64,000 bases of DNA. It comes from a virus. A program made the translations under genes and the position numbers. The notes beneath the pieces were generated by a model that saw only the letters and a list, made by a program, of their open reading frames with translations, was not told the origin of the DNA and made no database searches. Positions within the stretch are counted from its first letter, which is position 1. Each line of letters begins with the position of its first letter. Shown piece by piece: positions 1-64,000 of this stretch. The stretch spans positions 1 to 64,000 of IMG/VR virus record IMGVR_UViG_3300040806_003461; one strand, 5' to 3'.

Positions 1-607
1 GACGAGTAACCGCATCTTGTGCATCAACAGGGTCAGTGACATTTACGATGCGAGAATTGTTTACATCGATTGCGTTGCCCGAAGGAGCAAGACGCAAATC
101 GCCATCTGCAACAATAGATCTTCCATTAAATGTTAATAACCCGACATTAAAATCGGTAAGACCAATAATCTCTGTAGTTGTATCGCCAAGTGTTACTGAC
201 GTATTCCCAAACGTAATGTATTGAGAAGAAATCGTATTATTTGCGTGGGAAAAATTGTCAGAATTAAAGATCTTATTTTCAAACGTTGTCGCGTGACCAA
301 AGTTATCAATATTGATGTTAGTTAAAAAACCAAATACATCGTTATTTGTACTTAGTAACTCGTTTGAGGTATTGGCATGGCGAAGTGCAATATCAAGTTG
401 TTCGCCAGAAGTAGTTGGATTAATTACAAGACCGTCGCCAACAGTGACAGATTGAATATAATCGCCGGTTGTGTTAAATCCTAACGCAACAGAATCGCTT
501 GTGATAAGAGGCTTTTTCTCGCTACTTAAAACAAGTGATCTATTTGTATCTTGCTTTGGGACCGAACGGATCTTATTTGAACCGCCTACTTTTACCTTAA
601 TTGACAT
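1..607 (-). CDS. Tail-fibre-like virion protein, C-terminal part beyond window
   Basis: Open frame from an ATG at 607 to the left edge, so the C-terminus lies outside the window. It begins MSIKVKVGGSNKIRSVPK and continues with beta-rich sequence. Around residues 170-200 there is a fibre-type segment including LRLAPSGNAIDVNN followed by IVNVTDPVDAQDAV. This kind of segment is familiar from phage tail-fibre and virion proteins, where repeated beta-strands lead into a receptor-binding or chaperone tip. It starts 3 bases after the stop of the 111-residue gene upstream, so both are probably on one late transcript from the promoter near 975. The function as a fibre component is inferred from composition and position; the specific role is unknown. 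Confidence 0.6.
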   Translation of the reverse strand, partial: MSIKVKVGGSNKIRSVPKQDTNRSLVLSSEKKPLITSDSVALGFNTTGDYIQSVTVGDGLVINPTTSGEQLDIALRHANTSNELLSTNNDVFGFLTNINIDNFGHATTFENKIFNSDNFSHANNTISSQYITFGNTSVTLGDTTTEIIGLTDFNVGLLTFNGRSIVADGDLRLAPSGNAIDVNNSRIVNVTDPVDAQDAVTR

Positions 608-610
608 CTA

Positions 611-946
611 TTAAGAAACCTCCGATATAGTAGGAACAACTATCGCTAGTCCTTCAACTACTTTCGAGATTTCTCCTGTAGGCTTTCGCATTAAAACATC
701 ATATTCATATTTGCCAGGCTTTAAATCCCCGGAAGTGTTTGCTGACATTACCAAAGTAACATCATTGTTTGCGGCTTCTATTGTAAAATTCGCGGCAACG
801 GTTGAAGAGTAAAACTTTCTCATACTTGCATAGAAGTTATACCCGCCGTTTCCAACAACGAGTTCGTCATCGTCACCGTCAAATAGTTCTAAAGTGATTC
901 GGAAATCAGCGCCTTTGTCTATATATATGTTTGATCTTGAGGCCAT
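611..946 (-). CDS. Small virion protein, 111 aa
   Basis: Begins MASRSNIYIDKGADFRITLE. The ATG at 946 is preceded on its strand by GAGAGTGG, an adequate ribosome site, and by a TATAAATA late promoter 29 bases upstream. The sequence is predicted all-beta with no transmembrane segment, and ends with a strand-rich stretch (VVEGLAIVVPTISEVS). I recall short proteins of this style among virion genes of marine T4-like phages, but cannot name the family. Its place between the collagen-like fibre gene and another fibre gene suggests a fibre-connector or decoration role. That is inference. Confidence 0.6.
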   Translation of the reverse strand: MASRSNIYIDKGADFRITLELFDGDDDELVVGNGGYNFYASMRKFYSSTVAANFTIEAANNDVTLVMSANTSGDLKPGKYEYDVLMRKPTGEISKVVEGLAIVVPTISEVS

Positions 947-974
947 TGTCCACTCTCTTAAATGCTCTTTCCAT

Positions 975-982
975 TATTTATA
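975..982 (-). promoter_or_regulatory. T4-type late promoter TATAAATA
   Basis: The minus strand reads TATAAATA exactly, the core element that the T4 late sigma factor gp55 recognises in T4-like phages. It lies in the intergenic gap between the fibre gene ending at 1045 and the gene starting at 946, and just past the 1011-1030 stem-loop, so it would restart transcription after termination. Expected start of transcription is near 968. Confidence 0.75.
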
Positions 983-1010
983 ACAAATCACATAATAATA
1001 AACGAAAGGC

Positions 1011-1030
1011 GAGAGGCACTTATGCCTCTC
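1011..1030 (-). terminator. Stem-loop terminator after the collagen-like fibre gene
   Basis: GAGAGGCA at 1011-1018 and TGCCTCTC at 1023-1030 form a perfect 8-bp stem with a 4-base loop. On the minus strand it is followed by a T-rich tract (GCCTTTCGTTTATTATT), and it lies 15 bases after the stop codon at 1045. This is a good intrinsic-type terminator for the fibre gene, with a fresh late promoter immediately downstream. Confidence 0.75.
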
Positions 1031-1044
1031 TCGATGGTGGTATG

Positions 1045-4000
1045 TTACGACCTTTTCAGATCATCAACTTCTTCCTTGAGTTCTTTAACGGCTTCAATTA
1101 GTAATCCTGTAATATTACCGTAAGAAACTGATTTCATTCCAGTGGCATCGGTATTAACTAATTCAGGAACAACTGCCTCAACTTCCTGAGCAATCACGCC
1201 GACCTTCCTTGTTCCAGGAATAGCAATTCTTTCAAAATATACACCGCGCAATTGCGTAACTTTATCAAGAGCACCGCTAATTGTTTCAACATTCGTTTTA
1301 ACTCTTTCATCGGATTGTGCATCAATATCACCAGTTGCAGTGAAGTCTCCGCCGCTCAAATCAAACGTAAATTTGTTAACCGCGTTATTCTTGATGTACC
1401 AATTACCGATTGAAAGAACGGTATCCATAACAAGATCGGTTGAGTCAAATACGATATGGGCATCGCCACCTGTACCAAACTCGAGCTCTAAGTTATCATC
1501 AATTCTTAAGTTGCCTGCCGTTTTCTGAGCGAAAGCATCGGCTTCAAGATAATTACCTGTTGCACCGTTAATTGTTCCGCCAACTGTCATATTACCAGCA
1601 ACGTTGATATTTTCAACTGTTAATTGGTCGGTTGATGCCTGATAGAAGAAGTTGCTTTCTCCACCTGGGTTTGGCGATGCAGTTGCGTAAACTGGACGGC
1701 TACCTGTACCACCTTGTACCAACGGTACTGACATATTTGTTGACTGAAGGTTGGAGGCATAAAGGTCATTAATATTAACCTCTGAAGATTCAGCAGTTAA
1801 ACCTTGTAAACCTTGAATACCTTGGAAACCATCAGGACCAACATCGCCTTGAATACCCTGGGTACCTTGTGCGCCTTGAACACCCGATCCTTCGCCACCT
1901 TGGAAACCGTCATTACCCTGCATACCTTGGGCACCTTGGAAACCTTGGTTACCGCCAGATCCAACACCTAATGGACCTTGAACACCCTGATGACCTTGAG
2001 CACCTTGAATACCTTGAGTACCGCCGCCGCCATTTTCACCTTGGACACCGCCGCCGCCTTGAATACCTTGAATACCTTGGACACCACCACCGGTTCCACC
2101 TTCAGCACCTTGGAAGCCTTGCGTACCTTGAACGCCTTGAATACCTTGTAAACCTGATCCTCCAGTTGCCGACGTACCTTGTAGACCTTGCGGACCTTGG
2201 GTACCTTGAGCACCTTGGTTACCACCTGCAGCCAATTCACCTTGTAAACCTTGAACGCCTTGTACACCTTGAGTACCTTGGAAACCTGCCCCGCCTGTTC
2301 CGCCTGGACCTTGGAAACCTTGCGTACCTTGCGATCCTGAACCATCAGGACCTTGGAAACCTTGAAGACCTTGGACACCTTGCGAACCTTGTGCCGCAGC
2401 ACCACCTGTAATACCTTGAATACCTTGTGGTCCTGCAGGTCCTTCCTCACCTTCGGCGCCTGTAATACCTTGAACACCCTGTGATCCTGAACCAGATCCA
2501 CCTTGTAAACCTTGAGCGCCATCTTGGCCGTTGGTTCCTTGTGGACCTTGAAGACCTTGAATACCTTGTGCGCCAAATCCTGCTGGACCTAGATCACCTT
2601 GTAAACCTTGTGTTCCTTGAAGTCCTTGCAGACCTTGAGTACCCTGAGTACCACCTGCACCCAATCCGCCTTCACCTTGAATACCTTGTAAACCTTGAGT
2701 ACCTTGTGGACCTTGAACGCCTTGGTGTCCTTGGAAACCTTGTGTTCCATCAGATCCGTCGTTTCCTGCCGTACCTTGTGGGCCTTGGATACCTTGAATC
2801 TCTTCGCCTTGTAAACCTTGAACACCTTGTGTTCCGTCGGTGCCATCAACCCCACCGAGACCTTGGATACCTTGAACACCTTGCGAACCAGCACCATCAG
2901 CACCTTGGAAACCGAGGTCGCCTTGAATACCCGTGAAACCTTGAACACCTTGCGGTCCAGGATCACCTGCATCACCTGTTCTTGCAAAGGTAATGCGTAC
3001 GTCTTGGTTATCAGAATAAGAACTTACTGAACCGTTTAAGAATGTACAGTCAATTTCAAAATAACCAGATTGTTCTTGTAAAGCATCAATTGTATAGATT
3101 ACAAAGTTTGCTGCATTAGAACCGTCGGTTACTTTAAAGTGTCCTTTAATTGTAGAAGTAGAATCGTCAATTGTTCTTAAGTATGATTGTAGATCGTTGA
3201 AGTCATCGTCACGATCATCAATATACATTACCGTGGCTGAACCTAAGGCACCGTTGTTGAATTTTAATCTACCGATACCTGGGTCTGATGCGTTCGTATC
3301 AGATTCAAAAGTATAGTCAAAAGTAGCACCACCAAATCCACCGTCAGAACCTTGTATACCTAGATTACCTTGTAGACCTTGAAGTCCTTGGACACCTTGT
3401 GTACCTTGAACACCAGCACCAGTCTCACCTTGTAGTCCCTGTAGACCTTGTAGACCTTGCAATCCTTGTGTACCTTGAGCACCTTGCGTACCTTGGAAAC
3501 CAACGTCGCCTTGAATACCTGTAATACCCTGGAAGCCTTGAGTACCTTGCTGCGCTTCACCTTGAATACCTTGGAAACCTGTGAAACCTTGGATACCAGT
3601 TGTACCTTGGTAACCTTGAAGTCCTTGCAAACCTTGTAGACCCTGAAGACCTTGTAATCCTTGTACGCCTTGCGCCCCTTGTAAACCAGTATCTCCAGTA
3701 AATCCTTGTGTGCCTTGGACACCTTGTGTACCTTGAGCACCTTGTAGACCTGTAATACCTTGTAAACCGCGTGGGCCTGCAGGAATAAACGAAACAAGAG
3801 TATCAGGACCGTGATCGTTGTCTACGTTATCCCAATCATAACTTGCAACGGCACCCGAAGCAACATAAGTAACTGAGAATATACCGTATGCCTTTGAACC
3901 GCTGTCCCAATCAAATTCATTTATTTCGTAAACAACAAAATGGTGCCCAGCAGGACCATCATTGTCGGCTGTGCTTTCAATAAAGATATGGCCTTTTGGA

Positions 4001-5565
4001 CTTGCTAAGGTATCAATATAATCATAGAATTCATCTAACTGATTTGAATATTGATCGTCAGGAATATCATCAATGATAAGAGTATTTGCAGTACGAATAT
4101 CGTTACTGTTGATTTTCCAACTGCTTGCAGTAGGTGCTGAAATAGTACGGTCGCCGTCATAAAGGAATTGCCAAGTTAAACCGCCATGATCTCCATAGAA
4201 ACCTTGGACGCCTTGCGTACCTTGAGCTCCTTGAGAACCAGTTGTACCTTGCGGACCTGTGTTACCTTGAAGGCCAACATCGCCTTGAATGCCTTGCGTA
4301 CCTTGAGCTCCTTGAGCACCAATAAATCCTTGTGTACCTTGGAAACCTGTGAAACCTTGGATACCTGTGAAACCTTGTAAACCTTGCGTTCCCTGAATAC
4401 CTTGGAATCCGCGATCACCAGAAATATTAAATGCTACAATACAAGGAAGCGAAATATAAGTACCTGGATTGCCTGGCAGATCTTCAGCGACAAAATCTTC
4501 CTTTACAGCAGCACCCGATAGGTACGTTACATCCATATCCCAATAGTTACCATCGTCAGTAAGTTCTTGTATTGAAAAGATAACATATACAGATGGATTA
4601 TCACGTAATGTGATTTTCATGTATGCTTTATTAGCAGATGATGAAGAATCAATAGCTGTAAAATAACCTGTTAAATCAACATTAAATGAGTCGCTATCTG
4701 CAATCCAAATTTTAGTTGCGCCAGTGAGTGCTCCTGTATCAGCAGCCGGAGAATTGAAATACATAAACCCGCTAGTAGCAGGAGATGGTTCTGCAAAGTT
4801 GTGTGATACGTTGTATTGAACAACCATTCCAGAATCGTCGCCTGAATAACCTTGGAAACCGTCATTACCTTGGACACCTTGGAATGCCTGTGGGCCTTGT
4901 AAACCCTGAATACCTTGAAGACCTTGGACTCCTTGAGTACCTTGGATTCCTTGAACGCCTTGGATACCTTGAAGACCTTGCGTACCCTGATTACCTTGAA
5001 CGCCTTGGTTACCCTGAATACCAGTAATACCTTGGAAACCTTGAACACCTTGGTTACCACGGAAACCACGAGAACCTTGGATACCTTCTTCACCGATGGT
5101 ACCTTGCATTCCTTGAATACCAATAGGACCTTGGAAACCTTGAACACCACGGAACGAACCAATGTTTACCCAAGTGTTTGATCCAACGTAAATCCATAGT
5201 TCGTCATCAGCTTCATCAATAACACCTTCGCCAATGTTTGCTGATGGGAATGCGGCATTAAGAGTTGCTTGCGGGTCACCGCCTGAATCTACATCAGCTA
5301 CCGAACCGATAATTGTAAAACCAGGACCGTAATCGCCCTGTAAACCTTGTACCCCTTGTACCCCTTGAGTACCCTGTATTGTATTATTAGCAGCGCCGCC
5401 GTCAAGTAATTCCCACGCGGTACCATCAGAATATCTGATGTTTCCGTTGGTATCATAGATTAAAGATCCTTCAAATGGAACAGGATCTAGTTGCGTATAA
5501 TCTTGAGGAATACCTTGCCCAATTAGGGTGGTTCTTCCTCTTAAGCTCTTAAATCTACTCGACAT
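1045..5565 (-). CDS. Collagen-like tail fibre with C-terminal S74 autoprocessing chaperone
   Basis: A 1506-residue fibre protein. Most of it is Gly-x-Gln/Gly-x-x collagen-type repeat (for example GIQGLQGTQG), in at least four long runs. These are broken by three similar globular beta domains of about 120 residues, at roughly residues 250-380, 460-595 and 755-855. The C-terminus is an intramolecular chaperone of the peptidase S74 type. It contains SDERVK near residue 1418, where Ser and Lys five residues apart match the known S74 catalytic dyad, then GVIAQEVE and a coiled-coil end (LIEAVKELKEEVDDLKRS). In this family the domain trimerises the fibre and then cuts itself off. The repeats use Gln rather than Pro-Pro. 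A host-recognition fibre is the likely role. Its DNA repeats generate long spurious frames on both strands. Confidence 0.88.
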   Translation of the reverse strand: MSSRFKSLRGRTTLIGQGIPQDYTQLDPVPFEGSLIYDTNGNIRYSDGTAWELLDGGAANNTIQGTQGVQGVQGLQGDYGPGFTIIGSVADVDSGGDPQATLNAAFPSANIGEGVIDEADDELWIYVGSNTWVNIGSFRGVQGFQGPIGIQGMQGTIGEEGIQGSRGFRGNQGVQGFQGITGIQGNQGVQGNQGTQGLQGIQGVQGIQGTQGVQGLQGIQGLQGPQAFQGVQGNDGFQGYSGDDSGMVVQYNVSHNFAEPSPATSGFMYFNSPAADTGALTGATKIWIADSDSFNVDLTGYFTAIDSSSSANKAYMKITLRDNPSVYVIFSIQELTDDGNYWDMDVTYLSGAAVKEDFVAEDLPGNPGTYISLPCIVAFNISGDRGFQGIQGTQGLQGFTGIQGFTGFQGTQGFIGAQGAQGTQGIQGDVGLQGNTGPQGTTGSQGAQGTQGVQGFYGDHGGLTWQFLYDGDRTISAPTASSWKINSNDIRTANTLIIDDIPDDQYSNQLDEFYDYIDTLASPKGHIFIESTADNDGPAGHHFVVYEINEFDWDSGSKAYGIFSVTYVASGAVASYDWDNVDNDHGPDTLVSFIPAGPRGLQGITGLQGAQGTQGVQGTQGFTGDTGLQGAQGVQGLQGLQGLQGLQGLQGYQGTTGIQGFTGFQGIQGEAQQGTQGFQGITGIQGDVGFQGTQGAQGTQGLQGLQGLQGLQGETGAGVQGTQGVQGLQGLQGNLGIQGSDGGFGGATFDYTFESDTNASDPGIGRLKFNNGALGSATVMYIDDRDDDFNDLQSYLRTIDDSTSTIKGHFKVTDGSNAANFVIYTIDALQEQSGYFEIDCTFLNGSVSSYSDNQDVRITFARTGDAGDPGPQGVQGFTGIQGDLGFQGADGAGSQGVQGIQGLGGVDGTDGTQGVQGLQGEEIQGIQGPQGTAGNDGSDGTQGFQGHQGVQGPQGTQGLQGIQGEGGLGAGGTQGTQGLQGLQGTQGLQGDLGPAGFGAQGIQGLQGPQGTNGQDGAQGLQGGSGSGSQGVQGITGAEGEEGPAGPQGIQGITGGAAAQGSQGVQGLQGFQGPDGSGSQGTQGFQGPGGTGGAGFQGTQGVQGVQGLQGELAAGGNQGAQGTQGPQGLQGTSATGGSGLQGIQGVQGTQGFQGAEGGTGGGVQGIQGIQGGGGVQGENGGGGTQGIQGAQGHQGVQGPLGVGSGGNQGFQGAQGMQGNDGFQGGEGSGVQGAQGTQGIQGDVGPDGFQGIQGLQGLTAESSEVNINDLYASNLQSTNMSVPLVQGGTGSRPVYATASPNPGGESNFFYQASTDQLTVENINVAGNMTVGGTINGATGNYLEADAFAQKTAGNLRIDDNLELEFGTGGDAHIVFDSTDLVMDTVLSIGNWYIKNNAVNKFTFDLSGGDFTATGDIDAQSDERVKTNVETISGALDKVTQLRGVYFERIAIPGTRKVGVIAQEVEAVVPELVNTDATGMKSVSYGNITGLLIEAVKELKEEVDDLKRS

Positions 5566-5989
5566 CGTCTTCCTCTGCCTGGCCTAGCGTGAACGAGATC
5601 ATAGCATCAACTGCTAAATTCGTATCAGCTTTAATTTCTAATAAATCACCGGACGCAAAGAATTGTCCGTTTAATGGCAAGGCAAAGGTATCGTAAGATG
5701 GAATCGGCATATTCCTAACTATCCAAAACTCATCATTTGATGCGTATCTGTGAGTTCTTACATCAACCTTTACCGTATTTGCGCTATGGTTTGAAATAAT
5801 GAGTGGACTGATAACCTCGCCAACGCCTGGTTCGGTTGTTGTTGACCCACCGAAAACCAATTCAGGAACTTCGTAGTTAGGAACCTCAATCAGCGTTTGC
5901 CAATTTGTTGTAACTGTAAAGTTACTAATAACCGGTTTGGCGTCAGGCGCCTGGGAGGTTTCAATTGTTGTGATCGTATTATTTGCCAT
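5555..5989 (-). CDS. Conserved virion protein, 144 aa
   Basis: Starts MANNTITTIETSQAPDAKP, with its ATG overlapping the end of the giant gene at 5989, and overlaps the next fibre gene by 11 bases. The sequence is predicted all-beta, with no cysteines, no signal peptide and an acidic C-terminus (GQAEEDDVE). Translation is probably coupled to both neighbours. Position between a giant virion protein and a fibre suggests a small structural or connector protein. I do not recognise a named family and assign no specific function. Confidence 0.6.
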   Translation of the reverse strand: MANNTITTIETSQAPDAKPVISNFTVTTNWQTLIEVPNYEVPELVFGGSTTTEPGVGEVISPLIISNHSANTVKVDVRTHRYASNDEFWIVRNMPIPSYDTFALPLNGQFFASGDLLEIKADTNLAVDAMISFTLGQAEEDDVE

Positions 5990-8900
5990 TAGATTGTTGC
6001 CCTACTGTTAGAAGCCCTTCTTGCAAGTTTACGAACTGAGGATGTAAATGGTCGGCCTTCAATTCGTCCTGTTCTACCGTTAATTCTTAGTCCTCTTGCG
6101 AAGTACTGGTTATTCAATTCGTCAGCGCCTGACCATCTGATTCTACCACCATTCTCTGACAATACAGAGGCAGTAGCAGAAATTGCAGAACCAACGTTTC
6201 TGAAGTTCAGCGGTAGTGCGTTTCTGTTAACACCTGCCGAAGCTCCGTTAAACTGGTGAGCAATGGATTCAACGAGTGAACCGAATGTTAAGAAGTTAGG
6301 TCTCAATACTGTATCAATTAAGACGTTATCAATTAACTCGGTTACCATGTTCCTATGCTCTAGGTCCGGTGCGATATTGTTATTTATATAGGTTTTCATC
6401 TGTGTCCAAGCGCCTTCGAAGGATTCTAGAAGATCCGTGTTATTTGCGCCTGCGTTTGCCCACGTTGTACCTGTCCAATACCAGATCTGTCCGATGTAAC
6501 GGTTTCCATTATTGTTTGTTGGAATAATGTATGCATCCCAGCGTTTCTTAGTTTCAATCGCATCACGAGTAGCCGTATCAATAACCGTTCCTTTGAATCT
6601 TAATCTGCGATAATCAGCAAATGTTCTTGGCGGATTAAATACCGGGAATACGTGTTGTGCATCAATGTTAAAGAATGCCGCTGCGTATGCTCTTGTTGAT
6701 TGATCTCCACCTGCGCCTTCAACGTTATATTCACCAGTCAAGTTAACTGATGGATCAACATATCTGAAGTCGTTTTGCATAACTTTCAGCAAGTTGTTTG
6801 CGTCACGATATGTCTTAGGTAGATCAATAAACTTGTATTCAGAAGTAATAAATCTTTGAACCTCGCGTTGTAATCTGCGCTTGTTGTTTGCCAAAATATC
6901 TTTAGAGAATCTGAATACTTTGTTTTTATCATCTTCCCATGTAAAGTCAGGTTCATTCAATGGACCTAAGTACTTCGGTGAGTTGAAGTAAAGTGCGTTG
7001 TAGAAGATCATACCGTTATCGTATGCCTGTTTTGCTCTTTCTTCATCACCCATTTCTGGGCGAAGTTTTTGTCCTGGGTAAGAACCTGTTACAACATCGC
7101 GAATGATTTCACCTAGGCGGCGATAAGATTGTGCTGTTGCAACTCTTGTGTTTTCTGGAATGCGTAATTGGTTATTCCAATAGTAGAAGTCCGCGTTCCA
7201 ACGAGATGCCGCGTTACCACCGTAGTTAAGATCCCAGCTGATAGCATCAATGATGTATCCTGAGTCACGGCGACATTTTGCTTTGCTATAGTCAATAATT
7301 GTAAAGTTATCTTTGATGTGTTGTACCACATCGTCAGCAAGGAATCCAAGATTATCGTCAATAGCATTTCCTGCCCATACCTTACTTGCATCAACCCAAG
7401 ATGTATTAGGTTCAACAAGTTCAGGTAGTGCATCCAATCCATCGCGGCGGATTGCTTCTTCGACGATACGAACCATATCAGCAGCCCATTCACCTTCAAC
7501 CGAAGATGCTGCATCATTTGTAGTATCCTGTCCTGCTTCCAATTCTTGAATAACTTTGCTAACAAGGTTTGCCATTTCGTCATAGAAATCTGCTGTCTGT
7601 TGACGTTGGTCAAACGGTAGAACACTTGTTGCATTATCAAAGTACATATTTGCCGCAAGTCTTGTTGCGTAGTTTGTTTCATATTGTACGTCGTGTGAAA
7701 TAGCATCAATCATAATGCCAACATCACGACGGCATTTCTCTTTAGGATAACTGATGCCGTTGTATTCGCTTGAGATGAAGTTAACCATGCTTGTTACTAA
7801 TGCTTCAAGCTTGTCATCAACTTTATCTTTTTCTGTATGGAATGTAGCAGGAATCCAATTTGTATATGGCTCAACTCTTGCTGGCAGATTTGTTGGATTG
7901 TTATCATCAGCAATATGAGCAATCATTTCGCCAAGTGCTTTAACTTCCGCTGCAATTTCTCTTCTTGCTGCAAGTGATGTCTTATCTTGTTTCTTGGTAT
8001 TTCCAACAACAGTTTGAACCGCCCATTCAGTTGCACTTACGAATGTATGAGCACCGGTATAACCTTGTGCAGTTCCTACATTTACTGTTACTGTTGTTGC
8101 AGTTACAGCTTCAACTTTCAGTGGAGTTTCAAATGCAGGATCTGTAACTCTTGGATGAGAAATTTGAACTGCAGGGCTACCACATTCAAATGTGAATGAT
8201 TCTTTAGCAAGTAAGATATGGCTTCCTACTTTCAAATCGTGATTGCCAAGAGTAATTACAAATTGACCGTTAAGAACATCGTAGGTTGCAGTAGATGGAG
8301 TATACTTTCTGCCAATTCTTAAAGGAACCGTTGTATTACGAGTAATATCATGCATTACTTTACCCATATGCATGAATGCTTTCTTCGTTGGTTCTCTTTG
8401 TTCAAGTGGTAACAAGTTAACCGCATTTACGAAGTAAATCTGAGCAGCATTCCACATTGCTGAATTACCGCCGTATTGAATATCGTGGGAAATTGCATCA
8501 ACCATGTATCCAACATCTCTGCGGCATTTTGCTGAATCATACTCGAGATAATCAAATTTCTCTTGTAGATGAGTATTAACGCCAGCGGCAAGTGGTGCAA
8601 GTCTTCCTGCAATAATTACTGCCTCTGCCTCGTAATTATATCCTGTACCTGTACCTGCTTGAGGTTCAATCGCGGCAGGCATATTAATTACTGAATCTTC
8701 GGTAATAATATTCGCAACAATATTCCACAGTCCTGGGATACGGTTTGCTTCCGCAGCTGAGGCTGTTGAGAATCCTGCTGTTACCTGTACTTCTGGGTTA
8801 CTTAAAGATTTTGAAACGGTTTGCTTCAATACAACTTGCTGAGAAACTGTACCTAAGTGTTCAAATACAGCAGCAGTTGGAGCTCTTTGATCTGCAGGTA

Positions 8901-11900
8901 ATCCTACATTAACTCCATTTTCAAAATAGAGTCTTGCAACATCTCTCATAGCAACATTTGATCCATGCAAGATATCGTGCTTAACAGCATCAAGCATATA
9001 ACCAACATCTCTACGGCATTTTGCTGTGTCGTATGAAAGCGATGAGTAATTTGTAGCAATCCAAGCAATACATTCTTCAACGATAAAGTCTCGGTTCAAA
9101 TCTAAACCATCTTCAACATTTTGTGCGCTTGTATTTTGATATGCTGTACCGTAATTATAGGCAGGTGCTGTTTCACCTTTCATAATTGCGATAATATTAT
9201 CAAACGATGCAGTTGCAGTTGTAAGAGCTGTACCTGACAATCTTGGCTCAATATCTCTTCTTAGATATTTGATTGCTTCAATTGTTTCTGCCAATTGCTC
9301 TTCAATTACTTTATCTGTACTTGCGTTACCAGCACGATATGCTCTGCCTGCATAAACACCGTTATAGTTGCCGCCTGTCTGTACATCGCGTTTAACCGCG
9401 TTGACAATATATCCAACATCTCTTGCGCATTTATCTTCATCATAAACAAAGTATTCGTCATTAATATATGCAACAACTTCATCTTGGATAAAGTCTTTGT
9501 TTTTCTGTAATGAATGGCGAGCGAACGTTCTGCTCGGTTCAATAAGAGGAGCAGTAGCAGTATTGGCAATAGGTAATGGTCTCAATGTCTGCTGACCTTT
9601 GGATATATCCAGTGATCCCGTATAATCTGGGATAACCAATCTATCATCAACAACTGCTGAAATAATATTTGCCAATCTCTTAGCTTCAGTGCCCGTTGCC
9701 GCTGTTGCCGCTGTTCCTGAAGTATCTTGAGTTTTTGTATTTCCTGTAGTTGGAGTTACCGCTGTTTCTGTAACGATATCATCAATTACATCAGCAAGAT
9801 GCTCGAACGCAAGCCTTGTAGGTTCACGTTGTTCGTATGGAAGAACATTAACCGCACCTTCGAAGTAGTATCTTGCGGCATTGATTGTTGCCTCTTCACC
9901 ACCATAAGAAAGGTCTTCGGCGATTGCATCAACAATATATCCAACATCACGTGGGCACTTATCAATTTGATATGCAAGACCATTATATTCTTGGCGAATA
10001 TGGTCAATGATTTCGTATTGGTACTTAGGAGTTGATCCCCACAGCTCTTCATATTGAGAAAGAACCGCGGCATCGTATCCTGTGCCTGTCAGTGGTGGCT
10101 CTTTAAACTCTGGGTTTGTTAATCCTGTATCTTTGCCGTCTGTACCATAACCTGGTCCGCCTGCAACATAACCTGCCGTATCTTCGTATCCTGTTGTACC
10201 AAATGTTTCTTTATAATTATCTTCTTCAATAATATCAGAAATTGTCTTGAACAATCTTACAACTTCATTTGCAGCTTCAGGATTTACAGATGGACGGAAT
10301 ACGCCATCGGCACGAACAAAGCTATGAACTCCCGTGTATCCTTTTGCATCTCCTACATCCAATGTGAATGTATTTGTTGTTGTGCTAATGATTTCACATG
10401 GAGTATTGAAGTATGGATCTGTTGCTCTTGGGTGGCTGATTTGAGTATTTGCCACTTCAGTGTTTGAGCAGGAGAAGGTAATTGCTCCTTCCTCCATTAC
10501 AATCCAATCCCCGGTTTCCATTCCGTGGCCATTGACTGTTACTGTCATAATACCTGTAACAGGATCATATGATGCATCAGTCGGAGTAAGCTCGTTGTTT
10601 GAAGCATTGAATGTTTGAGCAACTGGTGTTTGCAGAGTTGCAATTTCTTCTCTTACGATTTGGCCTGCAAGTTCTGCGATGTGTTGATATGCATGTGCAG
10701 TTTTAGGTTTTTCTTCATCATCCAATACGCTTACTGCATTGTCAAAGTATACTCTTGCGTTACCAAGCGTTGCAGCATTTGAACCATGCTGAACATCCCA
10801 AGATACTGCATCAATAAAGTATCCTAAATCTCTTTCGCAATCTGCTTCGTTATAAACAAATCCTGGATAAGTATTTGCCATCCAAGATGTAACTTCATCT
10901 TGAAGCATTGCTTTGTTTGCTTGCAACGCTTTTCTTGCAGCCAAAGTATCTTCTGAATGGTAACCATCACCGAAGGTAATAATATCAGCATTTGAAGTAC
11001 CGTTCTCCATGATTTGAACGATTTCATCAAACGCAGTATTTGCTCTTGCTTCTCCATCACCGCTTAAGATATCTGCTGAAACCTGATCTCTTAACCAACG
11101 GATTGCTCCTGCTGTTTCGGTAAGCTGCTCGGTAATTACTTTATCTGTACTTGCATTTCCTGAGCGATAAGCATAACCCGCAAAGATTGAGTTAATATTT
11201 GAATCTGTTGCCATGTCGCGGCGGACAGCATCAAGAATGTAACCCGTATCACGCATACAACGTTTATCGTCATATACGAAGTAGTTATCTTTCAACCAAG
11301 CATCAATTTCATCTTGTAAGAATGCTTTGTTCTTGAGAAGAGTATCAGCAGCATTAATCTTATCACGGGTAATTGTTGATCTTACCTTGATAACTGCGCC
11401 TTCTTCTGCACTTACAAATGTATGGTTGTTTGCATAACCATTTGGAACTGCGCCTGTATTAACTGTGATTGTAGTATTAGATACGGCAGTAACTGCAATT
11501 GGTTTTTGATAATTTGGTTCACCGATGCGTGGGTGAGAAATCTCAGTTACCGTCGCACCGTTTGCACAACTGAATACAACCGATTGAGGTTTAAATTCAA
11601 TATGGTCGTCAGTTGTAACGCCGTGTCCTTCGCCTAAGGTAATTTCCATCACACCAGTATCAGGAGCATATGTTGCTGTTGATGGAGTGAAGTATGAATC
11701 AACCTTAGCAGGATCATTAAAGTAGATTGCATTTGTATCAATACAATCCACATCTGCACTTACAAATGTATGGTCAGATTGATAACCGTTTGCATTACCT
11801 ACGTTAACTGTAATCGTTGTTCCTGTTGCACCTGTAATACGAACAGGCTGGCGGTAAGCAGGTTCACCAACTCTTGGATGGCTCAATTCTGTAATGATTG

Positions 11901-14900
11901 AGGCATTTGAAGTATTTGCGCAAGAGAATGTGATTGCTGAATCCGCAATATTAATCCATCTTCCTACTGGCAGATTATGTTGACCGATAGTTAATGTCAT
12001 ATCACCAGAGATTGGATCGTAAGAAGCGGTTGACGGTGTGAACTTGCCGTTATAAACATTGGTAACTTTAACCGCGTCGGGTTCCGCATATACAAAGAAT
12101 TGCGGAGATGTGTAAGTACCTGAATCGCCGGCATTTACCGTGATCGTTGTTGCTGTGACGGCTGTAATTACAAGATCCGTTTCAAACGCAGGATCTGTCG
12201 CTCTTGGGTGGCTGATTTCAAATGTACCTGAAGTGTTTGAGCATTCAAACGTCATAGAGCCTGCTTCAATTTGAATTGTATCACCAATTCTTAAATCGTG
12301 AGCGCCGACTGTCATTGTCATCAAACCAGTGTTGCCGGAATAGTCAGCAGCAGTAGGAGTAAAGCGACCGTTATTAATTCCGTATTCTTTAATTCCATTC
12401 AGTTTTGCTCTTACAAAAGTATGTGGTTCAGCATAACCGTTTGGAATAGAACCTGCATTCACAGTGATTGTTGTTGTGTTTGCCGCTGTAATTGAAACTG
12501 CAGTTCTAAATAAAGGATCGGTTGTTCTTGGATGAGAAATTTCAGTTACAATGCCAGTTGCTGTATTTGCACAAGAAAGCGTAATTGCTTCTTCATCAAA
12601 GATAATCTGATCTCCAACCTCAAACGTATGGTTGTTTAATGAGATTACCATAACACCTGTTGAAGGATTATAGTCAACATCTGTTGGAGTATATTGACGC
12701 CCGCCTGGTGCCATGATATTTAAAATATCGTTATAGGCTGTTTCAACTCTGTCTGAATAAATGCTGTCGGCAAGTAAGTCAACAGTTTCAAGTTTAAGGT
12801 GTTCAATTGCTCCTACTGTTTCAGGCAATTGGTCGTTAATTGTTACCGCTGCGGTTGCGCCGCGATATGCAACACCTGACTGAATTGAGTTGAAGTTTGT
12901 ACCTAGCTGCGCATCTCTTAATACCGCAGGTACAATGTACTCTTTCATATCACGTTGGCATTTTGCCGAATCATAGAAGAACCATTCGTCATCAGCCCAA
13001 TTCATCATGTAATCTTGAATGAATGCTTTGTTTGCTTGTAATTGCTTACGAGCATTACGCTTATTAGCAGGAATATTTGTATCATCACTGAATGAGATTT
13101 CTGAACCCAATTCAATAACTGCACCGTCAAGAACATCTTTTAATGTATGCGTTCCTTTGTATCCAGTTGCGCCAACATTAACCGTAATCGTTGTTCCTGT
13201 TGTTGCTGTAATCGGAAGAGCAGATTTGAAAGCAGGATCTGATTTTCTTGGGTGTACTAATTCTACAACGCCGCCATCAGTATCACAAGTAAATGTGAAT
13301 GATTCAGGCATCAGTAGAATATATCTTCCTACCTCAAGATTGTGTGATCCGATTGTAATTGTGAACGTTCCGTCAGTAGCATATGTTGCCGCAGTAGGAG
13401 TATAACGCGTTCCATCCTGTTTTAGGATTGAAAGAATTTCTTCAAACTTCTCATAAGCTTCGGCTGCAAATGGTGCAGAGTTTGCTTCAACAATTTTATC
13501 AGTTGAATAACGCAATCTTTCGTATGCTGAAATTGTTTCATCTCTTTGTGCACCGATTACGTTCTTAGCAGCTTTAAAGTAATAAGCATTACCTGCGGTT
13601 ACTGAGTTGTAGTTTGTATCAAGCATTGTGTCATATTTGACTGCAGGCAAGATAAACTCACGAACGTCGCGTTTACATTTTGCTGAATCGTATGCAAAGA
13701 AGTTTGGATTATTGTCTAACCAATCAACAAATTCTTCGATGATAAACTCGCGGTTGTCTTGAACAACTTCACGAGCTCCTGTACGAGGACCAACTCCTGT
13801 ATCAGCAAAGATAATGCTGTTAGCAACCGGTTCACCATTTTGTAATACGTTTAATGTTTCGTTAATTGATTTATCTACACGATCATTAACTGCGGTGTTT
13901 GCATTCTCAAAGATAAAGTTCATTTCATCTTTAAGGTGCTCAATTGAACCTACTGTTTCTGTAAGCTGTTCATTAACAACAACATATGAGATTGGCGAAC
14001 GATAAGTAATACCGTTTAAGCGACCCCAATAGTTTGAATTCGTTGCAACGTCCATGCCAACGTTATCAACAATGATTCCTGTATCACGGAAACATTTATC
14101 GGCATTGTAACCTTGGTAGCCAAGGCCAGGAGAGCCGTTAAATCCTGTTGTAGTATTTGCTGTTAAGTACTCAATCATGTCATCAATGATTGCTGGTGCG
14201 CTTTCAGCAAGATCGTCGGCAAATGCTGTGTTAGCGATTAAGTTATTAGAATCGTTAACTTTTGCTGGGTTAACAATAACAGTATTACCACGAGCACGCA
14301 TCGAGATGTCACCGAACTGCGAACCTGAGTTATTCAATGTCATCTGGCCGCCATCAAGGGCAAAGAATGCCTGACGAGTAAAGATTGACAATGAACCAAT
14401 ACCGTTAACACCAGCGCCGTTCTTAGCAACATAACCTGTACCGTTTTGAGTACGAGGCGTGAAACCAAAACAAAGTACGTAGGTGTAAAGCGAGTCGGTA
14501 TCAAGTACCGCTCTGTCCGCTAGAAGACAACCACCACCGCGACCGACCAACCTATTTGGGAAATCGTCAATGCCGATACGTTCAACTGTACCTGTACCGC
14601 CTCTTTGAGCGTAAAGAATATCTCCAACTTCTACGTTACCTTTTAAGTTACGGACATAAATTTGTCTGTCAGAATCAATATCATCAACGTATGAAATATA
14701 CCCAGTAGCACCACTTGAGAATGTAACCTCATCGTCAATCTCAAATTGAGCTTGCGGCGAGTGACCAACTTCTAAATAGAATTCCTGTCCTAAGTCAAGG
14801 ATTGTACCTTTTGAGTTGAATGGGTTAAGTGGTGGTTCAACATCCAAACGGTTGAAGTTTGACAACTGAGAGGAGTCACGAATATATGGAGATCTTCTTA

Positions 14901-16581
14901 ACAATGCACCTGGGCGATATGCAATTGCGAAACCGCCTTCAGGTTGGTCAAAGTTATCAACCTCAAAGTTCATATATGCAAAACCTTGAACATAACAACC
15001 AGATCCAACTAGGACACCGTTAGTTCTTTCCCAACCAGGTTTCTTCTGAATAACTGTAGCATACTGGCCTGCAGTTGAAGTCATTGCACAATCATCAGGA
15101 AGAACAATTGGTTCATCGACATAATAAGTACCTGGTCCACAAGAAATATGAACTGCGTTATTAATATCGTTTCGGTTTACATCACCACCTGCCTTTTCAA
15201 TTGCAAGCTGTGAAGCACGCTTAAGTGTTCTAACAGGTTTAAGCATTGAACCTGGATTATTATCATCACCATCTACAGCAACGTGAACCTTTAATGCTTT
15301 TTCTGCTGATCTGCCAAGCTCGTCAGTTAATTGAGCATAAGAAATCTGTTCGACTTTACCAGTCTTTTCGTTTTTCAATGCAAAGAATGAGTTTTCAGCA
15401 ATACCTGGATCAAAGACTGCACTCAATTGCATATCGTAATCAACAAGAGTAGAATCAACGATTACTGAATTAGCAAGATCAACTCTTTCAATCGTTCCGT
15501 CACGAATATCTGAATTAGTAATTACGCCACCATCAAACGAAGACCTTGTCATGTTTGTGTTAGCAGAAGTCATATCCTCAGTAGAAGAACTTGTAATTGT
15601 CATGTTCTGAGCAATTACGTTATTCATATTACCTTGGAATGACGAATCAGTGATTACAGTATTTGCGACTGTACCTTCGTCAATTGTCGTATTCGTAAAT
15701 ACGTTATTGTTACCAGTTCCGTTTGAGAAATCTGAGTTATCAATATTAGTATCAGTAATTGTGCCTTCGTCAAATACTGACTGCGTGATTACAATATTGT
15801 TCGCAGTTGAATTACTAATTGCACCAGCATTAAATGTTGATGTTGAAATTGCAGAACCGGTGATTGTATTATTAGCAAGTCTCGTGTCCCAAATTTCGCC
15901 ATTTGAAAAACGTGAATTTGTAATATCAACATCGTCAAGATCAGTGTCGAAAATGTTACTGTTGGAAATATCAACCGTGTCAATTGTTCCACGGGAAATC
16001 TCAACATCAGTCATTACAACATCATCTAGGACGAGGTTTGTAAGAATTAGGTTATTAGCAGTACCGCCTTCAATTTCAATGTTCTCAATACGAGTATTCG
16101 TAAAGACGTTATTGTTGCCTGTGCCATTTGAGAAATCTGAATTATCAATCGTAGAATTAATGAACACCATGTTGTTGCCGGTGCCACGTTCTAACGTGCC
16201 ATCATTAAATTCAGAATTAGTAATGATTGAGTTATTTACAGTACCGTCATTAAATGAAGATTCATTAATAACAGACTCTGTCATTGTTGAATCGTCTATC
16301 TCTGCCCGATTGATAGTCGTATCATTTATAGTACCACGATTATAAATTGAATCGTTAATCGTGACTCCACTTAGTGTGGAGTTAAACATATTGACGCCTG
16401 AAATTGAACCACCGGTGATTGTTATTCTATTGAACTCTTCATACTGAATAGCTTGTACTAATTCACGCCTTGTGATGTTTTTAGTACCATCGTCACCTTG
16501 GATCAAATTAACAATGACAAAGAGGTCTTCTGGGCGCGTATTAACGCCAAGTATCGGGCCTAATTCTGAAATCTTTGACAT
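5989..16581 (-). CDS. Giant multi-repeat virion protein (3530 aa)
   Basis: Residues about 30-400 are short tandem repeats rich in N-x-x-F-N-D-G-T, typical of a pentapeptide-like or right-handed beta-helix. Residues about 430-800 look like a pectate-lyase-type parallel beta-helix (VAVDGDDNNPGSMLKPVRTL). Then two repeat families alternate. I count 11 copies of an alpha-helical unit with signature C-x-RDVGYIVDAI-x-x-D (first near residue 829, last near 3104). I also count 7 copies of a beta-domain of about 90 residues carrying [F/Y]TPT-x-A-x-Y and SHPR-x-x-DP (about residues 1058 to 2850). The last 330 residues are unique and basic at the end. Comparable very large proteins occur in marine T4-like phages as virion components. 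Host-attachment function is inference. A late promoter lies upstream at 16648. Confidence 0.8.
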   Translation of the reverse strand: MSKISELGPILGVNTRPEDLFVIVNLIQGDDGTKNITRRELVQAIQYEEFNRITITGGSISGVNMFNSTLSGVTINDSIYNRGTINDTTINRAEIDDSTMTESVINESSFNDGTVNNSIITNSEFNDGTLERGTGNNMVFINSTIDNSDFSNGTGNNNVFTNTRIENIEIEGGTANNLILTNLVLDDVVMTDVEISRGTIDTVDISNSNIFDTDLDDVDITNSRFSNGEIWDTRLANNTITGSAISTSTFNAGAISNSTANNIVITQSVFDEGTITDTNIDNSDFSNGTGNNNVFTNTTIDEGTVANTVITDSSFQGNMNNVIAQNMTITSSSTEDMTSANTNMTRSSFDGGVITNSDIRDGTIERVDLANSVIVDSTLVDYDMQLSAVFDPGIAENSFFALKNEKTGKVEQISYAQLTDELGRSAEKALKVHVAVDGDDNNPGSMLKPVRTLKRASQLAIEKAGGDVNRNDINNAVHISCGPGTYYVDEPIVLPDDCAMTSTAGQYATVIQKKPGWERTNGVLVGSGCYVQGFAYMNFEVDNFDQPEGGFAIAYRPGALLRRSPYIRDSSQLSNFNRLDVEPPLNPFNSKGTILDLGQEFYLEVGHSPQAQFEIDDEVTFSSGATGYISYVDDIDSDRQIYVRNLKGNVEVGDILYAQRGGTGTVERIGIDDFPNRLVGRGGGCLLADRAVLDTDSLYTYVLCFGFTPRTQNGTGYVAKNGAGVNGIGSLSIFTRQAFFALDGGQMTLNNSGSQFGDISMRARGNTVIVNPAKVNDSNNLIANTAFADDLAESAPAIIDDMIEYLTANTTTGFNGSPGLGYQGYNADKCFRDTGIIVDNVGMDVATNSNYWGRLNGITYRSPISYVVVNEQLTETVGSIEHLKDEMNFIFENANTAVNDRVDKSINETLNVLQNGEPVANSIIFADTGVGPRTGAREVVQDNREFIIEEFVDWLDNNPNFFAYDSAKCKRDVREFILPAVKYDTMLDTNYNSVTAGNAYYFKAAKNVIGAQRDETISAYERLRYSTDKIVEANSAPFAAEAYEKFEEILSILKQDGTRYTPTAATYATDGTFTITIGSHNLEVGRYILLMPESFTFTCDTDGGVVELVHPRKSDPAFKSALPITATTGTTITVNVGATGYKGTHTLKDVLDGAVIELGSEISFSDDTNIPANKRNARKQLQANKAFIQDYMMNWADDEWFFYDSAKCQRDMKEYIVPAVLRDAQLGTNFNSIQSGVAYRGATAAVTINDQLPETVGAIEHLKLETVDLLADSIYSDRVETAYNDILNIMAPGGRQYTPTDVDYNPSTGVMVISLNNHTFEVGDQIIFDEEAITLSCANTATGIVTEISHPRTTDPLFRTAVSITAANTTTITVNAGSIPNGYAEPHTFVRAKLNGIKEYGINNGRFTPTAADYSGNTGLMTMTVGAHDLRIGDTIQIEAGSMTFECSNTSGTFEISHPRATDPAFETDLVITAVTATTITVNAGDSGTYTSPQFFVYAEPDAVKVTNVYNGKFTPSTASYDPISGDMTLTIGQHNLPVGRWINIADSAITFSCANTSNASIITELSHPRVGEPAYRQPVRITGATGTTITVNVGNANGYQSDHTFVSADVDCIDTNAIYFNDPAKVDSYFTPSTATYAPDTGVMEITLGEGHGVTTDDHIEFKPQSVVFSCANGATVTEISHPRIGEPNYQKPIAVTAVSNTTITVNTGAVPNGYANNHTFVSAEEGAVIKVRSTITRDKINAADTLLKNKAFLQDEIDAWLKDNYFVYDDKRCMRDTGYILDAVRRDMATDSNINSIFAGYAYRSGNASTDKVITEQLTETAGAIRWLRDQVSADILSGDGEARANTAFDEIVQIMENGTSNADIITFGDGYHSEDTLAARKALQANKAMLQDEVTSWMANTYPGFVYNEADCERDLGYFIDAVSWDVQHGSNAATLGNARVYFDNAVSVLDDEEKPKTAHAYQHIAELAGQIVREEIATLQTPVAQTFNASNNELTPTDASYDPVTGIMTVTVNGHGMETGDWIVMEEGAITFSCSNTEVANTQISHPRATDPYFNTPCEIISTTTNTFTLDVGDAKGYTGVHSFVRADGVFRPSVNPEAANEVVRLFKTISDIIEEDNYKETFGTTGYEDTAGYVAGGPGYGTDGKDTGLTNPEFKEPPLTGTGYDAAVLSQYEELWGSTPKYQYEIIDHIRQEYNGLAYQIDKCPRDVGYIVDAIAEDLSYGGEEATINAARYYFEGAVNVLPYEQREPTRLAFEHLADVIDDIVTETAVTPTTGNTKTQDTSGTAATAATGTEAKRLANIISAVVDDRLVIPDYTGSLDISKGQQTLRPLPIANTATAPLIEPSRTFARHSLQKNKDFIQDEVVAYINDEYFVYDEDKCARDVGYIVNAVKRDVQTGGNYNGVYAGRAYRAGNASTDKVIEEQLAETIEAIKYLRRDIEPRLSGTALTTATASFDNIIAIMKGETAPAYNYGTAYQNTSAQNVEDGLDLNRDFIVEECIAWIATNYSSLSYDTAKCRRDVGYMLDAVKHDILHGSNVAMRDVARLYFENGVNVGLPADQRAPTAAVFEHLGTVSQQVVLKQTVSKSLSNPEVQVTAGFSTASAAEANRIPGLWNIVANIITEDSVINMPAAIEPQAGTGTGYNYEAEAVIIAGRLAPLAAGVNTHLQEKFDYLEYDSAKCRRDVGYMVDAISHDIQYGGNSAMWNAAQIYFVNAVNLLPLEQREPTKKAFMHMGKVMHDITRNTTVPLRIGRKYTPSTATYDVLNGQFVITLGNHDLKVGSHILLAKESFTFECGSPAVQISHPRVTDPAFETPLKVEAVTATTVTVNVGTAQGYTGAHTFVSATEWAVQTVVGNTKKQDKTSLAARREIAAEVKALGEMIAHIADDNNPTNLPARVEPYTNWIPATFHTEKDKVDDKLEALVTSMVNFISSEYNGISYPKEKCRRDVGIMIDAISHDVQYETNYATRLAANMYFDNATSVLPFDQRQQTADFYDEMANLVSKVIQELEAGQDTTNDAASSVEGEWAADMVRIVEEAIRRDGLDALPELVEPNTSWVDASKVWAGNAIDDNLGFLADDVVQHIKDNFTIIDYSKAKCRRDSGYIIDAISWDLNYGGNAASRWNADFYYWNNQLRIPENTRVATAQSYRRLGEIIRDVVTGSYPGQKLRPEMGDEERAKQAYDNGMIFYNALYFNSPKYLGPLNEPDFTWEDDKNKVFRFSKDILANNKRRLQREVQRFITSEYKFIDLPKTYRDANNLLKVMQNDFRYVDPSVNLTGEYNVEGAGGDQSTRAYAAAFFNIDAQHVFPVFNPPRTFADYRRLRFKGTVIDTATRDAIETKKRWDAYIIPTNNNGNRYIGQIWYWTGTTWANAGANNTDLLESFEGAWTQMKTYINNNIAPDLEHRNMVTELIDNVLIDTVLRPNFLTFGSLVESIAHQFNGASAGVNRNALPLNFRNVGSAISATASVLSENGGRIRWSGADELNNQYFARGLRINGRTGRIEGRPFTSSVRKLARRASNSRATI

Positions 16582-16606
16582 TCAGGTATCCTTTAAATTT
16601 TATCTC

Positions 16607-17521
16607 TTACTCGATAAACGAGTCATATGGCTTTAGTCTATATCTATTATTTATAACGGTATTAGCTGACGGAGTTGGCAATTCGGCGCCTGTTCTTTCA
16701 AATTTAGTTAATGCAAACATAAAACCTCCACGATCTGCAGTGGTCGGTATTGTGTTTGCGTTGCCAATCTTTTCGGCAAATTTCATTGTTACGAATGATT
16801 TAATTTCAGTATTTCCTTCAGCGACCCAGCTAGGTTGATGGTATCTATTTTTTATTTCAAACATAGCATCCATTTCTGTTTCAAACCTACCTTCATATTC
16901 ATCGGCCGAAGCAGGAACATCTGGTTCATAACATAATTGAACAGAAACCAAAGATAAACTTTTATCATCATTAACAGCATACGTTCTATTACCTAATGTA
17001 TCCCAAGCTTTATTCTTGGTTCGCGTGTATGCTTTTATCGTTGTAAATCTTTCTTTATCTAAATCATAATAAACTTTAACACCACCGCCTATACCTTCAA
17101 TTGCTTGCGACGTGTTTGCGTATTGTCCAGGCAAATCATATTCATCAAAAAACCACCAGCAATCATAAGGCATTTGCCCACCAAAACATATTGTATTTGC
17201 GCCGTATACAGGATGCGGTTGCCCCATTGATCTAGTCATATTTATACCAAGGCGAGGGTTTCTTATCGCGTCAATTTGCCGCCAAGTATTAATAAAATCT
17301 CGCATTTCTTGGTTAATGCCAAGAGGATGATTAGTCTGAATCCAATCAACCATTACATTAGCAAACGTTTGGGAATCTTTACCATAAAAACCAATGTCAA
17401 GATCACCGTTAACCGTTTCACCTTTGCCAACGGCAATATGACTAATCTTTTCTTCAAACTCATCTGATATCACAATATCAGAATTACATACCTCTGTTAA
17501 AAACTCTTTCCAAATACCCAT
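16607..17521 (-). CDS. Virion-associated protein of unknown function, 304 aa
   Basis: Begins MGIWKEFLTEVCNSDIVISD. A soluble mixed alpha/beta protein with no signal peptide or membrane span, aromatic-rich in the middle (FGGQMPYDCWWFFDEYDL). I do not recognise the family. It lies 2 bases after the glycine-rich adhesin-like gene, and its 3' end contains the late promoter for the giant gene. It therefore belongs to the late structural operon and is likely a minor virion or tail-associated protein. No catalytic motif could be seen. Confidence 0.55.
   Translation of the reverse strand: MGIWKEFLTEVCNSDIVISDEFEEKISHIAVGKGETVNGDLDIGFYGKDSQTFANVMVDWIQTNHPLGINQEMRDFINTWRQIDAIRNPRLGINMTRSMGQPHPVYGANTICFGGQMPYDCWWFFDEYDLPGQYANTSQAIEGIGGGVKVYYDLDKERFTTIKAYTRTKNKAWDTLGNRTYAVNDDKSLSLVSVQLCYEPDVPASADEYEGRFETEMDAMFEIKNRYHQPSWVAEGNTEIKSFVTMKFAEKIGNANTIPTTADRGGFMFALTKFERTGAELPTPSANTVINNRYRLKPYDSFIE
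16648..16655 (-). promoter_or_regulatory. T4-type late promoter TATAAATA for the giant virion gene
   Basis: Exact TATAAATA on the minus strand, embedded in the last codons of the 304-residue gene. It is 66 bases ahead of the ATG of the 3530-residue protein, giving that gene its own late start. Confidence 0.7.
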
Positions 17522-17523
17522 AA

Positions 17524-18297
17524 TTAAAACACCCTATATCCGTCGTTCCAATTACCTTCGCCGCGTGTATTCACAACATAAGTTCTATCGCCCGATGCTC
17601 CACCTCTAATACGTACATAACCAGGAGATCCGCTTCCACCGTTTTGAGGAAGACTATTGTAACCACCACCGCCTGCGCCAGTTCTTATATCAACATAAGA
17701 GTTAACGGCAATGTATGTTCCTGATGCCGAACCGCCGCGCGAACCGCCTGCGCCCGCGTTTCCAGCAGAATCGTTTTTACCGCCACCATCACCACCGCCT
17801 CCACCACCGCTTGCGCCCCAAGCTGTGCGTGTTGAAGCTCCGCCGCTGTTATTAGCACTACCGCCGCCACCGCGCCCATTACCATTAATAGGAGAGTTTT
17901 GACCGTTACCGCCTGATGTACTTCCAACGTTACCAGATCCGCCGCCTCCCCCACCGGATACTCTAACCACATCGTTTCCGCTGTTGTTTCTTACCCACGA
18001 ATCACCGCCAGCTCCACCGCCACCGTACACGGCATTATTAGGTCCGCCATCGTTAAATCCACCACCACCGCCTCCCCCACCGGCAGAAATTACAACATTA
18101 AGTGGGTAACCATCTGTCGCCCCATAAAAATTACTTAATGCAATTTGGCCTGATGTTGGAACGTTGTTGTTTTGTGGAATATTAGGAACATAGCCGCCAC
18201 CGCGATAATATTCGCGCAACTCATCCTGGCCTGGTGTATTGCCAAACTCATTTCTTAAGTCATTAATTGATATTGTACCGCTAGTCTGGAGTGGCAT
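17524..18297 (-). CDS. Glycine-rich adhesin-like tail protein
   Basis: 257 residues. The N-terminus has ISINDLRNEFG and later IALSNFYG, which are signatures common in phage tail-tip and fibre proteins. From about residue 73 the protein is dominated by poly-glycine blocks (for example SAGGGGGGGGF) separated by short variable loops, ending in a beta-rich tail. This resembles the architecture of the gp38-type adhesins of T-even phages, where glycine blocks form a polyglycine-helix sandwich that presents variable receptor-binding loops. It overlaps the upstream S74-domain fibre gene by 17 bases, consistent with fibre and adhesin being made together. Receptor binding is inferred from composition and context; homology to gp38 itself is not shown. 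Confidence 0.65.
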   Translation of the reverse strand: MPLQTSGTISINDLRNEFGNTPGQDELREYYRGGGYVPNIPQNNNVPTSGQIALSNFYGATDGYPLNVVISAGGGGGGGGFNDGGPNNAVYGGGGAGGDSWVRNNSGNDVVRVSGGGGGGSGNVGSTSGGNGQNSPINGNGRGGGGSANNSGGASTRTAWGASGGGGGGDGGGKNDSAGNAGAGGSRGGSASGTYIAVNSYVDIRTGAGGGGYNSLPQNGGSGSPGYVRIRGGASGDRTYVVNTRGEGNWNDGYRVF

Positions 18298-19189
18298 TCT
18301 TGAGCCTCTGTACTTCGTCTTGCAATTCTTTGACTGCTTCGATGAGGAGGGCTACTATTTGACCGTATCTTACTGCTTTATGTTCACCACGTGTTGGATG
18401 GTCGGCTGTATAAACGAGGCCGGGTAGTACCATCTCAACTTCTTGAGCAATAACACCTGTCGCTCTCTCACCTGGTTTGTCTTTATATTCAAAGGTGTAT
18501 CCACCTAATGCTCTAACCTTTTCAAGTGGGTTTTCAATTCTTTCAATATCTTGCTTTAATGCAATATCCGACGTGCTATAATCTGTTACAACTTCTCCTA
18601 ATGCATAAACATTATTTGCAGTAATATCAGCGTTTAACATTGAAAGGTTACCATTAAAGTTTACGGTTCCTTGGAAACGAGCATCACCATTTACATCAAG
18701 GTCTGTTGTAATTTCAACAGCTTCAGTTGTAATAAGATTAGGTACAGTTAACGTTCCGCCTGTAGTAAGTTCAAATTTAGTAGTACCGGTTCCGGTGTCA
18801 ATAATAAACTTTCGGTTTGTTGAATCTTGAATACCAACATCCCAACCTACGGTACCATCAGTGTATCTTGTTTGACCACCGCCTGAGGAATATAAGAATG
18901 TTGCGCATCGCTGATCTGTTGCTGCTGTAATTGTAATAGGTACATCAAAATCAACGTCTGCCGATGCTGTTCTCGAACTTATAAGATCAGATTGAACACT
19001 GGTTGTTGCGATTAAATTAGTTGCAGTAAAGTTCCCAACAAGGGTAGCATTACCATTTGTTGTATCACCAGAACCAGTAGAGGCGGTGACAGTTTCATTC
19101 TTAAACAAATCCACTAATTCGTTTGTTTTATCAAACCAATTCTGAAAAGTTTGAGATGTTGCGATATTCGTAATGCCTGACTTTGCCAT
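18281..19189 (-). CDS. Short fibre protein with C-terminal S74 chaperone domain
   Basis: 302 residues starting MAKSGITNIATSQTFQNWFD, an N-terminus typical of virion-attached phage fibre proteins. The middle is beta-rich. The C-terminal third is an S74 intramolecular chaperone: SDIALK near residue 208 places Ser and Lys five residues apart as in the S74 dyad, followed by ATGVIAQEVE and a coiled-coil end (LIEAVKELQDEVQRLK). The same domain ends the collagen-like fibre, so the phage carries two S74 fibres that share this tail module but differ in the shaft. Its overlap with the following glycine-rich gene suggests the two act as fibre shaft and adhesin. That is inference. Confidence 0.82.
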   Translation of the reverse strand: MAKSGITNIATSQTFQNWFDKTNELVDLFKNETVTASTGSGDTTNGNATLVGNFTATNLIATTSVQSDLISSRTASADVDFDVPITITAATDQRCATFLYSSGGGQTRYTDGTVGWDVGIQDSTNRKFIIDTGTGTTKFELTTGGTLTVPNLITTEAVEITTDLDVNGDARFQGTVNFNGNLSMLNADITANNVYALGEVVTDYSTSDIALKQDIERIENPLEKVRALGGYTFEYKDKPGERATGVIAQEVEMVLPGLVYTADHPTRGEHKAVRYGQIVALLIEAVKELQDEVQRLKNATPD

Positions 19190-19369
19190 TTAACAGTTCT
19201 CTACTTTTTCTAATTTTTCTTCAACTCGCGCAAGGCAAGCTTTAATTTCAACCACCTCTTTAGATAGTCGCTCAACCTTGCGATATAATTGCTTTTCCAT
19301 TTTATATTTATTAAGAGCCGCAGCATCCGTATTCAGAACGGCGTTTGATATTTCATGTCTCTGTATCAT
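19190..19369 (-). CDS. Small coiled-coil protein, 59 aa
   Basis: A short frame filling the gap between the DUF4815-type gene and the S74 fibre. Its ATG at 19369 overlaps the upstream TGA (ATGA arrangement), and its TAA at 19190 abuts the next ATG at 19189. It begins MIQRHEISNAVLN. Residues 24-56 are a strong heptad pattern (LYRKVERLSKEVVEIKACLA then RVEEKLEKVE), so a coiled coil is expected. The exact gene-to-gene packing supports it being real and translationally coupled. Function is unknown; a small oligomerising accessory of the fibre module is possible. Confidence 0.6.
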   Translation of the reverse strand: MIQRHEISNAVLNTDAAALNKYKMEKQLYRKVERLSKEVVEIKACLARVEEKLEKVENC

Positions 19370-22300
19370 GTTAATGCAATCGCTCTGAAGTCGGCCACGT
19401 TTGGCGCTCGGTGAATATTTGGCGAAAGCAAATCAATACGGATTGCGAATTTGCGATATCCAACAAAATCTCCGCCTGCGCCTGATGTATAGAATAATGC
19501 ACCATCACCATTTTTGTTTGCCTCAGGTACCTCATAAACGAATTCTCTGTAATCCATAGGATTTGAGGTAGAAGAATATGCTCTTTCTCCTTCAGTCTTT
19601 TCAAGTTCGATCCAATCAATCGTATCAAATGCTTCACTATCGTATGCGTGTTGTGGGCGAATATAAACTTTAATATCTGAACCTTCAGGTCTATAACCAG
19701 TTAAGTATAAGCGCATATCTTCGGCATCAAGATCTTCCGCAAGTTCAACAACTTTTGAAATATATCTTGCAGTACCAGAGTTATCAACACGATATTGGTT
19801 TGCCATAAGTAAGCTTGTTTCAATATCAATTAAAGGAGAAGAAGTTGTATTTGTACCAGTCATATCAATTGTAATCTCAAACGGTTTAACACTGCTAAGA
19901 TCATTTGATTTACTGTAAAGTACAACACCATTTTTAGCAAAGAAGTTTGCATCACCGAACTTCATCTTTTGTTCGTAGTAATTATTCGTATTCTGAGTAT
20001 CAACAAATCTGCCTTTTATTGTAGTTCTTGATGCAGAATCGTTTGTTCTTTGAATAATTGGTTGAACATAACTTAAATTAATATCATCAATGGATGAAAT
20101 ATCAGCTTCTGTTCCGCTATCTAATCCGTAAACAGTATTTGCTACTTCGAATGGGAATGTTGATGTTGCAGAACTTTCTTCAATATATAAAGTTTCAGGT
20201 CTACGGAAATTATGGTATGTTGCTTTACCAAGAACAACTGGTCGGCCCGTTGCACCAGCAAAAGAAGCCTTTTTAACAGTTGTCATTTCTGATGCAGAAA
20301 CGATTTCAGCAATTTTGAAAACATCTTTTCTTGTTTGACCTGAGTCTTCAATTAAGATATAATCGCCGGCTGCATAAGTATCGTCAAGGTCAGTACCTGT
20401 AATTGTTTTAGAACCAACTGAAATACTTATAGTATCATTACCGCCAACATTATCTTTTAATTGATAAACGTATTCACCCTGAGTAAATTGACCGTTCCAA
20501 TCTAAAAGTGTAAAGAATTCGTGGTCATTATTAGTTAATGTAATTGATCCTTGCGTTGAATTGAAATCATGACGGTATAAAGTAAACTTAAGATCTTCAT
20601 CTTGATATGATTTCCAAGCTTTGTTGTTTGTTGATGTAAACAGAATACCATCACCCCAGTCAGCAACAACTGATTGGCCGTTGGTATCCCCCGGTGTTAA
20701 ATCGGTACCGCCAACCTTTGAAGTATATACCAAATAATTCGGGTCGTTTGCGTCAGGACGAATAACAATACAGTATTCAGTTTCTGTCTCAAGTCTAACA
20801 GGCGCTTCAAAATCAACTGTCGTTACAACACTTGCATCAGCAGAAACATTTACCTGTGAAGGTTTCAGGTGTGTTTGTGAGAATGGGATAATTCTGTTTC
20901 CAGGATATCCATTAACAACTTCTCTTATTTCAACTGTCGTACCGTTAATATTGCTCTTACGGTTAAAGTATAAATCAACCTTTGAAATCATTACTGTATT
21001 AGAACCTTGACCCATACCTTCTTTAATGAAGAATGTTTGAGCAAGAGGATCACCTCGGTTAATTGGTCTTAACGCGACGTTACGAGTTGTTACAGTTTGA
21101 CTGAAATCAATTTCAGGAACGCGTGTTTGTAGAGTTGTTTTTTCCTGTTCAACATTATATGCATGGAAAGAGATTGAACCTCCAGATGTTCCTGCAGACT
21201 CAACGCTGTCGTATTGATTAATGTCATGTATTTCTAATTTTCTTTCACCGACATAGAAAGTTTCGGCAGGAATATCAAAGACTGCTCTTAATACACCATT
21301 ATCATCGGTTTCAACTGCATTTCCTGCCTGTCCAAATTTTTCAACCAATCTTGGTAGATCTTCATCAGTACCAGGAGTTACATTAGCGTCAATGTTTTGA
21401 CCGTCAAAGAAGAAGTAATGACGAGTATTTGGACGCAAGCCTGCCATATAAATTTTAACAGATTGCGGTCTAATAAACGGATTAAACGCAACGTTAGAAA
21501 CAAAATCACCAACCGGGTTTGTTGTACTACCGCTAAGATCAAGTGACGATGTTGTCACCTGTTGCGTTTGCATTAACCAGTTTCTTGTTTGAAAATTTCC
21601 TAAGCTTTGTACTCGAGTTGTTCCTGTGAGTGGAACGAACTCTTGAATTGCATCGGCAAAATCTTGGAAAGGAGTTGCAAGATCAATTGTTGCAGGAACT
21701 GGGTTTGCAACCGTATCAACACCAAAGTCGTGCGACGGAGAAAGTCCGCCTGTGCCGCGATAATCATAAAAGTTACTTACACAGTTTCTAATATTTGTTG
21801 CATACGGCTGTTTTAATAATTGAACGTGTGCATTACGACTCAATGTACCGGTATCAGCAATTGCTGTTGTTGGGAACAATGTTGATGCCGTTGAAGATTT
21901 ATATTTTAAATCTAATGGGAATGTAATTACTGGCGGTGTCATTGTCTTTGTATCAAATGGCACTGCGGCGTTATATTCCGGATCATTCGTATCGGCAAAA
22001 TTCATATTGTTAAATGTTTCAGCAAGATACCCATTTTTAAATCTTGTTAATCCGTTTTCATCAAGAACATTTAAATTCTCGACAGATTGCTCAAGGCTGT
22101 TAAGTGTGATATAATATTCCATGCGTTCTACACGATTATCAATCGCCGCAATATCATTCATTGTGAAACGTTTCACACCTTTACTTCTTGTACGAACAGC
22201 ATATGCAGGTTTCTTTTGACGATCTGCTTCAAACGCTGACAGCGCAGGATATCCTGGAATAAAGATTTCAGAAATAACCATTTTGGTTTTATCAATCTTT

Positions 22301-24678
22301 GGAGGACCCGGATCTTGTGCTTCGCTACCTTGGACAACTTCCATTGAACCGAAAGAATCAATTGTAACTAAATCAATTCTTGCGTTATAAGATTCAATAT
22401 CCATTACCATCGCTTCTTTAACCGCTGGTACAATATAATCTGAACGGCTAAACGTTGGAGCCGTGCCATCCGCAGCTGCACTAATCGTAGGAGCTGTTCC
22501 AGGAGAGTTGGCATTATAATTTGCGTTTGTATCCTTATCAGCATAAGGACGGAAGTCAACGCATTCTCTTAAATTATAATCACGCCCTTGGCCTGTTGAA
22601 TAGACAACTAAATCTTGTGAGCGAACTTTATCGTTAGGTAAAGTTTCTGTATCGTCGTCAATCGGATAACTGTTAATCGTAAAGAAATAACTTCCTGTAC
22701 TTGCGTTTAATTCAAATACCCAAAGCTTAATTGTAATCGTACCGCTTGGTTGTGGGCGACCTGCAATATATTCCATATAAGACAGATCATAATAACCGTC
22801 TTTTTGGTTTGTTCTTAAACGGAAGCTATCAGTATAATCTGTACCTTGAGAATCTACAATGCTTTCAATACGAATAACATCTGGGAAACCTAAACTATAT
22901 TTTGTTGTCCCACCTGAATATGCAACCTTAATATACGGTTTCTTTAAGGTCTTTGCATAAGGAGTTGTTAATTGAATATTTCTATTTGCATAAACTGTTG
23001 CTGTGCCTGTTGCTCCACCGCCTACTGTAATTAATAATTCAGAATCATTTGCTTGAGCAACTGCACTTGTAACAGAACGACTTACGTTTAAAGAATCAAC
23101 AACCACAACATCATCGTTTTGAACGTCGTAGTTATAAACACCGCCACCATTTGTTAATGTAATCTGATTACCTGTAATAGATGCGCCTGTAATTGCAGAG
23201 CGAATAGGCACAGTAATATCAGAAGTACTCTTAACACTGAATACTCCTGTTGGGAAAATCATTGGAGCTTTTTCTTGCTCTTTAATTTTTGAATCTGCGG
23301 CAATTGAAATAGTACCAGCAACGCTATCAATTTGATCCACGTCAGCAAAAGATTTACCTGCCGTTGTAATACGAGATCCGAATAAGTAAATACGATCTTG
23401 CGTTAAGTTACGAATAAATGTTTTACCAATTACAGTACCGCCTTCTTCAAGATCGGCTTCAGTAAATTGTAAATCTATCGTTCCGTTAATTCCTGTTACA
23501 TCAACGTAAGAGCCGTATTCAATTGAGACTGGTTGGTTTTGTAGAATTTCAGTATTTGAAACTTGGTCAATCGTAAAAGATTGTTCACCACCGCTTTCTA
23601 CGCGATAACCTTTAACATACGCAACACCAGGAGATACAACTGCTTTAAGAACATCGCTTCTTTTCTCTGATCTTGTATTGAATCTTTCAACAATATAGTT
23701 TCCTGACTCTTCGTATGTGCGACGAGCCATTTCATCGCCAAGTGCGTTATATTGCGACACATCTCTTAATTGAACCGCGTTGCCGTCAACGTAACGAATC
23801 AGCGTAAAGAAGTCGGCATCGGTATCAGCCAATGTGGTTGTTTTTACAACAAGAACAGGAGTTAATTTTAATCGGTCAGCACCTGGTGCGTTTTCGTTTG
23901 TAGAACCGTTTGCGTTATCAAACAAAGAACTGTCTTGTAATGAACTAACAACTGTTTCTTTTACTTCATAACCAACTGATTTTCCGTCAGGCTGATTGCT
24001 ATATTTTTCAACAATCAAAGTTTGTGGTTCGGTATAAATGAAGTTACCTTTTTGGAAAACAACACCAGCTGAAGATTGAATACCAAATGCTTTACCTGTT
24101 GGGTTCGGATCATCTGGCGAAACGTTAATTGTTTGAATCGCAGGAGTACTGCCAACAAGTGCATCATCAATATAACGATACTGATTAATTTTTAAGTTTT
24201 CACCAGATTGGAAAACTTTGTAGTTGCTTGTTTCGTTTGTTTTCAAATAATTAATGAAGAACGTGTTCAAATCTGGGGGACGAGTTTCAAAACCACGTTC
24301 TGATTCAATAATTTTTGCCTTAAGACCTGTAACTTCACCTTCTAATTCATAAACAATATCTACGTCTGTTTCAACTCCGCCAATTACTTCTTTAACGGTT
24401 TTACTTACGTATGATTTAACGTCAAAGCTAGCCTTATCTCTAACCTTAACATATTCCAATTTGTCTAGGTTTGTAAATGTGCACCCTTTTACAATTGAAC
24501 CTTCTTGGAAAATATTATCACCAAACGTTTCAACCTGATTCTGCAAAATAGATTGAAGTTGAGTAAGCTCTCGTGCCTGCACGGCATATCCTGGTTTATA
24601 CAGAATACGATAAAACTGTTTCTCTGTATCAAAATCATCAAAATATGGTGCAATATTTAGATCTGTATTAATAGGCAT
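19366..24678 (-). CDS. Large DUF4815-type virion/baseplate-associated protein
   Basis: 1770 residues starting MPINTDLNIAPYFDDFD, then YRILYKPGYAVQARELTQLQ. This N-terminus is the recognisable start of the DUF4815-type structural proteins of marine T4-like phages. The rest is a long series of beta domains with no membrane segments or clear enzymatic motif. It follows gp8 directly (14-base gap), the place where T4 has its gp9/gp10/gp11 fibre-attachment proteins. A role linking baseplate wedge to fibres is therefore a reasonable inference, but homology to gp10 is not visible. It is expressed from the late promoter at 26398 with gp8. Confidence 0.75.
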   Translation of the reverse strand: MPINTDLNIAPYFDDFDTEKQFYRILYKPGYAVQARELTQLQSILQNQVETFGDNIFQEGSIVKGCTFTNLDKLEYVKVRDKASFDVKSYVSKTVKEVIGGVETDVDIVYELEGEVTGLKAKIIESERGFETRPPDLNTFFINYLKTNETSNYKVFQSGENLKINQYRYIDDALVGSTPAIQTINVSPDDPNPTGKAFGIQSSAGVVFQKGNFIYTEPQTLIVEKYSNQPDGKSVGYEVKETVVSSLQDSSLFDNANGSTNENAPGADRLKLTPVLVVKTTTLADTDADFFTLIRYVDGNAVQLRDVSQYNALGDEMARRTYEESGNYIVERFNTRSEKRSDVLKAVVSPGVAYVKGYRVESGGEQSFTIDQVSNTEILQNQPVSIEYGSYVDVTGINGTIDLQFTEADLEEGGTVIGKTFIRNLTQDRIYLFGSRITTAGKSFADVDQIDSVAGTISIAADSKIKEQEKAPMIFPTGVFSVKSTSDITVPIRSAITGASITGNQITLTNGGGVYNYDVQNDDVVVVDSLNVSRSVTSAVAQANDSELLITVGGGATGTATVYANRNIQLTTPYAKTLKKPYIKVAYSGGTTKYSLGFPDVIRIESIVDSQGTDYTDSFRLRTNQKDGYYDLSYMEYIAGRPQPSGTITIKLWVFELNASTGSYFFTINSYPIDDDTETLPNDKVRSQDLVVYSTGQGRDYNLRECVDFRPYADKDTNANYNANSPGTAPTISAAADGTAPTFSRSDYIVPAVKEAMVMDIESYNARIDLVTIDSFGSMEVVQGSEAQDPGPPKIDKTKMVISEIFIPGYPALSAFEADRQKKPAYAVRTRSKGVKRFTMNDIAAIDNRVERMEYYITLNSLEQSVENLNVLDENGLTRFKNGYLAETFNNMNFADTNDPEYNAAVPFDTKTMTPPVITFPLDLKYKSSTASTLFPTTAIADTGTLSRNAHVQLLKQPYATNIRNCVSNFYDYRGTGGLSPSHDFGVDTVANPVPATIDLATPFQDFADAIQEFVPLTGTTRVQSLGNFQTRNWLMQTQQVTTSSLDLSGSTTNPVGDFVSNVAFNPFIRPQSVKIYMAGLRPNTRHYFFFDGQNIDANVTPGTDEDLPRLVEKFGQAGNAVETDDNGVLRAVFDIPAETFYVGERKLEIHDINQYDSVESAGTSGGSISFHAYNVEQEKTTLQTRVPEIDFSQTVTTRNVALRPINRGDPLAQTFFIKEGMGQGSNTVMISKVDLYFNRKSNINGTTVEIREVVNGYPGNRIIPFSQTHLKPSQVNVSADASVVTTVDFEAPVRLETETEYCIVIRPDANDPNYLVYTSKVGGTDLTPGDTNGQSVVADWGDGILFTSTNNKAWKSYQDEDLKFTLYRHDFNSTQGSITLTNNDHEFFTLLDWNGQFTQGEYVYQLKDNVGGNDTISISVGSKTITGTDLDDTYAAGDYILIEDSGQTRKDVFKIAEIVSASEMTTVKKASFAGATGRPVVLGKATYHNFRRPETLYIEESSATSTFPFEVANTVYGLDSGTEADISSIDDINLSYVQPIIQRTNDSASRTTIKGRFVDTQNTNNYYEQKMKFGDANFFAKNGVVLYSKSNDLSSVKPFEITIDMTGTNTTSSPLIDIETSLLMANQYRVDNSGTARYISKVVELAEDLDAEDMRLYLTGYRPEGSDIKVYIRPQHAYDSEAFDTIDWIELEKTEGERAYSSTSNPMDYREFVYEVPEANKNGDGALFYTSGAGGDFVGYRKFAIRIDLLSPNIHRAPNVADFRAIALT

Positions 24679-24692
24679 TTAATTTAACTTCC

Positions 24693-26375
24693 TTAAAATT
24701 CCAGCAACAGTTTATATTCTTCTCTTGACTGATTGGTTCTATCCAACGGAGTAAAGTCTTCCATAAAGTAAACCAAGCCAGAACGTTGGGTATACGGTGA
24801 TTCGGTTACATTGTTGGCTACAGGAGTATTTATCTCGATTGTCACGCCTGACTCATTCTGAAAATCAATCGTCGGATCAAATGCGATATCATTTCCAACC
24901 TGAGGCGCATGGATGCGATTGTAGTTATAAAGATAAATTGTATTTGCCGATGCGTCAATCTCGTGAACACGTCCTGCAAAGCATGTTTCATTTTCGTCGT
25001 TAACCTGTGAAAGAACTTCATTAACAACGACCGATCCATAATCGTTTGTTACAATCTTTATTCTGTTATCAAAAACATTTGGATTGTGCAAGTCTGTATT
25101 TGCGCTTTCCCATTGAGGTTCTTTCACGATACCCAAATGCGAATAACTATTCGTTGCGCCAATTGAGTTATTATCATCTTCAGTAATGTATCCGTATAAT
25201 AAAATATGACGGCATTTCATTTCTTCAAGACGGTCAGTATTGTGTCCACCTTTTGGCGACAAGATCGGCCTGATTCCAGCACGAATATCAACCGTGTTAG
25301 GATCATCAGGATTAAAGTCATATAAAGGATCTACAATGTTTGCTTGTACTGTATGATATCCTTCGCCTTTATTTGTTACAAGAACGGACGTAATTTTTCC
25401 ACCTTCAACAATAGGATACGCTTCTGCGCCAGATCCATTACCTTGAATTTGTATTCTTGGTACAATTTGGAATTTCGCACCTTTTGTTACTCCGTCTCCA
25501 TAAGGATCGTCGTTTGCTGAAACTTGTATTGTTGCTTCTGCGTCTGGGTTATCTTCATCAATTCCGTAGGTATACGTTGAGATTGTATAAATTTTAGTTA
25601 CACCACCCGTTGTGATTACAATTGACATCCCAGAATAATAATTCGTAATTTCGTTTAATGGTAAAGCAAGATCGCCTGAAACTTTTAATTCGCCATCGAG
25701 TGCGGCGTTTGCTTCAAGCTTACCTGTTGCTCTAGGATACCCAGAGTTTGCATCAACGTTCTCAACAAAGATTTGGTCAATTGGAGAACCGGTTGTTGTT
25801 GGCTGAGTATTCGCAGGCGCATTGTTTGCATCAGAATCAAACGGTGCATATATGAAATCATCAACGACAGGAATATAACCTACCGCATTATATGCTTCAA
25901 ATTCTGTTTGCGTCAACTTGTACATATATTTCCAAATGTACCCATCAGCAGTACGATAAATTTGGTCAGTTGTTGTCGCATTAAAGTTTGGTGCGTTTGA
26001 AACAGTTCCGCCATTATTATTATAAAGGCATTTATAAACGCGGTAATCGCCAGTATCGTTAATGTTCGGACCAACTACGCAATAAAATCTTTCGCCTTCA
26101 AGAGTAACCGAATCGTCATACTGAACAAAAGATTGCCCTTCTTGCCATGGATAATATTTAACCATAAATTTACAATCAGAATTAAGAATCTTTTTGCCAA
26201 AAATAACATTGTCTAAAAATTCATTCTTACTGCTAATTGAATTTACAACTTCTCGGCGGTCTTCGCCTAACCTAGTTACTGAAGACACAAACACGTAAAA
26301 ATCGTTTGCCTGTAAATCATCATAGAACAGGCGAACGGTATCGGTTTTCAAAAGTGATGTAAGTGTTTCAGCCAT
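24693..26375 (-). CDS. 8: Baseplate wedge subunit gp8-like
   Basis: 560 residues, starting MAETLTSLLKTDTVRLFYDD. The N-terminal region contains YVFVSSVTRLG and a Tyr/Phe-rich segment with residues such as YRVYKCLYNN and GYIWKYMYKL. These resemble the gp8 wedge proteins of marine T4-like phages, which are longer than T4 gp8 (about 334 residues). Gene order supports this: gp25, gp6, gp7-position, then gp8, interrupted by two inserted fibre/protease genes. In T4, gp8 dimers bind gp6, gp7 and gp10 in the wedge. A dedicated late promoter lies at 26398-26405. The family call is from recalled similarity plus synteny. Confidence 0.68.
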   Translation of the reverse strand: MAETLTSLLKTDTVRLFYDDLQANDFYVFVSSVTRLGEDRREVVNSISSKNEFLDNVIFGKKILNSDCKFMVKYYPWQEGQSFVQYDDSVTLEGERFYCVVGPNINDTGDYRVYKCLYNNNGGTVSNAPNFNATTTDQIYRTADGYIWKYMYKLTQTEFEAYNAVGYIPVVDDFIYAPFDSDANNAPANTQPTTTGSPIDQIFVENVDANSGYPRATGKLEANAALDGELKVSGDLALPLNEITNYYSGMSIVITTGGVTKIYTISTYTYGIDEDNPDAEATIQVSANDDPYGDGVTKGAKFQIVPRIQIQGNGSGAEAYPIVEGGKITSVLVTNKGEGYHTVQANIVDPLYDFNPDDPNTVDIRAGIRPILSPKGGHNTDRLEEMKCRHILLYGYITEDDNNSIGATNSYSHLGIVKEPQWESANTDLHNPNVFDNRIKIVTNDYGSVVVNEVLSQVNDENETCFAGRVHEIDASANTIYLYNYNRIHAPQVGNDIAFDPTIDFQNESGVTIEINTPVANNVTESPYTQRSGLVYFMEDFTPLDRTNQSREEYKLLLEF

Positions 26376-26397
26376 TCGTTTTACCTTTGTTTTCCAT

Positions 26398-26405
26398 TAT
26401 TTATA
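26398..26405 (-). promoter_or_regulatory. T4-type late promoter TATAAATA for gp8
   Basis: Exact TATAAATA on the minus strand, in the 30-base gap between the subtilase stop and the gp8 ATG. The leader is predicted to be only about 15 bases. Confidence 0.72.
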
Positions 26406-29348
26406 TTAACTCACCGTGATTGTATTTGACATGGAGCCGTGGAATTGGCAGTTATAATAATAAGTACCTGCACTTCCGACAGTCCAATCAACTGGGCCTT
26501 CTTGCATTCCTTGACCGTCAACGCCGCTTGCCTGATTTCCAGTGCCTGTTCCTTGTACTGTCTTAATGTAAAAAGGATGGCCTGACGCACTTAAATTAAA
26601 TCTTACTTTATCTCCTGCATTAAACGCAAGAGTAGGATTATCTGAGCCGCCGCTTACAGTTCCATTTCTATCTGTTCCTGACATTACATATCCTGCCGAG
26701 CCATTATTATTCACGGTGATTGTAAAGTCAGGTGCAAATGAACCTTGTGAACTTTGTGGATCCATGTATTTTGTTTGTTGAATTTTAGTACGAGGAAATA
26801 GCATTCCACTTATTGGACGATATGACAAAGTTTTTAATGGATAGCTTTGTCCTTCGGTTTTTCTTTGATTAATCCAACGTAAATATTTATTAGGAGCACC
26901 CTGCAGACTATTTGTATCCATTGCATCATCTGCTTCGGTGTCTTGCATTTGATCTACTGAGGCATAGGTTGATAACCAAGTTTCAGCTTGAGCTTGATCC
27001 ATGTTTGGCCACGATTCTGCAAGGATTGCAAGTACTCCTGCAACCTGTGGTCCTGACATACTTGTACCTTGATACTTCCCAAGATCATAAGAACTGTTTC
27101 TTGCGTCGGTTACTCCGCCTGTATGTAAAGAACTTTGAATTGCTTCCCCTGCGGCAAAAATATCAACCTGACTGCCTACATTTGAAAATGGTGCTTTGTC
27201 TTCTTGCGTATCATTTGACGTGGCGCCTACGTTAATTACCGGTGCATAACCAGCGCCTGATCCTGTACCACGATTTAGCCACCATGTAAATGGAGTACCG
27301 TTATAAGACATAAGAAAATCGTTATTATAATCTTGGTCTGAGCTGTTTACTGTTTTCCAAGATGCGTTACCAGCTGATGCTACAATAATGATTCCATCAT
27401 CAATTGCATCTTGCATGTCGGCTTGTCTTGATGTAAAATAATATGGGATACTCATAACACGACTTGCAAGAGGACAATAAAAACCGCGTGCTTGTAATTC
27501 AGCTTGTGTTAATTCGCGCCCAGGATTAAAATCTGTTCCACGATAATTTACACGTGTTGGTATACCTGTATCATAACCGTCTTGTGCTGCAGTTGCGCCT
27601 GCCTTAATTGTAGATCCATAACTGTTGTTTGTAATCGTTGGGTTGCGACGCCCAGTTGCTACATTGATTGGTTTACTATTGTGCCACGCACGAATATAGT
27701 CCCACATAAGGCTGCTAGAAAGGCTATTTGGGTTTGTACTATATGGACTTATGTTGTAAATATTGGCGTCTCTAGCCCAGCCTTGAGTGTTTCCAGCAAC
27801 GGTACCAGCACAATGGCAACCATGATTATTATCATCTTCATCAATTGAGTTTGTATATGATCCACTGCGGTCATAAACGTAAGTTCCAGTTCCAGCGCCA
27901 ACGTTGTTTTGAAACCAATTTATCTGCTTTATTCTTGAAGCACCGTTTGATGCTGGTGTATAATATGAAGGACCGAGATCATTATCCCTAAAAATATCTC
28001 TTAAAACAGCAAAGTCTGGTTTACTTAACACTGGTTCAAAATATGATTTAAATAGGGCGTACCCTTTCGGATTATTAGTTAACATTCCAGATGGAGTTTT
28101 TACTGAGTCAGACCATTCCGGTGACAGTGATCCGCCATCCCAAAAAGTACTCATATCCCACATTGACCAGTTAATCAAATACATATATTCTTTATAAGCT
28201 ACCTCAGCTGCCTCATCCACTGTTGCCCAATCGGATGCATAACCAGACGGATCAAAAAATCCGCCATCAATAGCTTCTTTCATAGCAAGGTGCAATTCTG
28301 TTGTTTGCCAATTAACATTATTAGTTGCTAACCAATTCACAGCTGTTTCAGATCCCGGCACCGCACCCATAATACCAAACAAATGTATTGTGTGCATAAG
28401 ATGTTCTACAAGTTCTTCAATATCTCTATCACCAACCGATGGGCTTGGCCCGCTAATATTAGCATACCAAACCATATCGTTATGTACGTGGTTATCTAAA
28501 AAATCTACGTATCCTGCATACTGTGCAGCGCCTACATCTGTTAAAAAGTTTGGACTATATTCAGAACCACCACCGTATGCAATTCTTTGAACGGCAGGAA
28601 GTCCTGCGTGTATAGTTCCTGTAGCGCCTTGTAATGTTTTAATTAAATTGATTTGATGGTCTACATTAATAAGAGGATATGTTGGATCAATTAACAATGT
28701 TACCATTTTGGCAGTTTTTTCTGCCCACATATCAGGTACTGCGGTTTGACCTCCAACTGCGCCCGCAACAACCATCTTTAAACCACGAGCTGTTATTTGT
28801 CTATCAAATACTGCACCATTTGAACTATTATTTGCTAAAGACGTGTCAACATAATCTGAAACAGTATTTGTCTGAGCAAACTCTGGGTGCGCAGGATCAA
28901 TATGACCGTCTATTATTACAACGTCAACGTTTTTACCAGATGCTGTAATGGTTAAATCTGTTTGAACTAATGAGGTACCATTGCCACCCCAATTACTGCG
29001 ATTTGTTTCTTCACTGTGGCGGAGCAAACCCCAGTTTAAATCATCAGGATCACTAGTCCAACTTTTATCAAACTCACCGTTTGTAATTGTATAACCCATT
29101 GGGACAGTTGTCAAATCAACGAGTTCAGCAAGCTCAACATCCCATACTCTAGGATCAGATTTAACTAACATTGCTTCTTCTATCGTAAGCATATAATGTG
29201 TGTTACGAGAAATTGGGCGGCGATGAGCTACTTCCATGCGTCTATGAGGAATGGTGATTGCACCACCTTCATTTTCCATATCATGGTAAAAATCGTCAAG
29301 GTCTTCTTTGTTATGAAGAGTGACAATCCATTCCTTAAGATCCGACAT
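26406..29348 (-). CDS. Subtilisin-like (S8) protease with large insertion and cupredoxin-like C-terminus
   Basis: 980 residues. The catalytic triad segments are all visible: Asp in VVIIDGHIDP near residue 145, His in NHGCHCAGTVAG near 507, Ser in GTSMSGPQVAGV near 763. An N-terminal stretch of about 75 residues resembles an inhibitor-type propeptide. Between Asp and His lies an insertion of about 250 residues with WYANISGPSPSVGD and EELVEHLMHTIHLFGI. The last 100 residues read like a cupredoxin: GHPFYIKTV, then YYYNCQFHGSM, providing His, Cys, His and Met in type-1 copper order. There is no signal peptide. It sits between the gp7-position protein and gp8, so a virion-borne protease acting on host surface or during maturation is inferred. 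Confidence 0.85.
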   Translation of the reverse strand: MSDLKEWIVTLHNKEDLDDFYHDMENEGGAITIPHRRMEVAHRRPISRNTHYMLTIEEAMLVKSDPRVWDVELAELVDLTTVPMGYTITNGEFDKSWTSDPDDLNWGLLRHSEETNRSNWGGNGTSLVQTDLTITASGKNVDVVIIDGHIDPAHPEFAQTNTVSDYVDTSLANNSSNGAVFDRQITARGLKMVVAGAVGGQTAVPDMWAEKTAKMVTLLIDPTYPLINVDHQINLIKTLQGATGTIHAGLPAVQRIAYGGGSEYSPNFLTDVGAAQYAGYVDFLDNHVHNDMVWYANISGPSPSVGDRDIEELVEHLMHTIHLFGIMGAVPGSETAVNWLATNNVNWQTTELHLAMKEAIDGGFFDPSGYASDWATVDEAAEVAYKEYMYLINWSMWDMSTFWDGGSLSPEWSDSVKTPSGMLTNNPKGYALFKSYFEPVLSKPDFAVLRDIFRDNDLGPSYYTPASNGASRIKQINWFQNNVGAGTGTYVYDRSGSYTNSIDEDDNNHGCHCAGTVAGNTQGWARDANIYNISPYSTNPNSLSSSLMWDYIRAWHNSKPINVATGRRNPTITNNSYGSTIKAGATAAQDGYDTGIPTRVNYRGTDFNPGRELTQAELQARGFYCPLASRVMSIPYYFTSRQADMQDAIDDGIIIVASAGNASWKTVNSSDQDYNNDFLMSYNGTPFTWWLNRGTGSGAGYAPVINVGATSNDTQEDKAPFSNVGSQVDIFAAGEAIQSSLHTGGVTDARNSSYDLGKYQGTSMSGPQVAGVLAILAESWPNMDQAQAETWLSTYASVDQMQDTEADDAMDTNSLQGAPNKYLRWINQRKTEGQSYPLKTLSYRPISGMLFPRTKIQQTKYMDPQSSQGSFAPDFTITVNNNGSAGYVMSGTDRNGTVSGGSDNPTLAFNAGDKVRFNLSASGHPFYIKTVQGTGTGNQASGVDGQGMQEGPVDWTVGSAGTYYYNCQFHGSMSNTITVS

Positions 29349-30077
29349 TTATGCCTCCAATTGGATAACAGTAAGTGTTACTTCAACGGTTGCAGTTGAG
29401 CCTGATAAGTTAGTTACTCGACAAGGGATTGTAGTACCAGGCGTTCCTTCAAAGCTATAACCGATTGTCCCTGGAGATATTTGAACGATACCTGCACCTG
29501 TTGTAATTACTTCAGCAATAACACCTGAACCTGGATCTGGGTCAGTTGCTTGAGTTCTTGATGCGTCGGCAGATCTTGCAGATGCGTGTGTATAAACTCT
29601 AATCCAAGCCGCACGGTCAGTTTCAATTGCAAGAAGTGCATAACCTTTAAATGCGTTTGTGATATTAAGATCAGCCGAAGCATCATCCGCAAGAGATGAA
29701 GTTGTGCCTACCTTTGTAGTACGAGAACTTAAACCGATACCACCACCGTCTTGAAAGGTAATCCCACCACTTCCGTTCGTTGTAAGTACTTGACCAGTAG
29801 TTCCATCACTAATACCTAAATCTAAAATTGTGGACGGAACATCAGCAGGTGTAAATACAAATGCGCCAGTGCTATCATTATAAGTAAGGTTGCCATTACC
29901 GCTTGCCGATCCAACAGTTAAACTTAAGTCTGTTGTAGAAATGCCGGTTAAAGAGTTGTTTGCCCAGTTCGAGTATAATTCATCGAAGTTGGAATTTGTC
30001 TTGACGAAAGCATTACGAAGTGTATCGCCTGTGCCGTCGTCAGGAACAGTACCCGTATTGATTACTTGCTTTGCCAT
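29349..30077 (-). CDS. Fibre-type virion protein, 242 aa
   Basis: Begins MAKQVINTGTVPDDGTGDTL, then FVKTNSNFDELY. This N-terminal motif is widespread in phage tail-fibre and virion-attachment proteins. The rest is beta-rich, with a central GISDGTTGQVLTTNGSGGI typical of repeated fibre shafts, and no catalytic motif. It is the first gene after a near-consensus late promoter at 30100 and lies directly before the subtilase gene. Its exact attachment site on the virion is unknown. Confidence 0.7.
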   Translation of the reverse strand: MAKQVINTGTVPDDGTGDTLRNAFVKTNSNFDELYSNWANNSLTGISTTDLSLTVGSASGNGNLTYNDSTGAFVFTPADVPSTILDLGISDGTTGQVLTTNGSGGITFQDGGGIGLSSRTTKVGTTSSLADDASADLNITNAFKGYALLAIETDRAAWIRVYTHASARSADASRTQATDPDPGSGVIAEVITTGAGIVQISPGTIGYSFEGTPGTTIPCRVTNLSGSTATVEVTLTVIQLEA

Positions 30078-30099
30078 TTTTGCTCCTGTCTTTTTCTAT

Positions 30100-30107
30100 T
30101 ATTTATC
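30100..30107 (-). promoter_or_regulatory. Near-consensus late promoter GATAAATA
   Basis: GATAAATA on the minus strand, one base different from TATAAATA. It lies in the 29-base gap between the gp7-position gene and the fibre-type gene starting at 30077. Spacing is like that of the exact late promoters in this window. Confidence 0.5.
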
Positions 30108-32449
30108 TACGGCTCTGTAGTCATATCTACCGTCAATACCGTTACGTCCGCGGTGTAATCTTGACGGTCCGCTGTTAATCCACCGCCATCTCCGGGAACA
30201 ACTTGATTTGGACCAACAATTGGTGCACCACCAACTTCTGTATCCAATTTAATAATCTGATTAAACTTGTGAGAGATGCCTGCATCAACTGGTCCAAATG
30301 ACATCTTTCTTTTGAATAAACTGTCGCCAAATAATTTTGTACCTGCAAGGTGAACAGTTCTTTTAAGAGGTTCTTCGTAAACAGCTTTAGAAATTGTACC
30401 TTTAATTTCGTATGAATATTCTTGATAATAATCGCTATCTTGAATCTTCATATTAGAATCAAAGTATTCAAAATTACCGCTTTCTTCTTCTGTCCAATAT
30501 CCGTTTAGGTGTGAACTGTAACTTGCCCAGTAACCTGATGTGATACCTTGTGTATCAGCTTTTAAAGTAGCTCTTGCAACAATTAGACCATTATCATCGG
30601 TAAGATTTACAATCTCGCCATCCTGATACCCAAACCCTGACTCGTATACGTTTGCCGCTTTTATTCGGCCTGACGCAAAGATTGTTCTTGATTCTATTTC
30701 AGCAGATGTACCTAGTGTATCAGCGTCATAGTCTCGAGCAACATATTCAATTGCGTAGTCGCTTCCTTTATGATTAACTGGATTACCACGCTCAAACCCA
30801 TAATAATTATAAGGTCTTACTTTAATAAATGATTCGGAGGCACTAATATCAGTAATAATACCAGTTACAGTTGTGTTTGAATTAATGCCAGTATTCGCTT
30901 GAGATATTTCGTCGCCTCTTGACATTGCTGCTGAAACATCTTCAAGAACAATAACCTGTTCATATCTATCAAACGCTGACATCTGATCGTCACGGGCAAT
31001 TGTCCAAACATCGGTAACGTAATTTTCACCTGGGTTAACATTAACTAATGTTTCAATTGAACCAATATCAAAAGGAGATAAGTTAAATGCTTCATCGAGT
31101 GGAGTTGCTAGCGTAATTGGATTGGTATTACCCGAGTTAGACATTGGCTTTAATGCAGGCGGAACGTCATTATAATTTGAAGAGTCAATATCCACCGCAA
31201 GAAAATCACTGATCTTATCAGTAATCAAAGATACCGCTTGAATGTTAGTAATTGTTACCTTAACATCATTATTTGCGCCTGTGTCTGGATACAAAGGACC
31301 AGGTGACGAATCATTCTTTTCTGTGATTGACGTAATAGGACCAGTGTTTCCTACCGCACCTGCTAATCCAACTCTTGGTCTTCCTGGTCGGTCAAGAGCA
31401 TATAATTGTGGCAAAGGATCAGTAGTAAATTCGTGAGATGTATTAGCAAAGTGAATACCGACCGCGAATGCAGACTGACCTGTTACAATACCAATATTAG
31501 TATTTCCTGTATCGGCGATGCGTTCTTCTAAAACAAAATCGAGGTCAGGGTTTGAAAGCAAAAGGTTTTGACTTGAAGCTTTTAGACGAGTTTCTTCAAC
31601 GGTATAACCGAAGCCAGGATCCTTGATCGTATAAACAACTTGACCTGTAAACTCATCTTCAAGATCGGTAACAATTGCCTTACCGCCTTCGCCTTTACCA
31701 ACAATGTTTAAAATTTCGCCAATTTTTCTTTCGGTCTCACCGCCATATCCTAAGTCAATTGTAAGTGCAGCTGCAGAACCATCAACGCGACCAAACGCAA
31801 CTTCATTTCCTCGAATAGTTGTTTGTAAATCGTCATACTTAATAAAGTCACCTTTAACGTTTGAAATATAAACGATAGGTGTTAATGTACCATTTAATAA
31901 AACGAAATTGATTTTATCAACAGCGGCACGAGCTTCAGAAATACTACCACGGATGTTTTTACCAATTAGGTCCGCATACGTAAACTTATTATCGTCAATA
32001 TCATAAAATACATTATCATTTGGAAATAGTTGTAAATAAACGCCTTTACGCCAATCGGAATCGGAAGGCTTAAACATTTGTGATGCAGGATATCTAATTT
32101 CAACATCTTCTTTATAGAACATACGGAAGAATAAAAGAATACCACCAGGTGTACCTTTACGGCGGTATAGATCCATAATGTTTTTAACAACAAAACGAAC
32201 ATCAGATTCTTCCAATAAAGGCAGTTCAGCCATAAACATTTTATGGAATTGTAAGATAAGCTCAGAAAGAGTTGTAGATACGTCTCGATACTCGAATAAT
32301 CTTCGAGAATTATAATGCGACATATTTGTTTCTTCTTCAAGGAATCTATAATATTCCTCTACAAAATCAACGAGTTCCTGCCCATACTCTCGATAGAGTC
32401 CAGGAAATTGGTCTCGGATTTTGAATGCTATGAGCTTTTCTACTTGCAT
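30107..32449 (-). CDS. Baseplate wedge protein in gp7 position
   Basis: 780 residues, starting MQVEKLIAFKIRDQFPGLYR, with an alpha-helical N-terminal domain (FVEEYYRFLEEETNM; DLYRRKGTPGGILLFFRMFY). This N-terminus is familiar from large wedge proteins of marine T4-like phages. The rest is beta-rich. It starts at the stop of gp6 (1-base overlap), exactly where T4 carries gene 7, whose product (1032 residues) joins gp10, gp8 and gp6 in the wedge. I call it a gp7-position wedge protein. Sequence homology to T4 gp7 is not evident by eye. Confidence 0.65.
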   Translation of the reverse strand: MQVEKLIAFKIRDQFPGLYREYGQELVDFVEEYYRFLEEETNMSHYNSRRLFEYRDVSTTLSELILQFHKMFMAELPLLEESDVRFVVKNIMDLYRRKGTPGGILLFFRMFYKEDVEIRYPASQMFKPSDSDWRKGVYLQLFPNDNVFYDIDDNKFTYADLIGKNIRGSISEARAAVDKINFVLLNGTLTPIVYISNVKGDFIKYDDLQTTIRGNEVAFGRVDGSAAALTIDLGYGGETERKIGEILNIVGKGEGGKAIVTDLEDEFTGQVVYTIKDPGFGYTVEETRLKASSQNLLLSNPDLDFVLEERIADTGNTNIGIVTGQSAFAVGIHFANTSHEFTTDPLPQLYALDRPGRPRVGLAGAVGNTGPITSITEKNDSSPGPLYPDTGANNDVKVTITNIQAVSLITDKISDFLAVDIDSSNYNDVPPALKPMSNSGNTNPITLATPLDEAFNLSPFDIGSIETLVNVNPGENYVTDVWTIARDDQMSAFDRYEQVIVLEDVSAAMSRGDEISQANTGINSNTTVTGIITDISASESFIKVRPYNYYGFERGNPVNHKGSDYAIEYVARDYDADTLGTSAEIESRTIFASGRIKAANVYESGFGYQDGEIVNLTDDNGLIVARATLKADTQGITSGYWASYSSHLNGYWTEEESGNFEYFDSNMKIQDSDYYQEYSYEIKGTISKAVYEEPLKRTVHLAGTKLFGDSLFKRKMSFGPVDAGISHKFNQIIKLDTEVGGAPIVGPNQVVPGDGGGLTADRQDYTADVTVLTVDMTTEP

Positions 32450-34245
32450 TACTTGATCTCAATCATTTTAACAGTTACATCGTCGTCGCGGACATAAAAG
32501 ATACGGCCTTTAGGCGCTCTAATATCGTCAGCACTTGTTCTTGCAATAATTTTAATTTCAGAACCTTCATAAGAATCTACAATAAAGTCAGTTAATTTAA
32601 CTTCGCCTGTTTCGTAATTTACTGTACCAACTTTTGGTTTAACAATCTGTGGGTTTGCCTGGTTACTTGTAACTGACATAAGATTGCCTAAGCCGTCATC
32701 TTGTAAAAAGATTTCTTGTGCGTTACTTGTAAATGTACCAGATTTAATTGCTGGTTTATATCCTTCAAAACCATTTGCAGATCTAAATGGATATGGCTTA
32801 GCAAGTTTTGCTCCAAACTTAAATGTTGGGTTTAGTTTAATACCCGATGCTGGCGAGTATGGAATATATGGGAATGCACAAACACTGTTTGAAAGAATCG
32901 CAACATCCTTTATATCAATTGCCGACGCAATGTTTGAAACTCGAAGTGTTTTATTAAAATCATCAAGATTATCAACCGAATATTTCTGAATAACTTGTCT
33001 AATAATTGATTCTAATTGAGCAGGGCTTTTTGTAGATTGTGCTGCACTATAATAAGCATCAACTTCAATATTTGCATATAAGAACTCAGATTCAATAAAG
33101 ATCGGTTCAACAGCAAGTGGAGATTTCTCTCTTAAATAATCAATGTATGATGCTGCAAGCGACGCCGATAAAATTTCTGTTTCTTGTCCAAGATAAACCG
33201 AAATCGCAACCTTACCAAATTGTGGCGGATCTAATTCATCACCACCGTATGCTGACACTGAAAGAATTTCAGGAAACTTTTGTTTTAAAAGATTTTCATA
33301 ATCTGTTTCTGTAACTGCACGTTCTTGAATTTGTAATGCTCTTGGCGCGTTGAAGCGAATGCTTTCAACCGATTCCTCGTCAGCACCACCTGTTGCTCGT
33401 GCGATTGTTGTAACCGTTGTCGTCCCTGTTGTTGTAAGAGAAATACTAAACTTATTAATGCCGTTTGCTTCTGCGCCTGATGTAATGCGATACTTAACTC
33501 GAACGTCTTCAATCTCGGTTGGCTGCAATCCAAAAATGTTTTTACCAAAATAAACAGTATAACGACCATCGTAATATGGTTCAACATAAAATACTTTATC
33601 GGTTGGACCAACACCAAAGATTGTGTCTTTACGAACAAATACGTTTCTATCTTCGGTCGCTTCTGCATCAACAAAACATTCAATAGAATCAGTATCAGCA
33701 TTTTCGTTTGTTAAAATAACACGAAGAATACCGTCATCGTCAACAAAGAATCCTTCACGTTCAAAACTTGTTAGCATTTGGCCTTCATATAACGTAATGT
33801 TTTCGGATTCAAATGTACCTACGCCTGTCTTACGAAGAACGTGAGCTTTATTTGTAACAAAGGTAAAGTTCTGACCTTGAAAAGATGCGGCAAACTCTGC
33901 GTACTGAGGAATTGTAATTGTTTGACCACTAGTGATTGACGTATCTACAACTTTTACTTTAACAATTGCACGGGCAGAACGACGAGAACGAGGGAGATAA
34001 TTTAATTCTTTTGCGTGCGAAATAACACTATTACGTAAGAGTGCAGAATCAATAAACATTTCGTTTATTGCCATATTTGTATAGAAGTTATTTTGGAACG
34101 TGTTATAAGATAGCACATCTAACAGCACATTCATGTTTGAACCTTCAAAGTCGTAGTCTTTGAATTTTGTTTGGGTTTTCATATAGTTTTTGAGCTGATT
34201 CTTTATCGTCTCAAAATCTAATTCAGTAATAGCCAGCTTAGCCAT
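32449..34245 (-). CDS. 6: Baseplate wedge subunit gp6 (baseplate J-like)
   Basis: 598 residues with a clear gp6 N-terminus: KDYDFEGSNMNVLLDVLSYN, followed by NMAINEMFIDSALLRNSV and the LNYLPRSRRSA stretch, all matching T4 gp6 in order. The central part is the baseplate-J-like region (ESIRFNAPRALQIQERAVTE and DYENLLKQKFPEI). In T4 the gp6 dimers form the inner iris ring of the baseplate around the hub. The stop of gp25 and start of gp6 abut, and gp6 overlaps the gp7-position gene by one base, so the block is co-translated. Confidence 0.92.
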   Translation of the reverse strand: MAKLAITELDFETIKNQLKNYMKTQTKFKDYDFEGSNMNVLLDVLSYNTFQNNFYTNMAINEMFIDSALLRNSVISHAKELNYLPRSRRSARAIVKVKVVDTSITSGQTITIPQYAEFAASFQGQNFTFVTNKAHVLRKTGVGTFESENITLYEGQMLTSFEREGFFVDDDGILRVILTNENADTDSIECFVDAEATEDRNVFVRKDTIFGVGPTDKVFYVEPYYDGRYTVYFGKNIFGLQPTEIEDVRVKYRITSGAEANGINKFSISLTTTGTTTVTTIARATGGADEESVESIRFNAPRALQIQERAVTETDYENLLKQKFPEILSVSAYGGDELDPPQFGKVAISVYLGQETEILSASLAASYIDYLREKSPLAVEPIFIESEFLYANIEVDAYYSAAQSTKSPAQLESIIRQVIQKYSVDNLDDFNKTLRVSNIASAIDIKDVAILSNSVCAFPYIPYSPASGIKLNPTFKFGAKLAKPYPFRSANGFEGYKPAIKSGTFTSNAQEIFLQDDGLGNLMSVTSNQANPQIVKPKVGTVNYETGEVKLTDFIVDSYEGSEIKIIARTSADDIRAPKGRIFYVRDDDVTVKMIEIK

Positions 34246-34662
34246 TTATCTCGTCCTCTCTAAGAATACGTCTAATTCTACCGGTTGCTCTTGGTTCTTA
34301 ACAAAAAACTTTACAGTAACTTTGATCGCGTTATCATTTAAGTTACCATTTACAATTACGTCTATAATTTCAGCACGCGGCTCGTATATTTCTATTGTTG
34401 TTCTTATTTGCTCTTCAATTAATTTTAAACCGGCAGGAGTCATATTTTCAAATAATGCTGCGCGAATATTACCGCCAAGGTTTGGTTGCATTAATCTTTC
34501 GCCACGATCGGTTAAGACAAGATTCTTTAATGATTCTTTAACGGCATCTTCATTTTTAAATAACGCCAAATCATTTGATAAAGGACTTACGCTTAAATCC
34601 TTTTTAAAATCTGAATAGATTTCAATCTTTTTAGTTTTGGCTGTGACTAATGAAACTGTCAT
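34246..34662 (-). CDS. 25: Baseplate wedge subunit gp25
   Basis: 138 residues, close to T4 gp25 (132). The family core is visible: NLVLTDRGERLMQPNLG, then ALFENMTPAGLKLIEEQIRT and YEPRAEIIDVIV. gp25 is the conserved core-bundle protein that clamps gp6 dimers in contractile injection systems and initiates sheath assembly; the lysozyme resemblance is historical. The start at 34662 overlaps the end of the M15 peptidase gene by four bases. Placement next to gp6 matches T4 and other contractile systems. Confidence 0.92.
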   Translation of the reverse strand: MTVSLVTAKTKKIEIYSDFKKDLSVSPLSNDLALFKNEDAVKESLKNLVLTDRGERLMQPNLGGNIRAALFENMTPAGLKLIEEQIRTTIEIYEPRAEIIDVIVNGNLNDNAIKVTVKFFVKNQEQPVELDVFLERTR

Positions 34663-36374
34663 CTATTACGTCTCCAACTTTCGTATGTGCTGCGAGTTGA
34701 TCGTGGCCAAGTTACAAACACGCCTTTTGGTCTTTTGCTTTCATATCCTGCAATAATGCCACCTATGTCAACGTGAACAAATCCTTTATTAGGATAAAAT
34801 CCTGCGGCGTGCCAACCTGCTTCTCTCGCCATTTCCACAAATTCAAATTGTCGCTGTAAACTACCAGAACCGCTAAATGTTACGTCAAACGCAACACCTT
34901 TCATATGTAATGATTTTGATTTGCCCCCAACGCTTTTGTTATATTTTGGGCTACGATAGGCACTAATGATTGTTAACGTGGATCCCCACGATTCTGCCAA
35001 TCTCATTAATTTAACTTTTGCCTGCATAGGTACGTACCGATCTGACCAAGCATCTCTGCCCATTTTTGTTGCAATGTTTGAACCAGGATTGATATAAAGG
35101 TTATTTACTGGCCCAGCTAATAATTGTTCCCACGTAGGTATACCATCAATTTCTTGATTTGTCAATGGCTCAGTTTCAATAACTGTTGGCGGACCACCGT
35201 TATTATCTGATTCAGTTGACGAATCGCGCGAAGCTTGCCTACAACGCTCCGCCATATTATTTATCCCTTCTTTACGGGCTTCATCCGAAACACGATTTGC
35301 ACCAGCTTTAACAGCTTCTGCCGTTGCTTGTGCCGATGCCTTTTTTGTTTGTTCCGCAGAATCTTTAAAGTTATCCATGATTTGCTGAAGGCGTTCTTTA
35401 ACTCCGTCAATTAGACCTTCAACACTAACTGCAAATCCACACATACGATATACTAAAAGTTCAACAGCTTTAAGCGATGGGTTGGCAAAACGCTCAACCG
35501 CATAGTCAATTAATCCTTCTACCTTTTTCAAAAAAGTATCTCGATTTTCATCGTTAAGAATTTCTTTAACTCTATCAATTTCAGCTCTGATCTTTTGTCT
35601 AACCGAATCACTAATTTCTTTTACTCGGGTTTCAAGATCGGAAATCAAAGTATCAAGTGAAAAGTTTTCAACCGCGTCAACAACCGTGCGCCATTTTTCT
35701 TTAATAGCGTCAACAATCTTTTTCTTAATTGCTTCAATCAATGCCTTAACTTTAATCTTTTCAAATGCCGCCTTTGCGAGATCTTTTAGATTTTTTAATT
35801 TATTAATTGCCGCTAACGCCGAACTAATCAGATCGCCGATTTTACCTATCATATCAAACAACGCCATAGCAACGCCATAAATGCTTCCTATTGCGCCACA
35901 AAAGCCACCCATAATACTATCAATCCAACTACCGTTGTAAAAATCATTTAGGTTTCGTAATAATTTTTGACGGTCAGAATTTTGTGCTTGTCCAATTGAT
36001 GTTGGATTATACAAATAATCTTCCATGAATTGCGCGCACTCAATACCTGTAATTGGTTTACCTAATAATAAACGGTCATTTAATTTTGGATAAGATTCCG
36101 TAAATTGACCACGAAGAAAGGTATTTAAATTATTAGTCAAATCGTTTACAACTGTATTCCCATATCTTCTTATAAGAACTTCATACGAATTAGTGTCTAA
36201 ATTTTCAACAAGACTTGCTGCGTATTGTTCCTCCAAAAATGGAATAGAATCAATTGTAAAACTACCGTTCTGATCTGTGAGGACCAATTGCGATGCCGCA
36301 GAAACAGTAGTAATATTTCTTTCAATATTTGAACTGTTATCAATATCGCATGGATTGCATTCGTTCTTACTCAA
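34659..36374 (-). CDS. Hub-associated protein with C-terminal M15-type (VanY-like) peptidase
   Basis: 571 residues. The first ~180 residues are unique. Residues ~190-400 are a long helical, charged region likely to form coiled coil. The C-terminus (about 430-560) is a zinc D-Ala-D-Ala-carboxypeptidase/endopeptidase of the M15 type: ISAYRSPKYNKSVGG, then SLHMKGVAFDV (zinc His and Asp) and GFVHVDIGG (third zinc His). It would cut peptide crosslinks in peptidoglycan. It lies between the gp5-like spike and gp25, and the spike lacks a lysozyme domain. The wall-degrading activity that T4 carries in gp5 seems to be provided here by a different enzyme class. Confidence 0.82.
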   Translation of the reverse strand: MSKNECNPCDIDNSSNIERNITTVSAASQLVLTDQNGSFTIDSIPFLEEQYAASLVENLDTNSYEVLIRRYGNTVVNDLTNNLNTFLRGQFTESYPKLNDRLLLGKPITGIECAQFMEDYLYNPTSIGQAQNSDRQKLLRNLNDFYNGSWIDSIMGGFCGAIGSIYGVAMALFDMIGKIGDLISSALAAINKLKNLKDLAKAAFEKIKVKALIEAIKKKIVDAIKEKWRTVVDAVENFSLDTLISDLETRVKEISDSVRQKIRAEIDRVKEILNDENRDTFLKKVEGLIDYAVERFANPSLKAVELLVYRMCGFAVSVEGLIDGVKERLQQIMDNFKDSAEQTKKASAQATAEAVKAGANRVSDEARKEGINNMAERCRQASRDSSTESDNNGGPPTVIETEPLTNQEIDGIPTWEQLLAGPVNNLYINPGSNIATKMGRDAWSDRYVPMQAKVKLMRLAESWGSTLTIISAYRSPKYNKSVGGKSKSLHMKGVAFDVTFSGSGSLQRQFEFVEMAREAGWHAAGFYPNKGFVHVDIGGIIAGYESKRPKGVFVTWPRSTRSTYESWRRNR

Positions 36375-38041
36375 AATCCAGTACCTCCTTCATTTAAGCG
36401 TTGTGCAACTTTTTCCGCGCCTTCTTCATCACGATATAAAGTATTAACACCAGATTCAGGCTGAGCCCTTATTCCTGTATTTCTATCAATAATCATCCAA
36501 TATTTTTCGCCTGTTGAAAATGCTCCTTCACTCACATAATATTGAAGTTCTGTTTCAGGCGGTGCATCATCACTATGGTCAATTGCTCCTATACCATCTT
36601 CATATAATGGAGGGCGATCCGGGAAATTAGGAGGCGTTGAATATGCGACAGGTTCTGGTAATTGAGGTATACCTCTTTCCTGATCTACGCCAGGTTGGAA
36701 TAAAGCCGTTGGAATATAAATGGCAGGCGCCGCACTGAATGCTCCTGAAGGTGAGATTGCTAATCCATTTGCCATGCTTACAAAATCATCAATATTTACA
36801 GCATTACCTCTGATGTTTGTTTGAACACCACCGCCAACTCTTGTAATTGCGCCTTTAATGTTTACATCCGCGGTTCCTTCAACACGTGTTGTTGCGCCAC
36901 TAACGTCCATTGTAGCAGTACCTGAAATTCGAGTTGATGGACTACTTAAATCAAGTGTTACACCAGAATCAATATTAGTAAATCCTGCGGATTTCATATG
37001 TAAGCCTAAGAGTGTTTTGATATAACCTGTACCGCCATCAACAGCCCAGTTAATAGCAGCCTTATCCCAAATCATATCAGATTTTCTCGACATGGTATCT
37101 TTTGATTCCATAATCATATTTTCTTCGGCCATCATACTTAAGTCGTTTGCGTTTGCATGAATCTTTACTGATGCCGCTCTAATATTTGCAGTCGTTGCTG
37201 CATTAATACTTGATTCTCCACCAACCGACATGATGTGATCGCCGTGGACCAAATGAGTTAGGTTACCCATAATCTCTTCGGTTTTATTTCCTTCAACCTT
37301 TACGTAAGCATTTCCTTTGATAACAACATTAGATGTTCCGCCAACATATACATATTGATTCTCATCGTTTATTTCAAACTTATCGTGAATTGATTTATGT
37401 TTCGTTGTTCCGCGCTCACCCATTTCAACATAAGACCCTGAACGGTGGTGAATAGTAATACGTTCAGCCCCATCAGAATCGTCAATCTCAATACGATGCT
37501 TTGCCGTTTCAATTGTTCGGTTAAATGGATACTGTGGGCGTGCATACGGTCCTGGCTCGCTCCAAGTATCTGTACCTGCAGCACCTTGAACATCTCGAAC
37601 TCTTAATTGATCCATTTCGCCAACAAACGTTTCATCTAAATATTCACCGCGGTGTGTTTTACTGTTACGCGGTTGTCCAAACTCATTAGGACCCATTTGA
37701 TTTTCGCAACTGCTTGTTGGATATGCGCCATAACCGTCTTTTTCAGGTTCAGGAACTTTTGTTGTGTTTGTAGGAATTAATCCAAGTACCATTGGAGTTT
37801 GTGCTTCACGCCCATCAAGAAATACTCCAAATACCCAATCGTTTAAATGTAAATGGAAATTTGGATCATAATTACCCCAACACACAATAGCCCAAGGAAG
37901 ACTTTCTGTTGGAATCTGATCTATCGTACCATGAATATTAAACGCACGTACTTTTACTCGTCCTTCTTTGCGAGGATCTACAATTTCTTCAATCACACCA
38001 ATAAAGAATAATGGGTTAACTAATCCTGACCCTGTCATCAT
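36371..38041 (-). CDS. 5: Central spike gp5-like, without lysozyme domain
   Basis: 556 residues. The N-terminus is the OB-fold of gp5/VgrG proteins (FFIGVIEEIVDPRKEGRVKV; WGNYDPNFHLHLNDWVFGVF). A middle region with RIEIDDSDGAERITIHHRSG leads into repeats such as VVIKGNAYVKVEGNKTEEIM, characteristic of the triple beta-helix that forms the membrane-piercing needle. T4 gp5 carries a muramidase domain between OB-fold and helix; nothing like it is visible here. Tandem ATGs at 38041 and 38038 overlap the hub gene stop. A C-terminal ~60-residue globular tail (YWMIIDRNTGIRAQPESG) may be the tip or a tip-binding module. Confidence 0.82.
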   Translation of the reverse strand: MMTGSGLVNPLFFIGVIEEIVDPRKEGRVKVRAFNIHGTIDQIPTESLPWAIVCWGNYDPNFHLHLNDWVFGVFLDGREAQTPMVLGLIPTNTTKVPEPEKDGYGAYPTSSCENQMGPNEFGQPRNSKTHRGEYLDETFVGEMDQLRVRDVQGAAGTDTWSEPGPYARPQYPFNRTIETAKHRIEIDDSDGAERITIHHRSGSYVEMGERGTTKHKSIHDKFEINDENQYVYVGGTSNVVIKGNAYVKVEGNKTEEIMGNLTHLVHGDHIMSVGGESSINAATTANIRAASVKIHANANDLSMMAEENMIMESKDTMSRKSDMIWDKAAINWAVDGGTGYIKTLLGLHMKSAGFTNIDSGVTLDLSSPSTRISGTATMDVSGATTRVEGTADVNIKGAITRVGGGVQTNIRGNAVNIDDFVSMANGLAISPSGAFSAAPAIYIPTALFQPGVDQERGIPQLPEPVAYSTPPNFPDRPPLYEDGIGAIDHSDDAPPETELQYYVSEGAFSTGEKYWMIIDRNTGIRAQPESGVNTLYRDEEGAEKVAQRLNEGGTGF

Positions 38042-39444
38042 TGTTGAACATCCTCTATATCTTGCTCTAAATCAGTACCACTCCAATTCAGTTTCTTAAT
38101 CTTTGCCGCCGTTGTTAATTGCCCATCAACAAACGCGTGAGTTGTATCAGTAACAACATAACGACCGTTTAATTGTGGATTTAATTCTCCACCTGATTGA
38201 GTGCTGCCCATTTGAATATTTAAGTCAATAATTTTTCCTGGTAAAATATCAGCACGTCCTTTTGTTTCAATACTTAGGATAACATCATTCAAATGGCGGT
38301 GATATGCAATGCGGTTTTGTGCAATTGTTGAAAAGAATGTTTCGCCTTTAATACTTCCTGGAATATCTCCAATACTTGCATAGTCTTTAAATAAAATCAT
38401 ATCTAAAGAATTTTCCGGTGTAAACGTATCTTTAATAAATTGTTCGCTATGCGGTGAGTTTTCAGGCTTAACAATTTCGCCATCTGAATCTATAAACTTA
38501 GTATCATTTAAATAATCGTAAGTTGAGGTTGTCATAACACCTTTTACCAAATCAAGCTCAACCACGCGATTGTAATATGCACCTGAATATAAATGGTCGG
38601 CGGTATTACTACCACGGCTAACAATAACCATTTTATCAATTCTTTTCAAAGCAAGCTCAGGATCGGTTCCTTGCTCGGTTTCAAGCGCATAGAATAAATT
38701 TAATTTATCGTCTTTGCTTTGTTTGAAAAAATATTCGTCAGTGACAAAAAAGAATCCATCTAAACGTTCAAAGAATCTAAAAGTTTGCGAAGGAGTATTT
38801 GAATTATAAGAGCGTGCTGCCATAAAATTCATTGCGGCAGTTGGTTCATAATTTGGTATGATGAAATCAACAACACCTTCAGTATCCTGAACAATAAATG
38901 ATTTGCCAGGATCATTAATTAAATCGTATTTTTTCGCATTATATGGAAGGCCTTCTGAATCGCCTTTGTTTGCCTTTCCAAAATAATCATTAAAGAAAAA
39001 CGCTGCACCTTCGGAGATCTTTCCTTGCCAAGGCGCGGTTATACGTCTTTTGCTTGCTTCCCACGAAGTATAAGATACGCAATGGAGAGTAAATGAGGTG
39101 CCTGTCATTTGACCTGTAAAAGCTACGTTTCCGATATTATAAACAAAAAGCTTTAGACTTATTGCTTCATCCGTATCTTTTATTTTTATATTAAGTTCAA
39201 GTGTTTCTTCTGCGCGAATAGGTAATGTTTCTAAAAGATTTGAGGTATCTGTAACTTTAATTTTAACCATATAACTAAAGTCAGTGACACTCTGAACAAT
39301 ATGAATAGCTGTAACTAAAGGCCCAATGTCAGTCTGTGGCGAATTTGAAGGAGTGTTACCTACATCACCATTTGGAGGCAGATACGGTTTAAGTATTGCA
39401 CTCTCAATAGTATATGATGGATTGGATTGATCTTCTTCGCTCAT
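38038..39444 (-). CDS. Baseplate hub protein gp27-like
   Basis: 468 residues. The region around 120-160 (SFTLHCVSYTSWEASKRRIT, then PWQGKISEGAAFFFNDYF) is typical of the gp27/gpD hub fold that forms the trimeric ring on which the gp5 spike sits. The N-terminal DFSYMVKIKVTDTSNLLETL also fits a tube-like domain. It directly precedes the gp5-like gene with a four-base overlap, as expected for a hub-spike pair. T4 gp27 is 391 residues and is encoded elsewhere, so the identification rests on this motif and on pairing. Confidence 0.7.
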   Translation of the reverse strand: MSEEDQSNPSYTIESAILKPYLPPNGDVGNTPSNSPQTDIGPLVTAIHIVQSVTDFSYMVKIKVTDTSNLLETLPIRAEETLELNIKIKDTDEAISLKLFVYNIGNVAFTGQMTGTSFTLHCVSYTSWEASKRRITAPWQGKISEGAAFFFNDYFGKANKGDSEGLPYNAKKYDLINDPGKSFIVQDTEGVVDFIIPNYEPTAAMNFMAARSYNSNTPSQTFRFFERLDGFFFVTDEYFFKQSKDDKLNLFYALETEQGTDPELALKRIDKMVIVSRGSNTADHLYSGAYYNRVVELDLVKGVMTTSTYDYLNDTKFIDSDGEIVKPENSPHSEQFIKDTFTPENSLDMILFKDYASIGDIPGSIKGETFFSTIAQNRIAYHRHLNDVILSIETKGRADILPGKIIDLNIQMGSTQSGGELNPQLNGRYVVTDTTHAFVDGQLTTAAKIKKLNWSGTDLEQDIEDVQQ

Positions 39445-39695
39445 CTACTTATCTTGCTTTTAAATTCTTTTACAACAAGTGGTAAGAACCTTTTATCAAT
39501 TAAAAAGATTTCTTTTTTGTTATCATTTTTTGCTTCTTCGTCTTCGTAAATACGCCAAGCTTTCCATTCATCAGGAATAATTCGTTTGATGATAATCTTT
39601 CGACCGGTTTCAGTACGCAAAATAACTCTATCTTCTGCACGAAGATAAATGGTACGGAATGATTCCGGTGCAAGTCTGATAATTTCAACAGCCAT
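39441..39695 (-). CDS. Small baseplate-operon protein, 84 aa, unknown
   Basis: Begins MAVEIIRLAPESFRTIYLRA. A basic, strand-rich protein, with a four-base overlap with the hub gene downstream and a one-base overlap with gp53 upstream. This tight packing supports it as a real, co-translated gene. I do not recognise the family. Position between gp53 and the hub suggests an assembly factor or minor baseplate piece. Confidence 0.6.
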   Translation of the reverse strand: MAVEIIRLAPESFRTIYLRAEDRVILRTETGRKIIIKRIIPDEWKAWRIYEDEEAKNDNKKEIFLIDKRFLPLVVKEFKSKISR

Positions 39696-40207
39696 TAGTA
39701 AATAATACCTCCGCCGGTTCCATCCTCACCTGCGTCGCTTGCAGTTTCTGTAACTTCTTTACTTAAATCAACTTCAACGTCTGAGTTTTCAGAATCGTCA
39801 ACAGAAATTACATTGTCTTCAAATACAGGGTCAATTTCTCTATAATAATAAATGATATTCTCATCAGATTCTTCACGAGTCCATTCAAGAATATCGTTTC
39901 CTTCTTTACCGCTTTCTTCACGGTACTTATCAATAAGATAGTTATTAAAATCTTCTGTCGCTTTTGGCCATTCGTGATAAGGATCCACGATGTTATTACT
40001 CAAATAAACAACCCAAGTATAATCAGTACTGCCATAATAGAAATTAGCAATATCCTCAGGACGTTCTCCTTCGTGGATTGTGTATGGCTGAAAGGCAAAT
40101 GGGTTTGTTGTTACGCTCTTAATAAAACTATTTCTTCGAGTAATATCTCGAACTTTATATCCGTCGTAGTCAACAATTGGAAAATTTTCAAAATATTTTG
40201 TAGCCAT
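39695..40207 (-). CDS. 53: Baseplate wedge subunit gp53
   Basis: 170 residues. The gp53 core is visible: KYFENFPIVDYDGYKVRDI, then PYTIHEGERPEDIANFYYG and YTWVVYLSNNIVDPYHEWP. The middle part resembles a LysM-like segment, as known for gp53. In T4, gp53 joins neighbouring wedges during baseplate assembly. It overlaps the tube-cap gene by one base. An acidic tail (DSENSDVEVDLSKEV) replaces the longer C-terminus of T4 gp53 (196 residues). Confidence 0.85.
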   Translation of the reverse strand: MATKYFENFPIVDYDGYKVRDITRRNSFIKSVTTNPFAFQPYTIHEGERPEDIANFYYGSTDYTWVVYLSNNIVDPYHEWPKATEDFNNYLIDKYREESGKEGNDILEWTREESDENIIYYYREIDPVFEDNVISVDDSENSDVEVDLSKEVTETASDAGEDGTGGGIIY

Positions 40208-41322
40208 TATGTAGATCCTCCTGATGTACCTTCGGCTGTACCTTGGCTTGGAATATTTTCTCCGTTTTCATTTTCGCCAGCTGTTGTTTCCGGTGGAGTT
40301 ACCGCGTCTTCATAATCATCTGCTGTTTCAATATCAAGTTCTTGGAAACTCATCGAGAGTTCAACTGCAGCAGGTACGCCGCCTTTTGCGATTGCGGTAA
40401 TACCACCACCGCCGCTATAATTTACCGAAACGTTTGAAACCATACAAGTTTTAAATTTCATAAAGTGTTCTTGATTAACGCCAAGCAAATACATATCAAC
40501 AGTGCTTGGGAAATTCAAAAGAACGCGAGGAATTCCGACAAATTCTTCAGTTGAAGGTAATGTGTTTCTTTTAATAGTACGAACAATATTACGAATCATT
40601 TCTGAATCTTGTTTATTACTCGGAAACAATTGCCAACTAAATGAATGGCTTTTTAAACCTACACCTTCAAACGTCAAAGTTTCTCGAGGGTTAACAACTT
40701 GGCCGAGTGCGGCATTAAGAGTACTAATTGCAGTACCACCCATTCCAGGAATGTTATGGATTTGGCTTCTTAACAAATAAGCAAGTCCTGCTGTCCCGCC
40801 ACCACCTCTTGCATCTACAACACTGTTTAAAAAATTGCCTGCGTCTTCAAACATTTGTTTACCATCAGCACCAGTTAAGTATGAGCCAATACCTTTTGTG
40901 GCATTAAATATATCTCCACCAATGTCAGCTAAACCTGATCCCAAATCACTGAGGCTTCCTTGTCCTTTTAAAAACGATTCTATTTTAGGATTTGATAATG
41001 CACCTTCAACCAAAGCATTGCGTTCAAATGAGGCGAGACGAATATCGTTTGAATCTGTAAGCTGTTTAGGGAAAGGCAATTGAATACCTACAGAACCATT
41101 CAACTCAATCTGCCGGCCTGTTGCGCGCCCTTTTGTGGGTTCTGACAATAACTCGCGGCGTGAATCAGCCCATTTTTTATATTCGTATTTTTTAAAGATA
41201 AGCAGAATCGAGTGCGGCGTTTCCTTTGTTGGAAAGACCAGCAAGTCGCTACTTTTACCACGTATTGACTTGCGGCGAGCAGCTTCAACCGAATTCTTGC
41301 TTACATTGGTGTTCTCAGCCAT
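40207..41322 (-). CDS. 48: Tail-tube cap / baseplate-tube junction protein (gp48-like)
   Basis: 371 residues, near T4 gp48 (364). Visible features are an N-terminal strand SILLIFKKYEYKKW, a central glycine-rich helical region, and a C-terminal tube-type domain (HSFSWQLFPSNKQDSEMIRN; GIPRVLLNFPSTVDMYLL; FMKFKTCMVSNVSVNYSGGG). This combination is typical of gp48/gp54-type proteins that sit on the hub and nucleate the tail tube. It is the first gene of the minus-strand late block, 38 bases behind a late promoter. gp54 would be the alternative, but length and the separate tube-type gene at 42451 favour gp48. Confidence 0.7.
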   Translation of the reverse strand: MAENTNVSKNSVEAARRKSIRGKSSDLLVFPTKETPHSILLIFKKYEYKKWADSRRELLSEPTKGRATGRQIELNGSVGIQLPFPKQLTDSNDIRLASFERNALVEGALSNPKIESFLKGQGSLSDLGSGLADIGGDIFNATKGIGSYLTGADGKQMFEDAGNFLNSVVDARGGGGTAGLAYLLRSQIHNIPGMGGTAISTLNAALGQVVNPRETLTFEGVGLKSHSFSWQLFPSNKQDSEMIRNIVRTIKRNTLPSTEEFVGIPRVLLNFPSTVDMYLLGVNQEHFMKFKTCMVSNVSVNYSGGGGITAIAKGGVPAAVELSMSFQELDIETADDYEDAVTPPETTAGENENGENIPSQGTAEGTSGGST

Positions 41323-41340
41323 TAAAGCCTACCTTTTTTA

Positions 41341-41348
41341 TATAAATA
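41341..41348 (+). promoter_or_regulatory. T4-type late promoter TATAAATA for the plus-strand block
   Basis: Exact TATAAATA on the plus strand, 40 bases ahead of the gp4 start. Transcription would begin near 41353. It faces a late promoter on the other strand only 11 bases further on. Confidence 0.8.
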
Positions 41349-41359
41349 TCTCTATGGAT

Positions 41360-41367
41360 TATTTATA
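41360..41367 (-). promoter_or_regulatory. T4-type late promoter TATAAATA for the baseplate block
   Basis: Exact TATAAATA on the minus strand, 38 bases ahead of the gp48-like ATG at 41322. Expected start is near 41353, the same point as for the plus-strand promoter, so both transcripts initiate within a few bases of each other and cross the opposite promoter element. Confidence 0.8.
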
Positions 41368-41387
41368 CTGTAATAGTGGAGTGAAAG

Positions 41388-41846
41388 TTGGCGCATAGTG
41401 GTAGATTTCGTCCGAAAAACCCACAAAAGTACAAAGGGGACCCAACTCGGATTATTTATCGCTCTTGGTGGGAAATGAGAGTATTCCGAGATATGGATAT
41501 TCATCCTGATGTATTATGGTGGCAATCAGAAGAAGTGATCGTGCCTTATGTATCGCCAATTGATGGACGCCGACACCGATATTTTCCTGACGTTATTGCA
41601 CACGTAAAAACTAAGGATAATAAACGGAAAACTATTATGATTGAAATTAAACCGAAGGCTCAGACAAGGCCTCCAGATGTAAAGAATAAAAATACGGTAA
41701 AAGGTCGACTATCAAGGCGATATCTGAATGAGGTTCGTACTTGGGGAATAAATGAAGCGAAATGGAAAGCCGCTAAAAATTATTGTGCGGATCGTGGATG
41801 GGAATTTCAGATTTGGACAGAAGACCATATACCGGGAGCGAAATAA
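41388..41846 (+). CDS. 4: Head completion protein gp4 (TnsA/PD-(D/E)xK-like fold)
   Basis: 152 residues, like T4 gp4 (150). The start is a TTG at 41388: GGAG at 41378-41381 lies 6 bases before it, and no in-frame ATG precedes the conserved N-terminus (MAHSGRFRPKNPQKYKGD). Nuclease-fold residues are visible: WWEMRVFRDMD (Glu), RRHRYFPDVI (Asp) and IMIEIKPKA (Glu-x-Lys). gp4 finishes the portal vertex of packed heads before tail joining. It heads the plus-strand late operon and is followed immediately by the next ATG. Confidence 0.85.
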   Translation: MAHSGRFRPKNPQKYKGDPTRIIYRSWWEMRVFRDMDIHPDVLWWQSEEVIVPYVSPIDGRRHRYFPDVIAHVKTKDNKRKTIMIEIKPKAQTRPPDVKNKNTVKGRLSRRYLNEVRTWGINEAKWKAAKNYCADRGWEFQIWTEDHIPGAK

Positions 41847-42446
41847 ATGGTAGCAAAAGTATTTGATGATATATTGCTGAAAGGTATCCGATCTGGTGAA
41901 GCGCCAGGTCGTACAGCAGCAAGTCGTGAATGGTATCGGAATCAAGCTGCAAAGATTAAAAAAGGTAGAGTTACCGAAGCTCAATTAACAAGTGATAGAA
42001 ACCGTCGTCGTGAAGAACAGGCAAATGGCAATATGTATTTCTTTGGATACGATGCAAAGCATAAAGGTAAGTTGCCATATTACGACAGGTTTCCGTTGAT
42101 ATTTCCAATAGGTCCAGCAAAAGGTGGATTTTATGGAATTAACTTTCATTATTTACCGCCAAGATTACGAGCACAATTAATGGATGCTTTATACGATACA
42201 GCAAACAACGATAGATTAGATTCATCAACAAAGCTACGTATATCGTATGATATTTTAAAAAGTGCATCAAAGTTTAGATTGTTTAAACCTGCTATTAAGC
42301 ATTACCTTGCTCAATATGTTAGAACTCAATTTGTTTATGTGGAACCTTCTGAATGGGACATTGCGTTGTTTTTACCGACTGCTGACTTTGTTGGCGCAAG
42401 TAAGAATAAAGTTTATTCAGACTCAAGAAAGATTATAAGCGGATAA
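41847..42446 (+). CDS. Conserved T4-like late protein, 199 aa, unknown function
   Basis: Starts one base after gp4, with GGGAG seven bases upstream of the ATG. It has a basic N-terminus (REWYRNQAAKIKKGR), then a conserved-looking core MYFFGYDAKHKGKLPYYDRF, PLIFPIGPAKGGFYGINFHY and RISYDILKSASKFRLFK, and ends EWDIALFLPTADF. I have the impression of similar proteins in marine T4-like phages, but no assigned role. Position after gp4 allows a head-tail joining or DNA-end role like T4 gp2, but nothing in the sequence proves this. Confidence 0.65.
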   Translation: MVAKVFDDILLKGIRSGEAPGRTAASREWYRNQAAKIKKGRVTEAQLTSDRNRRREEQANGNMYFFGYDAKHKGKLPYYDRFPLIFPIGPAKGGFYGINFHYLPPRLRAQLMDALYDTANNDRLDSSTKLRISYDILKSASKFRLFKPAIKHYLAQYVRTQFVYVEPSEWDIALFLPTADFVGASKNKVYSDSRKIISG

Positions 42447-42450
42447 GAAT

Positions 42451-43230
42451 ATGTCATTTAATATTAATGAATTTAAATCACAAATGAATCGCTTCGGCGG
42501 TCCTGCTCGAACGAGTTTATTTCAAGTTCAATTTGTTGGTACACCAATTTTATTCGGCACAAATGCACGAGAGCGAGACCTAACATTCTTTTGCTCAAAC
42601 GCACAAATACCAGGTATGACCGCGACAACTTCGGACTATTTGTCAGTTGGCGGAAGACCAAAAACATTTGTAACTGGTATGAATAACGAACCTGCAAGCT
42701 GTGTCTTTATGCTAGATTCTGACCATCAGATTCAAAGATTTTTACATGGATGGTTTCAGAAAGTTGTTAATTACAGTACAGCAGGTGGTAATCTATCAGA
42801 AGTTAATGGAATGCTACCGTATGAAGTTGGCTTTAAAGATGAATATACTTGCCGCATGATTATTCGTCATTATAGTACATATCAACCAAATCAAAATTTT
42901 CTTGAAAGACTTTTTGATCCATATTATTATGAAGTAATACTTGATAACGCATTTCCAACGACAATATCTCCAACAGATTTAAGTTGGTCTAATAGCGATT
43001 CGGCGGCAGTTATGGCAGTATCTTTTGCTTATGATAACATTTATTATGATGGTGAACGAGTTGGTGTCCCATCTAATAGATTATCACGTGGCTATGGTTT
43101 GCTTGATTTACTTACAACCGTCGGACAAATTAATCAGCTCGTGGATATTGGGTTTAGACCACAAGGTATCCAAGATGCAATAAATAAACTAAATCGTTTT
43201 AATAATACGGTGAATACTATAGGATTATAA
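42451..43230 (+). CDS. Tail-tube-type protein (gp19/gp54-like)
   Basis: 259 residues, beginning MSFNINEFKSQMNRFGGPAR and TSLFQVQFVG. It then has TFFCSNAQIPGMTATTSDYL followed by SVGGRPKTFVTG. This is the start pattern of the gp19 family of tail-tube proteins, where the protein self-assembles into hexameric rings. At 259 residues it is longer than a simple tube subunit (T4 gp19, 163) and shorter than gp54 (320). Because it is next to the chaperone and tape-measure genes and the baseplate block, a tube initiator (gp54-like) is the favoured role, with the major tube protein probably encoded elsewhere. Confidence 0.65.
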   Translation: MSFNINEFKSQMNRFGGPARTSLFQVQFVGTPILFGTNARERDLTFFCSNAQIPGMTATTSDYLSVGGRPKTFVTGMNNEPASCVFMLDSDHQIQRFLHGWFQKVVNYSTAGGNLSEVNGMLPYEVGFKDEYTCRMIIRHYSTYQPNQNFLERLFDPYYYEVILDNAFPTTISPTDLSWSNSDSAAVMAVSFAYDNIYYDGERVGVPSNRLSRGYGLLDLLTTVGQINQLVDIGFRPQGIQDAINKLNRFNNTVNTIGL

Positions 43231-43243
43231 TGGAGAATTGAAT

Positions 43244-43951
43244 ATGGGCGCACCCTTACCAAAAATTGACTTGCCTATTTACGAGATGCTTCTTCCATCA
43301 ACAAAAGAAAAAATCAAGTATCGTCCTTTTACTGTAAAGGAAGAAAAGATTTTGTTGGTGGCACAAGAATCTGGTGAACCTGAGCAGCAAATCGTTGCGG
43401 TTAAACAAATTGTGAATAACTGTTTGATTGACCGAGACGTTTCAGAATTTGCAATGTTTGACCTTGAATTTGTAATGTTAGCATTGCGTTCAAGATCGGT
43501 GGATAATAAAATTCCAATCAAGATTCAAGACGAAGAGACAGGTGAAAAGGTTGAATTAGAATTAGATCTTGAAATGGTTGAATTGGAAACTCACGATGAA
43601 CACACAAATCGTGTACCAATTAATGAAAACTATACATTGTTTTTAAAATATCCAACCATTGACGAATTCATTCAAATTGCTACGTCTGATCCGAACGATC
43701 CTCTAACAAGTTATTTTATTTTGATTTCTTGTTTAGATAAGGTTGCTTCTGACGATGAGGTATTTGAATTTAAAGATTATAAACGAGAAGAAGTTGATAA
43801 GTTTATGGAAGATGTATCATCTGACGTTGTCCGAGGAATTGAAAAGTTCTTTGATACAATGCCAGCAATGAAATACGAAATTCCATATGCATTGAAAGAT
43901 GGCACAGAAAAAACATTTAAGGTAGCAGGCATAAACGCTTTTTTTTCCTGA
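43244..43951 (+). CDS. 26: gp26-family baseplate/tail assembly chaperone (zero-frame product)
   Basis: 235 residues from ATG 43244. GGAGA at 43232-43236 is correctly spaced for this ATG and too close to serve the in-frame TTG at 43238. The core LPIYEMLLPSTKEKIKYRPF, then TVKEEKILLVAQES and MFDLEFVMLALRSRSV, is the signature of the T4 gp26 baseplate-hub family (T4 gp26 is 208 residues). The gene ends in a run of eight T bases (43939-43946), then TCC TGA. Reading in the -1 frame from that run continues for 55 more residues up to the tape-measure start. Layout and signal resemble the lambda G/GT tail-assembly chaperones. Confidence 0.82.
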   Translation: MGAPLPKIDLPIYEMLLPSTKEKIKYRPFTVKEEKILLVAQESGEPEQQIVAVKQIVNNCLIDRDVSEFAMFDLEFVMLALRSRSVDNKIPIKIQDEETGEKVELELDLEMVELETHDEHTNRVPINENYTLFLKYPTIDEFIQIATSDPNDPLTSYFILISCLDKVASDDEVFEFKDYKREEVDKFMEDVSSDVVRGIEKFFDTMPAMKYEIPYALKDGTEKTFKVAGINAFFS

Positions 43952-44009
43952 TGCTGTGTCATATTAATCTAAAAGATTACTATAGAATAATTTTCGCCAT
44001 GGCACAGCA
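43939..44009 (+). promoter_or_regulatory. Programmed -1 ribosomal frameshift signal
   Basis: The zero-frame codons are GCT TTT TTT TCC TGA, giving a U_UUU_UUU slippery heptamer at 43939-43945. After a 6-base spacer that contains the zero-frame stop, TGCTGTGTCAT (43952-43962) pairs with ATGGCACAGCA (43999-44009): 11 base pairs with one G-U wobble. The 36-base loop contains a further perfect 6-bp hairpin, TAATCT (43965-43970) with AGATTA (43974-43979). Slippery site, spacer length and strong stem match known -1 frameshift elements. Whether it also forms a pseudoknot is not clear. Confidence 0.8.
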
Positions 44010-44112
44010 CCATAAATACTCTATAACGGAGATTGAAAATATGTTGCCGTACGAAAGAGATCTATATTTTGGTATGTTGACTGAACACTTAGAAAAACAA
44101 CAGGATAGGTAA
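43945..44112 (+). CDS. -1 frame extension of the gp26-family chaperone (GT-like)
   Basis: After tandem slippage the ribosome reads from TTC at 43945 in the -1 frame without a stop to TAA at 44110-44112. This adds 55 residues and gives a fusion of about 289 residues. The added part is FLMLCHINLKDYYRIIF, then AMAQHHKYSITEIENMLPYE and RDLYFGMLTEHLEKQ. The EI-x-x-(M/L)LP-(Y/W)-E-R pattern is typical of the second part of frameshifted tail chaperones. An internal ATG at 43999 could allow a free 37-residue product, but no ribosome site precedes it. The extension ends 5 bases before the tape-measure-like ATG. The reading is inferred from signal, open frame and position. Confidence 0.75.
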   Translation, partial: FLMLCHINLKDYYRIIFAMAQHHKYSITEIENMLPYERDLYFGMLTEHLEKQQDR

Positions 44113-44117
44113 GGCAA

Positions 44118-46163
44118 ATGGCATTATCGGCAGAAACCAAAGCAATCATTGAAACACTTAAAGCAGAAGGTGTTGCATTAAGAGAAGGTAACAATACCAA
44201 CTCTATTGGGACAATGAATGTAAAATTAGATCGCCTCAGCGGGGTCTTGGAATCTGTCGCAAAAAGCCTTCAAGCACAAACTAGTGTTCTTGTTGATTCT
44301 GCCGCACAAGAAAAAGCTGCGCGTGAAAAGGCTGCATTGCAAGCAGAATTAGAATCAGTCAAAAAGAAAAAGAAAGAAGATGAAAAGAAAACCGAAAAGG
44401 TTGATCTTGCAAAGGAAATCAGATCTGCAATTCCAAATATGCTTAAAGGACTTCAGCGTACTTTAGGTAATTTCTTAATTGGTGGTATTGGTGCTCTTGC
44501 ATTAGGTGGTTTCGTTACAGGTATTGCCGATAATTTAACAGGTGGTGGATTTTCTAAATTCATTAATGATTTTATCGGTGGAGACTGGGAACAGATTCGC
44601 ACAAGCTTAGCTGAAGGCGGTTACAATTTCTCGGACGGCATTAACAAAATGCTAACCTTTACTACAAGATTAGCACCAGGCGGTGATTTAAACGAAAAGA
44701 TTACAAGCTTTATTGATGCAATTGCTCCTGTCACTGCGTGGTTAATTGAAAATCCTTTATTAGGACTAGGCGCTGTATTAGCAGGTGGTGCGGCATTAAA
44801 ATTTGCTATGAAAGCATTAACTCGTAATTTAAGAAGAACAGCAGTAAAACTGGCGGTTGGTGGTCTTGCTGCATTATCTACTGGGTTATTAGGAAAACCA
44901 CCTAAAGCGGATGTTGATGTTGATGGTGCAAAAGCCAAAGCAGACGCTGCAAAAGCACAAGCCGAAGCAGACGCTGCAAAAGCAAAGGCAGATGCAGAAG
45001 CTGCAAAAGCAAAAGCAGATGCCGAAGCAAAGTTAAGAAAAGGACAAAAGTTAACTCCTGACCAATTAGATGCTCTTGCCGGCCGTGGTAAATATGCGAC
45101 TGCCGTGGCACCAGGAGTAAAAGCAACTGCACCTGAGGTTATGTCTGAATCTCCAAAGAAAGCTAATTTTGCATTTACCGGTGACGATGGCACAAAATAC
45201 GTTACTACACAAGACGGTGCAATTAAAAGAGCTGATAGCTCACAAGGTAGATTTATTTCTAATATGTCAGGTAATCTTGTTGATCTTGATAAATCACCTA
45301 CTGTGGCTACTAAACCGCCTGTGGAACCAATGAAACCTGGTGACCTTGGTAAAAAATTAGCAGCGGAAAATAAAGGAAAGGTTGCTAAGTTAATTGCAAA
45401 GAAAATGGTTGGTGTTGCAGTTAAAGCTGTGCCTGTTTTGGGTGCCGCGGTCGGTGCTTGGTTTGCTGCTGTAAGTTTAGCAAAAGGTGATATCACATCA
45501 GCAGGATTAGAAGGCGGTTCAATTTTCCTACCATCACTATCAGGTGTACCTGTTGATATTATGGCAGTTGCCACAAGTACTTTCTTTGATACGTATGGTA
45601 TGTCATACAATCCTGCAGATCCTGAGCACCGCGAGATGATGAAAGATATTCTCGAGCAAGTGGAACAGGCATTTGAAGATTGGAAGAATAAGAAAGATTT
45701 AGATGCACAAACAGCGTACGAAGAAGGTGACTCAATGACTCGTGCGGAAATGAATGCTCGTGCTGAACGTGCTATAATGGGTTATAATGAAATGAATGGA
45801 TCTTATCTTGGTATCACACCTGGCATGGCAACTGGCCTTGGCGGTGTTACAACAAGAACTGCGCCTGCAGGATTCTTTGGTGGATTCCCATCAGCTGACG
45901 AAAATGCAGATTTCTTTGAACAAATGAAGCAAGGTCAATATTATGCAGGTTCTGCAGCAAACTTAGCAATGCACGAGCAACTTGCGGCGAAAGGTGGTGG
46001 CGGCGGTGGAACCTATAACGATAATCGCGTTACAAATAATGTAGTACAAGGCGGGGATACGGTTCAAAACAGTAGCGATGCTGCTGTTATACAATACGGC
46101 GGAGAAGGAAGTGGAACAAGACCCGGGATGGGTAGTGTTAATGTTCCCGGGTCTGTCCAGTAA
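44118..46163 (+). CDS. Tail tape-measure-like protein (gp29-position)
   Basis: 681 residues. Order: a helical N-terminus with a coiled coil (VDSAAQEKAAREKAALQAEL, then SVKKKKKEDEKK); hydrophobic helices FLIGGIGALALGGFVTGI near residue 118 and several more up to VLGAAVGAWFAAVSLA near 445; an Ala/Lys repeat segment AKADAAKAQAEADAAKAKAD near 275-305; and a Gly-rich end. Long helices plus membrane-active segments and position right after a frameshifting tail chaperone are hallmarks of tape-measure proteins; T4 gp29 (590 residues) is the counterpart. Sequence homology to gp29 is not obvious, so the call is by architecture and synteny. A CATAAATA at 44011 is a weak candidate late promoter for it. 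Confidence 0.68.
   Translation: MALSAETKAIIETLKAEGVALREGNNTNSIGTMNVKLDRLSGVLESVAKSLQAQTSVLVDSAAQEKAAREKAALQAELESVKKKKKEDEKKTEKVDLAKEIRSAIPNMLKGLQRTLGNFLIGGIGALALGGFVTGIADNLTGGGFSKFINDFIGGDWEQIRTSLAEGGYNFSDGINKMLTFTTRLAPGGDLNEKITSFIDAIAPVTAWLIENPLLGLGAVLAGGAALKFAMKALTRNLRRTAVKLAVGGLAALSTGLLGKPPKADVDVDGAKAKADAAKAQAEADAAKAKADAEAAKAKADAEAKLRKGQKLTPDQLDALAGRGKYATAVAPGVKATAPEVMSESPKKANFAFTGDDGTKYVTTQDGAIKRADSSQGRFISNMSGNLVDLDKSPTVATKPPVEPMKPGDLGKKLAAENKGKVAKLIAKKMVGVAVKAVPVLGAAVGAWFAAVSLAKGDITSAGLEGGSIFLPSLSGVPVDIMAVATSTFFDTYGMSYNPADPEHREMMKDILEQVEQAFEDWKNKKDLDAQTAYEEGDSMTRAEMNARAERAIMGYNEMNGSYLGITPGMATGLGGVTTRTAPAGFFGGFPSADENADFFEQMKQGQYYAGSAANLAMHEQLAAKGGGGGGTYNDNRVTNNVVQGGDTVQNSSDAAVIQYGGEGSGTRPGMGSVNVPGSVQ
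46119..46154 (+). terminator. GC-rich stem-loop at the end of the plus-strand operon
   Basis: AGACCCGGGA at 46119-46128 and TCCCGGGTCT at 46145-46154 form a perfect 10-bp stem with a 16-base loop, inside the last codons of the tape-measure gene. It is followed by an AT-rich tract (TAATATTATTT). It lies between two convergent genes whose stops are two bases apart, so it could stop transcription in both directions. The U-run is imperfect, so efficiency is uncertain. Confidence 0.55.
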
Positions 46164-46165
46164 TA

Positions 46166-46393
46166 TTATTTGTCGCCTTTATCAGAAACGAATGAATACA
46201 TTTCTTTGGCTTTTGCCATCATATCTTCAACAGAATACATTTCTGTAACTTTTTGAAATTCTTCCATTTGCATCTTACCTTGCTCCATCATTTTTTCAGC
46301 AAATGACACGTTCATGTGATATTGCTGATCCATATACTCTTTTGCAAGTTGTAACATTTCTGAACGAATTTCGAATGGGTTTTTATTTGACAT
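46166..46393 (-). CDS. Small late protein, 75 aa
   Basis: The start is ATG 46393: AGGAGA is 6 bases before it on the minus strand, and a longer frame from 46432 lacks such a site. The product begins MSNKNPFEIRSEMLQLAKEY and is Met- and Glu-rich, helical and probably a coiled coil. I have seen short proteins with the NPFEIR start in marine T4-like phages without an assigned function. It is convergent with the tape-measure gene, and a late-promoter-like AATAAATA lies upstream at 46478. A minor virion or assembly role is a guess. Confidence 0.65.
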   Translation of the reverse strand: MSNKNPFEIRSEMLQLAKEYMDQQYHMNVSFAEKMMEQGKMQMEEFQKVTEMYSVEDMMAKAKEMYSFVSDKGDK

Positions 46394-46450
46394 AATTAGT
46401 CTCCTGTGTATGTGTGGGTTACAAATATTCATTTAAGCTCTTTCTAAAGT

Positions 46451-46469
46451 GGAGGGGCTTTCACCCTCC
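46451..46469 (-). other. Stem-loop between Hsp20 and the 75-aa gene
   Basis: GGAGGG at 46451-46456 and CCCTCC at 46464-46469 form a 6-bp GC stem with a 7-base loop. On the minus strand it lies 12 bases after the Hsp20 stop but is not followed by a T-run. On the plus strand it is followed by TAGCTTTTTATTT. It may be a weak terminator or a structured leader for the 75-residue gene. Confidence 0.45.
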
Positions 46470-46477
46470 TAGCTTTT

Positions 46478-46485
46478 TATTTATT
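46478..46485 (-). promoter_or_regulatory. Late-promoter-like AATAAATA
   Basis: One base from TATAAATA on the minus strand, overlapping the Hsp20 stop codon and lying just upstream of the 46451-46469 stem-loop. It is a candidate late start for the 75-residue gene. The match is imperfect. Confidence 0.4.
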
Positions 46486-46930
46486 CCGTTAGAAGTTCAG
46501 GCTCGGAAGAACCACCAATGGCGATCTTACGCGGTTTCTTTTCTTCAGGAATAACGTTCTCAAGTTCAATTGTAAGAATGCCGTCAACGAACTCGGCGCC
46601 ACGAACTACAATTGTGTCTGAGAGTGTAAAGGTACGACGGAATTGACGAGCGGAAATTCCACGATGTAGATAACTTCCTTCTGTCTCTTTGTCTTCTTTC
46701 TTACCTTCCACTGAAAGAACGCCGTCTTTCAATTCAACATCCAATTCATCACGTCCAAAACCTGCGACCGCAATCTCAATATGATAATTGTCGTCATCAA
46801 CTTTTACGATGTTATATGGAGGGTAATTTGTTTGACCCGGAGTTTGTTGGTGCATACGATCCAATACGCGATCGAAACCAATAAAGAAAGGGTCATTTAA
46901 TAGGTTGGCAGTAATTCTGCGTGCATTCAT
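46481..46930 (-). CDS. Small heat-shock protein, Hsp20/IbpA family
   Basis: 149 residues with an alpha-crystallin domain. Visible are an IbpA-like N-terminus NDPFFIGFDRVLDRM, YPPYNIVKVDDDNYHIEIAV, AGFGRDELDVELKDGVLSVE, HRGISARQFRRTFTL and GILTIELENVIPEE. A good ribosome site (AAGGAG, 8-base spacing) precedes ATG 46930. Small heat-shock proteins of this type are frequent in marine T4-like phages and are thought to hold phage or host proteins in a refoldable state. It has its own late promoter at 46995, which argues for a role during virion assembly rather than early takeover. Confidence 0.9.
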   Translation of the reverse strand: MNARRITANLLNDPFFIGFDRVLDRMHQQTPGQTNYPPYNIVKVDDDNYHIEIAVAGFGRDELDVELKDGVLSVEGKKEDKETEGSYLHRGISARQFRRTFTLSDTIVVRGAEFVDGILTIELENVIPEEKKPRKIAIGGSSEPELLTE

Positions 46931-46966
46931 TTTGCTATCTCCTTTTGTTTAAGCAAGATTTTAAAA

Positions 46967-46991
46967 ATGGGAACCCGTTTGGCATTCCCAT
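46967..46991 (-). terminator. Stem-loop terminator after dut, also in the Hsp20 leader
   Basis: ATGGGAA at 46967-46973 pairs with TTCCCAT at 46985-46991 (7 bp, 11-base loop). On the minus strand it is followed by TTTTTAAAATC and lies 42 bases after the dUTPase stop, so it works as a terminator for the upstream operon. The late promoter at 46995-47002 starts transcription right at its edge, so the Hsp20 mRNA may begin with this hairpin. Confidence 0.65.
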
Positions 46992-46994
46992 TAT

Positions 46995-47002
46995 TATTTA
47001 TA
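46995..47002 (-). promoter_or_regulatory. T4-type late promoter TATAAATA for Hsp20
   Basis: Exact TATAAATA on the minus strand, between the dUTPase stop (47033) and the terminator stem. Expected start is near 46989, and the Hsp20 ATG is at 46930. Confidence 0.75.
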
Positions 47003-47032
47003 ACACAATACTATGATTGTGTCAATAAAAAA

Positions 47033-47548
47033 TTAACCAGTTGAGCCAAAACCACCGTTACGGTCTGTTTTTTGCTCTGGGCGATCTGTAGTTTCTACAA
47101 GCTCGTGTTGTTCTACAGGAACCAACATGCATTGTACTAAGCGGTCGCCATTTTCAATTGTAACTAAGCTGTCAGTGACGTTCTGTAACATCATATATGA
47201 TTCTTCAACGTAATCGGAATCAATAATGCCAGTGCCGTTTGCCATTACAAGACCTTTCTTCAATGCAACACTCGAACGAATAAACATTTTTAAAACGTTA
47301 TTCTCGGGTATGTCAAAGATTAATCCTGTCGGAACCAAAACGCGAATCCCAGGAGGTAATTGAAATGCGTCAGGATTTGTCCCAACGCCTTTCACAACAA
47401 TAGGTTGTTCTCTGTTCCAAGAATTATATGATTTTAGGTATTGACCTTTGGTAATACATGCTTTAATATCAAAACAAGCAGATCCTTGAGTTGCGTAGGC
47501 GGGGATCTCAGCCTTTTCATTCACTTTATATACATTCATAATAATCAC
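47033..47548 (-). CDS. dut: dUTPase-like nucleotidohydrolase
   Basis: 171 residues from a GTG at 47548 that overlaps the RegA stop (GTGA). An ATG at 47539 would give 168 residues, and neither has a strong ribosome site. Trimeric dUTPase motifs are visible: I, ATQGSACFDI; II, FIRSSVALKKG; III, GTGIIDSDYVEES; IV, NGDRLVQCMLVP; V, RNGGFGSTG. It hydrolyses dUTP to dUMP, keeping uracil out of DNA and feeding thymidylate synthesis. Motif III lacks the usual Gly-Glu after the Tyr. It differs from the T4 gp56 dCTPase/dUTPase, so removal of dCTP would need another enzyme. Confidence 0.88.
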   Translation of the reverse strand: MIIMNVYKVNEKAEIPAYATQGSACFDIKACITKGQYLKSYNSWNREQPIVVKGVGTNPDAFQLPPGIRVLVPTGLIFDIPENNVLKMFIRSSVALKKGLVMANGTGIIDSDYVEESYMMLQNVTDSLVTIENGDRLVQCMLVPVEQHELVETTDRPEQKTDRNGGFGSTG

Positions 47549-47949
47549 TTTTTCCCAATATTATATTTGGCCTCCAAAATCCATTGATCTTTTTCTTTGT
47601 GAGATAGGATTTTAATTTGATTAAGAGGAGCAACCGGATCTTGCGATTTAGCAGGATCAACGATTTCAATCAAATCCCATTCTTCAAGCAGGTTCACAAT
47701 CGTATTGCGACGTGCTCGATCTTCATCTGTAAATGTATTGTTTTTGCCGTCAAGAATAAACAATTCTTTAAAGTGTAGAATTGAGTACTTACCTTGTTTG
47801 TGGAGAATGTGACAAGATTGATATAACTTCTTTTCCTTACGTGAAGAAATACCAATACGAGTCAGGGTCTCTTTGACCTTTAAAAAACTATCCGGCGTTG
47901 GAAGTCTAATTTCCACTCCGACTCCTTTAAAAATATCTTCAGTTTGCAT
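47545..47949 (-). CDS. regA: Translational repressor RegA
   Basis: Strong match to T4 RegA (122 residues). Conserved stretches are FLKVKETLTRIGISSRKEKK, LYQSCHILHKQGKYSILHFK, RRNTIVNLLEEWDLIEIV and the C-terminal YNIGK. ATG 47949 is chosen because the AAAGG on its strand abuts the alternative GTG at 47961 too closely to serve it. RegA binds ribosome sites of early phage mRNAs, including the clamp and clamp-loader genes, and represses translation. Gene order 45-44-62-regA is as in T4, with small genes inserted. Confidence 0.95.
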   Translation of the reverse strand: MQTEDIFKGVGVEIRLPTPDSFLKVKETLTRIGISSRKEKKLYQSCHILHKQGKYSILHFKELFILDGKNNTFTDEDRARRNTIVNLLEEWDLIEIVDPAKSQDPVAPLNQIKILSHKEKDQWILEAKYNIGKK

Positions 47950-48032
47950 AATAAGCAGCACCTTTTATTATAGTTATTATTTTTCATGCTGTTGTCCACC
48001 ATGACCATCAGAATATTTATCATTTTCTGAAT

Positions 48033-48431
48033 TTAACCACCGGTAAATAGCTTACTATGCACTTGTTTCAATTGATCCGCAGACAAAGCTTTTAGGTACA
48101 TCTTTGCCACGGTACGATTACATTGATAGACCTGCTGAATTGCGTCAAGGTCTTTACTTTTTTCTGCTTTGTGCCATTTTGAAAACCGCTTGCGTTTGCG
48201 TAAGGCACTAAAGTAATAATCAAATTGAGCACCATTAAACATATGGGCACGTTGATTCATTTCATTGGCATGCAAGATAGTATCTTCAAAGTTAGCAAAG
48301 CCACGATTGACCATATACGGAATGTATTCCTTTTCGGTCAGTTCAGGATTATCCGATTCTTGAATAAGATGTTTCTTTGTCAGGGAAACGGCATTCATAA
48401 AATCAAAAGGTGTAAACTCATTCTTCGCCAT
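48033..48431 (-). CDS. 62: Clamp-loader small subunit gp62
   Basis: 132 residues from ATG 48431 (MAKNEFTPFDFMNAVSLTKK), shorter than T4 gp62 (187). Conserved features are YIPYMVNRGFANFEDTILHA, NEMNQRAHMFNGAQFDYYF and RKRKRFSKWHKAEKSKD, ending with LSADQLKQVHSKLF. gp62 joins four gp44 ATPase subunits to load the gp45 sliding clamp. A frame from 48452 is possible but has no ribosome site. The start overlaps the preceding small zinc-binding gene by 14 bases. Confidence 0.9.
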   Translation of the reverse strand: MAKNEFTPFDFMNAVSLTKKHLIQESDNPELTEKEYIPYMVNRGFANFEDTILHANEMNQRAHMFNGAQFDYYFSALRKRKRFSKWHKAEKSKDLDAIQQVYQCNRTVAKMYLKALSADQLKQVHSKLFTGG

Positions 48432-48615
48432 TGTATATCTTCTCAAGTTCAATCAATACATCATTGAATTCCATTGCACAAGGTTCACAGGCTGTCATCT
48501 TATGAGGACCTTCAAGGGTATCAATGTTAATTGTATAGATCTCTTTTTTGTTTAACTTTTTATCGCAAAAACCACAAGTGTGTTTCTCGATAAGACGGCT
48601 CATCCATTCACTCAT
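48418..48615 (-). CDS. Small CxxC-CxxC (zinc-ribbon-like) protein, 65 aa
   Basis: Start ATG 48615 overlaps the preceding stop (ATGA). Two Cys pairs, CGFC near residue 14 and CEPC near residue 43, are spaced like a zinc ribbon; the remainder is acidic (VLIELEKIYNGEE). Placement between clamp-loader subunits suggests a small replication-associated or regulatory zinc protein. I recognise no named family. Confidence 0.6.
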   Translation of the reverse strand: MSEWMSRLIEKHTCGFCDKKLNKKEIYTINIDTLEGPHKMTACEPCAMEFNDVLIELEKIYNGEE

Positions 48616-48839
48616 ACCGAAATATCAATCGTTGAGTTTGGTCGCTCAGTAGGAACAAGTTCACCGCGGCTGTTATAACGAGTGTATTCATGCTGTACGC
48701 TTTCAACCGATGTAACACCAGATGCCGTTTGAAGATGCTTTGTTTTCTCGACGACAACCTTATCATCTCGTACGACAATGGTTGAATAAGCACTGGTTAC
48801 TGTGAATGGCATAATACCATAGATTTCTGTATTCGTCAT
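48612..48839 (-). CDS. Unknown small protein, 75 aa, in the clamp-loader operon
   Basis: ATG 48839 overlaps the gp44 stop (ATGA-type), giving MTNTEIYGIMPFTVTSAYST. A longer frame from 48875 is inside gp44 and less likely. The protein is strand-rich with no cysteine or membrane segment (STIVVRDDKVVVEKTKHLQT). It is translationally linked to gp44 upstream and the zinc-ribbon gene downstream. Function is unknown. Confidence 0.6.
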   Translation of the reverse strand: MTNTEIYGIMPFTVTSAYSTIVVRDDKVVVEKTKHLQTASGVTSVESVQHEYTRYNSRGELVPTERPNSTIDISV

Positions 48840-49786
48840 TTGAAGCTTGCCTCCATCATAATTTCGGTTAGACACGCAACCATATTTATTTCAAGGTCAG
48901 CAACAAAGTTAGCCTTATACATATAATCAGCAAGTGTTACGATAAAACCAGGTTGTGAACGAAGTTCAACCTTGTCATTTGCCATATCATAGATACGACG
49001 AAACATTTCATTCATATCTTGATCTGAATTCTTTGCAACCCATTTACGCATTTCTGAAAAGTTCTTTGCCTTTAACAAACGGAACAGTTCATCAACTGAT
49101 TCTTGTTTCAGGTTAACAAAGATACCTTCGTCAATACGACCTGATGCTGCATAGGATTGGAGTTCAGTCAATACACGACGGAAATCAGGAAAGTGCTTTT
49201 CAATAACTTTGGCAACTACCTTGTTATCGTATTCAACGTTTTCGTTATCAAGAATTTGTAGAACACGTTTATAGAATTGAGCTGCCATCTTCGGACGCTC
49301 GGATTGCTCGATTGTGAAATCAACTTCAGACAGTCGAGAGCGAAGAGGAGCAATTATACGATTCTTAAAGTTACAAGTAAAGATAAACCCACAGTTGCTT
49401 GAATATTCTTCAATAAAATTTCGGAGTGCGGGCTGAACATTTGCTGCGTTGAGATAGTCCGCCTCGTCAAAGATGACGTATTTTCTGCCACCTGATAAGG
49501 ATACCGCTGAGGCATACGTGGAGATGTCATATCGGAGAGTGTCGATATTGACGTTAAGTGAACCGTTTTTAACAATATAATCGCAGCCAAGTTCATCGAG
49601 CATAGCTTTTGCGATAGTAGTTTTGCCAACACCTGGGCCGCCAGTTAGTAATAAGTTTGGAACATTGTCATCAGCAACGAACTTTTGAAACATTGCTTTT
49701 GTAGTATCAGGCAGAATTGTATCATTAATCTTTTGCGGACGATATTTTTCTACCCAAAGTACTTCGTTTGATTTTGCATCAACCAT
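48836..49786 (-). CDS. 44: Clamp-loader ATPase large subunit gp44
   Basis: 316 residues (T4 gp44 is 319). An AAA+ ATPase: VEKYRPQKINDTILPD at the N-terminus, Walker A GGPGVGKTT near residue 49, Walker B YVIFDEADYL near 108, sensor 1 FIFTCNFKNRI, and the SRLSEVDF arginine-finger segment. With gp62 it loads gp45 onto primer-template junctions. The start is ATG 49786 with a weak ribosome site. No strong promoter is visible in the 158 bases upstream, so it is likely on the clamp transcript or regulated by a middle promoter that I cannot identify. Confidence 0.96.
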   Translation of the reverse strand: MVDAKSNEVLWVEKYRPQKINDTILPDTTKAMFQKFVADDNVPNLLLTGGPGVGKTTIAKAMLDELGCDYIVKNGSLNVNIDTLRYDISTYASAVSLSGGRKYVIFDEADYLNAANVQPALRNFIEEYSSNCGFIFTCNFKNRIIAPLRSRLSEVDFTIEQSERPKMAAQFYKRVLQILDNENVEYDNKVVAKVIEKHFPDFRRVLTELQSYAASGRIDEGIFVNLKQESVDELFRLLKAKNFSEMRKWVAKNSDQDMNEMFRRIYDMANDKVELRSQPGFIVTLADYMYKANFVADLEINMVACLTEIMMEASFK

Positions 49787-49817
49787 TTATTCACCATTTT
49801 CATAATATAAAAAGAAA

Positions 49818-49940
49818 TCATTTTTGTACGCATTTTAGCGAGCAATGTACAACACTCGGGTGATCTAACACCAATCGAAATACCTTACCGCAGGTAACGC
49901 ATTTACGAGTTTTAATAAGTGGGGCCGAAGCCCCACCCAT
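49818..49940 (-). CDS. Possible 40-aa zinc-finger microprotein
   Basis: A short frame in the gap between the 94-residue gene and gp44, from ATG 49940 to TGA 49818. The product starts MGGASAPLIKTRKCVTCGKV and carries four Cys in two pairs: CVTC, then HCSLKC 17 residues on. This is a plausible zinc-binding arrangement. Its first codons are the terminator stem at 49919-49936, and the ribosome site (AAAGAA) is poor, so expression is uncertain. It could be a degraded or alternative-frame remnant. Confidence 0.4.
   Translation of the reverse strand: MGGASAPLIKTRKCVTCGKVFRLVLDHPSVVHCSLKCVQK
49919..49936 (-). terminator. UUCG-capped stem-loop after the 94-aa gene
   Basis: GTGGGGC TTCG GCCCCAC on the minus strand: a perfect 7-bp stem with a very stable UUCG tetraloop, 9 bases after the stop codon at 49945 and followed by TTATTAAAA. 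It separates the clamp gene region from gp44 and should attenuate the gp45 transcript. Confidence 0.75.
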
Positions 49941-49944
49941 TTCT

Positions 49945-50229
49945 TTAGTTGACTTTTTCAACTACTTTATCCGCCATTGGCGCGTCCATCGGAACATCAG
50001 CTGGTGCCATTTGGCCTTGAGCCTGTTGACCCTGCATTTGAGCCTGCTGGTTGAGGAAGACCTCTACTTTGTTGCGTAGAGTACCTACACCTTGAAGTTC
50101 ACGGCCTTCAAAAGCACCGCGGCGAGATGCAATATCCACGATCTGTACGAACGTGGCAATATCATTTAAAGACAACTGAACAGGTTCTTGCTGTTCTTGA
50201 GCTTGTCCGTTTTCAACTTGATCATTCAT
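49945..50229 (-). CDS. Small Gln-rich protein between gp45 and gp44, 94 aa
   Basis: Starts MNDQVENGQAQEQQEPVQLS. The middle is a helical, conserved-looking segment (LNDIATFVQIVDIASRRGAF, then EGRELQGVGTLRNKVEVFL), flanked by low-complexity Gln/Ala/Pro/Met tails. I recall short proteins with this core next to the clamp gene in marine T4-like phages, but no function is known to me. It lies 6 bases after gp45, so it is co-expressed with the clamp, and is followed by a strong stem-loop. Confidence 0.65.
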   Translation of the reverse strand: MNDQVENGQAQEQQEPVQLSLNDIATFVQIVDIASRRGAFEGRELQGVGTLRNKVEVFLNQQAQMQGQQAQGQMAPADVPMDAPMADKVVEKVN

Positions 50230-50235
50230 GAATAA

Positions 50236-50898
50236 TCATCCTTTCTTGTAAGTCGACTTTGTATCAATAGCAACGAAATATGTCGCGCTATCACCCTTAA
50301 ACTCAGAGATACCCTTTGCGCAAAGAGTAACCTGATAGTCCTGCGGAAGAAGTTTCAGGTTATCAGTTTTGATAACGATTGAAAACTCATCAGCAGTTTC
50401 ACCAATCTCAATTCCGTAATCATCAGCATTTGCCGAAGAAGTATCTACAGCCTTGAGAAAGACTTTGCCTTCCTGACCAACGAATGCAACCTCCGTAAAT
50501 TGAAGTACACCTGCTGCTTTCACAACGGACTGCAAATCATCCCATGTCACATTCACCTGCACATCCGCAGAAGGAATCGTAATCTCCTTATCCGGCGGTG
50601 TGTGAATCATGGAAACATCTGCAAAGGCATACTTCGTACGACGCTTACCTTCGGTAATCACAAAATATTTATCTCCGAATTCCACGTCCGGCGCCTTGTG
50701 GAGAGATAAAATTGACAAAAATCTTGATAAATCGTAAACGCAAGCAGTACCAGGAATTTGATCCGGGATAGTTGCTTTTGCAACAAGCGTTTTCTCAGGG
50801 GTAATGGTTTTGAGTTCATTACCAGGTTGCATTAGAATTGACTTATTGATAGCACTAAAGCTTTTCAAAATAGTCAGAGTTTGTTCAGATAATTGCAT
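50236..50898 (-). CDS. 45: DNA polymerase sliding clamp gp45
   Basis: 220 residues (T4 gp45 is 228). Recognisable features are the N-terminal LSEQTLTILKSFSAINKSIL, then CVYDLSRFLSILSLHKAPD, TKYAFADVSMIHTPPDK and DNLKLLPQDYQVTLCAKGIS. Gp45 forms the trimeric ring that tethers the phage polymerase, and in T4 it also activates late transcription with gp33/gp55. This fits the TATAAATA late promoters seen throughout the window. The ribosome site AGGAG lies about 12 bases before ATG 50898. Confidence 0.94.
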   Translation of the reverse strand: MQLSEQTLTILKSFSAINKSILMQPGNELKTITPEKTLVAKATIPDQIPGTACVYDLSRFLSILSLHKAPDVEFGDKYFVITEGKRRTKYAFADVSMIHTPPDKEITIPSADVQVNVTWDDLQSVVKAAGVLQFTEVAFVGQEGKVFLKAVDTSSANADDYGIEIGETADEFSIVIKTDNLKLLPQDYQVTLCAKGISEFKGDSATYFVAIDTKSTYKKG

Positions 50899-50923
50899 AA
50901 TATAAAGTAACTCCTTTGTTAGA

Positions 50924-51865
50924 TTATCGGTTTATTTTATTACGGTTTTTCTTTTTTGTCAATGGTTTTTTATCACCTGCGACAGATTTATTTTGATAAG
51001 CCTTCTTATTGCTTTGCTTATTTGCAGTTGCAGTCATTCCTAAGGAACCGATAGCACCTAAGGATCCTTTGAAGATATACGTACCAATATGCTGCAACTG
51101 CATCCATGGGCACATCCAAACTCGAATACCGATCTCTCGAGCCTTCTTACAGAAGAAGTAGTCCTCGGACAGATAGCGTTTTGTTACCGGGTCAATAATA
51201 CAATCAAAGAATGCTGTAATCTCTCGAGACCCATCAAACGCATCAGTACGAACGTGGTCAGGTTTATAGCGATACTCAGGATATGCTTCAGCAAACTTCT
51301 CAAGGACGTCTCGAGGAATCAGCATGAACCCCGTGCCTGCTTCTGCAACCTCAATTGGTTGGCCAAGGTTAAACTTGGTTTGACCACTTGCGATTGGATT
51401 GAATACGTAATCAGCAGAGAATTGTTCAAGTTGGAACGGATTCTCATCGCCAGCACCTGCCTTGGCTGCTTGATGAACCTTTTCCCACGCAATTGTTTTC
51501 TTAGGATAAGGTCCTGTCATAATCTGATAATTGTCAGGATCCGTAATGTTCATAGCAAGAAGCGATAGAATATCTCGAGCATTAAATCCAATATCAGAAT
51601 CAATAAACATTAAGTGAGTACAACCTGAGCGCAGGAATTCGTCAACCACATAGTTACGAGCACGTTGAACCAAACTTTCATTAAATAGGAAATAGAATTT
51701 TAGATTGATTCCATTTGCAGCGCATAGCATACTCAAATCAGTACAAGATTTTGTAAATGTACCTGCGCAATTGCCGCCATACATCGGCGTTCCTAAGAAG
51801 ATAGAATACTTGCGGATTTCATCAATTGAAACCTCGGTTGTTTTAGGTTTTTGCTGTTCTTCCAT
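50924..51865 (-). CDS. GT-A-type glycosyltransferase-like protein
   Basis: 313 residues. IFLGTPMYGGNCAGTFTKSC is followed by QRARNYVVDEFLRSGCTHLM and FIDSDIGFNARDIL. The DSD is the metal/nucleotide-sugar DxD motif of GT-A glycosyltransferases. YLSEDYFFCKKAREIGIRVW carries the usual Glu-Asp acid pair. The C-terminal tail is basic (KKPLTKKKNRNKINR), suggesting nucleic-acid contact. Its ATG overlaps the DexA stop, so it is at the end of the modification operon and just ahead of the clamp gene. Transfer of sugar to modified DNA bases is possible, but a protein or polysaccharide acceptor cannot be excluded. Confidence 0.72.
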   Translation of the reverse strand: MEEQQKPKTTEVSIDEIRKYSIFLGTPMYGGNCAGTFTKSCTDLSMLCAANGINLKFYFLFNESLVQRARNYVVDEFLRSGCTHLMFIDSDIGFNARDILSLLAMNITDPDNYQIMTGPYPKKTIAWEKVHQAAKAGAGDENPFQLEQFSADYVFNPIASGQTKFNLGQPIEVAEAGTGFMLIPRDVLEKFAEAYPEYRYKPDHVRTDAFDGSREITAFFDCIIDPVTKRYLSEDYFFCKKAREIGIRVWMCPWMQLQHIGTYIFKGSLGAIGSLGMTATANKQSNKKAYQNKSVAGDKKPLTKKKNRNKINR

Positions 51866-52494
51866 TAAACTTGCTCCATATCATTTTCTGCTCGGGTGAT
51901 TGCTTGAATGCGTAATACATCAGCAAGAATATCCCACGAACTATCGTGTGCTTTAAAACTTGATTCCCACAATGCTTCATCAGCCAATGGATTGAACCCA
52001 TTCTTTTTTGGGAAATTCAATTTTGCGTCAATAAAGGTACGTGTATCTCTCACTCTCCAATACTTAAGGTATTCTTCCATATGCAATAGCTTATCTTGAG
52101 ATTGGAATAGCCGCCCAAGGATAATTGGATCAAACGTATTAGAACGAGACCACCAAAAATCAATCTTAGGACTATTGATTAAAAAGTTTTGAAAATCCTT
52201 ACAGAATTCTTCAACAGTCAAATCACCATCCTTTGGACTAATATGCCTACGTACTTCAGGAGATTGCTCTTCCCAAAAGGATACCGTGTCTTTATCAATC
52301 TCGTATCCGTAGTTTTTGACTTGATCCATTACTGACAGCTTAAAGCGCCGTGTAAGATTAATATCTCGAGTTGTATATGGATCGTTGGACAACATCTTGT
52401 CCCAATTGAATACCATAACTGAACAATCAATTACAGCACATTTTTGAGCATCCTTACCGAAGGTCTCAAAGTCAATAATGAAATCGTTTCTCAA
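51865..52494 (-). CDS. dexA: Exonuclease A, DexA-like (DnaQ fold)
   Basis: 209 residues (T4 DexA is 227). DEDD exonuclease motifs: Asp and Glu in FIIDFETFG at the N-terminus, NTFDPIILGRLF in the middle, and HDSSWDILADV at the end with the His-Asp pair. The start is TTG 52494 (MRNDFIID), which overlaps the stop of the methyltransferase gene; GAGGAG lies 8 bases before it, and no ATG is available before the first catalytic motif. It degrades single-stranded DNA 3' to 5'. A role in host DNA degradation or repair is inferred. Confidence 0.85.
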   Translation of the reverse strand: MRNDFIIDFETFGKDAQKCAVIDCSVMVFNWDKMLSNDPYTTRDINLTRRFKLSVMDQVKNYGYEIDKDTVSFWEEQSPEVRRHISPKDGDLTVEEFCKDFQNFLINSPKIDFWWSRSNTFDPIILGRLFQSQDKLLHMEEYLKYWRVRDTRTFIDAKLNFPKKNGFNPLADEALWESSFKAHDSSWDILADVLRIQAITRAENDMEQV

Positions 52495-53705
52495 ACCAAA
52501 AACTCCTCAAGTGTTGATATATTAATATTACCACAAGAATCGTATTCTGTCAACTCTTTATGATTGTTTTGACGCAAATAATTTCCTTCCGACATCTGCA
52601 ATTCACCACGGATGAATTTGCCAATCTCAGTATGGATATCTCGGCTCGTAGGAACAGGTACGTTTTGAGCAATATGGTTTGCTTTTGGCAATCCACCAAC
52701 AAGTTCAAAGTCGTGTGGGAATCCCATCATATGCAATGCTTCACGAATAGTCAAAGAACGCATCTCCTTAGGATGGATCGTGTCATTCATATTCCGTCCG
52801 ATAACCGCATTCATAACTTCATCAAATACGTGGACCGAACCATCCCAAATACCTTTGTTCATGGCAAACTTGTTCTTTGCATGAGTCGCAAGCTTAATAC
52901 CTTTTTCGTTATTTGTTTTCTCAAACCAATGAAGGGCATCGTCAAGCAAACCGTTTTTCATAATGTAATTGAAAGCTGTAATCCTGCCGGCGTCAATCAT
53001 AACCTGTCGAGCATCTTGGTTTGTCGTACTTTGAATATATTGGAAATACGGTTCCTCGGCAAGATTCTTGTGAATAACTAAATCTTGTTGAAGAGCATCA
53101 GAAGGTACCTCATTCAAATGCTCAAGGAAGGTTTTACGATCTCGCTTATACCAATTCATAATAGGTGCGGTTTCAGATTTCCAACCAACCGCAAAGGTGC
53201 GGTCTCGAGCCTGCGGGATTCCATGATATTTGGTAGACGTTTTATAAAGAGATAAACTGTATCCGCGTTCTTTACAAATTTGATACAGTGCATCAGCTAC
53301 AGGTTTGCCTTTGTTTGTAAATAATGCAGGAGCGTTTTCAACCACAACAGCCTTTGCGTTAAAGTCATCAATTCCTCGAGTAAATACCTCATACATCCAT
53401 TCGTTCTTAGCACAACCTGCACCTTTTGATTCCGCTGATGTTCCTGTATTCAATTGAGATAATGCAGCACAAGGAGGAGTACCTGAGATAACGTCAATCT
53501 GGCGACCGGGCTTTGCTTCAGTCAAATCAATGTACTTAATATCACGTCCTTTGACATTTTGCTGATAGTTAACGTAATGACTATCGTTAGCTTCAAAACC
53601 TTGGAATGAGTAAATTGCTTCAGGTGGTTTTCCAAACGCTTTTTCTGCCCCTAGCATTTGTCCACCAATCAATGGGATAAGAGGTGCCCAAGTAATATCT
53701 GTCAT
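52491..53705 (-). CDS. C5-cytosine DNA methyltransferase homologue
   Basis: 404 residues. C5-MTase motifs in order: an altered motif I (LIPLIGGQMLGAEKAFG), motif IV GTPPCAALSQ with the catalytic Cys near residue 77, motif VI VVVENAPALF, motif VIII PQARDRTFAVG with the Q-x-R-x-R pattern, and a late segment IREALHMMGFPHDFE then AQNVPVPTS like motif X. All catalytic residues are present, so it could transfer methyl groups to C5, but the phage also encodes a dCMP hydroxymethylase that would occupy C5 beforehand. It may methylate unmodified or host DNA, or have changed its reaction. It lies between two GT-B-like genes and DexA in one operon. Confidence 0.82.
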   Translation of the reverse strand: MTDITWAPLIPLIGGQMLGAEKAFGKPPEAIYSFQGFEANDSHYVNYQQNVKGRDIKYIDLTEAKPGRQIDVISGTPPCAALSQLNTGTSAESKGAGCAKNEWMYEVFTRGIDDFNAKAVVVENAPALFTNKGKPVADALYQICKERGYSLSLYKTSTKYHGIPQARDRTFAVGWKSETAPIMNWYKRDRKTFLEHLNEVPSDALQQDLVIHKNLAEEPYFQYIQSTTNQDARQVMIDAGRITAFNYIMKNGLLDDALHWFEKTNNEKGIKLATHAKNKFAMNKGIWDGSVHVFDEVMNAVIGRNMNDTIHPKEMRSLTIREALHMMGFPHDFELVGGLPKANHIAQNVPVPTSRDIHTEIGKFIRGELQMSEGNYLRQNNHKELTEYDSCGNINISTLEEFLV

Positions 53706-53706
53706 T

Positions 53707-54840
53707 TTATAATCCTATATTCAATTTTCGTTCATACGATAAACAAGTATCTTTAAAGTATTGAATGAGTTGCAACCGCACCTCTTCAGTCAATTCTTTG
53801 ATCTTATCACCTATAGATGAGTATTCAACTGTGATTTTATTTATGATTTCTGGACTGATCCCAAAACTCTTGACAAAGTCATCAGTATGAACATCCGACG
53901 TAATTAATGGCAAACAGTCATTATAAATTGATTCCACAAAGCGATATATTGAAAAGTGTTTCAAATCGTATGGAGGAATCATTAGAGTATATCTTGAAGC
54001 ACGAATGTTATCAAGATATTCATCGCGATTTACAAACGTGTCAATTCCAAGTTTCTTATGACGAATAAACAGCTTTGCATCAACCTCGTTTGTGTGAATG
54101 CTTGACATTACATCATCGTATTGCTTTTCACGATGTTCAGTCAATGCTGTAAACCCAAAGCATAGATCCTTAGTCTTCTCAACTTCATCGTCAAAGAATG
54201 TCATAAGACCTTTAGGTTCCTGACTCAAATATGCTTGTAAAGAATCAAGTCTTTTTAAGTTGTAATCATGCCAATCGTATCCATGGTAACAGTGCAATTC
54301 GTGTGGCTGATAATCAGTCAATTGATGCAATGTATTTTCGCAAGGATCAAAACAAATTTCGTGTAAAGGAATCTTACGTTCTCTCGACATTTTAACAAGC
54401 TGTAACAAACCGACAAGAAATGAACCATTCGCAATAAAGTTCATTTGATTTCTTGTCTTTAGCATAGCATTGAACTTGTTCTTTTCTCGTGTCAAACCTG
54501 ACGCATCAGAAAGCATTCCACCAAAAACAACAATTTGAGCAACATCTTCAAATTGAGAAATCCAATCTTCACGTTCAAGGAATTCGTACCAAGAATCGTA
54601 AATTGGTTTAGGATTTGTCATACACCGTTTATAATCATCAATATAGCAAATCATTTCATCAATGCGAATACCTGCAACCCTTTCAATGTATTCAGCATTT
54701 TGTGTATTCTTCTTAGGAGTCCATAAAATAATCCTATGGCCTTTATCTTGATATTCTTTTAAAATACACATCTGCTCAATCAAAGATTTGGTATACTTTG
54801 ACGTAATAGGTCGTGTTGTGAAAAGAATAATATTAGCCAA
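53707..54840 (-). CDS. GT-B-like glycosyltransferase candidate
   Basis: 377 residues. TTG 54840 is the start: GGAG lies 7 bases before it, the frame overlaps the previous stop by 8 bases, and the N-terminus MANIILFTTRPITSKYTKSL is a typical first beta-strand with loop. The C-terminal domain has TLMIPPYDLKHFSIYRFVES followed by IYNDCLPLITSD, matching the sugar-nucleotide side of GT-B glycosyltransferases, where the Glu binds the ribose. No close relationship to the T4 alpha- or beta-glucosyltransferase is visible. Together with the neighbour upstream it suggests stepwise sugar addition to a base or glycan. Confidence 0.6.
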   Translation of the reverse strand: MANIILFTTRPITSKYTKSLIEQMCILKEYQDKGHRIILWTPKKNTQNAEYIERVAGIRIDEMICYIDDYKRCMTNPKPIYDSWYEFLEREDWISQFEDVAQIVVFGGMLSDASGLTREKNKFNAMLKTRNQMNFIANGSFLVGLLQLVKMSRERKIPLHEICFDPCENTLHQLTDYQPHELHCYHGYDWHDYNLKRLDSLQAYLSQEPKGLMTFFDDEVEKTKDLCFGFTALTEHREKQYDDVMSSIHTNEVDAKLFIRHKKLGIDTFVNRDEYLDNIRASRYTLMIPPYDLKHFSIYRFVESIYNDCLPLITSDVHTDDFVKSFGISPEIINKITVEYSSIGDKIKELTEEVRLQLIQYFKDTCLSYERKLNIGL

Positions 54841-56089
54841 AGAAACTCTCCAAACCTAACATAGGTTCTTCTTTAACAGCAAATTGTGTCAAATCTGGTG
54901 CAACATAGTCTGAGTCAATTGCTGACATAATCTGATTATTTAAAAATGAGCCGTCGTAATATTCAGGTTTAAGAATTGCAGCCCGGATGCCATTCAATAC
55001 TGTTTTGTACTTTTCAGGATTTTCAGACAGCATCTTAACTCGCTCTGCCAACTCTTGAGGAGTTTTTGGTCTAAGGAATCCTGGAATATTCAAATGGTTT
55101 TGCTCATCGTAAGTTGGATGTAAGAAAGGAATAACTCCGGCATGGATCATTTCAATATACTTTGAAGTAACCCAACCTTTTTTGATTGGAATGATAAACG
55201 TAAACTTAACATCTTGCAGTTTGCTTTGCAGTTCTTCAATGTGTAAAGAACCTTTGAAACGATTATCTCCTTCAACCACTTCGGACCATTTTCCATAAAT
55301 CTCAACATTATCGTTATGGTCAAGAACCCATTCTTTAAGCATTTTATAACGAGACGGCTTGCCTTCATTCAATACAACCATGAAATCGGTTTTGCGATCT
55401 GTATTGACTTCAGTGGGATACTCGTAATCAAGACAGAAGGCTGTTTCCATACCTGCATATACCGACGGTACTTCACGAATAATCCTTGTCTGATCCTCAT
55501 ACGAGACGATAGTGTTTGATTTATACGTATAGTCGTATTGGCCCAAAGAGATTGAAGGCATATGAAACATATCACGAGATTGATTCATAACGTAACGTGG
55601 ATCGTTAACGATTTCAACATAATGCGGTTTCTGTTCATTCAACCAAACAGCAAGAGGAGTAGCATAGCCTTTTGTCATATCAATAACAGAAGCAGGTTTG
55701 CCGTCGTCATCATTTACTTTTTTGATTTTGTTTGGAATTGTAACAGTACCAACTTGACCTATCATCATAACGGTTGTGTCAAGCTTGACGTCATTCTCTT
55801 TAAGGTAATTGATAATCCAACGATAATAGCTATCATCATACTTGCCTGGGCGTAGCTTTTCTCCACCCCAAATATCAATAACGTTATCATACGGAAAGAT
55901 TTCGTATTTTTCTTTTTCGTTCAATTGAGCATAATCTGATCTGCCAAGCAAGTAAAAGGTTTTATCGGGATTACGGTTTGCAAGTGCACGAATAGTACAG
56001 CTTGCTTCATTATCACCACCGATAGGAGAATACTTGTTCTTACGAAACTTTACAGATTTACCCAATTTTGCAAAGCCAATATTTTTCAT
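54833..56089 (-). CDS. GT-B-like glycosyltransferase candidate
   Basis: 418 residues from ATG 56089, which overlaps the HAD gene stop (ATGA); a frame extending to 56101 is less likely. The N-terminal half has ALANRNPDKTFYLLGRSDY and a region that could be the acceptor domain. The C-terminal half is GT-B-like: DFMVVLNEGKPSRYKMLKEW, FTFIIPIKKGWVTSKYIEMI, HAGVIPFLHPTYDEQ and PKTPQELAERVKMLSENPEK. The E-M-I-H-A-G-V-I-P-F motif is typical for nucleotide-sugar binding. Its closeness to the sugar-activation genes makes a modified cytosine a likely acceptor, but that is inference. Confidence 0.66.
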   Translation of the reverse strand: MKNIGFAKLGKSVKFRKNKYSPIGGDNEASCTIRALANRNPDKTFYLLGRSDYAQLNEKEKYEIFPYDNVIDIWGGEKLRPGKYDDSYYRWIINYLKENDVKLDTTVMMIGQVGTVTIPNKIKKVNDDDGKPASVIDMTKGYATPLAVWLNEQKPHYVEIVNDPRYVMNQSRDMFHMPSISLGQYDYTYKSNTIVSYEDQTRIIREVPSVYAGMETAFCLDYEYPTEVNTDRKTDFMVVLNEGKPSRYKMLKEWVLDHNDNVEIYGKWSEVVEGDNRFKGSLHIEELQSKLQDVKFTFIIPIKKGWVTSKYIEMIHAGVIPFLHPTYDEQNHLNIPGFLRPKTPQELAERVKMLSENPEKYKTVLNGIRAAILKPEYYDGSFLNNQIMSAIDSDYVAPDLTQFAVKEEPMLGLESFFG

Positions 56090-56442
56090 TTGTCCATCCA
56101 TTCTATAAACTCATCTGGGCGCATTGCCTTGTCATCAATGTAGTAAACACCGTATGGTTTACCCCACACGATTTCGTCGTAGGGAACGTTATGGCGGTCA
56201 AGCCAATTCTTTGTACATTCTCCGACATCTTCAATGATTTTATTTATGTCCCCATTATGTGTAAGCATTCTGCGAGCGGTATGAAGAACAATTTTATAAC
56301 CGCGTTCTTTTGCTACCTGCAGGCTTTTAATCATTGGCTCGTTAGGTACTGCAAGACCGTATTTTAATGATGTCTTGGTTTGAGTATGATTAGGAAAACA
56401 TATGGTATCGTCAATATCAACTATGAGCGTTTGCGTAGTCAT
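56086..56442 (-). CDS. HAD-family phosphatase
   Basis: 118 residues. Catalytic motif I is VDIDDTIC (the nucleophile Asp and the following Asp), motif II is LHTARRM, and motif III/IV is KPYGVYYIDDKAM (Lys and Asp pair). The protein is short with no cap domain, like phosphatases attached to capsule or nucleotide-sugar pathways. It overlaps the nucleotidyltransferase-kinase gene by 26 bases. In the reconstruction of this cluster it would remove a phosphate from a sugar phosphate before re-phosphorylation at C1. The substrate is unknown; a nucleotide is also possible. Confidence 0.78.
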   Translation of the reverse strand: MTTQTLIVDIDDTICFPNHTQTKTSLKYGLAVPNEPMIKSLQVAKERGYKIVLHTARRMLTHNGDINKIIEDVGECTKNWLDRHNVPYDEIVWGKPYGVYYIDDKAMRPDEFIEWMDK

Positions 56443-57892
56443 TGATGTAATTTCTCATCTTGTTCTGTCTATCAGGTGAATCGTAATGCAATTTAATACA
56501 GGTAGCAATAAGCAATGCACCACCGTCAATGATTTCTTCGTAATCGTCTGGATAATATTTAAAAATCATTTTGCCGAAGCTTTCTGCTACATACGGAGGA
56601 TATTTATGTCCTGATACCATTTCACCATACCCGTGGTACAGGTCGTGAGATAGCTTACAGAGGTCATACATATGATCGCCACCACAACCAATATGATCGC
56701 CATAAGATCCTCGTGGATCAAGTAAAGTAATGCTATCGTTGTATGGGTTATAAAGAATATTTCCAAAATGCAAATCACCGTGCATTGCCGATACAGGTTT
56801 GACCTTTTTCAAGCAACGTTCAGCAACATCACGATAAAAGAAATCGTCATCTTCAAGACGTTTTTCTGTTTTATCAATCCACATCTTTTGAGCATTCTCA
56901 TAGAAATCAGCAGTAAACTCAAGCGTTGCTTTTGTATGGAAATACTTTTGCATAGTCACGATTACCTTTTCAATCAAATAGTCAATCGTACTATTAGAAA
57001 GGTCTTCGTGCATAAGAAGATCGGACAAAAGAGTGCCTGACTCGTAAGACATTGATAAGGCATAATCGTCTTTGAGAATTTTAGGAACAAGCATACCTTG
57101 AAGAGGGTTCAAAGATTCGTACCAATTCTTTTCGTTCATAATCGTTTTGACGGCAAACGGATCATTCTCTTTAGGATTCTTTGTGATCGCATTTAGATCA
57201 GGATAATACTCAAAAGAATTGAACTCACGAGCTTTGAATGTTAGAAACTGTGCGCATGTTTTATGGTATGTGGCAATATCACCAATGTCATACCATTGCA
57301 CTGTATTGACACGCATATAGTCATTAGAGTATAATTCTAATGCGTCAGAAATATCGTATCCATCTGTTCCTTCAAAGGCATCACAGGCTTTGAATCCGTT
57401 GGCAAAACTGTATAGACCAACGAGTGCGGATGCGTTAGGAATTGTTTCATTGGGCTTATTATAAAAAGAACGACCATCCCACATACACCATGCAAAATGG
57501 TCGTGAACATCCTTGGTCAGTAAGAAATCCTTACCTAAAGGTAGATCTTCATCAAGGATAATAGCATCGCCAAGCCAAACGACTAAAGGAGCATTGATAT
57601 TGCTAAGTTCAGAGATACCTACACGAATAGCATCACGAGGACCATTCAAAGATCCTTGCTTAACGCACTTGATGTTATTCCACTTACTTTTCTTTGCCCA
57701 TTCGCGTATATCATTATGCTTGCCGTCTACAATGACGATTTCGCCTACGTCAGGTGTATTCTTGTAGATGGATTCAATAATATACTCAATGGTTGGCTTG
57801 CCATGTACACGAACCATTGCCTTTGAGCAATTTGAAGTTAACGGTTTGAGTCTTGTTGCCTCACCCGCTGCAGGGATCACGACATTAATCAT
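56417..57892 (-). CDS. Sugar nucleotidyltransferase fused to an APH-type kinase
   Basis: 491 residues from ATG 57892, which has AGGAG six bases upstream; an in-frame ATG at 57907 has none. Residues 1-230 are a nucleotidyltransferase: INVVIPAAGEATRLKPLTSN, then KAMVRVHGKPTIEYIIESI and VVWLGDAIIL. Residues ~260-491 are an aminoglycoside-phosphotransferase-fold kinase: SAMHGDLHFGNIL (Brenner motif, near residue 369) and LLDPRGSYGDHIG with the metal-binding Asp. Such fusions can phosphorylate a sugar and couple it to a nucleotide. A perfect sigma70-type promoter lies immediately upstream. The sugar is unknown. Confidence 0.85.
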   Translation of the reverse strand: MINVVIPAAGEATRLKPLTSNCSKAMVRVHGKPTIEYIIESIYKNTPDVGEIVIVDGKHNDIREWAKKSKWNNIKCVKQGSLNGPRDAIRVGISELSNINAPLVVWLGDAIILDEDLPLGKDFLLTKDVHDHFAWCMWDGRSFYNKPNETIPNASALVGLYSFANGFKACDAFEGTDGYDISDALELYSNDYMRVNTVQWYDIGDIATYHKTCAQFLTFKAREFNSFEYYPDLNAITKNPKENDPFAVKTIMNEKNWYESLNPLQGMLVPKILKDDYALSMSYESGTLLSDLLMHEDLSNSTIDYLIEKVIVTMQKYFHTKATLEFTADFYENAQKMWIDKTEKRLEDDDFFYRDVAERCLKKVKPVSAMHGDLHFGNILYNPYNDSITLLDPRGSYGDHIGCGGDHMYDLCKLSHDLYHGYGEMVSGHKYPPYVAESFGKMIFKYYPDDYEEIIDGGALLIATCIKLHYDSPDRQNKMRNYINDYANAHS

Positions 57893-57916
57893 ATTCACTC
57901 CTATCATTACAAATAC

Positions 57917-57945
57917 ATTATATAACTATATATGATTTTTGTCAA
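57917..57945 (-). promoter_or_regulatory. Sigma70-type promoter for the sugar/modification operon
   Basis: On the minus strand, TTGACA (57940-57945), 17-base spacer, TATAAT (57917-57922): full consensus at both boxes. It sits in the 53-base gap between the dCMP deaminase stop and the nucleotidyltransferase-kinase gene. It is the only complete consensus promoter found for this operon, and probably drives it early with the host polymerase. Confidence 0.85.
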
Positions 57946-58434
57946 CTAAAAAATGGTGACCTCAACGCCCGCTTCTTGAAACATAGGAAACGATTGAGCA
58001 TTAAATACTTCTTCCCAGCAACCTTTATTGGTTTTGTCGTTAGTGACAACACGTTTAATGCCTGCCTGAATTATACATTTTGCGCAAGCAGGGCAAACAG
58101 GTAAACCGTGAACATATAACGTTGCATCCTTAACAGACACACCGTTATATAAAGCGTTCATCAAAGCATTCATTTCGGCATGAATAATACGTGGGTACTT
58201 TTCATCACGATCGTTCAATCGTTTTTCTGTATCGTTAATGCCACGAGGAAACCCGTTATAACCGGTAGCAAGGATCCGCCTTTCAGAATTGACAATCACT
58301 GCGCCAATCTTACTCGACGGATCCTTACTCCAGCTTGAAATGACCTCAGCCATTTCCATAAAGCGTTTATCCCACTTATTGCTATTTACCGCGTCATAGC
58401 TAGGATAGCCTTTTTCAAACACCGGTTCAATCAA
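57946..58434 (-). CDS. cd: dCMP deaminase
   Basis: Zinc deaminase motifs: IIHAEMNALMNALY (zinc His and catalytic Glu) and LPVCPACAKCIIQAGI (two zinc Cys), with SKIGAVIVNSERRI before them. It converts dCMP to dUMP to balance pyrimidine pools, acting with dUTPase. The start is uncertain. TTG 58434 has GGAG 6 bases upstream, within the previous gene, and gives 162 residues. A frame from TTG 58446 would give 166 but lacks such a site. It is the last gene of the operon with dCMP hydroxymethylase, and both compete for the same substrate. Confidence 0.9.
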   Translation of the reverse strand: MIEPVFEKGYPSYDAVNSNKWDKRFMEMAEVISSWSKDPSSKIGAVIVNSERRILATGYNGFPRGINDTEKRLNDRDEKYPRIIHAEMNALMNALYNGVSVKDATLYVHGLPVCPACAKCIIQAGIKRVVTNDKTNKGCWEEVFNAQSFPMFQEAGVEVTIF

Positions 58435-58681
58435 GACGCACTCCAACCAAAGAATCCCAGCGGAAGGATCGCCATCCTTCTTTTTCTACATCATATACAA
58501 CTTGCACTTCTTCATTTACAGCACGTACCTTTTTCTGAGTCAAAGGATCTTCCTTTGTGGCAGGTGGTACGATATTCTCATTAAGAGTACAAGTCATTAC
58601 TCGCTTATCGCCATTCAGCTTATTAAAAGTAATTTCCACAACACCGTTTTTCAGTGCTTCTTTGATTGCTTCTTGTTCCAT
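58427..58681 (-). CDS. Small DUF2693-like protein, 84 aa
   Basis: Starts MEQEAIKEALKNGVVEITFN and continues KLNGDKRVMTCTLNENIVPP and VVYDVEKEGWRSFRWDSL. The RVMTCTL and GWRSFRWDS elements resemble a small conserved family found in T4-like phages and known to me as DUF2693, thought to have an SH3-like fold. No enzymatic residues are seen. It overlaps the dCMP deaminase start, so it is co-translated with nucleotide metabolism. Function is unknown. Confidence 0.65.
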   Translation of the reverse strand: MEQEAIKEALKNGVVEITFNKLNGDKRVMTCTLNENIVPPATKEDPLTQKKVRAVNEEVQVVYDVEKEGWRSFRWDSLVGVRLD

Positions 58682-58690
58682 AATATAATC

Positions 58691-59242
58691 CTAATCGTTA
58701 GAGATAGTTTCAAGACTTTCTAGGTAGTCAACCATTTTTTCTGGCGTAGTGTTTTCATATGGATCATCATCAGATCCATCGTTATTGATTCCTGGCTCTT
58801 GCCACCATTTCTCAATAACACCGTTATTGATAACACACATATAACGCCAACTGCGGTTACCAAATCCTAAATGGTTTTTGCCGATAAGCATACCCATATA
58901 ACGAGTAAAGTTACCAGATCCATCAGGAATTACTTTGACATTTTCAATTCCTTGCTGCTTTGCCCACGCATTCATAACAAACGCGTCGTTTACTGAGATA
59001 CAGTATACCTCATCTACGCCTGCCATACAAATACGTTTATAGTTTTCTTCGAAGCCAGGCAACTGATAAGTTGAACAGGTTGGAGTAAACGCTCCTGGCA
59101 AGCTGAACAATACAACCCGCTTTCCTTTAAACAGATCATCGCTCGTAACCATATCCCAAGTATATGGGTTAGGTCCTTCAATAGTCTCATCCCTTACACG
59201 AGTTTGAAAAACTACGCAAGGCGGTTTAAAACCTTCAATCAT
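58691..59242 (-). CDS. Peroxiredoxin (Prx5-like)
   Basis: 183 residues. FSLPGAFTPTCSTYQLPGF is the active site, with the peroxidatic Cys in the P-x-x-x-T-x-x-C motif of the Prx5 subfamily. The Prx5-like stretch YCISVNDAFVMNAWAKQQGI and a conserved Arg (GNRSWRY) follow. It reduces hydrogen peroxide or organic peroxides using thiols. No second (resolving) Cys is obvious at the usual place, although C73 and C81 equivalents could serve. Its position between dCMP hydroxymethylase and the DUF2693-like gene implies early expression. A role against oxidative stress in the infected cell is inferred. Confidence 0.88.
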   Translation of the reverse strand: MIEGFKPPCVVFQTRVRDETIEGPNPYTWDMVTSDDLFKGKRVVLFSLPGAFTPTCSTYQLPGFEENYKRICMAGVDEVYCISVNDAFVMNAWAKQQGIENVKVIPDGSGNFTRYMGMLIGKNHLGFGNRSWRYMCVINNGVIEKWWQEPGINNDGSDDDPYENTTPEKMVDYLESLETISND

Positions 59243-59254
59243 ATTTCCTCCTTT

Positions 59255-59947
59255 CTATTTTACAAGGTTAAAGTGACGTTCGTAGACGTGTAAGTTCTGA
59301 ACTTGCCACACCATCATACCAGGTTCAATCATTCGGCCTTGGTCATACCGATCTTCGTGGTTGAAATCCCAACAAAGTTTTTCCATAACATATCTTTGCC
59401 ACGCATAATCGTTGCGATAGCCATAGACTACATCATTACTACGCATTTGTACCACAGCATGTAACAGGCCGTCACGAATATAGTAAGTGACAGCATTGGT
59501 GCAAATGAAATCATTTTTGCCATCAGCTTCAAAATCAATCCAAATACTAGGACGATTATAAACACAAGTAGCGCGCCTTCCATCAGGATTCTCCAATAAC
59601 TCGCTTAATACATTTTCATATTGACTATAATACTGAGGTGAATAAATTAAGGTACCATAATTAGAATTGATTTCACCATGTTGGTTTGCAGAATATTGCC
59701 AAGCCGCAGGCGATTTGCCGTAGATTTCTTTAAGAGTATTGATGTTTGTGGACTGAGTTTCGTACCACTCAATTTCAGCATCAATGTATTCTTCTTTCGG
59801 TATACCAAAGATTGCGGGCTTATCAGCAATAAAAGATGCGCCAATCAGCTCAATCGTTTTAGCACCAGTGCGGTCAATGGTATACGCTTCATCGGCAAGT
59901 TCACCGATAAAGAATTCACGCATATCTTTTACGGATGGAATATTCAT
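59255..59947 (-). CDS. 42: dCMP hydroxymethylase (T4 gp42-type)
   Basis: 230 residues of the thymidylate-synthase superfamily, strongly like T4 gp42: TGAKTIELIGASFIADKPA, GEINSNYGTL, NPDGRRA, DFICTNAVTYYIRD, MRSNDVVYGYRNDYAWQ and NLHVYERHF. The nucleophile is Cys149 (T4 Cys148). Asp180 lies where thymidylate synthases have Asn and T4 has Asp179, the residue that selects dCMP over dUMP. It should make 5-hydroxymethyl-dCMP, the first step of T-even-type cytosine modification. The ATG overlaps the RHH gene stop. The T4 enzyme is 246 residues; the C-terminus here is about 16 shorter. Confidence 0.93.
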   Translation of the reverse strand: MNIPSVKDMREFFIGELADEAYTIDRTGAKTIELIGASFIADKPAIFGIPKEEYIDAEIEWYETQSTNINTLKEIYGKSPAAWQYSANQHGEINSNYGTLIYSPQYYSQYENVLSELLENPDGRRATCVYNRPSIWIDFEADGKNDFICTNAVTYYIRDGLLHAVVQMRSNDVVYGYRNDYAWQRYVMEKLCWDFNHEDRYDQGRMIEPGMMVWQVQNLHVYERHFNLVK

Positions 59948-60150
59948 TTTGAGTTTTCCTTAATGTATTTAACGTTATCCAGGTCTTGAATGATTTGCAT
60001 TTCTTCAGACCGCACCCATCCTTCAATAAATTGATTAAGAAGAGAAGTCCGAGAAAAACCTTTACTATCTACCAAATCATCAAACCGTTCTTTTAGGTCA
60101 GTTGGTATATTAAAATTAATAAGGGTATATTCTTTTTTCGTTCTGGGCAT
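59944..60150 (-). CDS. Ribbon-helix-helix DNA-binding regulator
   Basis: 68 residues. TLINFNIPTDLKERFDDLVD then SKGFSRTSLLNQFIEGWV is the Arc/CopG/MetJ pattern: one beta-strand followed by two helices with the SRTSLLN turn. Dimers bind DNA through the strand. It lies within the early operon, ahead of dCMP hydroxymethylase (four-base overlap) and after the DUF5664-like gene (TAATG overlap), so it could repress its own operon from the promoter at 61305. Target sites are not known. Confidence 0.82.
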   Translation of the reverse strand: MPRTKKEYTLINFNIPTDLKERFDDLVDSKGFSRTSLLNQFIEGWVRSEEMQIIQDLDNVKYIKENSK

Positions 60151-60470
60151 TATTTATCTCCTTTATTATAGCGGTCGTCAGTTAGCTCAGGATCACTTTC
60201 AAGAGTGGTCATAAGTAGGATCATCATTTGAGTAAGAGCGTGCGAAAGATGAGGCAAACCAGATTCAGGGTCAAGATCCTCACCTGAATGATAGGCCATC
60301 AAATGGCGCTGAATGGATGAGTAATGACGAGACACAGGGAACTTGTCAATGTCTTGCCGCCAATTGTTCTCACCATATTTTTCAGCACCGAATCCAAATA
60401 CCTTTGCAGCTTCAATAATAGCCTCAGGTGGAACGAGATGAATTTTTGGTTTACCTGCATCATACTTCAT
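60150..60470 (-). CDS. DUF5664/dATP-dGTP diphosphohydrolase-like protein
   Basis: 106 residues from ATG 60470 (AGAGG upstream). KYDAGKPKIHLVPPEAIIEA, AKVFGFGAEKYGENNW and HYSSIQRHLMAYHSGEDLD, with SGLPHLSHALTQMMIL, form the pattern of a phage protein family called DUF5664 and recently connected to dATP/dGTP diphosphohydrolases. The His-Leu-Ser-His segment and surrounding Glu resemble MazG-type all-helical nucleotide hydrolases. It could remove a canonical dNTP to favour modified nucleotides. The activity is a family-based guess. Confidence 0.7.
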   Translation of the reverse strand: MKYDAGKPKIHLVPPEAIIEAAKVFGFGAEKYGENNWRQDIDKFPVSRHYSSIQRHLMAYHSGEDLDPESGLPHLSHALTQMMILLMTTLESDPELTDDRYNKGDK

Positions 60471-60975
60471 CACGAGAACCTCTACCTTTAATTTCGCTAT
60501 TCATTATAGGTTGAAAATGTTGGATTGACGCATCCTCAATAATAGGAGCAATACTCAGATCGCCATACTCAACCGTATCAATATATTGTATCACAACATC
60601 CATTGAATGTAAACCATTTTCTTTTAGATATTCTCGATACTTGCGGCCTGATACTTCGTGATGTTCATCAGGACGGCGAAAAGAGCGAGTATGATTACAT
60701 TGACGTAAATGAATAGACATTGTCTTTCCATCCGTCTTACCGACATACAGGATTTTTCCTGTTTTCTTTTCAACCCAACGATAGATGCCTTTTGCATAGT
60801 TTGCAGCAATGCGGTTTCCATCTTTAATGTGTGGAGTTAAAAGATCAGTTTCAAAACCTGTGTCGGTCCGTGAAAGACGGATTTCTCCATAAGTTTTTGC
60901 TTCAGTCCAATAGTCTTCAATTTCGTTAAAGACAGTCTGTTCTATAATTGCAGCAAGTGATTGTAACTTAGACAT
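60460..60975 (-). CDS. GIY-YIG nuclease-like protein
   Basis: 171 residues. AKGIYRWVEKKTGKILYVGK is the GIY...YVG core, followed by KTMSIHLRQCNHTRSF with the conserved Arg. The C-terminal IIEDASIQHFQPIMNS gives the Glu and the P-x-x-N ending of the family. The N-terminal 60 residues are unique and may be a DNA-contact region. It is a free-standing enzyme rather than one inside an intron. Position near the start of the early operon fits attack on host or competitor DNA, or repair. Targets are unknown. Confidence 0.75.
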   Translation of the reverse strand: MSKLQSLAAIIEQTVFNEIEDYWTEAKTYGEIRLSRTDTGFETDLLTPHIKDGNRIAANYAKGIYRWVEKKTGKILYVGKTDGKTMSIHLRQCNHTRSFRRPDEHHEVSGRKYREYLKENGLHSMDVVIQYIDTVEYGDLSIAPIIEDASIQHFQPIMNSEIKGRGSRDEV

Positions 60976-61274
60976 TATTTGTACTCCCGGATGTAAACGT
61001 CAAAGTGAGTTGCGTTTTCAATAGGAGTATCATAGTAGCAACAACCGTTAAAACCAACACCGTTAGTTTTACGAGAACCACGAGGACGAATACGAAGTCC
61101 GTGAGTAGGACGATCATATTTTGAATTGAACCAAATAGATTTGCGGTAGCGTTTGGTACCTTCGTTTGCGTTTACCAACATTGCCTTTAGGTCAGCAATT
61201 GCAGGATCGTCAAGAGAAGTAACGGTGAAACGATAATCAGAGGAAGTGCGGTTTTTGTATGTGACGTATGCCAT
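60975..61274 (-). CDS. Unknown early protein, 99 aa
   Basis: First gene of the early operon. ATG 61274 has AAGGAAAC upstream and the sigma70-type promoter at 61305-61333 precedes it. It begins MAYVTYKNRTSSDYRFTVTS and is basic and aromatic-rich (KSIWFNSKYDRPTHGLRIRP), with a short Cys pair (FNGCCYYD). I recognise no family. Being promoter-proximal in an early operon, a host-takeover role is plausible. Confidence 0.65.
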   Translation of the reverse strand: MAYVTYKNRTSSDYRFTVTSLDDPAIADLKAMLVNANEGTKRYRKSIWFNSKYDRPTHGLRIRPRGSRKTNGVGFNGCCYYDTPIENATHFDVYIREYK

Positions 61275-61304
61275 GTGTGTTTCCTTGTTTCAATTTATAT
61301 TAAT

Positions 61305-61333
61305 AATATAATCTAATTGAAATGGAATGTCAA
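61305..61333 (-). promoter_or_regulatory. Sigma70-type early promoter P1
   Basis: Minus strand: TTGACA (61328-61333), 17-base spacer starting TTCCATTTC, and TATATT (61305-61310). An A/T-rich tract lies upstream. It overlaps the stop of the 77-residue gene at 61330. It shares TTGACATTC and the GATTA before the -10 with the promoter at 62926. Confidence 0.85.
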
Positions 61334-61563
61334 TAGGTATTTTGAATTTTTTTCATAAAAATATGAAATTTATCTGCGTCTTGATTAACCTCAAAACACA
61401 TTGTATCTTCATACACATCGGTGTATGTAGTGTGAGCCCACTGCTCTTTAGGGAAATTCTTTTTACAATAAAGAACAGCTTGCGATCGCCAGTCAGAATG
61501 AAATGGAACCTGAAAGCCAGGCATCCATCTCATCTTGTATTCAAAAATTTCTACTGGCGTCAT
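61330..61563 (-). CDS. Unknown early protein, 77 aa
   Basis: ATG 61563 overlaps the stop of the 46-residue membrane protein (ATGA), giving MTPVEIFEYKMRWMPGFQVP. It is aromatic and charged (HSDWRSQAVLYCKKNFPKEQ) and ends MKKIQNTY. No family is recognised. It is the last gene of the P2 operon, and its 3' end carries promoter P1. Confidence 0.58.
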   Translation of the reverse strand: MTPVEIFEYKMRWMPGFQVPFHSDWRSQAVLYCKKNFPKEQWAHTTYTDVYEDTMCFEVNQDADKFHIFMKKIQNTY

Positions 61564-61700
61564 GATAACATCCGCAAGCAAGTAAGGAATGAGTTTTCAT
61601 CCAAGCAATCAGACCAGATATGAGAAAAATACCAAACTATCAAGGCAACGATTGCAAGCATTCCAATGACATACATGGAGATTTCAAACCACTGTTTCAT
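61560..61700 (-). CDS. Small single-span membrane protein, 46 aa
   Basis: ATG 61700 overlaps the stop of the 157-residue gene (TAATG), and TGA 61560 overlaps the next start (ATGA). The product starts MKQWFEIS and contains one long hydrophobic helix (MYVIGMLAIVALIVWYF, residues 9-25), then a Cys-containing tail (WSDCLDENSFLTCLRMLS). Perfect coupling on both sides argues for a real gene. Small phage membrane proteins can act as lysis or superinfection factors, but nothing more specific can be seen. Confidence 0.6.
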   Translation of the reverse strand: MKQWFEISMYVIGMLAIVALIVWYFSHIWSDCLDENSFLTCLRMLS

Positions 61701-62173
61701 TATGCCGCCTCCAACACTTTATTTAGATCTTTGAAAGGAACCATCTCACCAGATTGCATTTCATAGGTGAGTTTAAAGTGAGCACGTTCACCACCTTCTT
61801 GTGGGATCCAAGACTCGTGAGCTGCAGCAATTTCTGGACGCATATAGCCGTATTCGTCGTTTTTAACAATACGGTCTGCTAACCAACGGTCGCCACCCCA
61901 AGAAAACTCGATTGGAGTTTCCCATTCCTCACACTCGTTGGCATCATCCTCTACTACCTCGAAGCCAAGGATATACTCTTCGTAATAGTCGTTTTTCTCT
62001 TCAATGAGTTTCTGAAGAGTAGGAATGCCACCACGAGCGCGCTCAGCTTGGCGGGCATCAAGATTACGTACTACATAGGTGTTGCCACCTTTGAACTTCC
62101 AATAGTACTCACCGTTAAAGCCATTGTGAGCAGCATAGTTTTCGCGGATTTGAGTTTGAATGACAAGTTTCAT
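61700..62173 (-). CDS. Conserved phage protein of unknown function, 157 aa
   Basis: Begins MKLVIQTQIRENYAAHNGFN and continues GEYYWKFKGGNTYVVRNLDA. It is acidic in the middle (VVEDDANECEEWETPIEFSW) and rich in Trp and Tyr. The QTQIRENYAAH / YWKFKGGNTYVV opening is familiar from other T4-like phage proteins of unknown role. It lies three bases downstream of the 87-residue gene in the P2 operon. No catalytic motif is seen. Confidence 0.65.
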   Translation of the reverse strand: MKLVIQTQIRENYAAHNGFNGEYYWKFKGGNTYVVRNLDARQAERARGGIPTLQKLIEEKNDYYEEYILGFEVVEDDANECEEWETPIEFSWGGDRWLADRIVKNDEYGYMRPEIAAAHESWIPQEGGERAHFKLTYEMQSGEMVPFKDLNKVLEAA

Positions 62174-62176
62174 GGT

Positions 62177-62440
62177 TTAAGACTCCTGACCAATTTTGAA
62201 AAATTCTTGAGCTTCTTCTACAGTAACCTGTGCAGTTAACAGCAGATTGCTCAAATCTCTAGGACCGAAAACAGTACCTACTCGAGTAAGAGCATCGCCG
62301 AAAGAAGCCATACGATTATAACGACCAATTTCTGCATCCTTCAAACCTTTCATAGGAGCGGTTGCCGAAATGTCCATCAAGCGACGGCCAATACGAGCAA
62401 GGATGAGTTCGTTAGCTGTTGGATCGTAGTAGTTTGTCAT
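62177..62440 (-). CDS. Unknown early protein, 87 aa
   Basis: ATG 62440 (MTNYYDPTANELILARIGRR) has AAGG nine bases upstream and follows promoter P2; a longer frame to 62473 would include the promoter leader and lacks a ribosome site. Mainly helical (KDAEIGRYNRMASFGDALTR, ending EEAQEFFKIGQES). No family is recognised. First gene of a four-gene early operon. Confidence 0.62.
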   Translation of the reverse strand: MTNYYDPTANELILARIGRRLMDISATAPMKGLKDAEIGRYNRMASFGDALTRVGTVFGPRDLSNLLLTAQVTVEEAQEFFKIGQES

Positions 62441-62471
62441 AAGTTTTTGCCTTTTCCTATTTAATATAACC

Positions 62472-62500
62472 ATTCTAAATCAAAACGAAACGAATGTCAA
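62472..62500 (-). promoter_or_regulatory. Sigma70-type early promoter P2
   Basis: Minus strand: TTGACA (62495-62500), 17-base spacer, TAGAAT (62472-62477). The upstream A tract with TATGAAATAA and the downstream leader GGTTATATTAAATAGGAAA are nearly the same as at promoter P3, so the two are copies of one module. Confidence 0.88.
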
Positions 62501-62529
62501 TAGTTTTTTTCATTTTATTTCATATTTTT

Positions 62530-62895
62530 TTAAAGATGCAGTTCAACCTCATCATATCCTGTCTTACCATAGACAGAGCGGACAAACCATGCCTCTCCAT
62601 CAAACAAGTAAAGATAATCAGCGCCTGCGTAATCTGCAGCTTCGTCAAAGAAATGTTGTGGGGATTCGTATTTGACTGATGGTTCGTTATGAACTGATTC
62701 TACAACCGATTCGTAAAGGTCAGCTTTCAAACTTGACAAGTAACCAGCATTAGCAACGTTCTTTGCCAACTCAGGAGTGTTATAGTTCTCAACAAGCATT
62801 TTGCCGTTATAAGAAATATAACCGTCGTAATGGCAATAAGTTGCTGTAACAGTTCCGTCTTCGTTATAACAACCGATCATTGAAGCAGTACCCAT
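62530..62895 (-). CDS. Conserved phage protein of unknown function, 121 aa
   Basis: Starts MGTASMIGCYNEDGTVTATY and continues CHYDGYISYNGKMLVENYNT. This opening is widespread in phages that infect marine and other bacteria, without a known role. The C-terminus is acidic and aromatic (YAGADYLYLFDGEAWFVRSV). AGGAA (spacing about 10) precedes ATG 62895, and promoter P3 drives it as a single gene. Early expression is expected. Confidence 0.68.
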   Translation of the reverse strand: MGTASMIGCYNEDGTVTATYCHYDGYISYNGKMLVENYNTPELAKNVANAGYLSSLKADLYESVVESVHNEPSVKYESPQHFFDEAADYAGADYLYLFDGEAWFVRSVYGKTGYDEVELHL

Positions 62896-62925
62896 AATTT
62901 AGTTCCTTTCCTATTTGATATAACC

Positions 62926-62954
62926 ATAATAATCTAAACGAAAAGGAATGTCAA
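62926..62954 (-). promoter_or_regulatory. Sigma70-type early promoter P3
   Basis: Minus strand: TTGACA (62949-62954), 17-base spacer, TATTAT (62926-62931). Upstream A-tract and downstream leader are near-copies of P2. It lies between the FabB-like gene and the 121-residue gene. Confidence 0.88.
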
Positions 62955-63009
62955 CAGGAAAATGAAATTATTTCATATTTTTTTAGAATTTTTTGTTATA
63001 TGGATATTC

Positions 63010-64000
63010 CTAAACCTTGCGGAATATCAACGACGAATTTGCTCCGCCAAACCCAAAGGAATTTGACATCACTGTGGTCAGTTCCGCGTCAACACTTTGA
63101 CGGACAAGAGGATAATCCTCAAAACCTTCGTCGGTTTCTTGAAGGTTTGCCGTGCCAGCAATAAAGTTTTTATTCATCATAATGATTGAATAGATTGCTT
63201 CCTGAACACCTGCTGCGCCGATACCGTGTCCTGTTAGAGACTTTGTAGAACTAATTGGTGGTATATTGTCCGGACCAAAGGCTGATCTAATGGCCTGTAG
63301 TTCCTTTGTATCACCCACTGGTGTCCCAGTTGCGTGCGCATTAATATAGTCAATTTCTGGCCAATTGGGTTTCATTGCTTTTTGCATACAACGAACAGCA
63401 CCTTCGCCAGATGGATGCGCCATATCATATCCGTCCGAGGTTGCGCCATAACCGATAATTTCACAATAGATCTTTGCGCCTCGAGCAATTGCTGTATCGT
63501 AATCCTCAAGGATCAAACAGCCACTACCTTCTCCAGGAACGAATCCATCTCGGTTTTTATCAAACGGACGTGATGCCGCGGTAGGATTGTCATTATACTT
63601 TGAAGATAAAGCCATTAAAGCATCGAGCATTGCAGCAATACTATAATGATTAGTTTCAGCACCGCCAACAAGCATACGATCTTGATAACCGTTGGCAATG
63701 GTTCTAAATCCTTCACCAATACAGTGGCCGCTTGAAGAACAAGCTGAAGAGATTGTAAACCCTTCACCATAAATCTTAAGAGCTTTTGTAAGATTTGCAG
63801 AAGTAGTAGAGTTCATAATCTTAAACACAATAGTTGGTTCTCGATGAACTCCTTTACGAACATAAACGTCTTGCGCATATTGTTGAAACTCAGAAGATGA
63901 AGTACCCGATCCAAAATACAAGCCAGTATCTGGGTTGCTTACTTCATTATCAGTAAGTCCTGCATCTTCAATTGCTGAAAGACAAGACAAATAACCCATT
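63010..64000 (-). CDS. fabB: FabB-like beta-ketoacyl-ACP synthase, N-terminus beyond window
   Basis: About 330 residues are present; comparison with E. coli FabB indicates that about 76 N-terminal residues lie beyond the right edge, so the Met at 63999 is internal. Catalytic residues are intact: Cys in ISSACSSSGHCIGEG (local residue 87), His in INAHATGTPVGD (222), Lys in ISSTKSLTGHG, the second His in TGHGIGAAG, and the NSFGFGGAN end. Long stretches match FabB, for example RGAKIYCEIIGYGATSDG and GVQEAIYSIIM. The enzyme condenses malonyl-ACP with acyl-ACP; FabB is needed for unsaturated fatty acids. It has no fatty-acid neighbours in the window. It lies upstream of the early gene cluster in transcription order. 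Confidence 0.9.
   Translation of the reverse strand, partial: MGYLSCLSAIEDAGLTDNEVSNPDTGLYFGSGTSSSEFQQYAQDVYVRKGVHREPTIVFKIMNSTTSANLTKALKIYGEGFTISSACSSSGHCIGEGFRTIANGYQDRMLVGGAETNHYSIAAMLDALMALSSKYNDNPTAASRPFDKNRDGFVPGEGSGCLILEDYDTAIARGAKIYCEIIGYGATSDGYDMAHPSGEGAVRCMQKAMKPNWPEIDYINAHATGTPVGDTKELQAIRSAFGPDNIPPISSTKSLTGHGIGAAGVQEAIYSIIMMNKNFIAGTANLQETDEGFEDYPLVRQSVDAELTTVMSNSFGFGGANSSLIFRKV

Follow-up and report, generated by a model that had tools for sequence, protein, structure and literature searches.

A predicted −1 frameshift site joining gp26- and gp51-type domains in a T4-like phage locus is kept across distant relatives

Among described tail assembly chaperones (TACs), lambda G/GT combines a short form with a −1 fusion and is encoded directly before the tape measure gene; its slippery site, GGGAAAG, is unlike the T-run heptamer considered here. 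Several T4-like groups have reportedly kept frameshifting, whereas T4 is said to use genes 26 and 51 instead. Later papers (PMC10885494, PMC12846349) credit the identification of the T4-like tail assembly chaperone genes to Vladimirov, Gautam and Davidson (2022, Virology 566:9-15), and polyT slippery sequences are known in the TAC-N genes of T4-like phages (PMC12846349, citing Vladimirov et al. 2022). The TAC of the Pakpunavirus Adele likewise has a conserved −1 frameshift at a polyT tract at the end of TAC-N, with an extension that annotation often misses (PMC12846349). In cyanophages, gp51 has been noted as only ~20% of the length of its non-cyanophage counterparts (Sullivan et al. 2010, PMC3037559).

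The locus described here lies in a 64-kb stretch of DNA, the window of this analysis, which is part of an 80,661-bp IMG/VR virus record from a marine T4-like phage. It very probably encodes a two-form tail assembly chaperone through −1 frameshifting, a 235-aa TAC-N and a 289-aa TAC-NC, on the pattern of lambda G/GT. Both of its domains and families are those of T4-like TAC genes 26 and 51; the Adele TAC resembles it in the features given above and differs in its GTTTTT motif and its family, Vandenendeviridae (PMC12846349). The initial annotation had considered such frameshifting a mechanism not known to be described for T4-like phages. As far as the work of Vladimirov et al. (2022) is represented in the papers that cite it (PMC10885494, PMC12846349), the mechanism had already been reported in this group, and many other tailed phages use it; the locus is well supported by the present comparison, and the mechanism is not new.

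Table 1. Features of the putative frameshift locus, in window coordinates
Feature	Position	Strand	Basis or remark
gp26-family ORF / TAC-N (zero frame), 235 aa	43244..43951	+	stop TGA 43949-43951; PF12322, phrog_150
Slippery heptamer T_TTT_TTT	43939..43945	+	within T8 43939-43946; phase kept in relatives
Spacer TCCTGA, 6 nt, contains zero-frame stop	43946..43951	+	direct reading
Probable stimulatory stem	43952..44009	+	43952-43961 with 44000-44009, 10 bp
Inner 6-bp hairpin in stem loop, probably incidental	43965..43979	+	minimum-energy fold
−1 frame extension TAC-C / gp51 domain, 55 codons + stop	43945..44112	+	phrog_634, pN/pS, predicted structure
Probable tape measure protein, 681 aa	44118..46163	+	position, length, hydrophobic segments

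The zero-frame gene ends in GC[T TTT TTT] TCC TGA, with position 43939 as the third base of GCT; this gives U_UUU_UUU the phase that tandem slippage into the −1 frame requires. A T8 run occurs only once in the window, which has four T7 runs elsewhere. Starting with TTC at 43945, the −1 frame runs through 55 codons before it meets the TAA at 44110-44112, and the downstream ATG follows 5 bases past this stop. For the window locus alone, a dinucleotide model gives a chance of 0.022 that 53 codons are open, and the predicted fusion has 234 + 55 = 289 residues. The heptamer in its frame, the spacer with the zero-frame stop, the open −1 frame and a fusion of ~289 residues had all been read off the letters in the initial annotation, and each of these readings is correct.

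From this arrangement we infer slippage, its rate and the chaperone role as follows. Most ribosomes would terminate at the TGA at 43949 and release TAC-N, while the stem at 43952-44009 would pause a minority of them, whose P- and A-site tRNAs would re-pair on U_UUU_UUU one base back. Reading on in the −1 frame would yield TAC-NC, which ends in the gp51-like domain. On the model of lambda G/GT, the tape measure protein, encoded just downstream, would be coated by TAC-N, with TAC-C bringing in the subunits of the tail tube. The two-form architecture, the position before the probable tape measure gene and the genetics of T4 gp26 and gp51 all point to such a role in the tail.

Alignment of gp26-family loci, which the initial annotation had proposed as a check, bears out this reading. 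We collected 80 loci from IMG/VR with gp26 relatives at 55-100% identity; in all 79 whose gene end is readable, an in-phase T-run closely precedes the stop, past which the −1 frame stays open. Because the arrangement is kept in all relatives, we rejected a pseudogene or sequencing error as its origin. Among 67 distinct close loci the heptamer is T_TTT_TTT in 56, T_TTT_TTC in 10 and G_TTT_TTT in one, the phase being kept in 67/67, and nearly all close loci have one codon between the heptamer and the stop. T_TTT is present in 66 of the 67, compared with a probability of 0.19 per Phe, from codon usage in the same genes, that T precedes TTT. The extension is under purifying selection among the same loci (pN/pS 0.25 over 1276 pairs; mean pS 0.677, mean pN 0.172). 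Together with the covarying outer stem described below, the in-phase run and the open frame in relatives favor the proposal, also made in the initial annotation, that the gp26 family is a G/GT-type chaperone expressed by −1 frameshifting.

The layout recurs in cyanophages, in pelagiphage HTVC008M and in other distant T4-like phages, T4 excepted. A further 92 loci came from cyanophage, Vibrio and pelagiphage relatives, and 91 of them have the in-phase site: in 82 it is T_TTT_TTC, separated from the stop by one codon, and in nine T_TTT_TTT or T_TTT_TTC abuts the stop. Of 19 named T4-like records, 18 combine an in-phase T_TTT_TT[T/C/G] with a −1 frame that stays open for 54-63 codons; among them are phiM12, P-SSM2, S-PM2, P-HM1, HTVC008M, DLP6, Cr30, RHph_Y68, VH7D, pf16, PhiW-14 and S13. 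The exception in the 92-locus set (L186) has a premature gp26 stop upstream of the slippery site; its gp26 is 99% identical to that of HTVC008M, and the stop is possibly a sequence error. In Vibrio phage D503 (L097, 2121-2160) the −1 frame is open for 58 codons and TCA CTT TTC AAG TAA replaces the T-run, so that either the site has been lost or another shift signal is used.

The zero-frame ORF matches PF12322 T4_baseplate (E 1.5e-50) and phrog_150 baseplate hub (E 7.5e-54). Translated, 43939-44109 gives 57 residues that match positions 56-110 of the 121 in the phrog_634 profile, 'baseplate hub assembly catalyst' (gp51), with E 2.8e-22; a weaker match (E 4e-4) is to the C terminus of phrog_150 (gp26). 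By its sequence, the −1 extension is thus a known domain of the gp51 type. A tblastn search found it directly after gp26 in 579 phage records, mostly from cyanophages, whose annotation calls it gp51 or a hypothetical protein or leaves it out. Structure prediction gives an all-helical extension (pLDDT 74.9) and a more confident model of TAC-N (pLDDT 86.7). Foldseek with the predicted TAC-N retrieved gp26 proteins and one gp51 (Acinetobacter phage ZZ1, E 1.7e-5), and a 182-aa viral protein, A0A8S0HX62, is common to the matches of the TAC-N and TAC-C models. The tail assembly chaperone of HK97, a lambda-type homologue, ranks second among the PDB matches to TAC-N (2ob9), a fold similarity that is non-significant (probability 0.51, E 0.82); a sequence search of TAC-N against solved structures gave no relevant match.

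In cyanophages S-PM2 and P-SSM2, T_TTT_TTC likewise stands in phase and is followed by a −1 extension of 58-60 codons annotated as gp51. Reading the two frames as one fusion would correct such annotation and explain the truncated look of cyanophage gp51. The −1 extension is also present, and unannotated in the public records, in VH7D (L089), AdhaM_G2 (L093), S13 (L096) and ACG-2014e (L100). Seven loci (L036, L038, L039, L043, L051, L056 and L063) have a 92-aa ORF (MKVEQKFE.../MKLDQKFE...) after the TAC-C stop, for which the window has no counterpart.

T4 carries the two as separate genes, 26 and 51, on opposite strands. Using two-sequence searches and a profile built from relatives, we find that T4 gp26 consists of the N domain only (1.1e-21), whereas T4 gp51 has an N domain at 15-120 (weak) and a C domain at 200-244 (1.3e-8). 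The long form in T4 has its own full-length gene, in contrast to the window extension, which has no N domain in its frame. No slippery run is present at the end of the T4 gp26 gene (GAG TTC TTT GAG TTA CTA TAA), and what lies in the −1 frame beyond it is just gene 25.

The minimum-energy fold of the window RNA (−18.4 kcal/mol, z −2.32; 5 of 200 shuffles are as stable) holds the 11-bp stem, 43952-43962 with 43999-44009, and the inner 6-bp hairpin, both of which had been described in the initial annotation together with the suggestion to fold this RNA. The outer ten pairs, which enclose a 38-nt loop, covary in relatives; the 11th pair, 43962-43999, is kept in only 22 of 61. In an alignment of 55 distinct sequences the outer ten pairs form in 92.9% of cells compared with 88.7 +/- 0.6 after shuffling, and slid partners give 21-48%. 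The covariation score of this outer stem is 0.194 versus 0.118 in shuffled alignments, and 20 cells are changed on both sides versus 7.3. The key pair is U-A in 17 sequences, A-U in 16 and U-G in 15, a change that couples a Cys-to-Ser codon (TGY/AGY) with a third-base change in Ala or Val (GCA/GCG/GTG to GCT/GTT).

The stem also exceeds what coding in the −1 frame predicts: when that frame is redrawn with synonymous codons, 10.82 of 13 pairs are observed versus 9.16 +/- 0.15, and none of 200 draws rises above 9.59. Against the same null the mean folding z across sequences is −1.92, the window alone being unexceptional at −0.59. The key stem trait has changed at least nine times on the gp26 tree, and a tree-controlled covariation test has no power because the supported branches hold just two independent pairs. 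The inner hairpin, although present in the minimum-energy fold, is not conserved across relatives (59.1% paired versus 59.6% shuffled), and we rejected it as a component of the signal for want of comparative support.

Cyanophage loci differ from the window clade, with its long-range stem, in having their own local hairpins directly after the site (mean z −1.98 versus the synonymous null; 94% negative). We see an even chance that one slippery sequence, T_TTT_TTY, has been kept across very distant phages while the stimulatory RNA structure was rebuilt between lineages, as a long-range covarying stem in the marine clade and as short local hairpins in cyanophages, with the choice of stem tuning the TAC-N:TAC-NC ratio in each lineage. 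Such naturally occurring frameshift signals, related to one another but unlike in RNA structure, could be used to measure what sets the product ratio. Among open-licence papers we found no description of the stem, and covarying stems that differ by lineage may be a detail not described before.

The gene that follows encodes a 681-aa protein with two hydrophobic segments, and its positional homologues in relatives have about 550-710 aa. A tblastn search of this protein against the named phages gave no match, profile comparison (hmmsearch, hhalign) with T4 gp29 and phiM12 gave nothing convincing, and the match to the Cr30 tape measure is weak and composition-biased. It is probably the tape measure protein, an assignment made solely by position and form. 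In the Delftia phage PhiW-14 locus (L094, 1501-2477), what follows the gp26-gp51 frameshift pair is an annotated terminator and UvsW rather than a tape measure gene.

Other explanations can be weighed against these observations. If gp51 were a free small protein made by termination-reinitiation, it would start at the ATG that overlaps the gp26 stop (TGATG). That ATG is found in the window and in 27 of the 67 distinct close loci in all, and in many public records gp51 is given a CDS of its own, with a start close to the gp26 stop. The start is not conserved, however: the overlapping codon is ACG or GCG in 22 of the 67. Reinitiation also leaves the phase-locked T-run unexplained, and T4 gp51 itself fuses an N-terminal gp26-like domain to the C-terminal domain found in the extension. 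Because a third of relatives lack a start codon at the junction, we reject reinitiation and hold it to be very improbable. A fusion could instead arise from RNA polymerase slippage on the T8 run, a fraction of mRNAs with an extra U then encoding it, and T8 is long enough for some transcriptional slippage. Yet many relatives have only T6 (T_TTT_TTC), on which such slippage is unlikely, and the run is locked to the codon phase T_TTT_TTN, which transcriptional slippage does not need. The T6 relatives and the strict codon phase led us to reject this explanation, to which we give next to no credence. On the comparison of sequences, the pattern in relatives is the one expected from programmed −1 ribosomal frameshifting and is not expected from these alternatives.

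It is also conceivable, though unlikely, that the frameshifting is real and that both products serve baseplate hub assembly and not the tape measure protein. In PMC3004832, T4 gp26 and gp51 appear among the chaperones of hub assembly, and PhiW-14 lacks the tape measure gene after its pair. Set against this, the pair in the window and in most relatives directly precedes the 550-710 aa probable tape measure gene, and synthesis in two forms is a hallmark of tape measure chaperones. The T4 tape measure protein, gp29, is itself a hub component (PMC3004832), so the hub and tape measure readings overlap.

Two other genes of the window, both on the minus strand, were also noted. Close behind the tail genes, 46481-46930 encodes an Hsp20 small heat shock protein (PF00011, E 1.1e-20). 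At 63010-63999 lies a beta-ketoacyl-ACP synthase gene (PF00109, E 1.6e-29; PF02801, E 9e-29), likely a phage-borne fatty acid synthesis gene; since its match to the profile begins only at position 98, it probably extends past the window edge.
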